Below, one piece after another: positions 1 to 64,000 of a DNA stretch of 64,000 nucleotides. Position numbers and translations under genes: made by a program. Origin of the DNA: Pseudovibrio sp. Ad37 (GTDB lineage: Bacteria; Pseudomonadota; Alphaproteobacteria; Rhizobiales; Stappiaceae); the NCBI RefSeq assembly GCF_001623075.1, contig NZ_LMCF01000218.1, positions 124,001 through 188,000 of the forward strand. The letters are read 5' to 3'. The notes under the pieces are model-generated. The model saw only the letters and a program-made list of their open reading frames with translations. It was not told the origin of the DNA and made no database searches. Within the stretch, counting starts at the first letter, position 1; each line of letters opens with the position of its first letter.

Positions 1-1243
1 GAAGCCCCTCATCCATGTTGATGTCAATGATCTGCGCACCATTCTCAACCTGAGAACGGGCAACATCAAGCGCTGCATTGTAGTCATCGTTCTTGATCAG
101 TTTGCGGAACCGCGCAGAGCCCGTCACGTTGGTGCGCTCACCCACGTTAACGAAGTTCACTTCCTTGGTGAAAGTGAACGGCTCCAGACCGGACAGACGC
201 ATCAGGCGCGGCACTTCTGGCAAAGCACGCGGCTTCAAGCCTTCCATCGCATCCGCAAGGGCCTTGATGTGATCTGGCGTCGTGCCACAACACCCGCCAA
301 CCACGTTGACCAGTCCAGACTCGGCAAACTCTTTCATGAGGCCAGCCATGTATTCCGGGCTCTCATCGTATTCACCAAACTCATTCGGCAAACCCGCATT
401 CGGATAAGCACAAACAAGAGTATCCGCAACACGGGAAATCTCATCCACGTGCGCACGCATTTCCTTGGCACCCAGCGCACAGTTCAGGCCAACCGTAAAC
501 GGCTCCGCATGACTGACAGAGTTCCAGAATGCTTCCGGTGTCTGACCTGAAAGGGTACGACCAGACAGATCGGTAATCGTGCCGGAGATCATGACCGGCA
601 GCTTGATGCCTTTTTCCTCAAACACCTGATCAATCGCGAACAAAGCCGCTTTTGCGTTCAGGGTATCAAAGATGGTCTCAACAAGAATGAGATCACAGCC
701 ACCATCAACCAGACCACGGGTCGCTTCAGCATAAGAATCCTTCAGATCATCAAAGGAAACTGCACGGAAGCCCGGATTGTTCACGTCCGGAGAGATCGAG
801 GCCGTCCGGTTTGTTGGCCCAAGTCCACCGGCCACAAACCGGCGGCGGGAAGGATCAATCTCCTTCATCTGCTCAACAGCTTCACAGCAAAGGCGGGCAC
901 CTTCCTTGTTCAGCTCATAAACAATGCTCTCCATCGCGTAGTCAGCCTGCGCAATAGAAGTGGAGGAGAACGTGTTGGTCTCGATGATATCTGCACCCGC
1001 TTTCAGATACTGCAGGTGGATATCTCGAATGGCATCTGGCTGGGTCAGGATCAGAAGATCATTGTTCCCTTTCAGATCCTGATTCCAGCTCTTGAAGCGC
1101 TCACCTCGGAACTGCGCTTCATTGAACTGCAGATTCTGGATCATAGTTCCCATGGCACCATCTAAAACAAGGATACGCTCCTTGGCGGCTGCTTCTAGGG
1201 CTGCAAAAATGTCCGAACCGGTCTTTTTCACCTGCAAACTCAT
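1..1243 (-). CDS. metH: Cobalamin-dependent methionine synthase, N-terminal part (cut by window edge)
   Basis: Transfers a methyl group from 5-methyltetrahydrofolate to homocysteine through cobalamin, in the cytosol. The visible 414 residues hold the whole homocysteine-binding barrel and the beginning of the pterin-binding domain ([17 protein letters not shown]). The three zinc ligands are visible: Cys in VGLNCALGA and the pair in [22 protein letters not shown] near the start is the typical MetH N-terminus and supports the ATG at 1243. The cobalamin and reactivation domains lie outside the window. It follows metF on the same strand after about 90 bp, and that gap carries a half-conserved copy of the palindrome found before the SahR-like gene, so it is probably co-regulated with metF. 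Confidence 0.96.
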
Positions 1244-1298
1244 GGGATCCGATCTTTTCTAGTACTTTACTTTTGCGGGTCACGAATGGGGCCGTAAT

Positions 1299-1316
1299 CC
1301 GACAAATATCTTTATA
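1299..1316. promoter_or_regulatory. Probable SahR operator before metH
   Basis: Matches 13 of 18 positions of the perfect palindrome at 3320-3337. The right half ATATCTTTATA (1306-1316) is identical and the left half is degenerate. It lies 55-73 bp upstream of the metH start. SahR is known to control metH/metE, metF, ahcY and metK; the assignment here is inferred from the shared motif. Confidence 0.6.
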
Positions 1317-1332
1317 TGTGCGTGGATTGGAT

Positions 1333-2253
1333 TCAGGCAGCGACAGATGCTTTCACATCCTGTTTTGCGCGAAGACCAAGCATGTGGCAGATCGCGTAAA
1401 CGAGGTCTGCTTTGTTCATTGTGTAGAAGTGGAAGTCCTCAACACCATCATCCGCCAAGCTCATCACCTGCTCGGCAGCAACAGCTGCAGCAACCAGTTC
1501 ACGGGTGCGAGGGTCATCATCAAGACCGTCAAACCGGTGCGCCAACCAACCTGGAACAGAAGCTCCGGTCTTCTTCGCAAAACCAGAAATGCCCTTGAAG
1601 CTGGTCACAGGAACGATACCCGGAATGATTGGAATATTGATGCCGGCAGCCCGAACCCGATCCACATAACGGAAGTAGTGGTCATTATCGAAGAAAAACT
1701 GCGTGATCGCACGGGTCGCCCCAGCGTCCACCTTCGCCTTCAAAACATCCAGTTCACTTTCCCAGCTAGGAGATTCCGGGTGTTTCTCAGGATAGGCTGA
1801 AACAGAAACTTCAAAATCACCAATGGAACGAATGGAAGCCACCAGATCAGCGGTAGACTGGTAACCACCTTCATGTGGATGGTATGTTTCACCGAGCCCG
1901 GTAGCCGGGTCACCACGCAGTGCCACAATATGGCGAACACCGGCATCCCAATAAGAGCGAATGACTTCATTCACTTCTTCCTTGGTGGCATCCACACAGG
2001 TCAAATGGGCAGCTGGCTTCAAAGCTGTCTCATTCACAATACGCGAAACCGTAGAGTGAGTACGCTCACGGGTAGATCCGCCAGCACCATAGGTGACAGA
2101 AACAAAGCTTGGGCCCAAAGGCTCAAGCCGTTTGATTGACGACCAAAGCTGTTGCTCCATCTTCTCGCTCTTTGGAGGAAAAAACTCGAAAGAAACGGAG
2201 ATGTCAGAGGCTCCATTGAGCCTAAAACGGCGATCGATACTATGTTCGCTCAT
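1333..2253 (-). CDS. metF: 5,10-methylenetetrahydrofolate reductase
   Basis: Reduces 5,10-methylene-THF to 5-methyl-THF with FAD and NADH, making the methyl donor used by the neighbouring MetH. The family hallmark SVSFEFFPPKSEKM is at the N-terminus, followed by SVTYGAGGSTRERT, VALRGDP (FAD/folate site) and AITQFFFDNDHYFRY. At 306 residues it is normal for bacterial MetF. The reading frame extends upstream, but ATG 2253 (MSEHSIDRRF) is chosen because it sits two bases after the stop of the SahR-like gene (TAG-TT-ATG). That spacing indicates one transcript and translational coupling. Confidence 0.96.
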   Translation of the reverse strand: MSEHSIDRRFRLNGASDISVSFEFFPPKSEKMEQQLWSSIKRLEPLGPSFVSVTYGAGGSTRERTHSTVSRIVNETALKPAAHLTCVDATKEEVNEVIRSYWDAGVRHIVALRGDPATGLGETYHPHEGGYQSTADLVASIRSIGDFEVSVSAYPEKHPESPSWESELDVLKAKVDAGATRAITQFFFDNDHYFRYVDRVRAAGINIPIIPGIVPVTSFKGISGFAKKTGASVPGWLAHRFDGLDDDPRTRELVAAAVAAEQVMSLADDGVEDFHFYTMNKADLVYAICHMLGLRAKQDVKASVAA

Positions 2254-2255
2254 AA

Positions 2256-3302
2256 CTAAGCAAGCTCCTTGGTCTGATCCGCTACAGGCAGGTCGGTCAC
2301 AACCCGACGATCCTGAGCGAGCCAAAGGGTAACGGTTAATTTGTCTTTCTCCCCCGCGCCCGGGGTAAGATCATTCGTTGAAACAAGCTCCAGATCAGCC
2401 TCGGAAAGCCAATTGCCTACTTGTCCCTGAGAAAAGCCAAGACGACGATGCGCATGCTTCTCTCGCAAAAACTCCAATTCGTGAGGAGCAAAATCTACAA
2501 GCAACAGACGCCCACCCGGCCGCAAAGCACGGGCTGCTTCCAAAATTGCCCGCCCAGGCTCCTCCAGATAATGAAGCACCTGATGAACCACAGTCAGATC
2601 AGCTGTGTCTGGCGCAACCGGCAACGCGTAAATGTCGCCCTGCCGCACCTGCGCTTTCTGCAGGCCTGCACGGTCCAGATTAGCCCGCGCAACAGAAAGC
2701 ATGTTCTGGCTTGCATCAATCCCAATGCCACGCTCGTACTGTTCACTGAACAACTCCAGCAAACGGCCGGTTCCAGTCCCCAGGTCCAGGAGGGTATCAA
2801 AGGACTTGGACCCCACGAGTGCACGCATCGCAGCTTCAACGGCAACTTCCGGCACATGAAGGCTTCGCTCCTTGTCCCAGTTGTTGGCGCGTGCTGCAAA
2901 GAAAGCCGCCGCTTCCTCAGCCTTTGCACGGCGCAACGAAACCAATCGCTCATGGTCGGCAGCAAGTACCGGATCATCCTGCTCGCTCTGCGCAACAATG
3001 CGCCGCGCCAGCTCAGCCGGACCACCTTCACCAAGACGATAATAAACCCAGGCTCCTTCCGGATACCGCTTGATCACCCCTGCCTCACAAAGAAGCTTGA
3101 GATGCCGCGAAATCCGAGGCTGGCTCTGCCCAAGAATGACTGTAAGATCCTTCACGGTCAGCTCACCAAGCACAAGCAAAGCAAGCAGACGAATACGCGT
3201 CGTCTCTCCACAGGCACGCAAGCAGCCCACCAGGTCCTCTACAGGGAGTTTGCCTTCCGGTTCATTGTTCACTGTCGTTATCAAGCCTACTACCGCCACC
3301 AA
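2256..3302 (-). CDS. sahR: ArsR-family repressor fused to SAM-methyltransferase-like domain (SahR type)
   Basis: The N-terminal winged helix (about residues 20-95; TRIRLLALLVLGELTVKDL, SQPRISRHLKLLCEAGVIK) is ArsR type. The C-terminal domain (about 150-330) has a class I methyltransferase fold with motif I LLDLGTGTGRLLE and IGIDASQNML. This architecture is that of SahR, a repressor of SAM-cycle genes whose methylase-like domain senses S-adenosylhomocysteine (known from the family). Position directly before metF and an 18-bp palindrome 18 bp upstream of the start fit autoregulation. The start is uncertain: 3302 is TTG and 3299 is GTG, both without a strong ribosome site. Alternative: an active methyltransferase with a regulatory head, as is often annotated. 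Confidence 0.85.
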   Translation of the reverse strand: MVAVVGLITTVNNEPEGKLPVEDLVGCLRACGETTRIRLLALLVLGELTVKDLTVILGQSQPRISRHLKLLCEAGVIKRYPEGAWVYYRLGEGGPAELARRIVAQSEQDDPVLAADHERLVSLRRAKAEEAAAFFAARANNWDKERSLHVPEVAVEAAMRALVGSKSFDTLLDLGTGTGRLLELFSEQYERGIGIDASQNMLSVARANLDRAGLQKAQVRQGDIYALPVAPDTADLTVVHQVLHYLEEPGRAILEAARALRPGGRLLLVDFAPHELEFLREKHAHRRLGFSQGQVGNWLSEADLELVSTNDLTPGAGEKDKLTVTLWLAQDRRVVTDLPVADQTKELA

Positions 3303-3319
3303 CTGATCGAATAATCTGA

Positions 3320-3337
3320 TATAAAGATATCTTTATA
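3320..3337. promoter_or_regulatory. Perfect 18-bp palindrome, probable SahR operator
   Basis: TATAAAGATATCTTTATA is fully self-complementary and lies 18 bp upstream of the SahR-like start. A related half-conserved copy precedes metH (1299-1316). This fits an ArsR-family dimer repressing its own sahR-metF transcript. Confidence 0.75.
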
Positions 3338-3489
3338 CGTATAATAACTCGATGACAAGGAGGAACATTCCCTTCTCGCACCAAAAGAGGAATAGTTTTT
3401 CTGAGTTTTCCTTGAAAATTGGCGGATCAAAAATCAACTCTGACATTCCGGAGCGGCAAACAGAGAAAAAAAGCGCGGAATTACAACAG

Positions 3490-4302
3490 TTAGGCTTTTG
3501 GACAGCCGTTCTGATCGTCCTCTTCAACCACAGGCAAAACAGCACCACCCACTGCCTTTTTCTGTGAGTCAGAGAAAGTTTGCCCACCAGCAGCCCCTTC
3601 ATCGATCCTCACCTTCACCTCACGATGGGCAAAAGTGATGCCGTCGCGGTTGAAGATCTCCCGAATGGCCGGCCTTCTCCTCGCCCTTGACAATCTCCTC
3701 AACAAGCACCCAGCAATTTGTCAATGCTAATCGGCAGCAACCTGCACAAGTGATCTTGAGAACAGAAATCCAATCTTCTCGGCCCTACTCTCAGGCATCC
3801 CACGATAAAATCGCAAAAGCCTCTTGGCAAACAACTTGTCTGCAAACAGCTCAACCACAAAACCAAGCGTGACTGCCAACAGCGTCAGCGCAAATATCTG
3901 CCACACCCACGAAACACTCGTATCGGTCCGCGCCCGCTCCAGTGCATTATGGACGTGCCTGGGAAAGTTCCCAAGATCCTTCAAAACAGCATTCAGAGAC
4001 TGGCTGGAGCGATCAATGTTCTCCAGAGAGAATAGCTCCAGTCCATTAGATAGCCCCAAAACAAGCGGTGCCCCTTCCATAGGAATTGGCTCGCTTTCCA
4101 TCACCATTTCCTGAGCATCAACCATAGGAGCTGCAACAACTGGGTCCTGCGTTTCAGGCGTTTGCGCAACAACGAAACTGATGTGCAGCAAAAGCCCCAT
4201 ACCAACCAAAACAGCAAGTGTCAGAAAGGAGATAAGGAAATTGAGAAAGCGATCCGCCTTAGAACTGTCAGAAGAAACTTTTTTACTTTTTCTTATTTGC
4301 AT
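3490..4302 (-). pseudogene. Remnant of an MscS-type mechanosensitive channel gene
   Basis: The 5' part (from ATG 4302) encodes a membrane/signal segment (LISFLTLAVLVGMGLLLHIS), a periplasmic stretch and a second membrane segment with KLFAKRLLRFYRGMPESRAE, typical of large MscS-family proteins. It ends at a stop at 3727-3729. Just beyond, in another frame, WVLVEEIVKGEEKA is readable, and after a further shift near 3670 come AIREIFNRDGITFAHREVKV and the C-terminus. These are the conserved tail of MscS proteins. The pore helix and beta domain are missing, so the gene has lost its core by deletion and carries a frameshift. It cannot make a channel. Seen directly: the pieces and stops; inferred: family. 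Confidence 0.75.
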
Positions 4303-4457
4303 CAATCCTGCTTTGGCTACACAACCCAATCAGCAGGAGTAAACACGAACAGCACCTAAAGTTGCTTTGGCAGAAACATTCGACTTTTGGACTAAATTGA
4401 CCAAAGAAAAGGGCCGCACACGCGACCCTCACAAAACCACTTAAATTTTTGAATGGA

Positions 4458-5543
4458 TCAGGCCATCCATTGCTCTTTCCAGGTAATAAATTGCTTATAG
4501 GCTTCTTGTTGGTCAAGCGCCTGATAACTCTTTAACGCAGTCTGACGCTGAGAGTTTGAAAGGCGGTAACGCCATGGCCCAATCTTCAGAAGAGCCTGAA
4601 CAGTCATCATCCCAAAACCAGAGGCACGACACACCACAAGGAAAGGCTCAGTGTCATTTCGCACAGTCCAATGCTGCGCTTCTGCATGACCAATACCAGC
4701 CAGCATCGCAAACGCAGCGACCACTTCAGCAAACCGGTCTTCCTCAGCATAAGCACGCAGAGCATTCTCAGTCAGTTTGCCTTCACGGACCAACTCCATG
4801 ACGCGGCCGCGACCAGTCTCAAAATCATACCGACCCAGCCAGAATTCATTAGAAAGCTTGCCAGCCGCAATCCGTGCAGCTTTCGGCAATTTCCCAGCAG
4901 CTTCGGTCGCGCCTTCTTTGATCAAAAGCTTGCGAACTTGTTCACTAGCGAAGTTTATTAGCGCTTCAATATGAGCATCTGCCAGATCTGCGCGCTGACC
5001 AAGGGCTAGCTGAAGGACTTCGTCCCCCTTCGCGTCGGTCATCAGCGAGTTCACACTGCGCTGACCAAGCACGGCACCATCATTCGCAGCAACAGTCTGT
5101 TTCACCTCGGTATTTCCAAGGTTCACCAGCACATCACTAATATTCTCAGAAATGACATCCCGCTTCGCAATCGCCAGACGATGATCATCGCTCTTGCTGC
5201 GCGCAATGCTCACCAGGTCACTTTCACGCAGCACGTTAGAGTTCCGAAGAAGCGGCTCTGCAATTTCGATTTCATCAAAGGCAAGTTTGCGAACAGTCTG
5301 CTCAGGCGCACGGCGCACTTCAGAAAGCTGTTCCGCCATGTAACTCAGCGCATGCCGCTCAACCATTTCTGAGAGCCGCAGCATCACACCATCGTAAATA
5401 TCGATCTGATCGTCAGAACACCGTTCCCATGTCCGCGCAAACAAAAGCGCAACATGACGCGCAAGCTCCGAACGTCGCTCAATATTGTTCTCAAGCGCGA
5501 GAGATTTGAAATCAACGATATGAGAAGCCAAGTCAGATGACAT
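4458..5543 (-). CDS. DUF2336 domain protein
   Basis: 361 residues, no signal peptide or membrane segment, mostly helical and charged. The pattern of an opening ELARHVALLFARTWERCSDDQ, repeated helical motifs and an aromatic C-terminus (WRYRLSNSQRQTAL) fits the alphaproteobacterial DUF2336 family, whose function is not established. It appears to be a single-gene unit: upstream lies a 524-bp AT-rich gap and downstream the broken channel gene. A short GC-rich dyad at about 4407-4431 could end its transcript. I cannot assign a pathway. Confidence 0.75.
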   Translation of the reverse strand: MSSDLASHIVDFKSLALENNIERRSELARHVALLFARTWERCSDDQIDIYDGVMLRLSEMVERHALSYMAEQLSEVRRAPEQTVRKLAFDEIEIAEPLLRNSNVLRESDLVSIARSKSDDHRLAIAKRDVISENISDVLVNLGNTEVKQTVAANDGAVLGQRSVNSLMTDAKGDEVLQLALGQRADLADAHIEALINFASEQVRKLLIKEGATEAAGKLPKAARIAAGKLSNEFWLGRYDFETGRGRVMELVREGKLTENALRAYAEEDRFAEVVAAFAMLAGIGHAEAQHWTVRNDTEPFLVVCRASGFGMMTVQALLKIGPWRYRLSNSQRQTALKSYQALDQQEAYKQFITWKEQWMA

Positions 5544-6067
5544 TTAAAACACCGATGGGATACGCAAACAGATAAAAACCTATGGAACAGGATTAAACAA
5601 AACACAACTCAATCTATTCTATTTTTAATTAATTTAGAAAAAATAACATGCGATTTGCATGCTTCAAAAAGCGGAAAAACCAATAAGTTTTCTCCCGTTA
5701 GAACAGATTTCAGAAATTTAATTAAAAAGATAAGTGACAACAACGAGTTACAAAAACATCACGGAGACTTAACAAGCTTTATCTATGTTGCGAGCAGACC
5801 AACATCCGTTAACGACTTGTTTGCGACATGTGCTCTTTTTATAAAAGCGTCCCCAAATTTTGAGTAACAGCATCAACGTTTAAGACCAGTCACTCACCCA
5901 ATTCCTTACCAAAAGGTCAATTTCATAAAACCAGCCGTTTTGAGTCGCACCATGCTAGCAACTATGGAGTGCAACACCCCCTCATGATTTCAAGTCAGTA
6001 ATCCAGTAATAATTAGATCAGAACATGTGAATTCAATTTCCTATATTGATAAGATATCCTGATCCTT
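5544..6067. other. AT-rich intergenic gap between DUF2336 gene and oxyR
   Basis: Divergent promoter region of about 520 bp. A 70-codon frame at 5655-5867 has no ribosome site or family likeness and is probably chance. No RNA gene or repeat recognised. It should hold the promoters of both flanking genes. Confidence 0.6.
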
Positions 6068-6955
6068 ATGCTTACGTTCAAACAACTCCGCTATTTCCTC
6101 GCCGTGCAACAGCATCACCACTTTGGCAATGCCGCAGAAGAAGTCTGTGTTTCCCAGCCTGCACTCTCCATGCAGATCCGGGATCTCGAGAAAGAGTTAG
6201 GCCTTTGCCTTGTCGAGAGAAACGCACGTTCAATCCGGATCACGCCGGAGGGCGAAGAAATTGCCAGAAGAGCCAATCAGATCCTGCGAGAAATGCAGGA
6301 CCTTAAGGATTATGCCAAACACGCAGCATCACCGCTAAGCGGTATCATACGCCTCGGTGTCATCCCTTCACTTGCACCATACATTCTGCCCAAGCTGCTA
6401 CCCGCTCTTATCAAGCAATATCCTGATCTTCAGCTCAATCTTCGCGAGACTTTGACAGCATCTCTGGTAAGCGAGCTAAAACACGGCACACTGGATGTTG
6501 TCCTCGCAGCCCTGCCAATCGAGGAGCCAGAGCTTGAAGAAGTACCTATCTTTGAAGATCATTTCCTTTTAGCTGTGTCCAGCTCACGCAAAATAGATGA
6601 GCGTAAGAGGATGGGTCCTGATGATCTGCATGGTGAAAATCTGTTGCTGCTTGAAGAAGGGCACTGCCTCAGAGATCAAACACTGAGCTTTTGTGGAGCA
6701 ATTAGTCAAAATCAATCAGCTAATGTGGGCGCAACAAGTATAGCAACTGTCCTACACATGGTCGCCGCCGGATATGGCGTCACTGTCCTGCCTGAAATTT
6801 GCGCAGATACAGAAATCGCAGACGATCGCATAACACTTTTGCGGTTTGCAGAGCCTCAACCTTCTCGTAGGATAGGTTTAATTTGGCGAAAAACCTCACC
6901 TAAAAGCGAGGATTACATGGCGCTTGCAAGGTGTTTGCGTAACGTCACCAACTAA
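6068..6955 (+). CDS. oxyR: Hydrogen-peroxide sensor, LysR family
   Basis: Transcription activator of peroxide defence. The N-terminal LysR helix-turn-helix (residues 1-60, FGNAAEEVCVSQPALSMQI) is followed by the effector domain. The redox pair is present: Cys200 and Cys209 in GHCLRDQTLSFC, with the same 9-residue spacing as Cys199/Cys208 of E. coli OxyR, plus the SIATVLHMVAAGYGVTVLPE segment typical of OxyR. It has 295 residues, close to the family norm. ATG 6068 starts exactly at the usual LTFKQLRYF N-terminus. No catalase or peroxiredoxin gene adjoins it, so its targets are elsewhere. The next gene downstream is an unrelated LuxR-type regulator. Confidence 0.93.
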   Translation: MLTFKQLRYFLAVQQHHHFGNAAEEVCVSQPALSMQIRDLEKELGLCLVERNARSIRITPEGEEIARRANQILREMQDLKDYAKHAASPLSGIIRLGVIPSLAPYILPKLLPALIKQYPDLQLNLRETLTASLVSELKHGTLDVVLAALPIEEPELEEVPIFEDHFLLAVSSSRKIDERKRMGPDDLHGENLLLLEEGHCLRDQTLSFCGAISQNQSANVGATSIATVLHMVAAGYGVTVLPEICADTEIADDRITLLRFAEPQPSRRIGLIWRKTSPKSEDYMALARCLRNVTN

Positions 6956-7159
6956 TGAAACGAGTTAATTCAACCCGTTGCTGTGAATAACCGAAAAATA
7001 TACCGTGCAACTACATACGTATTATCGATTTCTCACTAAGCTATAGAATATGGATTAGAAGAACGACTCTTTTTTAGATGAACTTCCTTCCACTCAAATG
7101 CACACTATTACGCCATCAGCCGATTTTAGTTGCTTGGTGTAAAACAGGAATCCAATACC

Positions 7160-7762
7160 TTGAACCAAGAGACCGCCCAAATTGTAGACCAAGCATTCTG
7201 CAAGTTCCTTGCAGACAGCCTTGACCGGCTACAAAAGGGCGTGGCCATCATTCAGGGCAATGGAACCATCCTGCAATGCAACGAGTTTGCAAAGCGTCTG
7301 TTTGAGCAAACGCCCCAGATCAAGGTCAGCACCGGAAGGCTAGAGTTCACCGACCCGGGCCACCAGCGCGAGTTCCAGAACGCACAAAATCTGGCCACAG
7401 CAACAATTGATCTGGATGTACAGCAAGAGCTCGTCCTCAGAAGAGATGAAGCATTTCTGCGCCCGATCCATATCGACATACGCCTGGTCGATACTGAGTT
7501 CGACGACCTGTTTTTCCTATTCGTCACAGACTTGGAAATCCAGCAGCAAATCAACATCCAGAAAGCAACCGCCCTCTTCCGCCTGACGGATAAAGAAGCA
7601 ATCGTTCTGGAACAGCTGTCTGGCACGCAAACAGAACCTCAGATTGCATCAGATCTGGACATTACGAAGAACACGCTGCGCACACACCGCAAAAACATCT
7701 ACGCAAAGCTCAACGTGAGCAGCCGCGTGGAGCTGGCAATGCTTCTGTCAATTCTGGTCTAG
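7160..7762 (+). CDS. LuxR-type response regulator with PAS-like sensor
   Basis: About 200 residues. The first part (LDRLQKGVAIIQGNGTILQC) looks like a PAS fold. The C-terminus (about 140-200) is a LuxR/GerE helix-turn-helix: LTDKEAIVLEQLSGTQTEPQ, then LDITKNTLRTHRKNIYAKL. TTG 7160 is preferred because AGGA lies 10 nt upstream; a longer frame from TTG 7130 lacks a ribosome site. There is no receiver domain or autoinducer-binding domain, so it is neither a phosphorelay regulator nor a classical quorum-sensing LuxR. Signal and targets are unknown. Confidence 0.75.
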   Translation: MNQETAQIVDQAFCKFLADSLDRLQKGVAIIQGNGTILQCNEFAKRLFEQTPQIKVSTGRLEFTDPGHQREFQNAQNLATATIDLDVQQELVLRRDEAFLRPIHIDIRLVDTEFDDLFFLFVTDLEIQQQINIQKATALFRLTDKEAIVLEQLSGTQTEPQIASDLDITKNTLRTHRKNIYAKLNVSSRVELAMLLSILV

Positions 7763-7786
7763 GAAGAACGTGAGGTCGCGAGCCGC

Positions 7787-8419
7787 TTAGTTGGGTGAGA
7801 CCTTATAGAGACAACGCCGATCGCCTTTCAGGATATGCTCAACACGCTCGACGCGCACATCATCTCCTAAAACCTCCTGAAACAAATCAAGCTCTGATCG
7901 ACAAAAGTGTTGGCAGGAACGGGCTGCAGCACAAATAGAGCAATGGTTCTCTGCAAACAGATAGCCATTCTCGCCATCCTTCAGAACCTCAGCCATGTAC
8001 CCTTCTTCACTGCGCTGTTCAGCAAGACAATGCAACTTGTCAGAGAGGGTCTTTGCAGACTTCATCGCAGTCAGATAGGACTTCCGGGATTGATCGGCAC
8101 GCGCATCAATAAGACGCTGAAGTCCATCTTCCCCATAAAGGTCTTTGATGTTTCCAAGCAGATCGACCAGTACACCACTATGATTATCAGGAAACTTTCT
8201 GTTGCCTGTCTCAGAAAGACGCCAGGTTCTGCGAGGGCGCCCTACAGTCCCTTTCAGGTCTTCAAACTCAACAAGATCAGCTTCCAGCAACGCATCAAGA
8301 TGTTGACGTACGGCCACAGCCGTCACGCCCAAATGTTTGGCCATGGTTGCAGCTGTGTTCGGTCCGCGCGATTTCAGCGCGTACATCAAACGATCTTTCG
8401 TACGGTCACTCATAGGCAT
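7787..8419 (-). CDS. HTH regulator with C-terminal cysteine cluster (possible Fe-S regulator, COG2345-like)
   Basis: The N-terminal winged helix (about residues 1-75; NTAATMAKHLGVTAVAVRQH, then LKGTVGRPRRTWRLSETG) is followed by a helical region and a C-terminal module with ENHCSICAAARSCQHFC and ERVEHILKGDRRCLYKV. Five cysteines there resemble the metal- or Fe-S-binding site of SufR-type regulators (family knowledge), suggesting a regulator of iron-sulfur or redox genes. The frame can start at TTG 8431, ATG 8419 or ATG 8413; I use 8419. It converges on the LuxR-type gene with a 25-bp gap. No suf or isc genes are in the window to confirm the role. Confidence 0.72.
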   Translation of the reverse strand: MPMSDRTKDRLMYALKSRGPNTAATMAKHLGVTAVAVRQHLDALLEADLVEFEDLKGTVGRPRRTWRLSETGNRKFPDNHSGVLVDLLGNIKDLYGEDGLQRLIDARADQSRKSYLTAMKSAKTLSDKLHCLAEQRSEEGYMAEVLKDGENGYLFAENHCSICAAARSCQHFCRSELDLFQEVLGDDVRVERVEHILKGDRRCLYKVSPN

Positions 8420-8805
8420 CTCATAGCACAATCGAAATTATATGAAAAGTTTTAGCTTTCCTAATAAAGTAAAAGCTGTAGTGCACCAACATCAGAAAAC
8501 AACGCGAAGGAATCACTGATAACTTACCCATTAAATAGTATTGTCTTTGAACTGTAAGAGATTATGCATCATAATTACTCTTCTACATATGTAATGCACA
8601 AATAAGAAATTTCACTTTTCATATAAATCAGAAAAATAGAAGGTACTTATCCCCATTTTCCTAAAACTTACCTAGTATTTTTATAATATTCACATAAAGC
8701 TTGCCCCTTAATTCTCACAGAACCCCCCGCTTTCCTTTTGCGTAAAAGCACATAATCACTATCAATAAGGGCGTGGTAAATAATTGGTTGATAGTGGTGG
8801 GAATG
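8420..8805. other. AT-rich divergent promoter gap
   Basis: Region between the Cys-cluster regulator and the GGDEF gene. Very AT-rich, with no frame or RNA structure that I can support. It presumably carries both promoters. Confidence 0.5.
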
Positions 8806-10830
8806 ATGTCTGAAGCAGGCAACACAAAATACAATATCGAGTACCCGGCATGTAAAACGAACCTGCATCCAGTAGAGATGCCTCCGCAGCCATTCGCTCA
8901 GTCAGTCCTGCGCGTCTACGAGAAGTTATTCGAACTCCCCACCTTCATAATGGTCAATCACTCAGAGAAAGTGAACGGCTCAGAACTCTTCGTTTCAGAT
9001 AGCATTCAGCCCTATAAGAACCAACTCAACAGTCTGCTCTCCAAGATTACGGAGCCCCCAATCTGCGGCGATGATGTCCAAATTTTCCCACATAGGTTTA
9101 AAAGCGAAGACACGCCTTCCACTGTCAGATCACCACGCCTTGCAACGCAGTTCATTGCACTCATGCCTCTTTACCTACACGCGCAAATAATCGCCATCGT
9201 AGGTATTCTCTGTAAGTCCGACGCAAACAATACGACCCACTTTCCCAGAGCACATTTCCAGCCAGATACAACCTCAGATCAACTCATAAACGCAGATCTG
9301 AGCAAGAAACTCAAAAGTTTCAGAAATCTGGCGAGAATCCTAGTTCCCGGTCTGTTACGCATCCTTTCAACAAACGACTTGAGCGGGACATTCCCAATCA
9401 ATGGCACAGCAGCAACAAAATACCTGCTACCACCAGAGCAAACCACTCCGCGAGAAATCTTCACAGTCTGCAATATTGATCCGTTGACCGGCCTACGAAC
9501 CAGAGAAAGCTTTGAGCAACTCATCTCGGACGCCATTGAGAGCGTGACAAACCCAGATCAACGCGTGGCTTTGTTTTATGTCGATCTAGATCATCTGAAA
9601 GTCATCAACGACGCTCACGGACATGCCGCTGGCGACGCAGCTTTGGTGGCTATTTCAGACCGTTTGAAGCAGATGGAATGTGAAAACGTCACAGCCCTCA
9701 GATTGGGCGGAGACGAGTTCGCCCTGCTCTTGGAAGACACAACATGTCATCAGATCAGAGTCCTGCTTGAAGAGTTGCCGGTCACCCTCAGCCACCCGAT
9801 TTATCATGACCACAGCGAAATACGGCCAAAGGTCAGCATCGGCGCTGCGGTGTTCCCACGCCATGCAAACACTGTGAAGGAACTGCAGGATAGTGCCGAC
9901 ACAGCTCTGTATCATGCAAAAAAGAGAGGCCGCAATCGCGCCAGTCTGTTTAATCAGGTCATGCGTACCCGGTTGGAGCGACAGGTCACCCTCCAGCAAA
10001 CCGCGAAACAGGCACTCTTGCAAAACCAGGTCGGAACGATCTTCCAGCCCATAAGGTTCGGTCAAACAAGTCAAATTCGAATGCTGGAGGCTCGCCCCGA
10101 ATGGCCCTCTCAGATATTAGAAATTGCTCGGGGAAGCGACCTTTCAAACATTTTTGACAGCGCAAGCTTCAGCAATGTTCTTGGCGAGACAACAATTGCA
10201 GCTATCATTCACACCATGCGTGCCTGTCAGAACACTCCAATGCAACATTGGGAGTTCCTGTTCCGCGTCCCCGTTCCCTCATTATTGAAGGAAGGGTTCT
10301 GCGATGATCTCAGCTACCTGCTGCAGGAAAACAATGTATCACCAGACAAGTTCACACTGGAGATCCCCTCGCGTGTTCTCTTGAGAGCCAACGCTCATAT
10401 CCTCATTAGCCAGCTGAATGAACTAACAAACACAGGCGTCAAGTTGTGTATCAACCACTTTGACTCCGGCGGATTGAAGGTTGAGCATTTCCAGAAGCTG
10501 AAGATCTCCTACATCAAACTACACGCAGGTTCTGTGGAACGGCTGTTTGAAGATGATAAAACAGCACGATTGCTCTCTGCTGCAACAGAGTTCGCACATG
10601 CCTTGAACATCGAGATCATCCTCTCGGAAATCAAAAATGCAAATACAGAAGAGAAACTGAGAAAGTTGGGAGCAGAATACGTTCAAGGCGCATTCTACGG
10701 CCCAGAGCAACGCTTTTCTGAGATTTACAAGAAGCACGTGCTTGGCATCTCGCCAGATCCAATCCAGAGAGTAAAAACAAACATGGCACGCAGAAGAATG
10801 TCGCGCCTGCCATCATCCATGATAAATTAG
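8806..10830 (+). CDS. Diguanylate cyclase with degenerate EAL domain
   Basis: Starting at ATG 8806 (MSEAGNTKYN; the upstream GTG 8773 is less likely) it gives 674 residues, soluble. An unassigned N-terminal half (about 1-215) precedes a GGDEF domain with DPLTGL, YVDLDHLKVIND and RLGGDEFALLL (about residue 302), so cyclase activity is expected. The RxxD inhibitory site before GGDEF is absent (CENV). The following EAL-like domain has lost its metal ligands: EARPEW for EALLRW, LEIPSRVLL for LEITESVL, NHFDSGG for DDFGTG. It should therefore be catalytically dead and may bind c-di-GMP or a partner. A second gene of this class starts at 16940. Confidence 0.88.
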   Translation: MSEAGNTKYNIEYPACKTNLHPVEMPPQPFAQSVLRVYEKLFELPTFIMVNHSEKVNGSELFVSDSIQPYKNQLNSLLSKITEPPICGDDVQIFPHRFKSEDTPSTVRSPRLATQFIALMPLYLHAQIIAIVGILCKSDANNTTHFPRAHFQPDTTSDQLINADLSKKLKSFRNLARILVPGLLRILSTNDLSGTFPINGTAATKYLLPPEQTTPREIFTVCNIDPLTGLRTRESFEQLISDAIESVTNPDQRVALFYVDLDHLKVINDAHGHAAGDAALVAISDRLKQMECENVTALRLGGDEFALLLEDTTCHQIRVLLEELPVTLSHPIYHDHSEIRPKVSIGAAVFPRHANTVKELQDSADTALYHAKKRGRNRASLFNQVMRTRLERQVTLQQTAKQALLQNQVGTIFQPIRFGQTSQIRMLEARPEWPSQILEIARGSDLSNIFDSASFSNVLGETTIAAIIHTMRACQNTPMQHWEFLFRVPVPSLLKEGFCDDLSYLLQENNVSPDKFTLEIPSRVLLRANAHILISQLNELTNTGVKLCINHFDSGGLKVEHFQKLKISYIKLHAGSVERLFEDDKTARLLSAATEFAHALNIEIILSEIKNANTEEKLRKLGAEYVQGAFYGPEQRFSEIYKKHVLGISPDPIQRVKTNMARRRMSRLPSSMIN

Positions 10831-10859
10831 CGCACAACACCAGCGCAAAGAGATCATGT

Positions 10860-11201
10860 GTGAGCAAAATCAAAAGACAACGAGCAATCAGCGATGCCCT
10901 CGGCACGCTTATTCCGCATGTTCCATTTCTGGATGCTTCTGAAATCCGAATTAAAGCCAACCAACAACATCTTCGCCATCTACCAGCTCATATTGCTGTT
11001 TTTCTGGCAACCACCAGCTACGTCCGTCATCAATACACGGACTATGATGATCTGCTGAGGGAAGGATTGGATCGGGATGCCGCCCGGTATTGCGTCGCGG
11101 ATGAGATGGAAGCCACCATCACATCATGGGGTGGAAGCATTACCGCTGAAGAGCTGCTTGCCGCTCCCAATGAAAGCGGCGAGCAATATCAGTCTCTATA
11201 A
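10860..11201 (+). CDS. DUF2293 domain protein
   Basis: 113 residues, cytosolic, with IPHVPFLDASEI, LRHLPAHIAVFLATTSYVRH, TDYDDLLREGLDRDAARYCV. The H-x-x-TDYD and GxDRDAAR signatures are those of DUF2293, a small protein common in alphaproteobacteria without known function. The start is GTG 10860 with AAAGAG a few bases upstream; an overlapping ATG at 10856 is out of frame. It begins 29 bp after the GGDEF gene and may share its transcript. Confidence 0.75.
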   Translation: MSKIKRQRAISDALGTLIPHVPFLDASEIRIKANQQHLRHLPAHIAVFLATTSYVRHQYTDYDDLLREGLDRDAARYCVADEMEATITSWGGSITAEELLAAPNESGEQYQSL

Positions 11202-11202
11202 A

Positions 11203-11466
11203 TTATCGGCAAACACCAATAATCCAAGTAAATGCAAGCGCTACGAAGCACAGAGCAGGGATGATGATCGCAGCATACCCGAAGAATGCAATTGCTAAAC
11301 CCCATCCAACAAAGAAGTTCGCGCAGAAATAGTATTTTGCTTCACTGTTGCCATGCACAGCATCTTTGAACAACCAACCGATGATTGGAACAAGAAAAAG
11401 AAGCTTAAAGAAGAATGGATCATTATCCTGCTGAGCTTCAGCAGAAGACAGAGTTGTATCGCTCAT
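11203..11466 (-). CDS. Small membrane protein with two predicted helices
   Basis: 87 residues from ATG 11466 (MSDTTLSSAEAQQ); the frame is open further upstream without a better start. Hydrophobic stretches FFFKLLFLVPIIGWLF and a long one ending in IIIPALCFVALAFTWII are separated by a charged turn (KDAVHGNSEAKYYF). I do not recognise the family. It converges on the DUF2293 gene with a one-base gap between the two stops. Confidence 0.6.
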   Translation of the reverse strand: MSDTTLSSAEAQQDNDPFFFKLLFLVPIIGWLFKDAVHGNSEAKYYFCANFFVGWGLAIAFFGYAAIIIPALCFVALAFTWIIGVCR

Positions 11467-11726
11467 TACAGTGCCCGTTATTGATTGATGGGGGAAGAAC
11501 ACAGAGTTGACTTACATCAATTTAACAGTCACGCGCATGCGTCACATCAGCACATCTACGTATGAGGCATGAATATAGATGATGGTTCGTCTCCCATCAC
11601 CAGGCCGAAGTCTCACGTGTAGCTCTAAAAGCATTAACTAAAACACACTTACCAGATCACGACCTCTCCTGATTTTCGTCAGCTAAACGCGAGCTCATTG
11701 AGCACAAGAGAAAAAAAGGAAATCAG

Positions 11727-12626
11727 ATGTCGAATAAAGAAATTGTCGGCTACGCTCTCAGCACAAATGCACAGCTCATCGCTGAAATGGCAGAGAGCGA
11801 TTATACAACAGTCATTCTTTGCTTTGTCGTGAGCGATGAAGCCGGAAATCTCTCTCCAAGCACAGAACTTCAAGCCATGTTCAATGCACCGGACTTGATC
11901 AGCAATCTGAAAAAAGCTGGCAAACGTGTCTTGATTTCAATCGGCGGCGAAGTCTTTACAACCGCAGCTTGGGCCGCTCTTGCAAACAACCTCGACAACA
12001 CAGTCCAACAGCTGACTAAGATGGTAACCGACCATGGCCTTGATGGTGTTGATATCGATTGGGAGGATACCAACTACTCTGGATATGACGCCCCAACTTT
12101 TCTGGTTGATCTATCCAAGGCGTTAAAATCAAAACTTCCTGAAGACCAGAACTTCTTAACACATGCACCACAAGCACCATACTTTTATGGTGGATCCGGG
12201 TACTTACAAGTGTACGTTGATGTGGCCAAGAATGCCGGAGACGCAGTCGATCTTTACAACATCCAGTACTACAACAATCAGTGGTATGTCGGTGAAACAG
12301 CTGAAGAGGAAACAGGAAAAGTCGCGGGTACTGAGCCGGTTGGCGGAAGTACGTTTCCTTCTAGCATTATCGGAATCGCATCAACCGGTGTTCCAATCTC
12401 CAAGCTTATTCTCGGCAAACCGACCACGCTGCAAAATGTCGTCGGCTCAGCCGCAGTAAACGGCTATCTGCCCGCTGATGAGATCGTAGACAACCTCATC
12501 ACACCTCTACTCGCAAAAGAACCTGACTTTGCCGGCGTGATGGGTTGGCAATATCCTACTCAATACGGTTCAGATACAGGCACTGATGAATGGGCAGCAA
12601 CCATGGCAAAGGCGCTTGGTAACTGA
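11727..12626 (+). CDS. Glycoside hydrolase family 18 chitinase-like protein
   Basis: Single GH18 barrel of 299 residues. SIGG (71-74) and the catalytic DxxDxDxE motif (Asp106, Asp109, Asp111, Glu113 in DGVDIDWE) are intact, so it should cleave beta-1,4-GlcNAc linkages with a Glu113 acid. Later barrel strands include LYNIQYYNNQW and GVMGWQYPTQYG. No signal peptide and no chitin-binding module are present, unusual for a secreted chitinase; export would need another route or the substrate is intracellular. A GlcNAc-kinase-type gene at 28.4 kb could use the product. A bidirectional hairpin follows. Confidence 0.87.
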   Translation: MSNKEIVGYALSTNAQLIAEMAESDYTTVILCFVVSDEAGNLSPSTELQAMFNAPDLISNLKKAGKRVLISIGGEVFTTAAWAALANNLDNTVQQLTKMVTDHGLDGVDIDWEDTNYSGYDAPTFLVDLSKALKSKLPEDQNFLTHAPQAPYFYGGSGYLQVYVDVAKNAGDAVDLYNIQYYNNQWYVGETAEEETGKVAGTEPVGGSTFPSSIIGIASTGVPISKLILGKPTTLQNVVGSAAVNGYLPADEIVDNLITPLLAKEPDFAGVMGWQYPTQYGSDTGTDEWAATMAKALGN

Positions 12627-12636
12627 TGTTGAGCAA

Positions 12637-12665
12637 CAAAAAAGGCCCGCAAAATGCGGGCCTTA
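12637..12665. terminator. Bidirectional terminator between chitinase gene and ettA
   Basis: Stem GGCCCGC / GCGGGCC around AAAAT (12644-12662). A run of A on the left gives T6 on the minus strand, ending ettA; TTAATTCT on the right serves the chitinase gene less well. Confidence 0.85.
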
Positions 12666-12686
12666 ATTCTTTCAAGCAAGCTAGAC

Positions 12687-14336
12687 TTAGCGAGTAAGTG
12701 GCTTGTACTTGATGCGGCTTGGGTCTGCAGCGTGTGCACCCAGGCGGCGAACCTTGTCTTTTTCGTAGTCTTCAAAGTTACCTTCAAACCACTCAACGTG
12801 GCTATCACCTTCAAAGGCCAGCATGTGCGTTGCAAGACGGTCAAGGAACATACGATCGTGCGAGATAACCACGGCACAACCAGCATAGTTCTCAAGCGCA
12901 TCTTCCAGAGCTGCAAGTGTTTCGGTGTCAAGATCGTTGGTCGGCTCATCGAGCAGAAGAACGTTTGCGCCTGACTTCAAAACCTTAGCAAGATGCACGC
13001 GGTTACGCTGACCACCGGAAAGGTCACCAACTTTCGCCTGCTGTCCAGCACCCTTGAAGTTGAAGGAGGAGCAGTAAGCGCGTGAGTTGATCTCTTTCTT
13101 ATCAAGATAGATCACTTCAGCACCTTCGGAAATTTCTTCCCAAACGGTCTTGCTGTCATCCAGTTTATCACGGGACTGATCCACATAACCAAGGTGCACA
13201 CGGTCACTCACAACCACTTCACCGCTGTCTGGTTTTTCCTGACCGGACAACATCTTGAAGAGTGTCGACTTACCAGCACCGTTTGGACCGATGATACCAA
13301 CAATACCACCACGTGGCAGTTTGAAGGTCAGATCATCAATCAACAAACGATCGCCAAAGCCTTTGGAAACACCTTGAACGTCGATAACATTGTTACCCAG
13401 ACGCTCACCAACAGGGATCAGGATCTGCTCAATAGAAGGCATACGCTCTTCTTGAGCAGTCAACAGAGCATCATAAGCATTGATACGCGCTTTTGACTTG
13501 GTCTGACGGCCCTTCGGCGTCATGCCCATCCATTCCTGTTCACGCTTGATAGCGCGGGAACGAGCCATGTTCTCACGGCCTTCCTGCTCCATACGCTTGG
13601 TTTTCTGACCAAGGTAAGTGGAGTAGTTGCCTTCATAAGGAATGCCCTGACCGCGGTCGAGTTCCAAAATCCAGCCAGTCACGTTGTCAAGGAAGTAGCG
13701 ATCGTGGGTAATGATCAGCACTGAACCCTTAAACTCACGCAGATGGCGTTCCAGCCAGTGCACGGTCTCAGCGTCAAGGTGGTTGGTTGGTTCGTCAAGC
13801 AGCATCAGGTCAGGCTCAGACAAGAGCAGCTGACACAACGCGATACGGCGACGCTCACCACCAGAAAGGTTATTTACAGGAGAGTCGGATGGAGGGCAGC
13901 GAAGCGCTTCCATTGCCATCTCAACCTGGCTTTCCAGATTCCACAGATCCTGCGCATCAATGATGTCCTGCAGCTGAGCGCCTTCATCGGCTGTCTCATC
14001 TGAGTAATTCATCATCAGTTCGTTATAACGATCCAGAAGAGCCTGCTTGTGCGCAACGCCTTCCATCACGTTTTCAAGGACGGTTTTGTCTTCATTCAGC
14101 TTTGGTTCCTGCGGCAGGTAGCCAACTTTGGCACCTTCGGCAGCCCATGCTTCACCGGTGTATTCTTTATCCAGACCAGCCATGATCTTCAAAAGAGTAG
14201 ACTTACCTGCACCGTTTGGACCAAGGATACCGATTTTCGCATCCGGGTAGAAAGACAGGTGAATATTGTCGAGTACTTTTTTTGCACCGTAGGCCTTGGA
14301 GACCCCGTGCATGTGATAGATGAACTGGCGCGCCAT
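12687..14336 (-). CDS. ettA: Energy-dependent translational throttle protein
   Basis: ABC-F protein that binds the ribosomal E site and gates elongation by ATP/ADP ratio. Two ABC domains in tandem, each with Walker A GPNGAGKST, signature LSGGERRR or LSGGQRNR, and Walker B ending in LLLDEPTN. MARQFIYHMHGVSKAYG is the typical N-terminus and fixes the start at ATG 14336, although the frame runs 35 codons further. 549 residues, like E. coli EttA (555). It is monocistronic, with its own terminator. Confidence 0.95.
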   Translation of the reverse strand: MARQFIYHMHGVSKAYGAKKVLDNIHLSFYPDAKIGILGPNGAGKSTLLKIMAGLDKEYTGEAWAAEGAKVGYLPQEPKLNEDKTVLENVMEGVAHKQALLDRYNELMMNYSDETADEGAQLQDIIDAQDLWNLESQVEMAMEALRCPPSDSPVNNLSGGERRRIALCQLLLSEPDLMLLDEPTNHLDAETVHWLERHLREFKGSVLIITHDRYFLDNVTGWILELDRGQGIPYEGNYSTYLGQKTKRMEQEGRENMARSRAIKREQEWMGMTPKGRQTKSKARINAYDALLTAQEERMPSIEQILIPVGERLGNNVIDVQGVSKGFGDRLLIDDLTFKLPRGGIVGIIGPNGAGKSTLFKMLSGQEKPDSGEVVVSDRVHLGYVDQSRDKLDDSKTVWEEISEGAEVIYLDKKEINSRAYCSSFNFKGAGQQAKVGDLSGGQRNRVHLAKVLKSGANVLLLDEPTNDLDTETLAALEDALENYAGCAVVISHDRMFLDRLATHMLAFEGDSHVEWFEGNFEDYEKDKVRRLGAHAADPSRIKYKPLTR

Positions 14337-14504
14337 GGACTGCCTGCATCTCCTGATCTGTGTAAACAATGAAATCTCTGGAGAGCACTCATAGTGGAAG
14401 CAGCGCCAAGGGGCAATCCATAACACTTCAGCGATGATCAAATCCGTCGCTTTTTCTCCTCAAACGAGGAATTTCACGACAACACCTGGTCACTTACACG
14501 CAAG

Positions 14505-14535
14505 AAAAAAGGGCAGCAGATTTACACCGCCGCCC
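14505..14535 (-). terminator. Terminator of the CbiM-like gene
   Basis: On the minus strand GGGCGGC and GCTGCCC can pair (one G-T) around an 11-nt loop, followed by six T (positions 14510-14505). Confidence 0.7.
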
Positions 14536-14560
14536 TAATAACAAGCAAACTTGATAAAAC

Positions 14561-15226
14561 TTATGCCAGCTTCAGCTGCGGAACCACGGTCAGATTCCGA
14601 ACAATTGTATTGCCCTCAACAGCCTTAAGTCCCTTCACTGAGATGAAGGTGACCAATGGTTCACAGGCAACAAGTGCCAGATAAGACAGAGCAAACTGCG
14701 CCCAAGCTGTAAATGGCGTAGCCACATCACCAATCATTAGCCAGAAACCAACCATGCCGGTTACACCAGCATAATACATCGCATCCAACTTCAGGATCTG
14801 CGCAAAAGTCAAACGTTTGGTCAGATCCTTAGCGAACAACTGACGGCCACTCAAATAATGTACAGAGATAAGCGGCAGCATCAAAGATAGGCTGTTGACC
14901 CCCAAATGGTACATGTCCTGCGGATCAAACGCGAACGCTTGCAACAGCAAGCCGAGCGCAAACCCAAGAAGAACAGGTGTAAATCCCAGCGTCAGATACA
15001 TGGCCATAGCACCGATAAAATGGAGTTCGGATGCTCCAACGGACATATGGAAGCTCTGCATGAAAATAGAAAAGAAAACCGCAGCCAACAGTGTCTTTAC
15101 AGGAATCAGCGGATCTTTCATAAATTCTGAGGCCTGCTCTTTGCAGCCCCACACAAAAACACCGACTGCACCTGCATTGGCAGCAATAACCTTGGCGGCG
15201 GAAACGTAACCCGGTTCAATATGCAT
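14561..15226 (-). CDS. CbiM-family cobalt/nickel ECF-type permease
   Basis: 221-residue membrane protein. MHIEPGYVSAAKVIAANAGA is the N-terminus of the CbiM-like energy-coupling-factor permeases, in which the first residues including His2 coordinate Co or Ni (family knowledge); this fixes the start at ATG 15226. ASELHFIGAMAMYLTLG and LLQAFAFDPQDMYHLGVNSL match conserved membrane segments. An adenosylcobalamin riboswitch immediately upstream makes cobalt for B12 the likely substrate. No CbiN, CbiQ or CbiO follows: a terminator and ettA come next, so the rest of the transporter must be encoded elsewhere or this works alone. Confidence 0.87.
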   Translation of the reverse strand: MHIEPGYVSAAKVIAANAGAVGVFVWGCKEQASEFMKDPLIPVKTLLAAVFFSIFMQSFHMSVGASELHFIGAMAMYLTLGFTPVLLGFALGLLLQAFAFDPQDMYHLGVNSLSLMLPLISVHYLSGRQLFAKDLTKRLTFAQILKLDAMYYAGVTGMVGFWLMIGDVATPFTAWAQFALSYLALVACEPLVTFISVKGLKAVEGNTIVRNLTVVPQLKLA

Positions 15227-15269
15227 ATAATATGCTCCTCTTCGCACCCTCCGTGCGGTCATGAGTTTA

Positions 15270-15450
15270 TGTCGTGTCGGGCAGGTTTCCTGGCTTATGG
15301 CTTTTGCGTCCTCCGCCTTCCCAGAGATCATCTCCAGTGGCTTTTAAGAAGAACGCACCACGTAACAGTTGCGGGGGCAGCTGCGGTTCGGGCCCATCTT
15401 TGGTCATCCCTACCGCATTCCCTTTTCATCCAAGAAGCTTGGCTTCTACA
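15270..15450 (-). ncRNA. Adenosylcobalamin riboswitch
   Basis: Read on the minus strand, all conserved blocks of the B12 element occur in order: AAGGGAATGCGGT (15424-15412), GCTGCCCCCGCAACTGT (15381-15365), AGCCACTGG (15342-15334), GGGAAGGC (15322-15315) and the B12 box GCCAGGAAACCTGCC (15294-15280). It ends about 45 bases before the CbiM-like start, where it can hide the ribosome site when B12 is plentiful. Confidence 0.95.
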
Positions 15451-15572
15451 GAACCCAACAGCGGGAATATCCTAAATTACAAGAGAAGACACAACTAGAA
15501 ATAAGAGGTAGTTGGAATAAGCAAAAATCACAGGGATGCAACGGCCTTCGTAACCCGCCAGAGCTGCAGGCA

Positions 15573-15605
15573 AAAAAAGAGGCGTGTACCCGTTGGTACA
15601 CGCCT
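15573..15605 (-). terminator. Strong hairpin terminator, minus strand
   Basis: AGGCGTGTACC and GGTACACGCCT form an 11-bp perfect stem with loop CGTT (15580-15605). On the minus strand it is followed by TC and seven T. It lies about 225 bp beyond the stop of the HAD-fold gene, just before the riboswitch transcript begins, and insulates the two units. Confidence 0.85.
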
Positions 15606-15829
15606 TTAAGAAAGTTGACACTCCCCCATCCGAGTGCCAGCCGAAGCTGTATTTAGAAATATCAGAGTGCCCCATCTCTTCATTGATCTTCATCAAAATA
15701 AATAAAATTACCTCAGAAACATCGGATATTATTCAACATTACAAAAGCACTCAGATTTTCAATCGATTAAAACTAGAATAGATCAAATATATCTCGTGCA
15801 GCTTGCAACGAAAGTCTCAGTATTTTCTA

Positions 15830-16633
15830 TTAGTTCTTGCTATAAGTTCTCTCCGAAGGTGCCTGCCACGAATATTTCCTTAGCCAATGCTCCTCAGGAG
15901 AAACCACAAAGCTCCAGGAGTTCTGCTGCTCTCCAGAATCATCAGGAGTCTGAGTGGAAGCATTTTGGCTGGCAGAAATTTGGATTTTAAGCACCCCCTC
16001 ACCTTTTCCAGCAAGCTTCAGCAAGCCAAGATCACTGTGAGATCGTCCAAGAAAAATCTGGGGTGCTGTTCCTATCCTCTCCCAGATAGTTCGGGCAAGG
16101 TCGGTAGAAGACATCGGCGCTGCGTGGGGAGTAACCTCGATAACCCGAAATCTCGGAAGTCCGTAATTCAACTCCGCCATTGTGCGGTCTACTTCATGGT
16201 CTCCAAAGCTTAAAACCCAAATCTGAAAGTGATGCTCTTTTAAAAAGCCCACCAGCTCTTTTAGAGGTTGAAAAGCAAACTCTCTATACGTTGCACCAAC
16301 AGCCTTCGGCCCGTGTAATGACAGATGAGCACGTACACTCTCAGAGTAATCAGCAAAGCTACTGAAACTGTCGCCAGCTTCAGGTGGCGTCACTTCATTG
16401 TCTGCGCCAGCCAGCGCGTCACTCCATAAAGCCCCATCGCCAACCAAAACAGCAACACGGTCATCGAGTTTCACATATTCAGGGCTCCCAGCCCGAGCCA
16501 TACGCTCAATGCTTTCTACGATACCATGGCGCGCTGTGGTTGAGCTCCAACTCGGCAAGATGTTATCTCGCTCACCACCAGTTGGCTGCAAAACTGAAAC
16601 CGCTGAGTATAAAAACAAGCTGGACCACTGCAT
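15830..16633 (-). CDS. HAD-fold protein with lost catalytic motifs
   Basis: 267 residues, related to HAD-superfamily acid phosphatases by overall pattern: ILPSWSS at the N-terminus, an AVLVGDGALW strand, YREFAFQPLKELVGFLKEHH, WVLSFGDHEVDRTM and IFLGRSHSDLGLLKL. In active relatives motif I is DxDGT; here it reads V-G-D-G-A, so the nucleophile is Val. Motif IV GNSxGD reads GRSHSD. Only the motif II Ser is kept. I infer a pseudophosphatase or binding protein. The N-terminus has a weakly hydrophobic stretch that could be a poor signal sequence. Start at ATG 16633. Confidence 0.65.
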   Translation of the reverse strand: MQWSSLFLYSAVSVLQPTGGERDNILPSWSSTTARHGIVESIERMARAGSPEYVKLDDRVAVLVGDGALWSDALAGADNEVTPPEAGDSFSSFADYSESVRAHLSLHGPKAVGATYREFAFQPLKELVGFLKEHHFQIWVLSFGDHEVDRTMAELNYGLPRFRVIEVTPHAAPMSSTDLARTIWERIGTAPQIFLGRSHSDLGLLKLAGKGEGVLKIQISASQNASTQTPDDSGEQQNSWSFVVSPEEHWLRKYSWQAPSERTYSKN

Positions 16634-16939
16634 CGTTCAAGACCACCTGAAAGTTGTTTCAGCAAGATGGTGAACTACAATGCACATCAATTGCCCATAA
16701 AAAATGAACTAAATGCTGTCGTGAAAAGAGAAGAGAATCATAATTGACAGCCCGTCCCTCTTTCCTCTCAACTTGAAGATAAATACGAGTATTCACGTAT
16801 ATAAAGAATTTCACTCAACGAAACATTTACTTACAATTTTCATAAATTTGCTTTGGAAGTGTCAGATAAACCTCATATGCACCGCACTTTTCGATACTTT
16901 TTAGAATTAAACCCGGTTCATCCCTAGAATTCTTAATAA
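16634..16939. other. AT-rich divergent intergenic gap
   Basis: About 300 bp between the HAD-fold gene and the large c-di-GMP gene. No RNA, repeat or extra frame seen; presumably the promoters of both. Confidence 0.5.
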
Positions 16940-19900
16940 ATGCGCAATAATTTCAAACAATTATGCCGAGGAATTTCCTGGGGTACCCAAATGCATTTTC
17001 GAGCCCTCTTACTTCCTGTATTGCTCCTTTTCGTTTTAATTGGTTTATCGATACACTTCATGTCAGCGTCATCGTATGCGTCGATTTTCGATCCTGCGAC
17101 AGGTGGCCTTCACAATCAGCTCAATCAAGCTGAACTGCTCACTCAGCAGCAGAACCTATGGACCATATTGTCTGTTGGATTGTTCGCGCTTGGTGTTCTT
17201 GGAATACTGATTGTCTATTCCAGCCTGTTTATTCAAGAGCGTATGCGGGCGACGCGTTTTTTCAACCGTGCCCTTCTCCTCATCGCCATCAGTTCAGCAG
17301 CATGCCTGCTCATCGACACAACGCTGAACTTGCCTGATGTAACTGCACAATTGATCCTCTGGCAGTCTCAAGTGGAGTTCAGACCACAGGGAGACATCCA
17401 CGCCGCTGCAATCCACGCAGCAATGGCAGCGATGATCGCAGTTCTGGCTTATCTGCCTCTATCGCATCAGCTGACACTGCGTGCGACGATCATTCTCGCA
17501 CTCTCAATCGGCGGGGTCATCTACCCTGCCTACCTGAAGGGTGTCCAAGGGTTACTGCTTCATCTGATTAGCCAAAACACCGTGCTGTCAGTTGGTTTCG
17601 AGCAGATTGGCGGCGGTACCGTAGTCACATTGCTCGCAACCTTCGTAGCCTTTTCCGGCATGCTGGTGACCGGACTAAGAAACTCACCAGCGTTACCTGA
17701 GTACATTCTGCGCAACACACAAAACTACAACGTGCTGCAGATCAAAGCAGGCGCGGCGCTGATGGCCGTTGGCGGCATTGGCTTTTCTGTCGGTAACACA
17801 AGCATTTACTCAGGAGAGCTGGGCAGCGCAATCTTCAACGTTCTTGTCGCAACCGGTGTCTCGGTACTATTGGGTGTCGCCCTCGGCTTCTTTGCACCGC
17901 GCAAGGTCATGTACCCAACCATTTTGCTGAGCATGATCGGCGGCTTGTCCTCCGTTCTCGGAAACGCCCAGCATCTGACGGTTGCAGGCGTCGCACTTAT
18001 TGCTCTGACGGCCTCAGCTGCTTCTATAGCAGTCGCGCGCATTATCTATGCAAGGTCAAAGACCCACAAGGTCATCATTTACTACACCAGCCTTGGCATT
18101 GGCTCTCTGATTGGCCTTTTCGGCTTCACAACCGCACTACCAGCAGACCATGCGCTGGCTGGGTTCAGTCTGGATAACCTTATACTTCAGGCAGTTGGAG
18201 CTTTACTGACCATCCTTTGGGCCTTCTTGTCAGGTCTATTCCTGTTTACGGCCTTCAAATTTGCGAAGCAGTTTCGCCAAGCCGACGAAATTGATCTGAA
18301 TGAAACGCCGATTGTCAGCACCATCAGCCAGATGGAGAACTTGATCGGCAAGTTGGTTTGGCATGACGCCAAGCTGGATGAGCGCTTGCCGGTACGGGAC
18401 AGTGACCCGCAGGAACGCCTCGCTTCGCTCTTCAACACGTTCCTCGACAAGCTTCAGAGCGACGAAAAACGGCGGAAAATCAGCGAAACATCAAACAGTA
18501 AGCAGCAGGAAGAACTCAGCAAACTCGCCACATTTGCAGAAGGCGCATTCGAAGGTCTGGCCATCTCGACAGACGGTATTATCGTTGAATGTAACCACGT
18601 ACTCTACGAGCTGCTGGACTATCAGGCAGGTGAGATGCGCGGGACCAGTTTGCTGTCTCATGTCGCGCCAGACTTCCGCGAAAAAGCGCGTGAGAGCATT
18701 CTGGCCAATGAGCCGACCCCGAACGAAGTCATGCTTTTGAGCAAGTCTGGCGAGCGTATTCCGATTGAAGTTCGTGGTCGCTTGATGGAAGTGGCAGACG
18801 AGAACCTTCGTGTCTCAGCTGTACGTGATATGCGTAAGCAGAAAGAAGACGAAGCGCGCATTCTCCACCTCGCTCAGCATGACATGTTGACCGGCCTGCC
18901 GAACCGAACTTACTTCCGCGAGCGCTTCCAAAAAGCAATCGAAAACCAGGCAAACGCAGAGCAAACAATCTCTGCAGTCATGCTACTGGACCTGGATCGC
19001 TTCAAAGATATCAATGACTTATATGGCCACCCAATCGGTGACAAGCTCATTCAGACAGTGGCCCGCCGCCTCAATGCATGCGTCACCCATCACGACACAG
19101 TCGCCCGTCTCGGCGGGGATGAGTTTGCGATCATTCAGGTCAATCTCAAGACAACGGCTGAAGTCGGTCTGCTGACCAACAAAATTCTAGAGGTCCTGTC
19201 AAAGCCGATTCATGTTGGCAACAATATCACGGTCAGAACGAGCGCCAGCATTGGTATCGCGTTGATTCCAGACCATGGGACGGACCCGGATGAGCTGATG
19301 TCCAAGGCGGATATCGCGCTTTATGAGGCTAAAGAAGCTGGCCGAAACACCTTCGCGTTCTTCGAAGACAAGATGGAAGAGGCCATCCTGCTGAGAAGAA
19401 CAATGGAAGGCGACCTGCGTAACGCATTGGAAAATGAGGAACTTCAGCTTCACTTCCAACCGCAGGCACGCTCTGGCACCCGTTCCATTGTCGGCTTCGA
19501 GGCTCTTCTGCGTTGGAACCATCCGGAGAAGGGCCAAATTGGACCGAACAACTTCATCCCGGTTGCGGAGGAAAGTGGTCTGATCATTCCGATTGGCCGT
19601 TGGGTTCTGAATGAAGCCTGTGCACAAGCTTCTCAATGGCCGGAGCGGTATCGTGTGGGGGTGAACCTCAGTCCGGTACAGTTCTGTGATGAGTACCTCA
19701 TACAGGAAGTTGAAGGTGCATTGGCACGAAGTGGGCTGTCTCCGGAGCGTCTGGAACTGGAAATCACTGAGAGTGTACTGATCCACGACGACCGCCGCGC
19801 GCTCAATACCTTGAGGCAACTCAAAGAGTTAGGCATCACCATCGCGCTTGATGACTTCGGTACCGGCTACTCTTCTCTCAGCTATCTGCGTCGCTTCCCG

Positions 19901-20269
19901 TTTGATCGTCTGAAGATCGATCGCAGCTTTGTCAGCGGTGTAACTCAGACGCCGGAACTGGCAGCAATCATCCGTGCTGTCATCGATCTTGGGCAGGCTC
20001 TGGGAATGGAAGTTATCGCTGAAGGTGTTGAAACTGAACCAGAATTAGAGCTGTTGCGCAATGAATCCTGCGATGAAGTGCAAGGCTTTTTGATTGGCCG
20101 TCCGCAAGTGATGGATGGCGAGATGGCAAAACATGTCAGCAATGCCAATCTGGAAATTCAGGCGTTAGATCAATATATCGCAGCCCTGCAAGAAACCTCT
20201 CTGAAGCTAAAAGAGAAGGAAAAACAAGCAGCTGACAAGGCTCTGGGCATGATAGATGCAGGTGACTAG
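16940..20269 (+). CDS. Amt-like membrane sensor with PAS, GGDEF and EAL domains
   Basis: 1109 residues. The membrane part (about 20-445) has a dozen hydrophobic segments that align by eye with ammonium transporters: IGGGTVVTLLATFVAFSGML (residues 222-241) matches the GGTVVH segment of AmtB, IGFSVGNTS the WFGFNAGS segment, and the following helices agree in order. The twin pore histidines are gone (Thr230 for the first; no His in YYTSLGIGSLIGLF). Then follow PAS (about 525-640), GGDEF (RLGGDEFAII near 724, RxxD site lost as THHD) and an intact EAL domain (GFEALLRW, LEITESVL, DDFGTG, VIAEGVET). It is likely a membrane sensor with phosphodiesterase and possibly cyclase activity. ATG 16991 with GGGG upstream is an alternative start. 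Confidence 0.85.
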   Translation: MRNNFKQLCRGISWGTQMHFRALLLPVLLLFVLIGLSIHFMSASSYASIFDPATGGLHNQLNQAELLTQQQNLWTILSVGLFALGVLGILIVYSSLFIQERMRATRFFNRALLLIAISSAACLLIDTTLNLPDVTAQLILWQSQVEFRPQGDIHAAAIHAAMAAMIAVLAYLPLSHQLTLRATIILALSIGGVIYPAYLKGVQGLLLHLISQNTVLSVGFEQIGGGTVVTLLATFVAFSGMLVTGLRNSPALPEYILRNTQNYNVLQIKAGAALMAVGGIGFSVGNTSIYSGELGSAIFNVLVATGVSVLLGVALGFFAPRKVMYPTILLSMIGGLSSVLGNAQHLTVAGVALIALTASAASIAVARIIYARSKTHKVIIYYTSLGIGSLIGLFGFTTALPADHALAGFSLDNLILQAVGALLTILWAFLSGLFLFTAFKFAKQFRQADEIDLNETPIVSTISQMENLIGKLVWHDAKLDERLPVRDSDPQERLASLFNTFLDKLQSDEKRRKISETSNSKQQEELSKLATFAEGAFEGLAISTDGIIVECNHVLYELLDYQAGEMRGTSLLSHVAPDFREKARESILANEPTPNEVMLLSKSGERIPIEVRGRLMEVADENLRVSAVRDMRKQKEDEARILHLAQHDMLTGLPNRTYFRERFQKAIENQANAEQTISAVMLLDLDRFKDINDLYGHPIGDKLIQTVARRLNACVTHHDTVARLGGDEFAIIQVNLKTTAEVGLLTNKILEVLSKPIHVGNNITVRTSASIGIALIPDHGTDPDELMSKADIALYEAKEAGRNTFAFFEDKMEEAILLRRTMEGDLRNALENEELQLHFQPQARSGTRSIVGFEALLRWNHPEKGQIGPNNFIPVAEESGLIIPIGRWVLNEACAQASQWPERYRVGVNLSPVQFCDEYLIQEVEGALARSGLSPERLELEITESVLIHDDRRALNTLRQLKELGITIALDDFGTGYSSLSYLRRFPFDRLKIDRSFVSGVTQTPELAAIIRAVIDLGQALGMEVIAEGVETEPELELLRNESCDEVQGFLIGRPQVMDGEMAKHVSNANLEIQALDQYIAALQETSLKLKEKEKQAADKALGMIDAGD

Positions 20270-20313
20270 CGCAGCATTTCAGCACTAAAACAATAGGCAG
20301 CCAGCAGGACTTA

Positions 20314-23300
20314 TCACCATCCTGCTGGTGCATTCACAGCCACACGGCTCCGTCCAGCACCCTGCCTAACCACCTGAACCTGAACTGGAATTCTATCCTT
20401 CAGCGCTTCCACGTGGCTGATGACGCCAACTTTTCTCCCCTGCCCCTGCAGCATCTCCAGCGCATCAATGGCAAGGTCGAGGCTTTCAGCATCCAGAGAA
20501 CCGAAACCTTCGTCGATAAAGAGCGTATCAACAAACGATTGGCGACCTTCTAAACCGGAGAGAGCAAGTGCCAGGCTGAGCGAAATAAGGAAGCGTTCTC
20601 CGCCACTTAGCGATCGTGTAGAGCGTGGTGTGTCGCCCATATCGCGGTCGATGACGAACAGGCCAAGGCCGAAATCAGCCCGTTTTAGCTGGTACCGCGG
20701 TTTAAGCTGATGCAGCTGTTTGTTGGCCAGCTCCACCAGCAAATCGAGAGTAACGCCCTGCGCCACCTTCTGGAACTTGGAACCATCCGCAGAGCCAATC
20801 GCTTCCGAAATCGCACCCCACGTCTTGGCAGTCTCTTTCGCTTCCAACAACAAACCCATGATTTGCTGGGCCTTTTCCCGCGCGTCCGCATCAACCCGCA
20901 GCTTTTCAGAAAGAACGCCCTTGCTCACCTGCAACTCAGCAAGCGTTTGCTTTGAGGCCTCCAACAACGAGGATAACTCCTCCTGCGGCTTCTCCGGCAA
21001 AGGTAGTGCCTCAACCGCAGCAAGCTCCTTCTCCCAGGTGGAAACAGCAGTTTGCGTTGCTAAGTAAGCGTCATCCAGCATCTTCAGCTCTGAGGCCAGT
21101 GCGTCCAGCTCCTGAGAGCACCGCTCCTGCAATCCGTCATAGGCTTCTTTCGTCAGCCCCAAGCTCGCAAGTTCTGCATTTAACCTGTCAACACAGTCGC
21201 TTAGCGCAGAAGCCGCTTTTGCTTCAGCAGCTATTGCCGCTGCCAATCCAGCCTCAATGCGCCCGAATTCTTCTCTTGCGTTGTTTTGTGCGTTGCTAGC
21301 GTTATTTTTGCGTTCTTTTGCGTTGCTGTGTTTTTCAGAAAATATCGCCCGATGCGCCCCGGTCGCCATCCCGCCCAACAACAGTTTCCGCTCTGCAGAA
21401 CGCTCCTGATGCAACAGGCGCAGCTGCTCCAACTGCCTCAGCAACTCGCCGGAGGATTTGGCCAGTCCATCCCGCCGTTCACTCAAACCACTCGTTTTCT
21501 GTTCAAGCGATTGCAGCGCGGCAGAAGTTGTTCCCTCCTGCTGCTCCAGTTGCTCCCAGGTGGAGATACGCTCCTGCAAACTCGCCTTCAGTGCTGGTAA
21601 CTCGGCACCAAGGGACCCGAACACCATGCCACCAGCCAGCAGCGTTTCACCAAGCCGCTGTTCCAATCGTGACTGTGTCTCAAAGTTCTCGGTATGACGA
21701 CCTTCCACGCCAGAAAGCTCTACCTTGATAGATGAAACCTCTTCAGCCTTGCGAGCCTGATCACCAACTGCTTTCTGGTGCGCATCCCGCAAACCACGCA
21801 GCATGACATCCAGCTGCTCCAGCTCTTGACGCAGCACGTCTTCCTGAACAAGAACGGCACGTAGAGCATCAACCTGTGTCGCCACCTGCGCAAGCACAGC
21901 GTCCAGCAGGTCCGGCGCATCGAGCAAGCCATCAAGAGCAAACGCCACCTCAACCGGCGGCGCCAAAGCAGCCCACTGCTTTTCCGCCTCAACCCGAAGC
22001 GCATCGGCCTCACTGGCATAGCGTTCCATCAGCGCAGAAGCATTTTTCTGCGATGCCTCACAGGCTGCAAGCTGTCCGTTGATCTCGTCTAGGTTTCGCT
22101 GCGCAGCTGCGCGAGCTTCTTCCGCTTCCTTGCGCTGTAGAAACACGTCGCCGAACAGCGTGTCCAACGCAGCCCGGCCCTCCTGTGTATCTACGGGGTG
22201 ATGGTCAGAACCACAGACCGGACATGGTGCATCATCTACCAGCTCGGCGCGCAACAGCTTTACCTGATCGCCTTGCGCCGCTTCAGCAAGAGTGGAAAGG
22301 CCGCGCGCTTTCTCAAGGGCTTCTCCCCGAAAAGTCAGTTCACTGGACGCTTTGCCTTTCGCCTGCTGCAACCCGGTCATCTGGTCCACCAGCTTCTTCC
22401 AGGTCTCACTCTCAGCCTGCTTGTTGCGCTTGGCTTTCAAAAAGTGGCGAGACGTCTCCTGCAGTTTTTCAGCCCGCTGACGGAACGTAGAAAGCTGCTC
22501 CATGCTTTTACGGGCACTCTCAGCACCAAGAGCGGAAATCTCGCCCTTCTTGGCAGCAAACGCGCCTTCACACCCTTCCAGATCAGAAACAAACTGCTCC
22601 AGCTGGGCAGAAAGAGTGCTCTGGATATCGCTCAACTCACTCTCGCGCTTGCGCATCTGGGCAAGGTGCGTTGCATCTTTCGTCAGCGCAACCTGAACCC
22701 GTTCAAACTCATCCAGATCTGCAATCAGGCTATCCTGACGGTCTTTCAAAATCTTGGTCGCGCTCAATCGCGCCATCTGCTCTTTCACAGTGGCTTGCAA
22801 GGCTTTTTGCTCATCCAGAGACTTGGTGTGCTCTGCCAGCGCTGCATCCGCCTGCTTGGCCTCCGCCACAGCAGTGTCAGAGCGGTCCCGCAATTGTTTG
22901 CCTTCAACCTCAAGCTCACCCAGCTTGGTGTCCAGTTGCTCAGCTGCACTCCATTCCGGTGTCAACTTGGCGAGTTCAGCTTCCAGCTCATTGAAAACCG
23001 CATCAGCCTGTTTGGCCAGCTCTTCCTTGCCAGCAAGGTCTTTGCGGGCACCTTCCAGCATCACCCGGCTTTTTTCAGCAGCAGCACGCGTGCCCGCAAC
23101 ATCCTTCTCGGCCTCAACCACACGGTGGTTCACAGGCTCTAAAGACTTAATGCGCTCAAACTGCGCTTTCAGATCCCGCTTGGCCTTCGCGTTTTCATGG
23201 CGGGCCTTCAAAGCTACAAACTCATCTTGCGCTGACGCCAGCTTTGTCTTCGCTTCATCCAGCTTCTGTAAATGGCCCAGCGACTTTGCAATCGCATCCA

Positions 23301-24063
23301 TGTCCGATTGAACAGACTTGGACTGCGTTTCCAGCTCCTCTGACTGCCCCACAAGGGCAGTACGCTCTTCCTCTTCCAAAAGACCAGCCACATCAGACTT
23401 TTCTTCCAGTTTTGAGGCTACATCCTTCGCATCAGTAAAGCGCTGGAAAATCTGCTTGGAAATATCCCTGTAGCGCTGCGTGCCCGTCACTTTTTCAAGC
23501 AAGGCAGCGCGCTCGTTGTCATTGGCTTTCAGGAAGGCATCAAAATCCCCCTGCGCCAACAAAACCGTACGCTTGAACTGGTCATAGGTCAGGCCCAATC
23601 GCTCTTCGACAGCCGCATCCACCTGTTTGATGCCGCTCTCAACCGCAGCATTGTCTTCAATGCGAACCAGCGAGCGTTCCACATTTTGCAAACGTCCTGA
23701 TGCTTTGTTACGGGCCCGGCGCACAGTCCAGCGCGCACGGTATCCCGTTCCATCCGCGCCAACAAAGTCCGCCTCGGCAAAGCCAGAGGCAGCACCACGT
23801 GTAAGCACGGTGCGCGGATTTGTTTCTCGCAGCTCAGCACCGGCAACATCCGGCACGCTATCGCTGCTGCCCGCAGCGCTCAAACGTGGGCATTGCCCAA
23901 ACAAGGCAAGACACAAAGCATCCAGCAATGTGGATTTGCCCGCACCCGTTTCTCCGGTAATCGCGAACAAACCAGCCCCGTTCAAAGGCTCCTGTTCAAG
24001 GTCAATCTCAAACGGAGCCGCCAGACTGGCAAGGTTTTCGCCACGCACCGCTAGAATACGCAT
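20314..24063 (-). CDS. sbcC: Nuclease complex ATPase subunit SbcC
   Basis: SMC-like ATPase of the SbcCD (Mre11-Rad50 type) nuclease, which cuts hairpins and protein-blocked DNA ends. 1249 residues: N-terminal ATPase half with Walker A GETGAGKST; long coiled coils; zinc hook CPVCGSDHHP near residue 612; C-terminal half with signature LSGGERFLISLSLALAL and Walker B LFIDEGFGSLD. Its ATG (24063) overlaps the sbcD stop by one base (TAATG), so the two are translationally coupled. Confidence 0.96.
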   Translation of the reverse strand: MRILAVRGENLASLAAPFEIDLEQEPLNGAGLFAITGETGAGKSTLLDALCLALFGQCPRLSAAGSSDSVPDVAGAELRETNPRTVLTRGAASGFAEADFVGADGTGYRARWTVRRARNKASGRLQNVERSLVRIEDNAAVESGIKQVDAAVEERLGLTYDQFKRTVLLAQGDFDAFLKANDNERAALLEKVTGTQRYRDISKQIFQRFTDAKDVASKLEEKSDVAGLLEEEERTALVGQSEELETQSKSVQSDMDAIAKSLGHLQKLDEAKTKLASAQDEFVALKARHENAKAKRDLKAQFERIKSLEPVNHRVVEAEKDVAGTRAAAEKSRVMLEGARKDLAGKEELAKQADAVFNELEAELAKLTPEWSAAEQLDTKLGELEVEGKQLRDRSDTAVAEAKQADAALAEHTKSLDEQKALQATVKEQMARLSATKILKDRQDSLIADLDEFERVQVALTKDATHLAQMRKRESELSDIQSTLSAQLEQFVSDLEGCEGAFAAKKGEISALGAESARKSMEQLSTFRQRAEKLQETSRHFLKAKRNKQAESETWKKLVDQMTGLQQAKGKASSELTFRGEALEKARGLSTLAEAAQGDQVKLLRAELVDDAPCPVCGSDHHPVDTQEGRAALDTLFGDVFLQRKEAEEARAAAQRNLDEINGQLAACEASQKNASALMERYASEADALRVEAEKQWAALAPPVEVAFALDGLLDAPDLLDAVLAQVATQVDALRAVLVQEDVLRQELEQLDVMLRGLRDAHQKAVGDQARKAEEVSSIKVELSGVEGRHTENFETQSRLEQRLGETLLAGGMVFGSLGAELPALKASLQERISTWEQLEQQEGTTSAALQSLEQKTSGLSERRDGLAKSSGELLRQLEQLRLLHQERSAERKLLLGGMATGAHRAIFSEKHSNAKERKNNASNAQNNAREEFGRIEAGLAAAIAAEAKAASALSDCVDRLNAELASLGLTKEAYDGLQERCSQELDALASELKMLDDAYLATQTAVSTWEKELAAVEALPLPEKPQEELSSLLEASKQTLAELQVSKGVLSEKLRVDADAREKAQQIMGLLLEAKETAKTWGAISEAIGSADGSKFQKVAQGVTLDLLVELANKQLHQLKPRYQLKRADFGLGLFVIDRDMGDTPRSTRSLSGGERFLISLSLALALSGLEGRQSFVDTLFIDEGFGSLDAESLDLAIDALEMLQGQGRKVGVISHVEALKDRIPVQVQVVRQGAGRSRVAVNAPAGW

Positions 24064-25310
24064 TACTCAACCTCCGCTTCTGCGATTGCGCGATAAAAAT
24101 AATCCAGATGTTTGGCTTCCGGCTCAATGCCGTGCACCCGCTCAAAGGCGGACTTGAAAAGCTCATCCGGCTGAATTTCAGAAAGGCGAATGAGGCTCTC
24201 AGCCTCCGCACTTATTGGCTCCTGCGGTTTTTGCCGCAACACCGAAACACCAGCACTGCGCACTGGATATTGCGCAAGGATCTGATCCACCTCAGCTTTC
24301 AAGCCACCAGCGGACACCTGCGGTCGCAAGTCCACATGCACAAACGGCTGTTGCTCCAATGGCAGGTCCGCATCCAGCTCCAACGCATCCAGCGCAGGCA
24401 CCAGCTCTTCAAGCAGCAAACCACCATCGCCCTTCAAGCGATGGAATGGCACAGGCCGCGTCAACTCAAGCCTCTCAAGCGAAAGCACACCGGCATCAGA
24501 AAAGCTCAGCAGATTAACGCCGTGCTTGTAATGCTGCTCGGTGACAGAAAGAGGAAACGGGGACCCGGAATAGCGGATAGTTTCTTTGCCCACCTTCTGC
24601 GGTTTATGCAAATGCCCAAGCGCCACATAAGTCAGATCATCAGGAAACTGCTCCCACGGCATGGCATGCTCACCGCCAATCAGAATACGGCGCTCCGCCC
24701 CTTCTGACTCCAGACCACCCGCCACATGCAAGTGACCAGTCGCAATAAGCGGCATCTCACCAATCTGCTCACGAGCTTGCGAGGCTGCCGCCTCATAAAG
24801 CTCCGCAACAGCCCGCACCACAGGAGACCCTTCCTCTGAAGAAGAGAAACTCAGCCCCGGCAAATCCGTTGCCCGAGGAAACGGCAGCGCCAGCACATAG
24901 GCTTTCACTGCACCATCACTGTCATGAAGCGGTACAAGATGATGGGAAAGGTCCAGCAAGCCATCGTTTCGGCGCACCATGCCAACCGCCTGCACGCCAA
25001 TCTTTTGAAACAGCACACCCGGCGCTTCCACACGTCCGGCAGGGTCATGATTGCCAGCAGTCAGCACTGTCACCAGATGCGGACGCTTCTCGCGGAACCG
25101 CGCGAGTACCTCATACAACATCTGCGTGGCATCTGCGGATGGGTTCTGGTTGTCAAACACGTCTCCTGCCACAACCAGCGCATCCACCTCATGGCGTTCA
25201 ATCAACTCTTCAAGCTCTATGAAGAATTGTTGATGCTCATAGGTGCGCGACCAGCCATTCAGACTCTGGCCAATATGCCAGTCTGCTGTGTGCAGGATTT
25301 TCAACGCCAT
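24063..25310 (-). CDS. sbcD: Nuclease complex subunit SbcD
   Basis: Mre11-type Mn-dependent exo/endonuclease partner of SbcC. Calcineurin-like phosphoesterase motifs in order: ILHTADWHIGQ, VVAGDVFD, TVLTAGNHDP, ATGHLHVAG and YVALGHLHKPQ. 415 residues. The frame is open to 25394, but ATG 25310 (MALKILHTADWH) is the family N-terminus. It is first in the sbcDC operon, divergent from the pirin gene. Confidence 0.96.
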   Translation of the reverse strand: MALKILHTADWHIGQSLNGWSRTYEHQQFFIELEELIERHEVDALVVAGDVFDNQNPSADATQMLYEVLARFREKRPHLVTVLTAGNHDPAGRVEAPGVLFQKIGVQAVGMVRRNDGLLDLSHHLVPLHDSDGAVKAYVLALPFPRATDLPGLSFSSSEEGSPVVRAVAELYEAAASQAREQIGEMPLIATGHLHVAGGLESEGAERRILIGGEHAMPWEQFPDDLTYVALGHLHKPQKVGKETIRYSGSPFPLSVTEQHYKHGVNLLSFSDAGVLSLERLELTRPVPFHRLKGDGGLLLEELVPALDALELDADLPLEQQPFVHVDLRPQVSAGGLKAEVDQILAQYPVRSAGVSVLRQKPQEPISAEAESLIRLSEIQPDELFKSAFERVHGIEPEAKHLDYFYRAIAEAEVE

Positions 25311-25689
25311 ACTACCTGTTCCACGCTCCAAGCCTTGAGGGCAGCCGTTTTGAAGGACAGCTGCATCATGACTCAGAAATTTTTCATTAACCAATCCGCA
25401 AATTAGGCATAGGGTTTACACAGAAGTCTTTAAAGCGCGGCGCTAACCCACAGATTTAGGGGCTTTGGCACAAGTAGCGCACAGGAATCTGTGCCAGCAC
25501 CTCCCCCTGCGAAATTTTTGAGAAATTCAGAGCCGGATTTTGCAGTTTCCGAAAACACGCCCCGAATCTATTCGTTCACTAATGGCGAACAATCAGATCA
25601 CCAAAGCTTACCTTGTTCATTCCAAGCACTGGAATATCTTTAAGGGCATGACGACACCACTGTAAATATTAAGAAATCAGGAGAGCCCC
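25311..25689. other. Divergent promoter gap sbcD / pirin gene
   Basis: Nearly 380 bp with no supportable frame or RNA. The AGGAG ribosome site of the pirin gene lies at its right end. Confidence 0.5.
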
Positions 25690-26421
25690 ATGTCTGTTAC
25701 AGCATCTGATTTGAAACTGAGAGTTCGCCCTTCCCACCAGCGCGGCCATGCCGATGCAGGTTGGTTGAAATCCGCCCACTCCTTCAGCTTCGCCAGCTAT
25801 TTTGACCGCAATAACATGAACTTCCACAATCTGCGGGTCATCAACGATGACTGGGTCGGCCCGGATGGCGGCTTCCCCATGCACCCCCATGAGAACTTCG
25901 AAATCTTCTCCTACATGCTGGAAGGCGCGCTGGAACACAAAGACACCATGGGCAACGGCAGCACCGTGCACAAAGGTGGCATCCAGTTCATGAGCACCGG
26001 CACCGGCGTGCAGCACTCCGAGTTCAACCCGTCCAGCACGGACGAAACGCACCTGCTCCAGATCTGGTTGATCCCGGACCGCAAGAACACCACACCGCGC
26101 TATGAAATGCTGGACCTGAGCGACGAAGCCCGCAGCGGCAAACTGCAACTGTTCCTCTCACACGATGGCCGTGACGGGTCCATCCGCACAGAAGCCGCCG
26201 CCGATATCTACTCCGGCAAGCTGGATGGCGCTGACACCATCAGCTTTGAGCTGGCAGACGAGCGCGCAGTCTACGTGCACGTAGCCCGCGGCGAAGTGCA
26301 GGTCGGTGGCCAAACGCTGAGTGATGGCGATGCCATTGAAGCAGAAGGCCGCGGCACGCTGGAACTGAGCAACGGCAACGGCGCTGAGGTCATTCTCTTC
26401 CACCTTGCACCGCGCGGCTAA
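25690..26421 (+). CDS. Pirin family protein (YhhW-like)
   Basis: Bicupin of 243 residues. Metal-binding cupin motif FPMHPHENFEIFSYMLEGAL (residues about 58-77) and GTGVQHSEFN supply the His/Glu ligands of pirins; E. coli YhhW acts as a quercetin 2,3-dioxygenase in vitro (family knowledge). The C-terminal cupin is degenerate as usual. ATG 25690 has AGGAG at the right distance. Physiological substrate unknown. It is followed by a terminator, so it is not part of the ars cluster. Confidence 0.9.
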   Translation: MSVTASDLKLRVRPSHQRGHADAGWLKSAHSFSFASYFDRNNMNFHNLRVINDDWVGPDGGFPMHPHENFEIFSYMLEGALEHKDTMGNGSTVHKGGIQFMSTGTGVQHSEFNPSSTDETHLLQIWLIPDRKNTTPRYEMLDLSDEARSGKLQLFLSHDGRDGSIRTEAAADIYSGKLDGADTISFELADERAVYVHVARGEVQVGGQTLSDGDAIEAEGRGTLELSNGNGAEVILFHLAPRG

Positions 26422-26480
26422 ACACAACACACACCCCATCTGGACCACCCAATGCCTGACAGGTTGGCATTGGCACATTG

Positions 26481-26524
26481 GAGGGAGGCACTCCTCAATA
26501 ACAACAAAAGCCTCCCTCTCTTTT
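26481..26524 (+). terminator. Terminator of the pirin gene
   Basis: Arms GAGGGAGGC (26481-26489) and GCCTCCCTC (26510-26518) with a 20-nt loop, then TCTTTTG. Confidence 0.75.
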
Positions 26525-26547
26525 GTCCTTCAAAAGACTCACCTTGC

Positions 26548-26573
26548 AATACTACAAGGATATTTGTAGTATT
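26548..26573. promoter_or_regulatory. ArsR-type operator before arsR
   Basis: Perfect inverted repeat AATACTACAA - GGATAT - TTGTAGTATT ending five bases before the arsR start codon. A repressor bound here would also cover the ribosome-binding region, fitting autorepression relieved by arsenite. Confidence 0.75.
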
Positions 26574-26578
26574 ATTGC

Positions 26579-26941
26579 ATGACAGAGAATTCTGAGTGCA
26601 ACACCTCCGCAAATCTAAAGGAAGACGAAGCCGTCGCAGCGCTGAGCGCTCTGGCACATAAAGACAGGCTCGCTGCCTTCCGTCTCATCCTGACAGCAAT
26701 GCCCAAGGGCCTGCCCTCCGGACAGATCGCCAAAGATCTCTCCATCGCCCCCACACGCATGTCCTTTCACCTTGCAACGCTTGAACGCGCCGGGCTCCTC
26801 ACCGCCCAGCGCGAAGGCCGTGTGGTGCGCTATGCCATTGCCCCGCACACCATGCGCGGCCTGCTTCGTTTCCTGACGCAGGATTGCTGCAGCGGCGATC
26901 CTACCCTGTGTCTGGATTTCAACCCGTTTCCTTGTCGTTGA
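26579..26941 (+). CDS. arsR: Arsenite-responsive repressor, ArsR family
   Basis: 120-residue winged-helix repressor: ALAHKDRLAAFRLILTAMP, then LPSGQIAKDLSIAPTRMSFH as recognition helix. Metal-sensing cysteines sit at the C-terminus (Cys103, Cys104, Cys111 in DCCSGDPTLC), resembling the C-terminal arsenite site of the A. ferrooxidans-type ArsR. An inverted repeat directly precedes ATG 26579. It is followed by arsC and arsH, forming an ars operon. Confidence 0.88.
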   Translation: MTENSECNTSANLKEDEAVAALSALAHKDRLAAFRLILTAMPKGLPSGQIAKDLSIAPTRMSFHLATLERAGLLTAQREGRVVRYAIAPHTMRGLLRFLTQDCCSGDPTLCLDFNPFPCR

Positions 26942-26963
26942 CCGCCCCCATCGGAGAGACCAA

Positions 26964-27378
26964 ATGAACCCGATCATCTACCACAACCCAAAATGCGGCA
27001 CCTCCCGCAACACCCTCGCCATGCTCAAGCAGGCAGGCAGGCATGGAACCAGAGGTTATTGAGTACCTCAAAACCCCGCCTTCCCGCGCTACACTGGAAA
27101 AGCTGATCAAAGACAGCGGCCTCACCGTGCGCGAAATCCTGCGCAAAAAAGGCACGCCCTACGAAGAACTCGGCCTCGATGATGAAAAGTGGACCGACGC
27201 GCAGCTCATCGACTTCATCGAGCAACACCCGATCCTCATGAACCGCCCATTCGTCACCACCACCAAAGGCACCCGCCTCTGCCGCCCCTCCGAAGTCCTG
27301 CTGGAAATTCTGGATGAGGAACAGATAGGCGCATTCACCAAGGAAGACGGCGAAGTCGTCATTCCGGCAAAGGGTTAA
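26964..27378 (+). pseudogene. arsC: Arsenate reductase gene split by a CAGG-repeat frameshift
   Basis: Glutaredoxin-coupled ArsC of the E. coli R773/YfgD type. ATG 26964 opens MNPIIYHNPKCGTSRNT with the catalytic Cys, then runs to KQAG and goes out of frame. The rest (EPEVIEYLKTPPSRATLEK, then MNRPFVTTTKGTRLCRPSE) continues in the +1 frame from about 27043 to 27378. The break falls exactly in a tetranucleotide tract CAGG-CAGG-CAGG-CA (27030-27043). Removing one CAGG joins the halves as a normal protein of about 136 residues. As written neither half is functional: the second lacks the nucleophilic Cys. Either a slippage mutation, a phase-variable state or an assembly error. Confidence 0.85.
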
Positions 27379-27381
27379 GCC

Positions 27382-28098
27382 GTGTCTGAGATGTCTTCTG
27401 ATCTGCCAAAGGTGGAGGCCGACAGCTTCCACCCCATCAACACCAGTGCTCTACGCAAAGACGATGCGCCAGACCACGCCCCACGCATCCTGCTGCTCTA
27501 CGGCTCCCTGCGCAAACGCTCCTTCTCCCGCCTCGCAGTGCTGGAAGCCCAGCGCATACTGGAGCAGCTCGGCGCCGAGACGCGCATCTTCAACCCAAGC
27601 GGCCTGCCACTGGCTGATGATGCAGAGCCTAACCACCCCAAGGTGCAGGAACTGCGTGAGCTGATGATGTGGTCCGAAGGTCAGGTCTGGTGCTCACCAG
27701 AGCGCCACGGCTCCATGACCGGCATCATGAAAACTATGATTGACTGGGTGCCCCTCTCCGTCGGCGCTGTCCGCCCAACTCAAGGCAAGACACTGGCTCT
27801 GATGCAGGTCAGCGGCGGTTCCCAAAGCTTCAACGCCGTCAACCAGATGCGCGTACTCGGCCGCTGGATGCGCATGGTCACCATTCCAAACCAGTCCTCC
27901 ATCCCCAAAGCGTTTCTGGAGTTCGACGAGACCGACCGCATGAAGCCGTCCTCTCTCTACGATCGCGTGGTGGACGTTATGGAAGAACTCATGAAATTCA
28001 CCCACCTCACCCGCGGCCATGCAGACTACCTGACCGACCGCTACTCCGAACGCAAAGAAACCGCAGCAGAACTCTCTGCAAGGGTGAACACGAAGTAA
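27382..28098 (+). CDS. arsH: Organoarsenical oxidase / NADPH-FMN oxidoreductase ArsH
   Basis: Flavodoxin-fold protein of 238 residues that oxidises trivalent methylarsenicals with NADPH and FMN (family knowledge). FMN-binding [15 protein letters not shown] near residue 40, [20 protein letters not shown] and [18 protein letters not shown] are ArsH signatures. The start GTG 27382 lies three bases after the arsC stop, indicating coupling to the operon. There is no arsB, acr3 or arsP efflux gene between or beside these genes. Confidence 0.93.
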
Positions 28099-28150
28099 GA
28101 ACGGCACACCTCACGGCAAGGGGCTCAGCTCTCAGCCAGCAAGCCATCAC

Positions 28151-28194
28151 ACCATAAGCGCGCTACAACCCAAAAACCTCAGCGCGCTTATGGT
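28151..28194. repeat. 14-bp perfect inverted repeat between arsH and GlcNAc-kinase gene
   Basis: ACCATAAGCGCGCT (28151-28164) and its complement (28181-28194), 16-nt spacer. No T-run follows on either strand, so it is not a standard terminator; it could be a regulator site or a factor-aided terminator. Confidence 0.65.
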
Positions 28195-28381
28195 CTTCGA
28201 GGTCCAACACTGGCCAAGGCGCTTGCTCATCAACAAACTGGTCAGCCAACACATCCTATTCCAGCCACCGTCACCACTCCCCCTCAACCCACCGCCCGCT
28301 AAAACTGACAAGTCTCAACCATGCATTAAACACCTGCTGCCATACACAGCAGTGGGATTGGAACAAACAGAGGCAAGCTTC

Positions 28382-29260
28382 ATGGATTACATTCTGGGTG
28401 TTGATGGCGGTGGCTCCAGTTGTCGTGCTGCAATCGCAACGGCAGATGGACGTTTGCTGGGACGCGGCAAAGCCGGATCAGCCAACATCTACAGCGACCC
28501 GACCCAGAGCCTCAGCTCCATTCTCCATGCCGCCAAAGAGGCCTGCAAGGACGCAGGGCTGACCGAAGAGGCCTTGCAACAAACATTCGCAGTGCTGGGG
28601 CTGGCAGGCGCCAACGCCCACAACGCCCACAACGACCCCATTGGCCTTGCCGAAAACCTGCCGTTCGCCGCCGTTCAGGTCGTCTCCGACAGCTTAATCG
28701 CATTGGAAGGCGCTCATGATTCTGACGACGGTGTCATCGGCATCCTCGGCACAGGGTCCAACTTCATGGCCCGCAAAGGCGAAAAGCACTATTACCTTGG
28801 CGGCTGGGGCTTCCATTGCGGGGATCAGGGCAGCGGCGCCAAAATGGGCGAACGCGCACTGGAAGAAGCCTTGCTCGCCCACGACGGCCTGCGCAGCCTC
28901 TGTCCGTTAACGGAGCACATTCTGCGCCAGTTTAACGACGATCCGCGTAAGCTTTCCGAGTTTGCCCGCACCGCAAAGCCAAAAGACTTTGGCGAGTTCA
29001 TGCCCATCATCCTTGTCTATGCCAAGCAACAAAGCCGCCTTGCCCTCGACATTGTCGAGGAAGGCACCACCTATGTGGCCTCCGCCCTCCGGCTTTTAAG
29101 CGATGATGGCAAACTCCCCATCGCTTTGCTCGGCGGCCTGAGCCACGCCTACGACTCGTTTCTGCCTCCAGACCTGAAGCAGTTCATCGTGCCCGCCAAG
29201 AACGACGCCCTGCGCGGGGCTCTGGCAATGGCAGAGCGTGAGAACGCCCTGAACACCTGA
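28382..29260 (+). CDS. BadF/BadG-type ATPase, probable N-acetylglucosamine kinase
   Basis: 292 residues of the sugar-kinase/actin fold. Phosphate loop ILGVDGGGSSCRAAIATADG at the N-terminus, AVLGLAGANAHN, the adenosine loop GVIGILGTGSNFMARKG and GGWGFHCGDQGSGAKMGERA match the GlcNAc-kinase branch of the BadF/BadG family. The frame is open 64 codons upstream, but ATG 28382 (MDYILGVDGGG) is the natural start. With the chitinase at 11.7 kb it could feed GlcNAc into metabolism (inference). Other sugar or glucosamine specificity is possible. Confidence 0.82.
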   Translation: MDYILGVDGGGSSCRAAIATADGRLLGRGKAGSANIYSDPTQSLSSILHAAKEACKDAGLTEEALQQTFAVLGLAGANAHNAHNDPIGLAENLPFAAVQVVSDSLIALEGAHDSDDGVIGILGTGSNFMARKGEKHYYLGGWGFHCGDQGSGAKMGERALEEALLAHDGLRSLCPLTEHILRQFNDDPRKLSEFARTAKPKDFGEFMPIILVYAKQQSRLALDIVEEGTTYVASALRLLSDDGKLPIALLGGLSHAYDSFLPPDLKQFIVPAKNDALRGALAMAERENALNT

Positions 29261-29288
29261 AGCTCGCCTCTGCAAAAGTCTGGCCAGT

Positions 29289-29897
29289 CTACTGCTGATG
29301 CACCATCACAGTATTGCCTGGCGCATAGACAGTAAGCGTATTGCCAGCAGCAACATCTGAAGTTTTAAGCCCGTTCCCACGCTGTGTGTAAAGCACATTG
29401 GTCCCGTTGCTCGTCACAGCAAGCCCGGCTTCGTTGTTATTGCCATGTTGCCATAACGTGCCCTTGGAACTGCTGCCAGACACCTCCACAGCCCCCTGAT
29501 TGGCATCCCCCGTCTGGAACAGGTTACCGGTTGAATTATCACCCGAAATCACAACACTCGCATCATTGCCAACACCAGCAGCAGAAGGCGCGAGAAAGCT
29601 GTTGCGCACAGCAAGCGCAGCAACATTATCTGCTGTATCCAACGTGTTTTTGGAAGCGCCAAAAATCTTGCCAACAAACCATGTTCCGCGCAAAGCCTGT
29701 TGCCCCAGACCTGCAGCAAGAGTGTCTCCACCTTGCAAAACAGTAGCCTCACTGTTGCTCGCACTTTGCGAAACCTGAACTTCGTGATTGTCCCCCACCT
29801 GCCGGATGAGAGCCGTGTTCCCATCACCTGCAAAAGCCGCAGACTGCATCAAAACAGATGCCAGAATAAAACCAGCTAATTTCCTAAACATATCCAT
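29289..29897 (-). CDS. Secreted curlin-repeat protein (small subunit)
   Basis: About 202 residues. Signal peptide (LAGFILASVLMQSAAFA) followed at once by the mature GDGNTALIRQVGDNHEVQVS. Curlin-type strands with Q-x-G-x-x-N spacing: IRQVGDNHE, VLQGGD, NLFQTGDANQ, TLWQHGNNNE, LYTQRGNG. Less regular than CsgA, with a non-repeat stretch in the middle (WFVGKIFGASKNTLD). Last of three curlin-like genes on the minus strand, downstream of csgF-csgG. Probably a minor fibre subunit or nucleator; which of CsgA or CsgB it matches cannot be decided by eye. Confidence 0.72.
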   Translation of the reverse strand: MDMFRKLAGFILASVLMQSAAFAGDGNTALIRQVGDNHEVQVSQSASNSEATVLQGGDTLAAGLGQQALRGTWFVGKIFGASKNTLDTADNVAALAVRNSFLAPSAAGVGNDASVVISGDNSTGNLFQTGDANQGAVEVSGSSSKGTLWQHGNNNEAGLAVTSNGTNVLYTQRGNGLKTSDVAAGNTLTVYAPGNTVMVHQQ

Positions 29898-29932
29898 CAC
29901 CCGAAAATTCGGAGCGAGGAGCCCACTGAAGG

Positions 29933-30457
29933 CTATTGCCCCTGCATGATACTCAGAGAATTTCCATCTCCAAATTGATTGAAGAGCGCGCGGTTGTTGT
30001 TCCCGAACTGCCCCACCAGCGCATTGTTGTTGTGCCCATAAGTTCTGCCAGAGAGCGCATTGCCATATCCATATTGGATAAACCCAAAGCCATTCCCGGT
30101 TCCCTCAGCCTCATAAAGCACCGTATTCCCGGTCCCAATGATCAGCCCCTGCCCGGCAACCGGAGAGTTAGGTACATCACTCACAAGTTCCGGCATCACG
30201 GGAAGGATCAAAGTAGCGTAACTTTCTTCTAGCCCCCGAAGACTGATGGTGTTCCCACCAAACTCCGTCACTTGAGGAATGTTACCCGTAAACACCTTTG
30301 CGCTCTTGTCCTCCAGTAGTTGAGAGGTTGAGGCACCCTGCTGATACCCAGAGACATCAACTTGCGGAATAACCGCCATTTCCTGGGCAGAAACTCCAGA
30401 AAGAGCACCACAAACAGCACTACCAAAAACGAAAAAACCAACACGCCCAAACAACAT
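29933..30457 (-). CDS. Secreted curlin-repeat protein, CsgB-like candidate
   Basis: 174 residues with signal peptide (VGFFVFGSAVCGALSGVSA). The first half is not repetitive; the last third carries curlin strands GFIQYGYGNALSG, GHNNNALVGQFGNNN and RALFNQFGDGNSLSIMQGQ. A non-repeat head with a curlin tail suggests an anchor or nucleator. The gap to the next curlin gene downstream is 35 bp, so they are likely cotranscribed; the gene upstream is separated by a terminator at 30546. Confidence 0.7.
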   Translation of the reverse strand: MLFGRVGFFVFGSAVCGALSGVSAQEMAVIPQVDVSGYQQGASTSQLLEDKSAKVFTGNIPQVTEFGGNTISLRGLEESYATLILPVMPELVSDVPNSPVAGQGLIIGTGNTVLYEAEGTGNGFGFIQYGYGNALSGRTYGHNNNALVGQFGNNNRALFNQFGDGNSLSIMQGQ

Positions 30458-30540
30458 TGCAATGCTCCGGAAGTGGACTACGCCACTCCCATCACATCAC
30501 AGCGGTTTCTATTTTTTCTGGATTCAGTCACTAAAACTAA

Positions 30541-30570
30541 AAAGACCCCGGCCCGTAGGCCGGGGGAAAA
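30541..30570 (-). terminator. Terminator of the large curlin gene
   Basis: CCCCGGCC-CGTA-GGCCGGGG (30546-30565), perfect 8-bp stem; minus strand continues GTCTTTTTAG. Confidence 0.85.
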
Positions 30571-30574
30571 AGAC

Positions 30575-32134
30575 TTACCAGTTGGAACCCATCAATGTAT
30601 TGAACGGAACAGAACTGTCAGTCACGATAGCTGGAACTCCCACACTGGCAGCCCCCTGATTAATGGTCGCAGAGTTGCTGTCACCCGTCTGGCTGACATT
30701 AGCAACGTTGAAGTCGCCCTTCTGGCCAACCATTGCTCTGTTGTGGCTTCCCATCACAGAGACGCCGGCTTCGTTGTAATCACCGATCTGCCCGACCTGA
30801 ATGTGGTTATCATTGCTGGTAGAAGCGTCAGTCCGATTACCAACATTACCGGTGATAGAGTTGCCTGTACCGTTCTGGGTGAGGAAGATCTTGTTCTGAT
30901 CACCATTAACGTCTTCAAAATCGATGTTGTTGCCATCACCACCTTTTTGAATGAACTGCAGGCGGTTATAGCTACCATCAACAACACCAACAGTTACGCC
31001 GTTGTCGCTTGTCGTCTGCAACACATAGAACTTGTTGAGGTTCGGACCATTCAAGCCATCAATGTAAACGCCGTTGTTATCACCAGACTGCTTCACAGCA
31101 ATATACTGCCGATCGCCCCATGAATAACCGGAGAAGGCATTGCCAGCACCAGACTGCTGAATGGAAACTTTGCCGTTAGTACCAGCACCCACGTAGTCAA
31201 CTGTGTTGGAGTCTCCAGCCTGACGCGCACGGATCATAAAGTTACTGCCGTTTAGACTGACATCAATATCCTGCATGTCACCAGTCTGGCGGTATCCAGC
31301 ATCATTCATGTCACCTTCAATGACAGATTTGGTGTAGGACTGATTCGAACCAGCATCCTGAACCAGATCGACCATATTGCCGACACCTCTGGACTCAAGC
31401 CAGAAATTGTTGCGTGAACCATTCTGAAGAGCTGATGTGTCGTTGGCAGAACCAACCTGAATCAGCTTTGCACCATGGGATGGACCTTCAACGACAGGAG
31501 TACCCGTTCCCGTTGGATCTGGTGGAACATCATCGATATTGGCACCATTAAGTTCCCCACGCTGACGGATTGAAGCGGTGTTAACTCCACCAACAGCATT
31601 GGTGTTTTCTTGAGTAACCCGAGCCACAACGTTGGTATCACCGCGCTGGTCAATTGTCAGGCTGTTCTGCAAGGCAACAGCACCGACTTGACCAGTCTGG
31701 TTGACACGCCAGACACGATGATCAGGAGTACGATCAGAGGGAGAACCATTTGCACGCTGCAAGATGCTTGCAGTGTTCTGGTCACCAGACTGAGTGACAT
31801 TTCTTACCATCTGATTGTTATCTTGGTTGACGGAAAGAGTGTTGCTGGCGCCATGCTGCACCATTTGACCATGATGGTTGGTGTTAGCAGTGCGGTTGTT
31901 ACCTGCAATGTTGTTGCTGCCAGTCTGCAGTACAGTCGCAGTGTTTCCGCCACCTGCAGTGTTGGTCTGCACTACAATCGCATCGTTGCTGTCGCCAATC
32001 TGGGTGATTGTACCCGTGTTGCCTGCACCAGCAAGATTTACCTGGCTCAGAGAAGATGCATTACCATCTCCCGCATGAGCAGCAGCAACTGAAAATGCCA
32101 AAGCTGAACATGACAAAATAAGAATTTGCTTCAT
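30575..32134 (-). CDS. Large secreted curlin-repeat protein (major curli subunit candidate)
   Basis: 519 residues: signal peptide MKQILILSCSALAFSVAAAHA, then about two dozen curlin strands spaced Q-x-G-x-x-N (for example TITQIGDSNDA, VLQTGSNN, NVTQSGDQNTAS, IQQSGAGN, VKQSGDNN, LTQNGTGN, VSQTGDSNSATINQ). Rich in Asn, Gln, Gly and Ser, nearly free of Cys. E. coli CsgA has five repeats in 151 residues, so this one is several times larger and would build a long beta-solenoid. It lies 250 bp downstream of csgG and ends in its own strong terminator, as expected for a highly expressed fibre subunit. Confidence 0.82.
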   Translation of the reverse strand: MKQILILSCSALAFSVAAAHAGDGNASSLSQVNLAGAGNTGTITQIGDSNDAIVVQTNTAGGGNTATVLQTGSNNIAGNNRTANTNHHGQMVQHGASNTLSVNQDNNQMVRNVTQSGDQNTASILQRANGSPSDRTPDHRVWRVNQTGQVGAVALQNSLTIDQRGDTNVVARVTQENTNAVGGVNTASIRQRGELNGANIDDVPPDPTGTGTPVVEGPSHGAKLIQVGSANDTSALQNGSRNNFWLESRGVGNMVDLVQDAGSNQSYTKSVIEGDMNDAGYRQTGDMQDIDVSLNGSNFMIRARQAGDSNTVDYVGAGTNGKVSIQQSGAGNAFSGYSWGDRQYIAVKQSGDNNGVYIDGLNGPNLNKFYVLQTTSDNGVTVGVVDGSYNRLQFIQKGGDGNNIDFEDVNGDQNKIFLTQNGTGNSITGNVGNRTDASTSNDNHIQVGQIGDYNEAGVSVMGSHNRAMVGQKGDFNVANVSQTGDSNSATINQGAASVGVPAIVTDSSVPFNTLMGSNW

Positions 32135-32211
32135 AATTACGAACCTTCACCTATAATAGTTCGGGTGAGCAAAGGAGATTGTAACCAATCACATTTGCTC
32201 CGTTGCGACAT

Positions 32212-32247
32212 GAGGGTGTGTGAGTTTTTGCGAGGTCGCACACCCTC
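32212..32247. other. Hairpin in the csgG / curlin gap
   Basis: GAGGGTGTG and CACACCCTC pair (9 bp) around an 18-nt loop. No T-run directly after it. It could attenuate read-through from csgG or sit in the leader of the large curlin mRNA. Confidence 0.5.
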
Positions 32248-32384
32248 TATTACCGTTTTTACGGTAACCGAGATCTCTTGCCACCATTTCTCATAGTCAC
32301 TTATTTTCAATGTCTTAGAGAAATTTTGGATCAAGAGGAAAAAGATGGATGTTGTTCTAGAACTGCTGAACATTTTGCAACATC

Positions 32385-33335
32385 CTAAGATTTCTTATTC
32401 GCCCACAGGTTTGACCGTGCTAGTGGAACACTGCCCCGATATGGACCCATATTCGATGGGGGGCGAGCCTTTTTAACCTTTACACGCTGGGTGACCTGTG
32501 CCTTCTCAGATGTGTATTCCTGATACAAAGCATTGGCTTGAGCCGGGTTCTCAAAACTCCAGGCTCCAACACGCGCCCCTTCCATGACAATGGAATAAAC
32601 CGCCTTCTCAATGGCCTGCTGCACAGCAAGGGTGACAGGCTCATTCTTGGTGATGCCAGCTTCGGCTTCTAAAATTTCATCTAAAGCGATGTAGCGGAAC
32701 GCGCCACCTTTCAACCCGACAGAGACAACGGATTTCTGAACCATCACGTTGGCCATGACTTCACCGGTTCGTGTGCTGACAGCACGCAGCGAAACCGTCA
32801 CGTCATCCTGCCGGTAATCCGCATTTCCGCCAATGCCCAGATAACGAGCCCCTAATCCGCCTGTTCGGGTGTTGCTATCATACCCGACAACGCCACCCTC
32901 AAAAAGAACTCCCGCATAAAGCAGTGGTGGCAGGACCTTCGGATCAACTTTGTCTTCACCCAGATAGATTTTGCGGATCTGCGTAACGATCTGGCGTTCT
33001 TTCAGCAAAGCATCAAGATTGCCCCTTTCAACCACACGGAACCATTTGCGATCCCCGGCATCCTGAAGCGCACGAACCAGCATAGTGTCAGCGCCCTGCG
33101 TCACAGATCGTGACAGCGTCTGGACCTTGTCAGACGGCTTATACTGGCCTGTCAGATCCTGATAACTGTAGACAGCAGCGTAAATCGGTTCCTTCGGAGC
33201 GGGCAGCTTTTTCAGTTTGCTGGCTTGCACCGAAATCGTTGCAAGCTGAGGTCCGGGACTAAATGCCATGCGTGTTACCGGCCCGCAGGCAGACAACGAC
33301 AACGCCATGGCAACAACAATGGATTTCTTCATCAT
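32385..33335 (-). CDS. csgG: Curli secretion channel lipoprotein
   Basis: Outer-membrane secretion pore for curli subunits. Lipobox LSLSACG at the end of the signal peptide gives a lipidated Cys. AAVYSYQDLTGQYKPSD, GADTMLVRALQDA, FRVVERGNLDALLKERQ and YAGVLFEGGVVGYDSN are CsgG signatures. 316 residues against 277 in E. coli; the extra length is a basic tail (VKVKKARPPSNMG) at the C-terminus. It begins 15 bp after csgF, and the two form an operon. Confidence 0.95.
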   Translation of the reverse strand: MMKKSIVVAMALSLSACGPVTRMAFSPGPQLATISVQASKLKKLPAPKEPIYAAVYSYQDLTGQYKPSDKVQTLSRSVTQGADTMLVRALQDAGDRKWFRVVERGNLDALLKERQIVTQIRKIYLGEDKVDPKVLPPLLYAGVLFEGGVVGYDSNTRTGGLGARYLGIGGNADYRQDDVTVSLRAVSTRTGEVMANVMVQKSVVSVGLKGGAFRYIALDEILEAEAGITKNEPVTLAVQQAIEKAVYSIVMEGARVGAWSFENPAQANALYQEYTSEKAQVTQRVKVKKARPPSNMGPYRGSVPLARSNLWANKKS

Positions 33336-33350
33336 ATCAATAACCTGGCA

Positions 33351-33818
33351 TTAATTTATGGGAGTACTGTCTTGCAGGACAGGAACCGTGATATCGGTAA
33401 TGGCACCCGTGCTTTCATCAATAATCTGCAGCTGAATGGAATCTGTGCCGCGAACAAACGAAACCTTCTGGTCGCCAAAGCTCACAGTGCCGCTGTCTTT
33501 CGGATCATCACCAAAAATCGCCTGGGATACCTGATCCGCCAAAGCATAAATCAGTCGGTTCTGAAGCTGGCGTACAAACAAATCAGCCAGGCTACTGCCA
33601 GAACCATCAGCACCGCTACCAGACCCGGAACCATACTTGTTGCTTCCTCCGACAGTCGCAGTTTTCTGGGCATTCGCCGTTGCAAAAAGGTGAGTGGTAT
33701 TAGCCGCATATCCGCCAAAGCTCGGATTAGTCGGCTGATAAACAAGTTGTTGTGCGTGAGAGGAGCCAACACTGAGGACACACCCCAGCATAAGCCCGAG
33801 AGCAGAATTTAGTCTCAT
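33351..33818 (-). CDS. csgF: Curli assembly protein CsgF
   Basis: Surface-exposed factor that plugs CsgG and couples fibre nucleation to secretion. Signal peptide ends at SSHAQ; the mature N-terminus QLVYQPTNPSFGGYAANTTH is the CsgF hallmark that inserts in the CsgG channel. 155 residues, with a Gly/Ser-rich linker (YGSGSGSGADGSGSS) longer than in E. coli. First gene of the csgFG unit; no csgE or csgD precedes it. Confidence 0.95.
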   Translation of the reverse strand: MRLNSALGLMLGCVLSVGSSHAQQLVYQPTNPSFGGYAANTTHLFATANAQKTATVGGSNKYGSGSGSGADGSGSSLADLFVRQLQNRLIYALADQVSQAIFGDDPKDSGTVSFGDQKVSFVRGTDSIQLQIIDESTGAITDITVPVLQDSTPIN

Positions 33819-34162
33819 AGCAACCCCTAATCTAACGAGGACTTCACGATAAATTTCTGAGAAAGAAAGTGTCAGTTGTATCGATGTAGCTTTGGTATAT
33901 TAGGGGATTACAATTGTGTCATCTCACGACATATCGAGGTATTAGTTTCTTTTAACAAGGTAAGAACCAAATGATTACTTTAGTTCAATTTCACCTAGCG
34001 AATACCTGATAGAAAATATTACCTATAAATTCATGGTGTTATAAATATCAATTCTAATAGAGCCCACACGATTACATCATGCAGATAGCATAAATGCATA
34101 ACTTGAATGCAAGTTACATCAAGGCAGCCGTTCTAAAAGGGAAATGAACAAGATAGGAAAGG
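33819..34162. other. AT-rich gap upstream of csgF
   Basis: About 340 bp between csgF and the tRNA gene. No frame or hairpin that I can support; expected to hold the curli promoter. Confidence 0.5.
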
Positions 34163-34239
34163 TGGTAGGCCCGGAGGGACTTGAACCCCCAACCAGTCCG
34201 TTATGAGCGGACGGCTCTAACCAGTTGAGCTACAGGCCC
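34163..34239 (-). tRNA. tRNA with CAT anticodon, probably tRNA-Ile2
   Basis: Minus strand folds as a cloverleaf: acceptor GGGCCTG with CGGGCCT, D-arm AGCTCAACTGGTTAGAGC, anticodon stem GTCCG/CGGAC with loop CTCATAA, T-arm GGGGGTTCAAGTCCCTC, and encoded CCA. The anticodon is CAT. Its body is closer to the alphaproteobacterial lysidine-modified tRNA-Ile2 than to elongator or initiator tRNA-Met, but identity depends on TilS modification. Confidence 0.9.
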
Positions 34240-34442
34240 TTACCGAAGACAGGTTCTACACCAACAACCACGGCTGAGTAAATTGTTTATAGCAGAGAGG
34301 GGGGCAGATCCTGTTGAAACTTGGGGATGCGCCTTTTCCCCGGCAGATCAACAGAGCATTCATCACAAAGCTTTATAAATACCTGATTTTAAGAGACTAT
34401 GTGAAAACTAACAGCTTCCGGCAGCCTGATCCCTTGGAGTGC

Positions 34443-35528
34443 ATGATGCGCCAGCCTCTTATTAAGTTCACCGCCTCTTTGTTCCTTCTTGTCATTATTG
34501 GCTGGCTACTCTTCATAGGGCGCTCCCTCATTATACCCCTGATTATCGCATTGGTGCTTTGGTACATTATCAACTCCATGTCCTCTGCCCTGCGACATTT
34601 GCCTGTGGTTGGACCGTATCTGCCGCGCCCACTCACCATTTTGCTGGCCCTGTTCGCGATCTTTTATGTCGTCGGCATCCTGTTCAACATTGTCTCAGTC
34701 AACCTGCAGCAACTGGCGTTCGACGCACCAACCTATCAGGGGCGGCTGGATGAGCTGCTGCTCAAGCTTGCCAACCAACTGAACATGGAAAAGCCGCTCC
34801 AGCTTTCAGACATCCTGCCCAACTTCTCGCTAAGCGCAGCCCTCAGCACCGGAGCATCCGTTCTCACCAGTCTGGCCGGATCCAGCTCACTGGTCTTCAT
34901 CTACGTGCTCTTTATGATCTTTGAGGCGGCAACCTTTGACAAAAAGCTCGCCGCCCTCTTTGAAGATTCCGACCGCGTACAGCTTGCGTTCGCCATCCGT
35001 GGAGAGATTGGTCGTCGCATGCGTCACTACATGGGTATCAAAACCGGTGTCAGCATCATCACCGGTTTCCTCACCTACGGCATCACGTCATGGGCAGACC
35101 TGCCTTACGCGGCCCTTTTCGGGTTCATCGCCTTCCTGCTCAACTACATCCCGACCATTGGCTCTCTGATTGCCGTCATCTTCCCAAGCCTGTTGTCACT
35201 GGTCTATTTTGACACCCTCACACCATTTATCGCGATTACTCTTGGGCTGGGAGCAGTTCAGTTCATTCTCGGCAATCTGGTGGAACCACGTCTGATGGGC
35301 ACACAACTTAACATTTCACCCCTCGTTATTATGATCTCATTGAGCTTTTGGGGGGCATTATGGGGCGTTATTGGAATGGTGCTGTGCGTGCCGCTTGTCG
35401 TGCTTGCCATCATCATTTGCGCCCAGTTCCCATCTTCGCGCCCCATTGCAATCCTGTTGTCGGGGGATGGCAATGTCGGCGATCCGATAAACCTGGATCA
35501 TCAAAATCAAACCCGTGAATTGACATGA
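34443..35528 (+). CDS. AI-2E family transporter (UPF0118)
   Basis: 361-residue inner-membrane protein with about eight helices (FTASLFLLVIIGWLLFIG, LIIPLIIALVLWYIINSM and others). PDLQ-like loop region, LPYAALFGFIAFLLNYIPTIG and VEPRLMGTQLNISPLVIM are the conserved signatures of the PerM/TqsA family. Members have been linked to autoinducer-2 export or Na+/H+ antiport; substrate here is unknown. The frame opens at TTG 34314, but ATG 34443 (MMRQPLIKF) with GGAG upstream is preferred. Confidence 0.88.
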   Translation: MMRQPLIKFTASLFLLVIIGWLLFIGRSLIIPLIIALVLWYIINSMSSALRHLPVVGPYLPRPLTILLALFAIFYVVGILFNIVSVNLQQLAFDAPTYQGRLDELLLKLANQLNMEKPLQLSDILPNFSLSAALSTGASVLTSLAGSSSLVFIYVLFMIFEAATFDKKLAALFEDSDRVQLAFAIRGEIGRRMRHYMGIKTGVSIITGFLTYGITSWADLPYAALFGFIAFLLNYIPTIGSLIAVIFPSLLSLVYFDTLTPFIAITLGLGAVQFILGNLVEPRLMGTQLNISPLVIMISLSFWGALWGVIGMVLCVPLVVLAIIICAQFPSSRPIAILLSGDGNVGDPINLDHQNQTRELT

Positions 35529-35653
35529 TCACGCCTGAGAGCCGCCGCAATTGTAACTTCTAATTGCATTTCTCGATATTCGGCTGATCAAGAATGACAG
35601 TCCGCAGCACGGATCAGGCATCAGCCTCAACAAATTTGAAACTGGAGATTTTA

Positions 35654-36409
35654 ATGCAGAGCGAACAGAAGAAATTGCGTCTTCCAAGTATAAGCGCGCT
35701 GGCAGTTGCTGGTCTTGTTGCCGCCGCCCTTGTTGTATCCAGCGGTGTCAATGCCAAGGCTGCTGAACAAACTGGCAAGATCACAATCTCCGGCCAGGGA
35801 TCGGTCAACGTGGCGCCTGATATGGCGACGCTGGTCTCTCGCGTAATCACACAGGGTGATGATGCAAAGTCCGCCCTTCAGCAAAACTCCGTCACCATGC
35901 GCGCCATCCTGCAGGATGTTGAAGACGCTGGCATCGAAAAAAAGAATATCCAGACCACCGGTTTTGACATTTCACCGATCTACGACAACCGCCGCCTCAA
36001 AAACAATGAGCCAAAAGCTCCTGAGATTGTTGGCTACCGCGTGCAGAACGGCATCCGCATCAGTCTGAAGGACATCACCAAACTGGGCACCACACTGGAC
36101 ATGCTGGTGCAAAACGGCTCCAACGATGTTGGCCAGATCCAGTTCGGCGTATCCAATCCTGAAAAATATATTGATGAAGCCCGCGAAAGCGCCGTGCAAG
36201 ACGCGCGCACCAAGGCGGAAACCTACGCGAAAGCTGCCGGTGTTAGCCTTGGCAAAATTCTCAGCATTTCCGAAGCCGGGTACAACCCACGTCCCTACCC
36301 GGAAATGATGGGCATGAGAGCTGCAAAAATGGACAGTGCCCCACCAATTGCAGCAGGTCAGGAGACCCTCTCGTCATCAGTTACAATAACCTACGAACTT
36401 GTGCAGTAA
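35654..36409 (+). CDS. SIMPL (DUF541) domain periplasmic protein
   Basis: 251 residues from ATG 35654, with GGAG seven bases before it. Signal peptide (ISALAVAGLVAAALVVSSG) ends near AKAAEQ; the mature part GKITISGQGSVNVAPDMATL, TTGFDISPIYD, QFGVSNPEKYIDEARESAVQ is typical of SIMPL proteins, oligomeric periplasmic proteins such as E. coli YggE linked to oxidative stress. Followed by a clear terminator. Confidence 0.9.
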   Translation: MQSEQKKLRLPSISALAVAGLVAAALVVSSGVNAKAAEQTGKITISGQGSVNVAPDMATLVSRVITQGDDAKSALQQNSVTMRAILQDVEDAGIEKKNIQTTGFDISPIYDNRRLKNNEPKAPEIVGYRVQNGIRISLKDITKLGTTLDMLVQNGSNDVGQIQFGVSNPEKYIDEARESAVQDARTKAETYAKAAGVSLGKILSISEAGYNPRPYPEMMGMRAAKMDSAPPIAAGQETLSSSVTITYELVQ

Positions 36410-36432
36410 CACAAGCCTCCAATGCAACCTCT

Positions 36433-36462
36433 CAAAACCCCGCCCCAAGCGGGGTTTTCTTT
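36433..36462 (+). terminator. Terminator of the SIMPL gene
   Basis: AAAACCCCGC-CCCAA-GCGGGGTTTT with a following TCTTTTTT. Confidence 0.9.
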
Positions 36463-36910
36463 TTTAAATGCCGACAACCATCATAGCCCGGCAACATGCA
36501 CGCTCCCACTAGTGCTCCTATATTGGAGTCTGATAGGCTCCACCCCAGACATTCCTCAGTGATGCATACTCTGAAGCCGCCTCACTTCAGAACACCCCAC
36601 CAAGCACGCAGCATTTTTCGTTGTTTCAGCACCCCAAAACTGCGCAAAGCATCACGTGGACGACCGCCAAGTGTCCACACAAAACCAAGCTATTCAAGTT
36701 GTCTTCACATCTGCCGAAAAAAGGACCTCCTCGTGCTGTAGAAAAGCTAAGCCTGCGAAACAAAAGGAACAATCCGCCAATTTATGTTGGGCCAATTTTT
36801 GCAGAATCGATTTATCGACGACACACGGCAAAGGGATTTAATAAGAAAATACTTTACTTATTAAATCCTCCGAATTAAACAAAACATATATTTTAAAACA
36901 GGCAATACTC
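36463..36910. promoter_or_regulatory. Gap before the MFS gene with a 10-bp inverted repeat
   Basis: ATTTAATAAG (36836-36845) and CTTATTAAAT (36857-36866) form a perfect inverted repeat with 11-bp spacer, 45 bp before the MFS start: a candidate operator. The rest shows no gene. Confidence 0.55.
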
Positions 36911-38350
36911 ATGACCATTTCCAGTCCGTCACAAACAATGGCATTATCGCCCTTCAAAAAGCTAACCATGAATGGTCGCTGGCTTGCATCCCTCATCATG
37001 ATTTTAGGTGTGGGTTCGGCAAGCATGAACACTTTCCTCTCCTCCGCCATCATGCCAGACATCATCCGCGACCTTGGCGGCCAGCAACGCGCCTTCTGGG
37101 TGCTCAGCCTGTTTCAGATTGGCTCCATTCTGGCAGGCACAGTCACAGGATCCCTGAAAGCCCGCATCGGCGCACGCCCTTTATTCATCGCCGCCGCCCT
37201 GTCTTTTCTGGTGGGCTCCTTCATCGCTGGCGCAGCTGGCGCGTTGGAGCACTTGCTGCTCGGCAGATTGCTACAAGGTCTGGGTGAGGGCATGATTGTC
37301 TCGCTCTGCTACACCTTGATTTCAGACCTCTACCCGGAAGACGCCGTCCCCTCAGTCTTCGCCTTGCTCTCGGGGATTTGGGCAATTTCCGCAGGCATTG
37401 GCCCGCTCGCCGCTGGCATTTTGACAGAAAGCTGGTCGTGGCGCGCAGTGTTTTACGCCAACCTGCCGCTGTCGCTCTTGTTGCTTGTGCTGGCAATCAC
37501 CGTCATCCCCTCCACCACAAGAGACAAAGACCAAACCACTCAATCCACTGACAGGTTAAGCATGTTCCCCCGCCTCGGATTGCTCGCTGTCGCCGTCCTG
37601 CTCATCGCCTATGTGGGTGAGCTGCGCAGCCTTCCCCACATCAGTGGTGCTTTAGGTGTTGGCCTGATCCTGCTGTTCCTTGCTGTAAAATGGGATAAGA
37701 AAAGCACAAACCCATTCGTTCCGCGCGGCGCGTTCAGGTTCACAGGCATTTTGGGCCTTGGCATGTGGGTCACACTGCTGCTGTTTATCGCCAGCGCTGC
37801 CCGTTCTATCTATGGCGCTGCCATGGGTCAGGTTCTGTGGGGTCTTTCCGTCACCGAGGCGTCCTATGCCATGGCGATTACAGCCTTCACATGGACAACC
37901 GCTGCATGGATCGTCGCCCGCGTGCAGACACCGCACATACGAACCTATCTGATCCGTCTGGGAACGCTAAACATCATCGCAGGCATACTGCTCACCGCTG
38001 TTTCGCTCTACACCATGTCTCTTTGGATATTCTTGCTTTCCGCCGTCTTTAACGGAGCAGGCTTTGGCATGAGCAGCCAGTTCCTGAAAGTGGCAATCAT
38101 TTACGCTGAAACCGACGATGAGCGCGACAGAGCCTCCGGCTTCATCGGGCCGCTGCAATCCGCAGGCACGGCCATTGGCGCAGCATTAGCAGGCCTTTTG
38201 GCAGGCCTCTCCGGTTTCTCCGTTCCCGGCGCGAAAGACTTGATCACTTTGGAAAATGCAGCGCAATCCGGTCCGCTCATGTTCCTCATTATGGCAGCCA
38301 TTGCAGGCATAGCCGCCCTGCTGGCTTTCAAGATGCCAAGAATGCCCTGA
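36911..38350 (+). CDS. Major facilitator superfamily exporter, 14-helix drug-type
   Basis: 479 residues, multiple membrane helices. N-terminal repeat has SSAIMPDIIRDLGGQQRAFWV, SLKARIGARPLFIAAALSFL (motif A position) and GLGEGMIVSLCYTLISDLYP; motif C-like GIGPLAAGILTESWSWRAVFYANLP is that of drug:H+ antiporters of the DHA2 group. A long cytosolic loop (STTRDKDQTTQSTDR) precedes the second half. Probable efflux pump, substrate unknown. No adjacent regulator gene, but an inverted repeat lies upstream. Confidence 0.85.
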   Translation: MTISSPSQTMALSPFKKLTMNGRWLASLIMILGVGSASMNTFLSSAIMPDIIRDLGGQQRAFWVLSLFQIGSILAGTVTGSLKARIGARPLFIAAALSFLVGSFIAGAAGALEHLLLGRLLQGLGEGMIVSLCYTLISDLYPEDAVPSVFALLSGIWAISAGIGPLAAGILTESWSWRAVFYANLPLSLLLLVLAITVIPSTTRDKDQTTQSTDRLSMFPRLGLLAVAVLLIAYVGELRSLPHISGALGVGLILLFLAVKWDKKSTNPFVPRGAFRFTGILGLGMWVTLLLFIASAARSIYGAAMGQVLWGLSVTEASYAMAITAFTWTTAAWIVARVQTPHIRTYLIRLGTLNIIAGILLTAVSLYTMSLWIFLLSAVFNGAGFGMSSQFLKVAIIYAETDDERDRASGFIGPLQSAGTAIGAALAGLLAGLSGFSVPGAKDLITLENAAQSGPLMFLIMAAIAGIAALLAFKMPRMP

Positions 38351-38371
38351 TCACACAGAAGGATTAAAAGC

Positions 38372-38539
38372 ATGTGCCGTAAATGTGGAGACAACCCCGG
38401 ACGCGACCCGCCAACGGTTCAGGCACTTGCCGGTGCCCTTGTTAAAGCGCAGCTGCAAAAAGTGGAATCCAGTTTTTTAGATAAAGATACGGTTAGGAAA
38501 TCACCGTGGCAGCGGCTGACCCGGTGCAGGTGGCGGTGA
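38372..38539 (+). CDS. Possible 55-residue CxxC protein
   Basis: ATG 38372 follows AAGGA by eight bases and lies 21 bp after the MFS stop. The product starts MCRKCGDNPGRD, a CxxC pair, and ends RLTRCRWR. It overlaps the 3' end of the convergent gene by 39 bp, which weakens the case. No family recognised. Confidence 0.4.
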   Translation: MCRKCGDNPGRDPPTVQALAGALVKAQLQKVESSFLDKDTVRKSPWQRLTRCRWR

Positions 38540-38752
38540 TCGGCGGAAAGGCTGATCAAAATACTTGTCATGACCACGCCAGCCAATATCGTGCATACGG
38601 TTCATCATCGCAAACATCATAATCACGGCAATCACCACAAGAACCAGCAGAGTCGTAATAATCGAAGTCGCAATCACCCACCCCCTGCTCGGCTTCTGCT
38701 CAATCGCAGCCCTCAACCCATCCAGCTCACGCCGCATATCTTCCGGTTCCAT
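38501..38752 (-). CDS. Small single-helix membrane protein
   Basis: 83 residues from ATG 38752 (MEPEDMRRELDGL), with AAGGAG upstream. A charged cytosolic helix is followed by one membrane helix (WVIATSIITTLLVLVVIAVI), then a proline- and arginine-rich tail (RRSPPPAPGQPLPR). No family recognised. Its 3' end overlaps the possible CxxC gene on the other strand. Confidence 0.6.
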   Translation of the reverse strand: MEPEDMRRELDGLRAAIEQKPSRGWVIATSIITTLLVLVVIAVIMMFAMMNRMHDIGWRGHDKYFDQPFRRSPPPAPGQPLPR

Positions 38753-38927
38753 ATCCCTGCTCCTTAGACTGCACATCCTTACAAGTCAGACCTCGGACAA
38801 GGACACGCATAAAATCGATACGCAATCCTCGCAGAAAACCCACAAGAGCTGATTGAGAGAAACCTTCAGTTTGAAGCCAAGAACTTCAAGACCACAAAAC
38901 CAACGCATCCATATACGCACACAAAAA

Positions 38928-38968
38928 TGCTGGCCTGCGGGCACAATTCGCCCGGCCGCAGACCAGCA
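38928..38968 (-). terminator. Terminator of the 108-residue hypothetical gene
   Basis: CTGGTCTGCGG and CCGCAGGCCAG pair on the minus strand with one mismatch, followed by CATTTTTGTG. Confidence 0.65.
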
Positions 38969-39032
38969 GGACACTCATGAAGGGCTGTGCAAGGGTAGTT
39001 GAGGCAGCCCTTGAAGTGCCGTTCACAGTGAT

Positions 39033-39359
39033 CTAATCAAGAGACACAGTTTTAGTATTGACCAATGTTGGAGAGGCGACGCTGCGTGTCGCGTGACCGG
39101 AAAATCCTTTAGGGAAGGACGTACCAGACAACGCATCAGTTAAAATTCCGCAGGTCTTATCAAGTGCCTCTAGGCGGTTACATAAAGCGTAGTACAAAGT
39201 GATTAAAACGTCACGTTCGCAACTGTTCTTCATCCGCTCGCTCAGCACCATATGCTGCATATAAGCAAGGTTCTGAAGATCAGAAACAGCAACGTTCACG
39301 TCGTCAATTTCATTCTGAAGAGTATTTGTGGCGCCACAGGCGCATGCAGTGTCGTCCAT
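39033..39359 (-). CDS. Hypothetical helical protein
   Basis: 108 residues from ATG 39359 (MDDTACACGATNT), with AGAAGG eight bases upstream; a TTG two codons earlier is less likely. Cys-rich head, then a long helix (LQNEIDDVNVAVSDLQNLAY) and NSCERDVLITLYYALCNRLE. No signal peptide and no known family. It has its own downstream hairpin, so it is probably real and monocistronic. Confidence 0.55.
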   Translation of the reverse strand: MDDTACACGATNTLQNEIDDVNVAVSDLQNLAYMQHMVLSERMKNSCERDVLITLYYALCNRLEALDKTCGILTDALSGTSFPKGFSGHATRSVASPTLVNTKTVSLD

Positions 39360-39946
39360 ATTCAAAGCCTTCTTTTCTGGCTGTTGAAGATCCGCGACGA
39401 CAGACGAGCTTTCGACGGCCCGCTGGCGAGCGGGAGGTTCGAAACCTGGAAAAGACAGGCGAGTTTATTCCCTCCCGAAGGAGGTGTTGTATTCACCGCC
39501 CTCCCGCTCATAGCAAAGGGTTTGCGCCTTTGGAAAAAAGGCACAAAAAATCCGCTAGTTGACGGGAGCGGTTACCGCTTTTCAGAGGTTTCGAAGCCTC
39601 ACATATGAATGTGGAATGGAACCGCTCACCTGTCAACGAAAAGTTGCAACAACTCCGCACCTGTTGCCCTGAGGATACGCTAGTAAGCACCTCACCCCAC
39701 ACCACAGCCCTATATCCCGCAAGCCACACGTCACGCCCCCCACCGCCGTCCTCCCGCACTTGATGCGGGATCTAGAACCACACCCACCAGCGCTCCCCCC
39801 ACAACTCTGGATACCGGATCTCCGCTGCACTCCGTCCGGCATGACGGAAATACCTTCTTCAGTAGCAGACAAAGCAACCATTTAACCTTGGTGAATTTAG
39901 CAGAAGGTTTAATGTCGGGAGCAGATCTCAAGGAAGGGCAATACAC
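39360..39946. other. 587-bp gap with a REP-like element
   Basis: Holds the palindromic repeat at 39746-39847 and, at its right end, the AAGGAAGG ribosome site of the nitrilase-family gene. The left 350 bp contain no supportable gene. Confidence 0.55.
39746..39847. repeat. REP/RUP-like palindromic intergenic element
   Basis: About 100 bp bounded by CCGTC and GACGG. The left half forms TCCCGCA-CTTGA-TGCGGGA (39752-39770) followed by TCTAGAACCA; the right half reads CCGGATCTCC...TCCGTCCGGCATGACGG. The style (CCGTCATGCC..., GGATCTAGA/ATCC) is that of dispersed palindromic repeats common in alphaproteobacterial genomes. Only one copy seen in this window. Confidence 0.6.
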
Positions 39947-40687
39947 GTGTCAACCGTCCGTATAGCAGCAGCACAGGCTCCTGAATTTCTCAATAATCTA
40001 CCAGCTGCACTACAATTTCTCAGAAAAACCTCTGATCAAGCGAATGCACAGAACGTTCACTTATTGGCTTTCCCAGAAGGGTTTTTACAAGGCTACATCC
40101 CCCAAGAAAAACAGGTACGTGAAGTAGCTATTGATCTTGGTTCACCACGTTTTCTCGAGCTGTTGGAGCAGTTTCCCGTCTCAGGGCCGATACTTGTAGT
40201 TGGTATGATCGAGAAGGAAGACGAAAAACTATTTAACACATCAATAGTCGTTAAAAATCAAGAATTTGTTGGGAAATATCGGAAACACTACCTTTTACCA
40301 AGTGAGGCAGCTTTCACAAAGGGGCTAGATGTTCCAACATTTGAAGTCCAAGGCCTCAAGTTTTCCATAAACATCTGTTATGACTTAAACTTCGCACCTC
40401 TCGCAGAACAGGTTGCCCGACAAAACGTGGATCTCATCGTTTGTTGCGCGAATAACATGCTGAAGCATGAAACAGCAGAAAAATACAAATCACTACATAA
40501 TTCAGTGCGGGGGCTACGTTGCCAAGAGACTGGACTGTGGCTGATATCATCGGACGTTACTGGCAAACGCGAAGGCTATCTGGCACTAGGGCCTACAGCA
40601 GTCTTAAACCCCAAAGGTGAAGTTGTTTCACAATTGCCATTGGGACAAGTCGGGTTGCTGGTGTTTGACCTTCCCAAAGTGCTGTAA
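39947..40687 (+). CDS. Carbon-nitrogen hydrolase (nitrilase superfamily)
   Basis: 246 residues, cytosolic. The Glu-Lys-Cys triad is visible: Glu in LLAFPEGFLQGY, Lys in GKYRKHYLLPSEA, Cys in NICYDLNFAPLAEQ. Ends with GQVGLLVFDLP as in amidases of this superfamily. Start GTG 39947 with AAGGAAGG about nine bases upstream. Its codon use is more AT-rich than its neighbours, and it sits next to a REP-like element and an isolated hypothetical gene, a hint of recent acquisition. Substrate (amide, nitrile or carbamoyl compound) unknown. Confidence 0.87.
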   Translation: MSTVRIAAAQAPEFLNNLPAALQFLRKTSDQANAQNVHLLAFPEGFLQGYIPQEKQVREVAIDLGSPRFLELLEQFPVSGPILVVGMIEKEDEKLFNTSIVVKNQEFVGKYRKHYLLPSEAAFTKGLDVPTFEVQGLKFSINICYDLNFAPLAEQVARQNVDLIVCCANNMLKHETAEKYKSLHNSVRGLRCQETGLWLISSDVTGKREGYLALGPTAVLNPKGEVVSQLPLGQVGLLVFDLPKVL

Positions 40688-40780
40688 CCCATCGTTTAAG
40701 GCGGCATCGGTTTGGTAGTTGGTACATATGAGAATTTCTTACACTCTTACTTCAGTGCCCACTTTCAAAAAACAAAAAAA

Positions 40781-40806
40781 GCCGGCCTCCTCACAGAGAC
40801 CGGCTT
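40781..40806 (-). terminator. Terminator of rpoD
   Basis: GAAGCCGGTCTC and GAGGCCGGCTTT pair imperfectly on the minus strand, followed by T7 and G. Confidence 0.75.
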
Positions 40807-40832
40807 CTTAATTCTCACATATCCGTAGCAGC

Positions 40833-42944
<2,112 letters not shown>

Positions 42945-43482
42945 ATTCTGCTCCAAAGTCGCTGGTCGTGCTCCAGCGAACTATCGCGTTACGCAATCAA
43001 TCACCCCCGTGTTTGGACCACACAGGCGGCATTTGAATCACATTTGACTTTGGGGTTTAACGCAAAGTCCCTTAAACCTGACTTAACCCTGGTATCAAAA
43101 TGTTTTCACGGAATTGAAAACCCAAAACTCATTCGGGCAAGACTGCTCACCGGCATCCCTACCGTTTTAGGCCGTATCCGGCACATTCCAGGCATCGACA
43201 GCGCTGATTATCCGATTATGATATCGCCGCTTTAAAGACATCTAAGGTCTACGGGCGCTCGTATCGACTGTCCGACTTAGTGTATGTAGCCCGCCTTTTG
43301 TGATTCGCAAGGGCGATTCGGCATGGTCAATCTGATTCTAGGGGATTTTGGACAGTTCATTGCGTGTTTTTCTGGATAACTTTGAAAAACAAGAGTTCTT
43401 CCATCACAATTCTACCTCAAGTTGCGATCACCAGATCCTCTGGGGGGAGCAGATAAACAGACCCGCAATCCCTCCTCTCAGA
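42945..43482. other. dnaG-rpoD intergenic region
   Basis: About 540 bp between dnaG stop and rpoD start. Likely rpoD promoter region. No gene or strong hairpin recognised. Confidence 0.5.
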
Positions 43483-45453
43483 TCAAGCCAGAACAGACCC
43501 TTTTGAGGAGCGCATTTTGGCGGCACGCTCTGCCAACTCCTGCTCATCATGAAGGCAATCCTCACGGCGACGAGCCAAATCCTGCGTAAGCGCCTGAAAC
43601 CGGCCCCAGCTTTCTTCGGTCAGATCCTGCTCCATGGCTCGCGTTTCATGCTCAAGTTCCTGCTCCAACATGCGTAACTCAAGCATATCTGCATAATTCA
43701 GGAACAACATCTCCACGAAGTCCTCGGGCGGGTCTTCCTTCAAAACCTGCAGACGGTTGGTCAGCGCATCCCAGCGGCGCAAGGTACTTGCCTTGCTGCC
43801 ATCGCTTTCAGAGCTCGCACTCACGATGGCTTCCTGCAGGATTTGATAGAACCGTTCATCCAGCTTGTTATAGATCTGCGTCACAGCACCTTCAGCAAGG
43901 TCCGTCGCAATCCGAACCAGCGCCGTCATGAACATGGAGTGCAGCTCGTTGGAATACGTCAGCTGCGAAATCCGTTCAAAGTGGCGGTCAAACAGCTCCG
44001 GATACATCAGGCACATGGTGCAGAAGCTGCGCTCCACCCCATAAGATGGCGTGTCGGGCGCTTCAACGCGGGCACGGGATGCCCACTCATCATCCGCGCC
44101 TTGTTTCTTGTTTCCGCGCCAGCCCTCATCGCGACCACCACCGCCTTTGCCACGGTTTCGGCGGCTCTCCTCGTAAAACAAATTGGAGAGTTTGAGGCGC
44201 AAGTCCATCCGATAACGCTTCTGAACGCGCTCATCTTTGATGGTCCCAACCAGATCTTCAACGGCCTTTTCCAGCGCAGCCTTGCGCTCAGGCGTATCAA
44301 TCCGGGCTTGTTCGCTCTCACGGCGCCAAACCACTTCTGAAAGTGGCAGAGCTTTCTCAATCTCTCCGTACATGGCAGCGGTGCCACCAGCATTAATCAC
44401 ATCATCCGGATCCTGCCCATCAGGCAAAAACGCAAACTGGAAAGACTTACCGCTGGTCAGAACTGGAAGAATACGATCAACCGCTCGGTGGGCAGCAGAG
44501 ATACCGGCGACGTCACCGTCAAAGCAGACCACTGGCTCATCAGCAAACTTCCAAAGCCGCATAATCTGGTCTTCGGTAAACGCAGTACCCAAACTCGCGA
44601 CCGTCGCCTTGATGCCAACCTGCCAAAGGGCAATGGCATCCATATACCCCTCCACAACGATCGCCAGCCCGCTCTCATAAGCAGGCTGGCGCGCGCGATG
44701 CGCATTAAACAGCATCGTCCCTTTGTGAAAAACGGGCGTTTCCGGTGAGTTCAGATATTTCGGCTGGCCATCCGGGTCCATGGTCCGGCCACCAAAAGCA
44801 ACCGCCCTGCCCCGATCATCATGGATCGGGATCATCAGACGATTGCGAAATCGGTCATAAGACGGACGCCGGTCCTCGGGTTTAATGAGCAAACCCACTT
44901 CAATCAGCTCAGCTTCAGTGACGTCTTTCGCCATCAAAGCCTTCTTCAGATTATCACGTCCCGGAGGCGCAAAACCAAACTGAAACTCATTCAGCGTCTC
45001 GGCACTCAAACCGCGCCGCTGCACATACTCTTGCGCAGCGCGCCCGTCAGCAGACTGGAACACATGCCGGAAATAGCGTGCCGCCATCTCACAGACATCG
45101 GTCAGAGAATTACGTTTAGCAGCTCGTTTTGCCGCCTGAGGATCGGGCGCAGGCATGGCGATTCCAGCCACACCGGCTAATTCTTCCACAGCTTCGGGGA
45201 AACTGAGGCCCTCAGTCTCCATCAGAAACTTGAAATGATCTCCACTTTCACCACAGCCAAAGCACTTGTAGCGGTTGCGGCGCTCATCAACATGAAAGCT
45301 GGGAGACTTCTCTGAATGGAAGGGACAACAGGCCCAATAATCGCCCTTTCCGGGCTGCGATTTACGCCGATCCCAGGTTACACGTCGCCCCACCACATCT
45401 GTAAGCGAGACGCGGTTGCGAATGTCATCAAGAAAGAGCTGATCGAAACGCAT
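43483..45453 (-). CDS. dnaG: DNA primase
   Basis: Makes RNA primers for replication. 656 residues. N-terminal CHC2 zinc domain CPFHSEKSPSFHVDE with YKCFGCGESGD; catalytic RNAP-basal and TOPRIM core YDRFRNRLMIPIHDDRGRAV, IVVEGYMDAIALWQ, VVCFDGDVAGISA; then the DnaB-binding C-terminal helical part, preceded by a glycine-rich stretch (RNRGKGGGGRDEG). Start at ATG 45453 (MRFDQLFLDDIRNRV); the frame runs 23 codons further upstream. Confidence 0.97.
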   Translation of the reverse strand: MRFDQLFLDDIRNRVSLTDVVGRRVTWDRRKSQPGKGDYWACCPFHSEKSPSFHVDERRNRYKCFGCGESGDHFKFLMETEGLSFPEAVEELAGVAGIAMPAPDPQAAKRAAKRNSLTDVCEMAARYFRHVFQSADGRAAQEYVQRRGLSAETLNEFQFGFAPPGRDNLKKALMAKDVTEAELIEVGLLIKPEDRRPSYDRFRNRLMIPIHDDRGRAVAFGGRTMDPDGQPKYLNSPETPVFHKGTMLFNAHRARQPAYESGLAIVVEGYMDAIALWQVGIKATVASLGTAFTEDQIMRLWKFADEPVVCFDGDVAGISAAHRAVDRILPVLTSGKSFQFAFLPDGQDPDDVINAGGTAAMYGEIEKALPLSEVVWRRESEQARIDTPERKAALEKAVEDLVGTIKDERVQKRYRMDLRLKLSNLFYEESRRNRGKGGGGRDEGWRGNKKQGADDEWASRARVEAPDTPSYGVERSFCTMCLMYPELFDRHFERISQLTYSNELHSMFMTALVRIATDLAEGAVTQIYNKLDERFYQILQEAIVSASSESDGSKASTLRRWDALTNRLQVLKEDPPEDFVEMLFLNYADMLELRMLEQELEHETRAMEQDLTEESWGRFQALTQDLARRREDCLHDEQELAERAAKMRSSKGSVLA

Positions 45454-45584
45454 AGTGGTCCAATTTGTCGTAGTGGCCTGAAAGCAGCTGAGCTGGGTAT
45501 TATATAGCCGTGAAGGCCCCAAGAAGCCAGCAAAACCCCCATTTACGCTGGCTTAACTCAATTTATCGCTTCAGGAAAAAAGAA

Positions 45585-45610
45585 AAGCCGCATCATGATG
45601 ACGCGGCGGC
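45585..45610 (-). terminator. Terminator of yqeY
   Basis: GCCGCGTCATCATGATGCGGC stem-loop on the minus strand followed by TTTTCTTTTTT. Confidence 0.85.
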
Positions 45611-45635
45611 CTGTAAGTGCTCCAAAAACGTTGAC

Positions 45636-46097
45636 TTACTGCGGAGCACGCAGCATCTGCTTCACCATACAACTGGCTTTCGCAAAGTCCATCTGGCCCG
45701 GATAACGTTCTTTCAACTCAGCCATACAGCGGCCCATATCGCGCAGTCCGCGCGCTTCAACGCACTCGACAACTGTTTGACAAACAAGCTTCATTTCGTA
45801 CTCGCTGAGCTGAGACGGCAAGAATTCACGGATCATTTCCGCTTCTTCACGCTCTTGCACAGCAAGCTCTACCTTACCGCTCGCTTCACAATGCGCCGCT
45901 TCCTGTTCACGCTGGATTAGCATGGTGTGCAGGAGGTCCATCAGCTCTTCGTCGCTTAAGCCATCACGGCCTTGCTCACGAGCAGCCATATCCCGGTCCA
46001 TAATGGCAGCGGTGATGAGGCGCAACGTGGCGGCACGTCTTTTGTTAGTGTCTTCTTGCGCGGCTTTCAGCGCATTCGCTATTTTGTCTCGCAACAT
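45636..46097 (-). CDS. GatB/YqeY domain protein
   Basis: 153 residues from ATG 46097 (MLRDKIANALKAAQEDTNKR), the usual YqeY start; the open frame upstream to 46316 has no likeness to the family. MLIQREQEAAHCEASGKVEL and EMIREFLPSQLSEYE are conserved. The fold is that of the tail domain of the GatB amidotransferase subunit, suggesting a role at tRNA, but no activity is established. The place between carA (divergent) and dnaG is conserved in alphaproteobacteria. Confidence 0.92.
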   Translation of the reverse strand: MLRDKIANALKAAQEDTNKRRAATLRLITAAIMDRDMAAREQGRDGLSDEELMDLLHTMLIQREQEAAHCEASGKVELAVQEREEAEMIREFLPSQLSEYEMKLVCQTVVECVEARGLRDMGRCMAELKERYPGQMDFAKASCMVKQMLRAPQ

Positions 46098-46347
46098 ACT
46101 AAAGGAACCCTGACGCGGAAACTTTAAAAGAGGCTCTCCAAATCCCGGATAATACGTCTCATCCATCTGATTTGAGCTGATTTCCTGTAACTCGAGCGCT
46201 ATTATTTCTACACGAGTGATATTGACCAGAGGAACCCCTTCTCCTATGGTCCCGGCCTTGATGCGACTGTGACGCGCCAAAGTCAAGTCCCTTCGGTGCG
46301 TTTCAGATGGACGCATACTGTCATCAACCGTATCAAGAAAGCAAGTG

Positions 46348-47538
46348 ATGAAAGCTCAAGACGCGTGGTCAGCACCTAAACCTACCGCCCTCCTCGTTCT
46401 CGCAGACGGTACAGTCATTGAAGGCCGAGGCGTTGGAGCTCTTGGAACAGCGTCCGGCGAAGTCTGCTTCAATACGGCAATGACCGGGTATGAAGAGATT
46501 CTCACAGATCCTTCCTATGCAGGACAGATCATCACCTTCACGTTCCCCCATGTTGGCAATGTGGGCGCGAACGAAGACGATGTTGAAACTGTAGATATGG
46601 AAGGCACGTCTGGCGTACGAGGCGCGATTCTGCGCACCGACATCACCACCCCTTCCAACTATCGCTCTGGCAACCACTTCGATGCATGGCTCAAGGCACG
46701 AGGCATTGTGGGCCTGACCGGCGTAGACACCCGCGCATTAACAGCTCTCATCCGCGAAAAAGGCATGCAGAACGCTGTGATCGCTCATAACGCTGATGGT
46801 GAGTTTGATGTGGAAGCGCTGAAAGCAGAAGCAGCCGGCCTCCCGGATCTGGAAGGCATGGACCTTGCAAAAGGCGTGAGCACTCAGAAAACCTACGATT
46901 GGAACGAAACCACCTGGGATTGGGATGACGGGTTTGGCGCCCAGAACAAACCAAGCCATCACGTGGTTGCTCTGGACTTTGGCGTAAAGCGTAACATCCT
47001 CCGCCTTCTGGCAGATGCCGGATGCCGCGTAACTGTGGTGCCTGCAACCACTTCTGCTGAAGACGTCCTCGCTCTCAAGCCGGATGGAGTATTCCTGTCC
47101 AACGGCCCTGGCGATCCAGCTGCAACAGGTGAATATGCGGTTCCAACCATCCGTAGTCTCGTGAAGTCTGGCCTGCCGGTCTTCGGTATCTGTCTGGGTC
47201 ACCAGATGCTCGCGCTTGCACTTGGTGGCACCACCACAAAGATGCATCAAGGCCATCACGGCGCAAACCATCCGGTTCACGATTACACCACCAACAAGGT
47301 TGAAATCACCAGCATGAACCATGGCTTTGCTGTGAGTGCTGGCAGCCTGCCCGACAACGTGGAAGAAACACACGTTTCCCTGTTTGACGGCACCAACTGT
47401 GGTCTGCGTGTAAAAGATGCGCCTGTCTTCTCAGTACAGCACCATCCGGAAGCGTCTCCAGGTCCACAAGACAGCCACTACCTGTTCTCTCGCTTCATTG
47501 AGCTGATTGAGAACCACAAAACACCTGCTGCCGCTTAG
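46348..47538 (+). CDS. carA: Carbamoyl-phosphate synthase small subunit
   Basis: Glutaminase subunit that passes ammonia to CarB for arginine and pyrimidine synthesis. N-terminal CPSase-small domain (VLADGTVIEGRGVG, TAMTGYEEILTDPSYAGQI) and a class I glutamine amidotransferase domain with nucleophile Cys in PVFGICLGHQML and His/Glu in FSVQHHPEASPGP. 396 residues. ATG 46348 directly follows a GTG that is also possible. Followed by a terminator; carB lies 2.3 kb downstream rather than adjacent. Confidence 0.96.
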   Translation: MKAQDAWSAPKPTALLVLADGTVIEGRGVGALGTASGEVCFNTAMTGYEEILTDPSYAGQIITFTFPHVGNVGANEDDVETVDMEGTSGVRGAILRTDITTPSNYRSGNHFDAWLKARGIVGLTGVDTRALTALIREKGMQNAVIAHNADGEFDVEALKAEAAGLPDLEGMDLAKGVSTQKTYDWNETTWDWDDGFGAQNKPSHHVVALDFGVKRNILRLLADAGCRVTVVPATTSAEDVLALKPDGVFLSNGPGDPAATGEYAVPTIRSLVKSGLPVFGICLGHQMLALALGGTTTKMHQGHHGANHPVHDYTTNKVEITSMNHGFAVSAGSLPDNVEETHVSLFDGTNCGLRVKDAPVFSVQHHPEASPGPQDSHYLFSRFIELIENHKTPAAA

Positions 47539-47580
47539 AACGCAACGTGCTCTAAGCAAAACGGTACAGCAGAATGAATA

Positions 47581-47611
47581 AAAGCGGGGTCCAGTACCCC
47601 GCTTTTCTTTT
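47581..47611 (+). terminator. Terminator of carA
   Basis: AAAGCGGGGT-CCAGT-ACCCCGCTTT perfect 10-bp arms, then TCTTTTG. Confidence 0.9.
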
Positions 47612-47664
47612 GCCTGACTGCGAGCAGAACATGGCCGGAGACACCGCTTAAGCAACGTCAGGAC

Positions 47665-47696
47665 AACAAAAAACCCGGCACCAAGGGAGCCGGGTT
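47665..47696 (-). terminator. Terminator of the merR-type gene
   Basis: Arms AACCCGGC and GCCGGGTT (47672-47696) with a 9-nt loop; minus strand continues TTTTGTTG. Confidence 0.85.
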
Positions 47697-47718
47697 CCGT
47701 AACTCTTATCAGAAGCAA

Positions 47719-48174
47719 TTAAGCCGCTTCTGTTTCCAGCATGCTGCTCAGTGCATGAGACACACCGCGAACTTCTGCAATCTGTTCTTGAAGCGCTTGC
47801 TCCTGCTCATGAAGCAGCTGCTCCTGCGCACCACAAATTTCCTGAAGTTCTTTAAGTTGCTCAGGACGAGGGCTGGAACCCTCAACGAGCTTGATAATAC
47901 GACGAACTTCTGCCAGCGTCAGACCGATCTTCTTGGCCTGCAAAATGACCCGCATGCGGCTCACATCACGACCTCTGTAGAAGCGGCGTGCTCCACGACG
48001 TACTGGGTTAAGAAGCCCCTTCTCCTCATAGAATCGTAGTGTACGCAGAGTGACGCTAAACAACTCTGACATTTCAGAGATTGCGAGCAGTTGACCGTCC
48101 CCATCGTCCTCACGAATAGGTCCAGCGATATCCGCAGCGACATCTAGCTTACTAGGAATACTGTTCATTTCCAT
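47719..48174 (-). CDS. MerR-family transcriptional regulator
   Basis: 151 residues. After a 30-residue acidic head comes a MerR winged helix (LLAISEMSELFSVTLRTLRF, YEEKGLLNPVRRGARRFYRG), then ARRFYRGRDVSRMRVILQAK and a coiled-coil dimerisation helix (LQEICGAQEQLLHEQEQALQ). No conserved cysteines for a metal, and no effector domain. Related MerR proteins lie next to carA in other alphaproteobacteria, but their targets are unknown to me. ATG 48174; a second ATG lies two codons later. Confidence 0.85.
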   Translation of the reverse strand: MEMNSIPSKLDVAADIAGPIREDDGDGQLLAISEMSELFSVTLRTLRFYEEKGLLNPVRRGARRFYRGRDVSRMRVILQAKKIGLTLAEVRRIIKLVEGSSPRPEQLKELQEICGAQEQLLHEQEQALQEQIAEVRGVSHALSSMLETEAA

Positions 48175-49088
48175 TTGCCCGGTGGTTTGTATGTTAAACC
48201 TTAGAAGAGTTACAAAAGCTCATCATTTCAGCTCCCCACCCGGTGCCTCCATGAATTCCCCTAATAACTTTTGTACTCCCCCACTTCTGTACTAGCTTAT
48301 GCAGTAGCATTTGATACCCACTCACACTGCGGAAGCTTTTCGATGTTCATTTGAACAATCTTCAATGCATCCCCAGTGAGGAATGAGTACCCCCACTTTC
48401 AAAGTCCTCAATGAAATCTATGATAATTCATATTAGACAATTGATAATCTACACAAGGAAACTGATAAAATATAGCCCGACATCGCATTTTTTACTTCGT
48501 AAATGCAACGTATACACTAGGACATCCGAGAATTAACATCATAAGTAGTTATACTAGATAAGTATTATAAAAAAATAACGGCACCTACTTTTGCAATTCC
48601 GCTGATTTATTCTACATTCTCCGGCAAATCTCCAAAGATGTTCCTGCGTTATCTGAGCTAATATACTATAGAAGCGTCAATTACATATTGTCTATAATAT
48701 GTGAACATGACGAAGAGATAGCGAGAATGAGCAATATAACTTCTAACTACTCTCCTTCTTTAGATCTGCTCTGACTTTATTCTTTCTCAGTAAAACGAAA
48801 ATTGGCTGACCAAATGATCACTCTGCACATTTTTTAAACAGGATGTTCATTTTTCGCGCTGCAAAACTTTGAACTGCCGTCGCGTACAGAGGGGATAATG
48901 TGGAATCTGTCACATTAAAAGGCAAGATGCCCCAAAGATTCACTAGATCAAAAGTGCCAGATTGTGCGCATTGCACAATTTTGGCCACCCATTTTCATTA
49001 ATTGAAACATCTTCAGCATGTGCAAGCCATAAGAAAGACACCGCATTCAGCAGATAAACTCAATTTACCATCAAACACGTACTTGCGC
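48175..49088. other. AT-rich gap between merR and the XRE module, with palindromes
   Basis: Some 900 bp of AT-rich, gene-free sequence. Two perfect dyads stand out: TAATGTG-N8-CACATTA (48896-48917), which contains a CRP/FNR-like TGTGG-N6-TCACA, and ATTGTGC-GCATT-GCACAAT (48961-48979). No supportable frame above 40 codons. Possibly decayed mobile or phage sequence. Confidence 0.5.
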
Positions 49089-49208
49089 TTAGCCCTTCAA
49101 CAGGCCATTGACGATCCGTCTGATTAGAAATCTGAAAGTCGCATGACGATGAACATCCATCTTTTTGCCCTTCAGATTAGCCCGATACAGGATGAGTTCG
49201 TTTAACAT
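49089..49208 (-). CDS. Possible 39-residue basic protein
   Basis: ATG 49208 is preceded by AAGGAG with a six-base spacer, an unusually good ribosome site for random DNA. The product begins MLNELILYRANLKGKKMDVH and ends FRFLIRRIVNGLLKG; basic and amphipathic. It is divergent from the XRE regulator, and the shared 244-bp gap has two like operators. No family recognised; not a clear DUF1127 member. Confidence 0.5.
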   Translation of the reverse strand: MLNELILYRANLKGKKMDVHRHATFRFLIRRIVNGLLKG

Positions 49209-49310
49209 GATTATCTCCTTGATGAGCCGCGTGAATGGAAAGCCACCTCAGTTCTATGCAAAGAAATCACACAGGCTTACGGGAGTTTTCCTGAAACGCC
49301 ACAATTATAA

Positions 49311-49356
49311 GCGCACTATTTGCGCCTCATCAAGGTAAATAACGCAATTTTTGCGC
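49311..49356. promoter_or_regulatory. Twin GCGCA-N5-TGCGC operator-like palindromes
   Basis: GCGCA-CTATT-TGCGC (49311-49325) and ACGCA-ATTTT-TGCGC (49342-49356), centres 31 bp apart (about three helical turns), between the divergent 39-residue ORF and the XRE gene. Typical layout of an autoregulatory site for a small HTH repressor. Confidence 0.65.
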
Positions 49357-49452
49357 TTTTTACATTCTGTTATATGCAATAGTACGAATGCAGATTATTA
49401 TGCATCAGTCTGTACAATGAATTTTCAGTCTGGGAATCATTAGGTTAGTATC

Positions 49453-49686
49453 ATGAAACCATCTCAGTTTCGGGCTTGGCGCAAGTCGATGGGCTATAAG
49501 CAAAAAGAGGCAGCGGAACGCCTCGGCTTAAAAAAACGAATGATTCAATATTATGAAAACGGCAATCGTGACGGTAAACCGGTAGAAATTCCGAAGTCTG
49601 TCCGGCTGGCCTGCTATGCCTTAAGCACTGGTATTGCTGACTTTGATGGTGAGAAAACCACAGAGAATGCGACTTTAGCTGAATAA
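49453..49686 (+). CDS. Small XRE/Cro-type regulator
   Basis: 77 residues, almost only a helix-turn-helix: FRAWRKSMGYKQKEAAERLG, then LKKRMIQYYENGNRDGKPVE. ATG 49453 (MKPSQFRAWRKS). The Cro/CI-like fold suggests a dimeric repressor of the twin palindromes just upstream. No toxin, integrase or phage gene adjoins it. It sits between merR and carB in an otherwise core region. Confidence 0.8.
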   Translation: MKPSQFRAWRKSMGYKQKEAAERLGLKKRMIQYYENGNRDGKPVEIPKSVRLACYALSTGIADFDGEKTTENATLAE

Positions 49687-49865
49687 ACTCCCCTTAAGTC
49701 TTGAGAAAAAAAACCGGATTATTTCGGAAATAGGCGTTCGTCGGGGTTTATCATTACGCGAATATTTCTTATAACGCGCGCTCAGCCGACATACTCCTAA
49801 AGAGGGCACCACCAGAGCACCAATCGGGTGCACTGGTGCTTAAACGCGAGCATATGTGAGTCACC

Positions 49866-52800
49866 ATGCCTAAACGCAATGACATCCAATCTATCATGAT
49901 CATCGGGGCTGGCCCCATCGTGATTGGTCAAGCCTGTGAGTTCGATTATTCTGGAACTCAGGCTTGTAAGGCACTGCGAGATGAGGGCTACCGAATTATC
50001 TTGGTGAACTCAAATCCGGCAACCATCATGACAGATCCGGATCTGGCTGATGCAACCTACATCGAGCCAATCACCACGGACGCCGTTGAAAAGATCATCG
50101 CCAAGGAAAAGCCGGACGCGCTCCTGCCAACCATGGGCGGACAGACCGCACTCAACTGTGCGCTGGAACTGGACCGCAAAGGCGTGCTGAAAAAACACGG
50201 TGTCGAGATGATCGGAGCAAAAGCCGACGTCATCGACAAGGCTGAAGACCGTGAAAAATTCCGCGCGGCCATGGACAAGATCGGGCTGGAAAATCCACGC
50301 GCCGCAATCGCATCCTCTCCGCCAATCCTTGATGATGAAGGCAACATCACCGGGTATGATCGTGGAGCAGGCTATGCTGAAGCCATGCGCCAGATCGACA
50401 CCATCGGCCTGCCAGCTATCATTCGCCCTGCGTTTACGCTCGGCGGCACAGGCGGCGGCGTAGCGTATAACCGTGAAGAGTTTGAACAAATTGTTCGCTC
50501 CGGCATCGATGCGTCTCCAAACGGTCAGGTGCTCGTCGACGAAAGCTTGCTCGGCTGGAAAGAATACGAGATGGAAGTGGTTCGCGACACAGCGGACAAC
50601 TGCATCATCATCTGCTCCATTGAAAACATCGACCCGATGGGCGTCCACACAGGCGATTCCATCACAGTTGCCCCTGCCCTGACCCTCACCGACAAAGAAT
50701 ACCAGATCATGCGGAACGCCTCGATTGCGGTTCTGCGTGAGATCGGTGTTGAAACAGGCGGATCGAACGTTCAGTTCGCGGTCAACCCGGCAGATGGCCG
50801 TCTCGTTGTGATCGAGATGAACCCACGCGTCTCTCGTTCTTCCGCGCTGGCATCTAAAGCAACAGGCTTCCCGATTGCGAAAATCGCGGCAAAGCTCGCT
50901 GTTGGCTACACCCTTGATGAGTTGGAAAACGACATCACCGGCGGAGCAACACCCGCCTCTTTTGAGCCAACAATCGACTACGTCGTCACCAAGATCCCAC
51001 GTTTCGCATTTGAAAAGTTCCCAGGCTCCGAACCAACCCTGACAACAGCAATGAAGTCTGTTGGTGAAGTGATGGCCATTGGCCGGACCTTCAAGGAAAG
51101 CCTGCAAAAAGCCCTGCGCGGTCTGGAAACAGGTCTGACAGGCCTCGACCCAATCGAAGTCGAAGGCCTTGGTCACGGCGAAGACTACACCGCAATCCGC
51201 AAAGCTCTGGCTGTCCCAACACCAGATCGCCTGCTCAACGTGGCTCAGGCTATGCGTCTGGGCACCTCTGCAAAAGAAATCCACGACATCTGCAAGATTG
51301 ATCCATGGTTCCTGGAGCAGATGCAGGAAATCGTGGACATGGAAGCAAAGATCATCGAGCACGGCCTGCCAGACAACGCGGCGGCCATGCGCATGGTCAA
51401 AGCCATGGGCTTCTCAGACAGCCGTCTTGCGGTTCTCACCCAGACGACTGCTGACAAAGTTGCAGCTCTTCGGGCTGAGCTTGACGTGAAGCCAGTTTAC
51501 AAGCGCATTGATACCTGTGCCGCAGAATTCGCTTCCCCAACGCCTTACATGTACTCCACCTACGAGACACCAACACCGGGTTTGCCGTCTTGCGAAGCAA
51601 ACCCAAGCGAGAAGCAAAAGGTTGTCATTCTGGGTGGTGGTCCAAACCGGATCGGTCAGGGCATCGAGTTCGATTACTGCTGCTGTCATGCTGCGTTTGC
51701 GTTGAAAGATGCTGGCTTCGAGGCCATCATGATCAACTGTAACCCGGAAACAGTCTCAACAGACTACGATACCTCCGATCGCCTCTACTTCGAGTCTCTC
51801 ACCTCTGAAGACGTGCTGGAAATCCTCCGCCTTGAAAACTCCAAGGGCACACTGAAGGGTGTTATCGTTCAGTTCGGCGGCCAGACACCTCTTAAACTGG
51901 CACAAGCGCTCGTAGAAGCTGGAATTCCAATCCTCGGCACGTCACCAGACATGATTGACCTTGCAGAAGATCGTGACCGGTTCCAGCGTCTGCTGCACAG
52001 AATTGATCTGAAACAGCCAGAAAACGGCATCGCCTATTCTGTTGAACAGGGCCGCCTCATTGCCAACCAGCTTGGCCTGCCACTTGTTGTTCGCCCGTCC
52101 TACGTGCTGGGTGGCCGCGCAATGCAGATCATTCGCGACGAGGAAGCGCTCAACAACTACCTGCTTGGCACACTGCCAGAGCTGGTTCCACATGATGTGC
52201 GCGCCAAGTACCCGAACGATAAAACCGGCCAGATCAACACCCTGCTCGGCACCAACCCGCTTCTGTTCGACCGTTATCTCGACGGCGCAATCGAAGTCGA
52301 CGTGGACGCCCTGTGTGATGGCGAAGACGTCTTCATCTGTGGCATCATGGAACATATTGAGGAAGCTGGCATCCATTCCGGCGACAGCGCATGTTCCCTG
52401 CCAGCCTACACGCTGGATGATGAAACACTTGCCAGACTGGAAGAGCAAGGCCGCAAACTCGCTCTGGAGCTCAACGTTGTTGGCCTCATGAACGTTCAGT
52501 TCGCAATCAAGGACGGAGAGATCTACGTTCTGGAAGTGAACCCGCGTGCATCAAGAACAGTACCGTTCGTGGCAAAAACCATTGGCGTGCCGATTGCGAA
52601 AATCGCAGCCCGCGTCATGGCAGGTGAGAAGCTGTCAAACTTCGACCTCAAGCCGAAAAAGCTGGATCATGTCGCAGTGAAGGAAGCGGTCTTCCCGTTT
52701 GCTCGTTTCCCGGGTGTTGATACGGTTCTCGGTCCTGAGATGCGCTCTACCGGTGAAGTCATGGGTCTGGACACCGACTTCTCCTTCGCATTCGCCAAGT

Positions 52801-53228
52801 CACAGCTCGGCGGAGGCACCGTTATTCCGGCAGGTGGAACAGTCTTCATCTCATTGAAGGATGCAGATAAGCCGAAAATTCTTGAAGCAGCTAAAAAACT
52901 TGTAGCATCAGGGTTTTCCATTATATCCACCGAAGGCACGCAAAGATACTTGGAAAACCAAGGCATCCCATGCGCAAAGGTCAATAAGGTGCTTGAAGGG
53001 CGTCCTCATATCGTTGATGCTATCAAGAATGGAGAAGTTCAGCTCGTCTTCAATACAACCGAAGGCGCACAAGCACTTTCCGACAGTCGGTCACTTCGTC
53101 AAGCTGCGCTGATGAACAAGGTTCCTTACTACACAACTGTGGCAGGAGCCGTAGCAGCAGCTCAAGGCATCGAAGCTTTCCGAGCGAAAACGCTTGAAGT
53201 AAGGTCCCTACAATCTTACTTCTGCTAA
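49866..53228 (+). CDS. carB: Carbamoyl-phosphate synthase large subunit
   Basis: 1120 residues. Two homologous ATP-grasp halves: the first begins [20 protein letters not shown] with [20 protein letters not shown], the second [20 protein letters not shown] with [20 protein letters not shown]. Each has an ATP-binding GGxG or [13 protein letters not shown] loop and an EVNPRASRT metal segment. The C-terminal MGS-like domain ([20 protein letters not shown]) is the allosteric site. It accepts ammonia from CarA. Cotranscription with greA is possible (95-bp gap). Confidence 0.97.
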
Positions 53229-53323
53229 GATAGTTTAACAGGTCCGGGTTGAGGCTTCTCAGCCCGGTCAGTTTTTTAGTGTGATGGGCCACACCACCAC
53301 AACGTAAGAAAGATGTACGAGCC

Positions 53324-53797
53324 ATGGAAAAGGTACCTATGACGCCGGAAGGTTATGTGATGCTCACAGAAGAGCTTAAGCATCGCACGACCGGAGAACG
53401 CCCGCGCATTATCGCAGCCATTTCCGAAGCACGTGCTCACGGTGATCTTTCAGAGAATGCGGAGTACCACGCAGCGAAGGAACAGCAGAGCCTGAACGAA
53501 GGCCGGATCAACGAACTGGAAGCTCTTCTGGGACTTGCAGAAATCATCGATCTGACCAAACTCAGTGGCGATACTGTCAAATTCGGTGCAACCGTATCTC
53601 TCATTGACGAAGATACCGAGGAAGAAAAGAAGTACATGATCGTTGGCGATGTTGAAGCTGACGTAAAACGTGGACGTATTTCTATCTCCTCTCCAATTGC
53701 ACGCGCACTCATCGGCAAGTCTGTTGGTGACAGCGTCGAAGTGACTGCTCCAGGTGGCGCACGCGGTTACGAGATTACTGAAGTCCAATTCGGTTAA
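53324..53797 (+). CDS. greA: Transcription elongation factor GreA
   Basis: Rescues backtracked RNA polymerase by stimulating transcript cleavage. 157 residues: N-terminal coiled coil with the acidic tip ([20 protein letters not shown]) and C-terminal FKBP-like domain ending [30 protein letters not shown] is the canonical start. Downstream of carB as in many alphaproteobacteria; followed by a strong terminator. Confidence 0.96.
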
Positions 53798-54185
53798 GTA
53801 AATTGTAGAGCTGAATTCAGCATTTCAAGACTTCTCATGAACTGAGATAGTCCTTGCTTAATTTCAGAGCCTGATGATTTCAAGAAATGAAAGTGCCGCT
53901 CTGAGCGGCATTTTTTATGCAACCCACACGAGTTATCCACTAATTACAGAACAAATAATAGGTTCCTCGATAAGTTAACGGATTTACTTCAAAAATCTGA
54001 AAAAGCAGCCAAACGCTGCGACAATCTGGCACGGGTCGCTGCCTAAAAAGCTCATATCTCATCACAATCCTCGCTTACCAACACAATTATAGGTATATAT
54101 TCGTTATTTTGCATGGATAAATCTACTTACTGTTAACCCTTGTAAATGCAAATGAACTCGACAAATTGACGGGAAATTTGCTGCC
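53798..54185. other. greA downstream gap with terminator
   Basis: Contains TGCCGCT-CTG-AGCGGCA plus T6 (53894-53916), the terminator of greA. The remaining AT-rich 270 bp presumably carry the promoter of the globin-coupled receptor; nothing else seen. Confidence 0.7.
53894..53916 (+). terminator. Terminator of greA
   Basis: Seven-base perfect stem with 3-nt loop, followed directly by TTTTTT. Confidence 0.9.
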
Positions 54186-55526
54186 ATGACCACCAATTCA
54201 TTTTCAGGTCTGAAAAGCCAGCTCGGTTTTTTCAAAATCGATAGTCAGACCATAAAAACACTTTCAGATCTCTGGCCCAGTGTTGAGGGCCACTTAACAC
54301 AGATTTTGAACGATTTTTACAACCACGTTCAACGTGATCCGGAACTGAAGAAAAAGGTATCCGGTAAGGTTGATGGTTTAAAATCAGCTCAAGCAAGCCA
54401 CTGGAAAATCCTGTTCACTGGCGGCTTTGACTCCACCTATATGGAGCGCGTTGACAAGATTGGCCGCGCCCACGTGTACACCGACCTTGAGCCGGATTGG
54501 TACATTGGTGGTTATACGTTTATTCTCGAAGAGCTGACCAAAGTGCTCTCCAGCAAGATGCGCTTTTCACCAGGGCGCTTGTCGCGCAGCCTGATCGCTC
54601 TTCAAAAAGCAGTGATGTTCGACATGGGACAAGCGGTCTCCGCCTACCATCGTCACTACACAGAAGAACGTGATGAGCGCACTCACCAGCTTGAAGATGC
54701 TATCAATGCGTTTGAGCGGACAATCACCAAGCGGATAGAGCAGACAGCAGAAGCCGGCAATCGCGTCGAAAACTCTGCACTCACTCTTCGCGAGACATCC
54801 GAGCAAAGCAAAATGGCTGCAGAAGCTGCGAGCCAGTCTGCTGACTACACAGCCTCTGATGTTCACTCCGGTGCGGCAGCTGTTGAAGAGATGTCCGCAA
54901 ACGTCGCCGAAATCGGTTCGCAAGTGACCCGCTCTGCAGAAACAGCACAGATAGTTTCCAAAGATGCGGAACGCACCAACGATACCGTCCTCGGGTTGCA
55001 GACAGCGACCAACGAGATTGGCGCTGTGACTGAGCTCATCAGTGCAATCGCAGAGCAGACCAACCTCCTGGCCCTCAACGCAACCATTGAGGCAGCCCGT
55101 GCAGGTGATGCAGGCCGCGGCTTTGCTGTTGTGGCAAGCGAAGTGAAAGACCTTGCAAGCCAGACAGGTCAGGCAACCGACGAGATTGCCTCCAAGATCA
55201 GCGCGATCCAAAGCGAGACACGCCGCTGCGTAGAAGAAATCTCTGCAATCTCTCAGAAGATTGAGGAGGTGAGTTCGACAGCGACGGCAATTGCTGATGC
55301 AGTGGACCAACAGGCCATCGCAACCAACGAAATCTCTTCAAGCATTCAGTCCGCCTCTCAAAATGCGAAGGGCGTGACAAGCGAGTTGAGCAACATCCTG
55401 GCAACTGCAGACGAATCCAAACGCGCTGTTGCCACCGCAACATCCGCTGCGACAGAACTCAGCCAGCAAAGCGAAGCAATTTCAGAAGAAATCTCTCATT
55501 TCTTCTCAAGCATCCGCTGCCTTTAA
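54186..55526 (+). CDS. Globin-coupled chemoreceptor (protoglobin + MCP signalling domain)
   Basis: 446 residues, no membrane segments. N-terminal globin-sensor domain (1-170): [31 protein letters not shown], and the proximal haem His96 in [20 protein letters not shown]. After a coiled linker comes a methyl-accepting signalling domain with hairpin tip [20 protein letters not shown] and [15 protein letters not shown]. The protein is a cytosolic aerotaxis (HemAT-like) sensor for O2 or another gas, acting on CheA/CheW encoded elsewhere. Monocistronic, terminator follows. Confidence 0.93.
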
Positions 55527-55555
55527 TCGTCACGGCGACAATTCAAGAACACCAG

Positions 55556-55585
55556 AACGGCCTTCCACGTGAGGGCCGTTTTTGT
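55556..55585 (+). terminator. Terminator of the globin-coupled receptor gene
   Basis: AACGGCCTTC and GAGGGCCGTT pair around CACGT with T5 following. Confidence 0.8.
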
Positions 55586-55670
55586 ATTTGCAGTCCAGAG
55601 CAGCAGCTCACAAAATCAACCAAGGCACGTCCCTCTAACACCAAGAAGAAAAACAAAAAAAGGGAACGTC

Positions 55671-57005
55671 ATGTCCATCAAATTCAAACTGGTTGATGAA
55701 AGTGGTCTGCCCGGCACCACAGCACATGTCTGGGTCGCAGGCTGGATCAACGGAGGGTCACAGAAACTCTTCAAGGTCTTGGAAGGAAACAATTTCACAA
55801 GACCCAGCACAACAAAAGCGCCAACCAGCGTTCCGTTTCAAAAGCTCTCGGATATCGGCGATGTAGTGCTAGAGGACAAAACCAACGGTGATGATCGCTT
55901 CCTGCTTGTTGTCTCCAAAGACAAGCCGCAGGACCTCACAGTCACAAACAACAACCCGATCCAATACACCCAGTACCCTTATGCCAACACACCCGGCGTA
56001 GAGGCTCCCGGCCCTTTTGACGTTTTCGAGTTTGGTCTGGATGCTCAGCTAAACCTGTCTGCGGTAAGCGGTTTTGGTCTCAACCTCCGTTTTGATGTTG
56101 AAGGCTCGGACGGCCCGCAATATGGCATGCGCAAAGACGTGACACGGGCTCAGATTGCCAAGGCCTTCACGAAGTTCATGAAAAACGAAGCTAAGGCTGA
56201 TCCAGCCGCCGCTCACTTCCTCCCCCTGCTCTACTCCACACCGCTCACAAAAGGCGGGTTCCAGCCACCGCTGGTAGACGATCAGTTCTTTGCCATCTGT
56301 GATCCTAACGATTGGCTCGCCTCAAAATCCGGCAACTATCAGAAAACAACAGATGATCCCCTGGCAACCTATTGGGATGAGACCCTCGACCATTTCTTCT
56401 CACCGGGAAACGTATTGAGCATCAATATTGGCTCCAAAGCGGTTCCTCGTTTGTATGAAGGAAGCTGCACCACACAGGCGCGCTCAGGATCAACCGAGCA
56501 ACCCCAAGTCTATACACTGACAGGCCCAGCTGGCACTTTCCACTTCTACAAGCCGGAAAGCGGTCTGACGAGCAGCCAATACGTCTTCCAGCAATCCTTT
56601 GGCGTTGGTTTAACTCCGGCGGGGGCTGCAGGAGATGCAGGCCTGCTCCAGGATAGTATCTGGGAAGCGCTGTGCCGCGGTGTAGCACTAGACGGCGTAT
56701 TGACCGCCGAAACGACAGAAAGCGCACAGGCAGCCTTTAGCACCTCAAAATGGAACGATTGGAGCAAGTGGTACGAGGCAGGCAAGACATGCCACTATTA
56801 CTCAAAGTTCTTGCACTACAGCGACAGTGATGGAAACGACTCACGCCCTTCCGGCAAACCATCCCTCATGCTCAATCAGGCAGCCTATGGCTTCAGCATG
56901 GATGAAAACCCGGTCGGCCCCTATGACGGCCCTGAAGTTCCCTCGAAAACGAACGAAAACATAAAGTCAGGCACAGTTACAATCACAGTCGGTAAGTGGG
57001 TGTAA
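55671..57005 (+). CDS. GH64-like beta-1,3-glucanase
   Basis: 444 residues from ATG 55671 (MSIKFKLVDESG) with AAGGGAA upstream; the frame opens earlier without a signal peptide. Pattern of family 64 laminaripentaose-producing glucanases: DVFEFGLDAQLNLSAVSGFG, RAQIAKAFTKFM, SIWEALCRGVALDG and a tail NQAAYGFSMDENPVGPYDGP with SGTVTITVG, matching the GYAFPYDD...G tail of GH64. Assigned by eye from scattered motifs, so moderate confidence. Target would be beta-1,3-glucan (fungal walls, algal laminarin). Lack of a signal peptide parallels the GH18 chitinase in this window. Confidence 0.6.
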   Translation: MSIKFKLVDESGLPGTTAHVWVAGWINGGSQKLFKVLEGNNFTRPSTTKAPTSVPFQKLSDIGDVVLEDKTNGDDRFLLVVSKDKPQDLTVTNNNPIQYTQYPYANTPGVEAPGPFDVFEFGLDAQLNLSAVSGFGLNLRFDVEGSDGPQYGMRKDVTRAQIAKAFTKFMKNEAKADPAAAHFLPLLYSTPLTKGGFQPPLVDDQFFAICDPNDWLASKSGNYQKTTDDPLATYWDETLDHFFSPGNVLSINIGSKAVPRLYEGSCTTQARSGSTEQPQVYTLTGPAGTFHFYKPESGLTSSQYVFQQSFGVGLTPAGAAGDAGLLQDSIWEALCRGVALDGVLTAETTESAQAAFSTSKWNDWSKWYEAGKTCHYYSKFLHYSDSDGNDSRPSGKPSLMLNQAAYGFSMDENPVGPYDGPEVPSKTNENIKSGTVTITVGKWV

Positions 57006-57017
57006 CCACGCATAAAA

Positions 57018-57045
57018 AAACGGCCTTCCTACGCGAAGGCCGTTT
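57018..57045. terminator. Bidirectional terminator between glucanase gene and lrp
   Basis: AAACGGCCTTC-CTACGC-GAAGGCCGTTT perfect 11-bp arms, flanked by A and T runs on both sides. Confidence 0.9.
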
Positions 57046-57071
57046 AAAAAGTTTCTCCCGGATAAGCCCCG

Positions 57072-57554
57072 TTAGAAATACTCAGGCTTATCAATCGGCA
57101 CGTTCGGCTCATCCTTGATACGGCGGATGGTCAGTGCAGTGCGAACATGATCCACATTCTTTGTGGAGGTCACATCGCGAATAATGAAGTTCTGGAAGGT
57201 TTCCAGATCTTTAGCCGTACAGCGCATGATGAAGTCAACTTCACCTGACACCATGTAGCTCTCCCGAACCAACGGCCATTCCTTGACTTGCGCTTCAAAT
57301 GAGACGAGGTCATTCTCTGTTTGGTTATGCAATCCAACCATGACAAAGGCGGTGACTTCATATCCCAGTTGTTTCTCATCAAGTAGCGTACGGTAGCCGC
57401 GAATGAGTCCTGCTTCTTCCAGGGCTCGAACCCTGCGCAAACATGGGGGCGCAGAAATTCCTACACGACGAGCCAGCTCCACATTGGTAATGCGGCCGTC
57501 TCCCTGCAGCTCCTTCAAAATTTGCCAGTCGATCGAATCCAGACGCGCTTTCAA
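57072..57554 (-). CDS. Lrp/AsnC-family regulator
   Basis: 160 residues. N-terminal helix-turn-helix (LDSIDWQILKELQGDGRITN, then ISAPPCLRRVRALEEAGLIR) and a C-terminal RAM/AsnC ligand domain (GYEVTAFVMVGLHNQ, VRESYMVSGEVDFIMRC). Start is TTG 57554, supported by AAGGAG with six-base spacing. Divergent from the ELM1-family gene and trxB, an arrangement kept in alphaproteobacteria. Effector is probably an amino acid; targets not known. Confidence 0.92.
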   Translation of the reverse strand: MKARLDSIDWQILKELQGDGRITNVELARRVGISAPPCLRRVRALEEAGLIRGYRTLLDEKQLGYEVTAFVMVGLHNQTENDLVSFEAQVKEWPLVRESYMVSGEVDFIMRCTAKDLETFQNFIIRDVTSTKNVDHVRTALTIRRIKDEPNVPIDKPEYF

Positions 57555-57715
57555 GCTCGTCTCCTTTGCTTGTCCTATTGGATTAACAGTTAACCTGTTT
57601 TACAACACTGCCTAAAACACGAAGTTAGGCGAAATGCTAGTTTATTGCTTATTTGCGACAGACTATATCAACAAATAGCATTTTGCAGACACTTCCCGAA
57701 AGCTGGGGGAACAAA

Positions 57716-58675
57716 ATGTCGCAAAACCTGTGGGTTTTAACAGATGGCAAGATCGGAGACGTAGCACAATGCATCGGTGTAGCCGACGCGTTGGGACTTC
57801 CCTACGAAATTCGATTAGTTGCCCCCCGCAAGCTTTTTACCTACGCAATGCCTTGGGGACCAATCGATCCCAAAGACGCACCACACAAGCTAGAAAGCCC
57901 GCTTGCACCCCCATATCCCGCGGTCGCGATTGCATCCGGGCGCAGAGCGGTGCCCTACTTACGCGCACTAAAGCGGCTTTCCAAGGGCCAGACCTTTACT
58001 GTTTTCCTCAAGAACCCAAAGATCAACAGCAAATTTGCTGATTTTGTCTGGGCGCCGGAACATGACGGAATTTCTGGGAAAAACATAGTAACAACACTTA
58101 CATCACCTCACCGTTTTTCAGCTCAAAAGCTGCAGGACGCGCGTGACAACCCGCTTGAAGCCATCGCAGCACTGCCAAAGCCCAAAGCAGCTGTCCTGAT
58201 TGGCGGCAATTCCCAGCATCACACCTTTACGCCCGACAATATCAACACGCTTCTCGCCGCACTTAAAAACCTGTCGCACACCCATTCGCTCATGATCACC
58301 TGCTCTCGCCGCACCCCAAGAGAGCTGGCAATGCAGTTGCATGACCTGGGCAGATCTGAGGGTCATCTCTTCTGGAATGGGGAAGGTGAAAACCCCATCG
58401 CTCAGTACCTGGCCAACGCAGAAATCACAGTGGTTACAACAGATTCCACCAATATGGTGGGGGAAGCTGCAGCCACTGGAAAGCCTATCTATGGCTTCCG
58501 CCCAACAGGTAGTCACAGAAAGTTTGATAGGTTTTTATCAAGAATGGAGGATTTGGGAGTACTTCATCCCTTCCCCGGAGACATATTAGCACCTACTTAT
58601 GAACCGATAGACGCAACACCGGATATTGCGGATGCCATATCCAAAGCGATTGAACAAAAGCAAACGAGCGGATAG
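57716..58675 (+). CDS. Mitochondrial-fission ELM1 family protein (DUF1022)
   Basis: 319 residues from ATG 57716 (MSQNLWVLTDGKIGDVAQCI) with GGGGGA upstream; the longer frame has no ribosome site. LVAPRKLFTYAMPWG, PAVAIASGRRAVPYLRALKR, VLIGGNSQHHTFTPDN, VVTTDSTNMVGEAAATGKP are the family signatures. The fold resembles GT-B glycosyltransferases. The plant homologue ELM1 recruits dynamin to mitochondria; the bacterial role is unknown. Upstream of trxB in the same direction. Confidence 0.87.
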   Translation: MSQNLWVLTDGKIGDVAQCIGVADALGLPYEIRLVAPRKLFTYAMPWGPIDPKDAPHKLESPLAPPYPAVAIASGRRAVPYLRALKRLSKGQTFTVFLKNPKINSKFADFVWAPEHDGISGKNIVTTLTSPHRFSAQKLQDARDNPLEAIAALPKPKAAVLIGGNSQHHTFTPDNINTLLAALKNLSHTHSLMITCSRRTPRELAMQLHDLGRSEGHLFWNGEGENPIAQYLANAEITVVTTDSTNMVGEAAATGKPIYGFRPTGSHRKFDRFLSRMEDLGVLHPFPGDILAPTYEPIDATPDIADAISKAIEQKQTSG

Positions 58676-58738
58676 AACCCCTCCCTAACACGGCACTGGT
58701 ACTATCCAAGCGCGCACGAAATTTGAGGTTCTGAGGAA

Positions 58739-59701
58739 ATGACTGTTAAGCACACCAAACTCCTGATCGTAGGCTCCGGCCCTGCTGGCTACACCGCCGC
58801 AATCTACGGCGCACGCGCTATGCTGGAACCGCTTCTGGTCACAGGTGTGCAGACTGGCGGTCAGCTGACCATCACCACCGACGTTGAAAACTACCCGGGC
58901 TTTGCCGATCCAATTCAGGGTCCTTGGCTGGTTGAAGAAATGCGCAAGCAGGCAGAAAACGTCGGCACCAAGATCGATTACGACACCATTTTGGAAGCAG
59001 ACCTCTCCAAGCGCCCGTTTGAGCTGAAAGGCGACAGCGGCACCCTTTACACCGCAGATGCCCTCGTCATCGCAACCGGTGCACAGGCAAAATGGCTCGG
59101 TCTGCCTTCTGAGGAAAAGTATCAGGCTGGTGGCGTATCCGCATGTGCAACCTGTGACGGTTTCTTCTACCGTGGCAAGGAAGTTGTTGTGGTTGGTGGC
59201 GGCAACACCGCCGTTGAAGAAGCGCTCTACCTCGCGAACCTGGCAGAAAAAGTCACGCTGGTTCACCGTCGTGATGCCCTGCGCTCCGAAAAGATCCTTC
59301 AGGAACGCCTCTTCAAAAACGAAAAGATCAACGTGGTCTGGGACAGTGAAGTGGATGAAATCCTCGGCACCGAAAATCCAGCTGTTGTAACTGGCATCCG
59401 CCTGAAAAACCGTAAGACCGGTGAAACCACAGAAATGTCCACACACGGCGTATTCATCGCTATTGGACACGCTCCGGCGGTTGACCTTGTCAAAGATCAG
59501 GTAAAGATGAAGGAATCCGGTTACATTTGGACCGAAGCCGATTCAACTCAGACATCCATTCCGGGTGTGTACGCAGCTGGCGACGTGACTGATGAGCAGT
59601 ACCGTCAAGCTGTGACCGCTGCAGGAATGGGCTGCATGGCTGCACTGGAAGCAGAACGCTACCTGGCAGCTTTGGAAGCTGAAACCGAAGCAGCAGAATA
59701 A
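58739..59701 (+). CDS. trxB: Thioredoxin reductase
   Basis: NADPH-dependent flavoenzyme that reduces thioredoxin. 320 residues: FAD-binding LLIVGSGPAGYTAAIYGARA, redox pair CATC (Cys136, Cys139 in VSACATCDGFFY), NADPH-binding VVVVGGGNTAVEEALYLAN, and C-terminal FAD motif GVYAAGDVTDEQYRQAVTAA. Followed after 27 bp by the LysR gene, with which it is probably cotranscribed. Confidence 0.97.
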   Translation: MTVKHTKLLIVGSGPAGYTAAIYGARAMLEPLLVTGVQTGGQLTITTDVENYPGFADPIQGPWLVEEMRKQAENVGTKIDYDTILEADLSKRPFELKGDSGTLYTADALVIATGAQAKWLGLPSEEKYQAGGVSACATCDGFFYRGKEVVVVGGGNTAVEEALYLANLAEKVTLVHRRDALRSEKILQERLFKNEKINVVWDSEVDEILGTENPAVVTGIRLKNRKTGETTEMSTHGVFIAIGHAPAVDLVKDQVKMKESGYIWTEADSTQTSIPGVYAAGDVTDEQYRQAVTAAGMGCMAALEAERYLAALEAETEAAE

Positions 59702-59728
59702 GAAACCGGGAAGATGGGGGGAAAGCAA

Positions 59729-60640
59729 ATGCCAGGCCGTTCTTTGGATTGGGACAAGCTGCGAATTTTCCACGCAGCAGCACAGGCAGGAAGCTTTACC
59801 CACGCAGGCGAAGCTCTCAACATGAGCCAGTCGGCTGTCAGCCGTCAGGTCAGTGCACTTGAGGCAGAGCTGGGTGTCCCCCTCTTCCACCGTCATGCGC
59901 GCGGGCTGATTCCAACAGAACAAGGCGAGCTTCTTTACAGAACCGCCCGTGAAGTTCTGCTGAAACTGGAAACCGTTCAGTCCCGCCTGACAGACACCAA
60001 GGAAAAGCCAAGCGGCACGCTCCGTGTCACCACCACAGTGGGTCTTGGCTCAACTTGGCTCACCGCCCGTGTCAACGAGTTCGTGGATCTTTACCCGGAC
60101 ATGCGTCTGGAACTCATCTGCATGGATGATGAGCTGGATCTGGGCATGCGTGAGGCCGATGTCGCCATCCGCTTGCGCCAGCCAACACAGCCGGACCTCA
60201 TCCAGCGCAAGCTGTTTACGGTACATTTCCACGTCTACGCTTCACCGACCTATATTGAGCGCTTTGGCAGCCCAAGCACCATCGATGATCTGGACCACCA
60301 CCGTCTGATCACCATCGGTGACAACATGGCCTCCTACCTGCGCGCGATGAACTGGCTTGCAACAGCCGGTTTGCCAAACGGCGAGCGCCGCGATGTCTCC
60401 CTGCGCGTGAACAACCTGTCTGGCATCAAGAAAGCCGTACAGACCGGTGTCGGCATCGCTATTCTGCCGGATTACATGGTTGAACCAGGAGCAGGCATCA
60501 AACGCGTTATGTCTGTGACACAGGAAGAGCTGCCAAGTTTTGATACCTACTTCGTGTATCCATCCGAGCTGAAAAACACCGCTCGTGTAACCGCATTCAG
60601 AGACTTCCTCGTCTCCTATGCAGAACGTTGGACACACTAG
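59729..60640 (+). CDS. lsrB: LysR-family regulator, LsrB/VtlR orthologue
   Basis: 303 residues from ATG 59729 (MPGRSLDWDKLRIF), with GGGGGGAAA upstream; ATG 59714 is closer to trxB but badly spaced. LysR winged helix (AGEALNMSQSAVSRQVSALE) and substrate domain (LRVTTTVGLGSTWLTARVNE, GIAILPDYMVEPG). A LysR gene directly downstream of trxB with this N-terminus is LsrB of Sinorhizobium and VtlR of Brucella, regulators of redox, envelope and AbcR sRNA genes (family knowledge). An AbcR-like sRNA follows it here, as in those genera. Confidence 0.85.
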   Translation: MPGRSLDWDKLRIFHAAAQAGSFTHAGEALNMSQSAVSRQVSALEAELGVPLFHRHARGLIPTEQGELLYRTAREVLLKLETVQSRLTDTKEKPSGTLRVTTTVGLGSTWLTARVNEFVDLYPDMRLELICMDDELDLGMREADVAIRLRQPTQPDLIQRKLFTVHFHVYASPTYIERFGSPSTIDDLDHHRLITIGDNMASYLRAMNWLATAGLPNGERRDVSLRVNNLSGIKKAVQTGVGIAILPDYMVEPGAGIKRVMSVTQEELPSFDTYFVYPSELKNTARVTAFRDFLVSYAERWTH

Positions 60641-60743
60641 GCTAGAACTCTGCAAAAGAGCTAAGTTGGCTTGATAAGCCAGCTCAGGAGTTTCAACCCT
60701 AAGTTTTGCACTGCAAAATAAATAATATTCCAGATCTCTTTTG

Positions 60744-60775
60744 AGGCCTCTCAGACCGTCTGTGAGGCCTTTTTC
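60744..60775 (+). terminator. Terminator of the trxB-lsrB unit
   Basis: AGGCCTCTCAGA-CCG-TCTGTGAGGCCT (one mismatch in 12 pairs) followed by TTTTTC. Confidence 0.88.
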
Positions 60776-60878
60776 ACGCCATCTCATCCCGAAATGACAA
60801 TATCTTACGCAGAGTTAGCTTTCTGACAGTTGTCAAATCCTGCAATGAAGTTTCGAGGGTTTTGAGCCCCCTTAAAAA

Positions 60879-60936
60879 TGCATAGCTGCAATGCAAAAAT
60901 TAAGGATTGCTGTTTCGGCGCTGCACTGCATATATA
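60879..60936 (+). promoter_or_regulatory. Promoter and TGCA-rich control region of the AbcR-like sRNA
   Basis: TTGCTG (60907-60912) and TATATA (60931-60936) with 18-bp spacing form a sigma-70 promoter. Five TGCA cores lie at 60879, 60887, 60892, 60922 and 60927; a related TTTTGCA-C-TGCAAAA palindrome (T-N11-A type) is at 60704-60718. They are candidates for LysR (LsrB) binding. Confidence 0.6.
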
Positions 60937-60942
60937 CACCTG

Positions 60943-61083
60943 CTGTTGATCAGTTGTTGTCACACCTCTCCTCCCAGTGACATCAACATCCGATCAACTG
61001 TTCCCCTCTGGAAGGTGATTGCACCCATTAGGTGCTTTATCATTCATCACTTCGAAACCGGACCGCATGGTCCGGTTTTTTTT
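60943..61083 (+). ncRNA. abcR: AbcR-like trans-acting small RNA
   Basis: About 140 nt. A hairpin with stem GTTGTTGTCAC / GTGACATCAAC (one mismatch) presents the loop ACCTCTCCTCCCA; the CTCCCAG (60971-60977) is the anti-ribosome-site motif of AbcR RNAs. A second pyrimidine patch TTCCCC (61001) follows, then hairpin GCACC-CATTA-GGTGC and an intrinsic terminator AAACCGGACC-GCAT-GGTCCGGTTT with T9. AbcR RNAs repress ABC-transporter mRNAs through Hfq and lie next to lsrB/vtlR in rhizobia (family knowledge). Start estimated from the promoter. Only one copy seen. Confidence 0.82.
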
Positions 61084-61084
61084 T
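61055..61084 (+). terminator. Intrinsic terminator of the AbcR-like sRNA
   Basis: Perfect 10-bp stem with GCAT loop and nine T. Confidence 0.92.
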
Positions 61085-61570
61085 GCCAAATGCCAAAGAT
61101 GACCAAGGGTCTCCCTAAGTCTTTTAGTCAGCAAACCTCTTCAAGCACCTCGCAGCACACAAGGCCAGCAACTCACCTGACGCGCTATAAAGCTGTTTTG
61201 AATGGCCTTTTGCTGAGCAGTTACAGCCGCTGACAAACACGCATGACATGCTCAAAATCGCCCTGCCTAAAAACAGACCTAGGGTCGCTTACTTCTTGGG
61301 CACACTAAAAAATCAACTATCCCAGATACACGTAGAGACATGCGGATTCATCAGGCTATTGCGCAGCACCACCTTGGGAAAACCCATCAGATTCAAGGTA
61401 TTCCCAACTCACATAAACTAGTAGTTTCTGCAATCCTTACTCAAATTAACTATATTTTTCCTAGGTAAATCTTCAAACAGTGAAATTTCACCACCTCTAA
61501 TCAGCGAAATTACAAATCAGCTTGCATCCTTTACTTATCGAATCATACCTATTGGCAAATATCCGAGGTA

Positions 61571-61720
61571 ATGGATGTGAATGACCTGAGAAAAGCATTT
61601 TACACTCTGGTTGCCTGCGCACTTTTCGCAATCTATGGCGAAATCTCCCACGCCATAAGCGAAGCTGACAGAGCGGAACGGCTCGGCAGTCAAATCACTT
61701 TGCACATTCCGGCAGAATAA
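61571..61720 (+). CDS. Possible 49-residue secreted or membrane protein
   Basis: ATG 61571 (or GTG 61577, better spaced from GAGG). The product begins MDVNDLRKAFYTLVACALFA with a hydrophobic core, then a charged helix SEADRAERLGSQ. Length and a single hydrophobic segment fit a small exported or inner-membrane protein. No family recognised; lies in the otherwise gene-free 1-kb stretch after the sRNA. Confidence 0.4.
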   Translation: MDVNDLRKAFYTLVACALFAIYGEISHAISEADRAERLGSQITLHIPAE

Positions 61721-61889
61721 CAGCGGCACACTTTGATTCCTCTTTTAACGAGGACAAGCCGCATTTCAGTTATCCACAACAACCGGCAGGTTATCCTTCC
61801 AGTTCAATCCTGCCTAATCCTACAGCTCTAAAAACCCATTGAGTGAATAGGCTAATTCGCCAAACCCAACACCACATCACAACGCGCAC

Positions 61890-61942
61890 AAAAAAGCCTG
61901 AGTGGCTTTGTCGCTCATTCGCAACCAAACCACTCAGGCCTT
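61890..61942 (-). terminator. Terminator of msrP
   Basis: Arms AGCCTGAGTGG and CCACTCAGGCC separated by about 24 nt; minus strand ends in T6. Confidence 0.75.
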
Positions 61943-61964
61943 TTAAAAGCTTATCAGCAAGCGT

Positions 61965-62939
61965 TTACCGATAAAGGTTCTGCCCTTCCAGATCCTTATA
62001 AAGGTGCGCCACCTGCTCCGCATAGCCATTGTAAAGCTGTGTTGGCACGCGCTCATCCGTACCCAGCAAACGCTCAGAAGCCTGCGACCAGCGAGCATGC
62101 GGCACTTCAGGGTTCACATTCGCCCAGAAACCGTACTCGCTCGGGCCAATCTTTTCCCAGAAGCTGACCGGACGTTGATCAGTAAAGGTGATCTTCACGA
62201 TGGATTTGATGGACTTGAAGCCGTACTTCCATGGCATCACCAAGCGGATCGGCGCGCCATACTGCTTCTGCAACGGCTTGCCATAGATACCCGTCGCTAC
62301 AAACGCTAGATCGTTCATGGCCTCATCCATGGTCAAGCCTTCAACGTAAGGCCACGGATACCAGAACTGACGCTGGCCGCTGGCCACGTCGGAATCTTCA
62401 AAGGTCTCAAAACGGATATACTTAGCACCATTCTGCGGGCCAGCATACTTCACCAGCTCAGACAACGGGAAACCAGTCCACGGCACAGCCATAGCCCACG
62501 CTTCAACACAACGGTGACGGTAAAGACGCTCCTGCAAAGGCATTTTACGCACCAGATCATCAAAATCGATGGTCTGAGGGTTATCGACCATACCATCAAT
62601 CGTGATGGACCATGGGCGGATCTTCAACGCCTGAGCAGCACCAGAAATGCGCTTGTGCGAACCAAACTCATAGAAGTTGTTGTAAACCGAAGTCACACTC
62701 TCAGGCGTAATTGCGCGTTTAAGAGTGAAATCAGCATTCCGCTTGACTGGATAGAGATCAAGTGTTGGATCCTTACCATCCTGGGCAAACACATTGCTCA
62801 CCAAGCCGGTTCCACCAGCAGCCAGACCAAGGCCAACAGCGCCCAAACCCTTCATAAACCTGCGCCGGTTGAAGAACACATCTTCAGGTGTCGCTTCTCT
62901 TTCCGGAATAATCCATTCAGGCCTATGAATAATGTTCAT
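61965..62939 (-). CDS. msrP: Periplasmic methionine sulfoxide reductase, molybdopterin subunit
   Basis: Repairs oxidised methionines of envelope proteins. 324 residues. Twin-arginine signal FFNRRRFMKGLGAVGLGLAA (Arg25-27) directs folded export; Mo-ligand Cys144 in LYRHRCVEAWAM; GKPLQKQYGAPIRLVMPWKY and FWANVNPEVPHARW are YedY/MsrP signatures. Its haem partner MsrQ, normally the next gene, is absent; a terminator follows at once, so electrons must come from a gene elsewhere. Confidence 0.95.
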   Translation of the reverse strand: MNIIHRPEWIIPEREATPEDVFFNRRRFMKGLGAVGLGLAAGGTGLVSNVFAQDGKDPTLDLYPVKRNADFTLKRAITPESVTSVYNNFYEFGSHKRISGAAQALKIRPWSITIDGMVDNPQTIDFDDLVRKMPLQERLYRHRCVEAWAMAVPWTGFPLSELVKYAGPQNGAKYIRFETFEDSDVASGQRQFWYPWPYVEGLTMDEAMNDLAFVATGIYGKPLQKQYGAPIRLVMPWKYGFKSIKSIVKITFTDQRPVSFWEKIGPSEYGFWANVNPEVPHARWSQASERLLGTDERVPTQLYNGYAEQVAHLYKDLEGQNLYR

Positions 62940-63204
62940 GCTGCCATCTCCAAGCAGGTAAGGGTTACGGTAATGTCTACCAATATTGGCCTATGACTTA
63001 GCGGCGAAACCCCTTAAACTTCAAGTAAAGCCCCCGTGATCCTGTTCGTGATCAAGAAGAGAGCCTCTCACTCCCACCACAATCTTCTGCGCCTATCAGA
63101 ATACAATTCGTTAAATTCAGCGAGTTCAGGACACGCTTTCAAACACGCCTCCAACTTATCCTGAAACGCACAGCGCATGTCAGACAGGGCAAAGGAGCGA
63201 CACG

Positions 63205-64000
63205 ATGACACTAGGATTTATCGGCCTTGGCGCTATGGGTCTAGGAATGGCCCAGCGCATTAACAAAGACCATGCGCTGAAGGTCTATAACCGCTCTTCG
63301 GAGAAAGCCGCCAGCCTTGTCGCGGAGGGAGCACAGCAAGCCACATCCCTGCAAGACTTCGCAGACTGCGATATCGTTTGCTCAATGCTGTCAGACGATG
63401 CAGCTGTTGAAGCCGTCTATCTTGCCGGAGACACTCTGGCACTCCCACTCAAAGAAAACAGCATCTCCATCTCCCACAGCACCATCAGCCCACCAATGGT
63501 AGACCGTCTCGTTGCTGCCCATGAGCATGCCAATGTCCGGTTCCTGTGTGTGCCAGTACTTGGCCGACCAGACAAAGCCGCGGAAGGACAACTGGTCGCC
63601 GTCGCAGCAGGCGAACGCAGTGCAATGGACGAGGCTCGCTCTGTGCTGGAAGCCATATCCACGCGGCAGTTCTGGATGGGTCCAACTCCGCGCCAAGCTG
63701 CGGTCACCAAACTAGGCATGAATTTCATGATAGCGGCGGCAGTAGAAGCCTTGGCCGAAAGCTTCACTCTTACAAGAAAGGCTGGCATAGATCCGGAGAC
63801 CTTCCTCACGCTGATAACAGAGACACTGTTCAGCGCGCCCATCTATCAAGCATACGCCCCTCTCATCGCCCGCGAGGAAAACCCCACTCCCGGCTTCAAG
63901 ACCGCCTTGGGCTTGAAGGACGTCAATCTAGCGCAACAAACAGCTCGGGACCTCAGAGTACCTCTCCCCACAGCAGAAATCATCGCCAATCAACTCCGGA
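63205..64000 (+). CDS. Beta-hydroxyacid dehydrogenase family protein (cut by window edge)
   Basis: NAD(P)-dependent 3-hydroxyisobutyrate / 6-phosphogluconate dehydrogenase-like enzyme. MTLGFIGLGAMGLGMAQRI is the Rossmann GxGxxG start, with the substrate loop HSTISPPMVDRL and the catalytic Lys in AAVTKLGMNFMIAA. ATG 63205 has AAGGAG upstream. The visible 265 residues are nearly the full length; only the last part is beyond the edge. Glycine-rich loops fit the reductases of short-chain semialdehydes, but the substrate cannot be set. Confidence 0.87.
   Translation, partial: MTLGFIGLGAMGLGMAQRINKDHALKVYNRSSEKAASLVAEGAQQATSLQDFADCDIVCSMLSDDAAVEAVYLAGDTLALPLKENSISISHSTISPPMVDRLVAAHEHANVRFLCVPVLGRPDKAAEGQLVAVAAGERSAMDEARSVLEAISTRQFWMGPTPRQAAVTKLGMNFMIAAAVEALAESFTLTRKAGIDPETFLTLITETLFSAPIYQAYAPLIAREENPTPGFKTALGLKDVNLAQQTARDLRVPLPTAEIIANQLR

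Follow-up and report, generated by a model that had tools for sequence, protein, structure and literature searches.

What becomes of an ammonium-transporter (Amt) fold that has lost nearly all its ammonium-handling residues while remaining joined to a c-di-GMP enzyme is the question raised by a locus of Pseudovibrio sp. Ad37. There, within a stretch of 64,000 nucleotides—which stretch, taken whole, we call the window—an ORF of 1109 codons encodes a protein whose Amt module lies N-terminal to the signalling output, as placed by the Pfam domains and by hhalign. The translation start is more likely Met18 (16991), since in-frame stops occur just upstream of that Met in the orthologues G015 and G021. 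The features to which we refer throughout are the following:

16940..20269, + strand: ORF encoding the whole protein (Amt-derived module, then linker, PAS, GGDEF, and EAL); probable true start at 16991, Met18
16991..17134, + strand: N-terminal segment, residues 18-65, with one hydrophobic stretch by hydropathy; possibly signal-peptide-like
17135..18280, + strand: residues 66-447, the degenerate Amt module, for which the Amt alignment predicts 11 helices
17627..17629, + strand: codon of Thr230, at the aligned position of AmtB His168 and Ks-Amt5 His171
17678..17746, + strand: loop 5, residues 247-269, on the cytoplasmic side in the Amt topology; 18 of 23 residues invariant in four sequences
18092..18094, + strand: codon of Leu385, at the aligned position of AmtB His318 and Ks-Amt5 His326
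18281..18544, + strand: linker, residues 448-535, which aligns with that of the intact Amt fusions; HAMP-like by eye
18557..18832, + strand: PAS domain, residues 540-631 (Pfam PAS_9)
18872..19348, + strand: GGDEF domain, residues 645-803 (Pfam); motif intact, Thr716 in place of the I-site Arg
19412..20104, + strand: EAL domain, residues 825-1055 (Pfam); catalytic residues intact

To ask whether the membrane half is an Amt at all is reasonable, in that Pfam gave no match in residues 1-447 of the window protein, and nothing before residue 540. When those residues were searched with phmmer against all the PDB sequences, the sole match at E ≤ 10 was 6eu6 (E 1.2e-5), which entry is Ks-Amt5, an Amt–histidine kinase sensor of Kuenenia (PMC5764959). 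A profile of five orthologues likewise recovered 6eu6 alone from the PDB (E 1.7e-6, profile positions 54-428), and hhalign against 14 Amt-fusion relatives scored 98.7% (E 3.3e-16, 266 columns). The module of one orthologue, G022, exceeded the cut-off of the Pfam Ammonium_transp model (PF00909; 23.2 bits), reaching 36 bits in a six-frame search and 31 bits as the module alone, and the orthologues of the second clade described below (clade B) reached 101-106 bits; the scan of the full-length G022 protein, for its part, listed no Amt match. At E ≤ 10, five orthologue modules yielded Ammonium_transp in one, DUF3290 in one (E 0.14), and nothing else from Pfam.

An AlphaFold2 model, built on an alignment that included 31 Amts from viral contigs, had a pLDDT of 63 and a pTM of 0.69; and the fold search with that model gave 49 PDB matches at E ≤ 0.001, all of them Amt, Mep, or Rh chains, the best being again 6eu6 (TM 0.69-0.70). 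The structural comparison proposed in the first-pass annotation thus favoured the Amt fold, though not as independent evidence, since the model was built on an Amt-rich alignment; moreover, TM1-TM2 were misaligned in that input, were poorly modelled, and are unreliable. A shallow alignment without Amt rows (the window protein plus L001-L003) produced a model with a pLDDT of 35, which we did not use. That a different membrane fold—MHYT, MASE, or 7TM—resembles Amt by chance might be argued from the silence of Pfam on the window module and on the full-length G022 protein; but the phmmer, profile, hhalign, and fold searches all pointed to Amt, one orthologue module lay above the Pfam Amt cut-off, the five modules scanned offered only the two families named, and no better match to any of those other folds was found by Pfam, profile, or fold search. 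We therefore reject that alternative as scarcely conceivable. Sequence profiles, profile–profile comparison, and fold search together confirmed that the module is Amt-derived, as the first-pass annotation had proposed in calling it a degenerate Amt fold.

The extent of the degeneration became evident from 15 pore and receptor positions scored on an alignment with Ks-Amt5, Sd-Amt1, and AmtB, of which positions 14 differ in the window protein. Neither pore histidine survives: at the position of AmtB His168 stands Thr230, exactly as had been predicted, and at that of His318 Leu385. In AmtB numbering, the outer filter has passed from Trp148 to Gln203 and from Ser219 to Asn286, Asp160 has become Gln222, and the gate residue Phe107 has become Met162, the second gate Phe being kept as F282. 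None of the six residues of the Ks-Amt5 NH4+ site is kept, since Q24, E31, N47, D50, T109, and T112 read V, Y, A, L, V, and Y, so that Tyr and Leu occupy the places of the acidic pair E31/D50; T51 of Ks-Amt5, being variable among the relatives, was left out of this scoring. Ks-Amt5, in contrast, retains the filter, the Phe gate, the twin His, and a two-ion NH4+ site (PMC5764959). The same 14 positions are changed in all five of the clade A sequences aligned (the clade of the window protein), with the replacing letter varying at five positions; G022, for example, has Glu at the Asp160 position. From this pattern we infer that the module would no longer conduct ammonium, nor read it by the Ks-Amt5/Sd-Amt1 mechanism.

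The loss was confined to the Pseudovibrio locus among the genomes examined, within a search that reaches lineages near this profile. In the family, 48 of 87 genomes match the module, and beyond this locus 43 proteins were found, 42 of them complete and one (G003) a broken ORF; in every one of the 42 the twin His and the six-residue receptor site are preserved, with S for T112, and the full set of 15 positions is intact in 41, the exception being G053a, which differs at S227. The comparison of homologues for loss of both His, which the first-pass annotation had suggested, therefore came out positive in the five clade A sequences and negative in the 42 family proteins outside the locus. Searches with the degenerate profile in 385 genomes of the class, 398 of the phylum, and 297 of the order—which sets overlap and each include the genome of the window—yielded 43 further loci. 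Both His were present in the nine Amts of the first batch and in the 33 Amts among the 34 loci of the second, L091 being no Amt. Those 33 comprise 29 fusion-length proteins with the whole six-residue site and four of AmtB type, where the class was assigned by length and seven of the 29 come from family genomes already counted.

Among the loci scored, the full set of Q24, E31, N47, D50, T109, and T/S112 occurred only in fusion-length proteins, while the transporter-length Amts scored lacked at least Q24 and D50. The immediate ancestor of the module was probably an ammonium receptor rather than a plain transporter, since its relatives with that architecture have Amt modules of the ammonium-receptor type; hence, of the earlier suggestion of a transporter turned sensor, the Amt origin holds and the plain transporter does not, the NH4+ receptor site having been lost along with the histidines. 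An ordinary Amt gene was found in all 16 genomes of the genus, and in that of the window genome both His are present and 12 of the 15 positions are retained (T112 read as T or S). Because the Amt tree placed this ordinary Amt beside Ks-Amt5 and Sd-Amt1, receptor and transporter Amts are not cleanly split by that tree, and the receptor ancestry rests on the architecture and the site residues.

Other Amt fusions were also observed. The Amt-PAS-GGDEF-EAL relative in G057 (L068:8510-11716) carries AGDEF in place of GGDEF, and a gene of that same architecture lies on an IMG/VR contig (L120:1992-5213), which is probably host sequence beside a provirus. An Amt module is joined to a methyl-accepting chemotaxis signalling domain in L044:8381-10813, L052:8955-11384, and L121:1818-4103, which fusions are candidate ammonium chemoreceptors; and in L069:8317-10986 an Amt is joined to an MCP signalling domain and, at the C-terminus, to a PilZ domain, so that a single chain combines Amt receptor, chemotaxis signalling, and c-di-GMP binding.

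Within this marine genus, we surveyed the locus in 16 Pseudovibrio genomes, the synteny being conserved, with a 267-aa protein on one side of the gene and, on the other, two genes which we take to be sbcC and sbcD. Sequences related to residues 1-447 occurred in P. sp. Alg231-02 (100% identity), in P. ascidiaceicola (96%), and, divided between two frames, in P. denitrificans (89%). The clade A form occurred in seven genomes (G000, G013, G015, G017, G022, G023, and G024, of which G017 is frameshifted) and clade B in two: G027, which keeps Trp148, Asp160, His168, Trp212, and Ser219 (AmtB) but neither the other His nor the receptor site, and G018, which resembles G027 up to an in-frame stop. In G021 the protein has 688 aa and a clade A-like N-terminus that runs straight into the end of TM11, with the module missing and the linker, PAS, GGDEF, and EAL retained (81% identity over residues 434-1109), while in G019 and G020 the module is reduced to a single hydrophobic helix; PAS was detected in all three. 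The gene is absent at the locus in G014, G016, and G026, and EAL fragments remain there in G025. Wherever present, the GGDEF-EAL half is similar across the locus.

On the tree of the three neighbouring proteins these conditions require seven state changes, the shuffled mean being 8.6. In the GGDEF-EAL tree, G021 grouped with clade A (96/98) and inside it at 86/87, and the intact fusions formed one group (94/76), with a single very distant outgroup. Clades A and B joined in the Amt tree (99/96), which grouping is weak on account of the very long branches; N47 is replaced by A in both clades, and T112 by Tyr in clade A and G027 and by Phe in G018. As for the surroundings, the 267-aa protein (window 15830-16633, − strand) has no Pfam match and diverges fast despite the synteny, with 27-98% identity between Pseudovibrio species; and at 14561-15331 (− strand) lies a CbiM-type cobalt-uptake membrane protein adjoining the gene of an ABC ATPase that carries two ABC domains.

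The output half agrees with the first-pass annotation, which had read a PAS, a GGDEF without I-site, and an intact EAL. The GGDEF motif is intact at 725-729, and in the inhibitory RxxD site, which is not obligatory, Thr716 replaces the Arg; that Arg is kept in 17 of 19 intact Amt-PAS-GGDEF-EAL relatives and is absent from all 11 proteins scored at the Pseudovibrio locus. The catalytic positions checked in the EAL are all present, namely E854, N909, E941, D971, D972, K992, E1028, and Q1048, which we take to be the residues that matter. The best NCBIfam model was the phosphodiesterase DibA, at 456 bits far below its cut-off of 980. Judged from its sequence, the output would be mainly that of a phosphodiesterase. 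In the G022 orthologue (L040:7971-11105), a 52-residue in-frame gap in the EAL removes the catalytic Asn, and that protein is probably inactive as a phosphodiesterase.

Constraint on the module was gauged by dN/dS over residues 66-447. The values were 0.044 (G000-G013) and 0.068 (G000-G015); for G015-G024 the value of 0.099 was obtained with dS saturated, and for distant pairs, where dS is saturated, we claim no ratio. The EAL gave 0.005 and 0.012 in the former two pairs, so that the module evolves faster than the enzyme half yet is constrained by purifying selection. Four diverse clade A sequences agree at 166 of the 382 module positions, and in this clade the conservation of the module peaks in loop 5 (18 of 23); of the 21-residue windows, those beginning at 250 and 251 rank highest with 18 of 21 invariant, a score reached by 47 of 5000 shuffles in a test that ignores local correlation. 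Loop 5 was discussed as a possible coupling element in Ks-Amt5 (PMC5764959). The same four sequences share invariant polar residues at 283-293 and 342-345 as well: S283, T287, S288, Y290, S291, E293, N342, Q344, and H345. By AmtB topology, we assume both stretches to be on the periplasmic side.

The explanation that we favour, and to which we would give roughly an even chance, is that an Amt fusion of the ammonium-receptor type has lost the twin His, the outer filter, and the NH4+ site while keeping the Amt fold and the coupling surface, through which some other input is passed on. An ancestral ammonium receptor would thus have lost its ammonium sites and retained the fold and the coupling loop; another input would have replaced ammonium at the module, preferably at a remodelled periplasmic vestibule lined by the nine invariant polar residues just listed; and the signal would travel via the conserved loop 5 and the linker to the PAS-gated c-di-GMP enzyme, mainly a phosphodiesterase. 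The vestibule pocket is a candidate, resting on residues invariant in four sequences, and we accordingly put forward more tentatively the narrower proposal of a receptor of Amt fold turned toward a different ligand, which would be read in the former periplasmic vestibule and would act on c-di-GMP turnover by way of loop 5 and the linker. A ligand-free module whose only role is to hold the enzyme in the membrane and to oligomerise it, with the PAS as the real sensor, seems to us somewhat doubtful. Such a scaffold would accord with the persistence of the output half when the module is missing (G021, which keeps linker, PAS, GGDEF, and EAL) or is a single helix (G019 and G020), with the detection of the PAS in those three proteins, and with the peak of conservation in the cytoplasmic coupling loop; but a pure scaffold would not need the invariant polar patches placed in the periplasm, and the purifying selection on the module also speaks against it.

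The repeated loss or breakage at the locus (G021, G019, G020, G014, G016, G026, and G025), together with the frameshift in G017 and the in-frame stop in G018, might instead suggest a functionless module decaying toward loss, which possibility is, however, improbable: simple decay is disfavoured by a module dN/dS of 0.04-0.07 in the two pairs with usable dS, and the invariant patches are retained across 56-96% identity. Ammonium might still be sensed via a newly made site, as could be thought from the relatives of the same architecture that carry the ammonium receptor site, and from the ordinary Amt gene throughout the genus, which implies that ammonium uptake still matters; against this, none of the six conserved residues of the receptor site is retained, nor is the W/S filter, and the positions of the acidic pair hold Tyr and Leu, so that we consider a new ammonium site very improbable. 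All in all, the Pseudovibrio module was probably either re-tuned to some signal other than ammonium or retained as a scaffold in the membrane.

With respect to known systems, human RhD and RhCE are proteins of the Amt/Rh fold without the twin His, and are not thought to transport; unlike the window protein, they belong to a distant branch and bear no fused signalling enzyme. In Sd-Amt1 of Shewanella denitrificans, the Amt module is presumably followed by HAMP and a diguanylate cyclase. The structures of that protein (PDB 8qj3, 8qj4, and 8qpf), whose titles call it 'Receptor Sd-Amt1' in the ON or OFF state, resemble the window module in fold and in the use of an Amt as a receptor, whereas in Sd-Amt1 both His are intact and so is the receptor site, all of which the window protein, continuing into PAS-GGDEF-EAL, has lost. 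Ks-Amt5 (6eu6), the best match of the window module in both sequence and fold, has a kinase as its output instead of PAS-GGDEF-EAL. Nearest in architecture are the Stappiaceae Amt-PAS-GGDEF-EAL proteins, 19 of which were aligned in full: they share the domain order (two scanned in full, motifs scored in 19) and an alignable linker, and are the sister group of the locus proteins in the GGDEF-EAL tree, but have an intact Amt module, with 20-28% identity to that of the window protein, and the I-site Arg in 17 of the 19.

Amt receptors fused to signalling enzymes are thus already known from Ks-Amt5 (PMC5764959) and from Sd-Amt1, and the use of an Amt module as a receptor is not new. Of an Amt-GGDEF-EAL protein we found no description in the freely available literature searched (including PMC10433425, PMC12918730, PMC2330054, PMC7646526, PMC8534201, and PMC5764959). 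Nor did our literature and genome searches meet another constrained Amt fusion with lost ammonium sites.

The finding separates the Amt fold from ammonium. Because degenerate, half-degenerate, and module-less versions occur at one syntenic locus in a single genus, the question is directly testable; and if the reading of a post-ammonium receptor is true, the module-less sister proteins would serve as natural controls. Amt-fold sensors should accordingly not all be annotated as ammonium sensors, and, if the module still signals, the Amt fold can act as a general membrane receptor.
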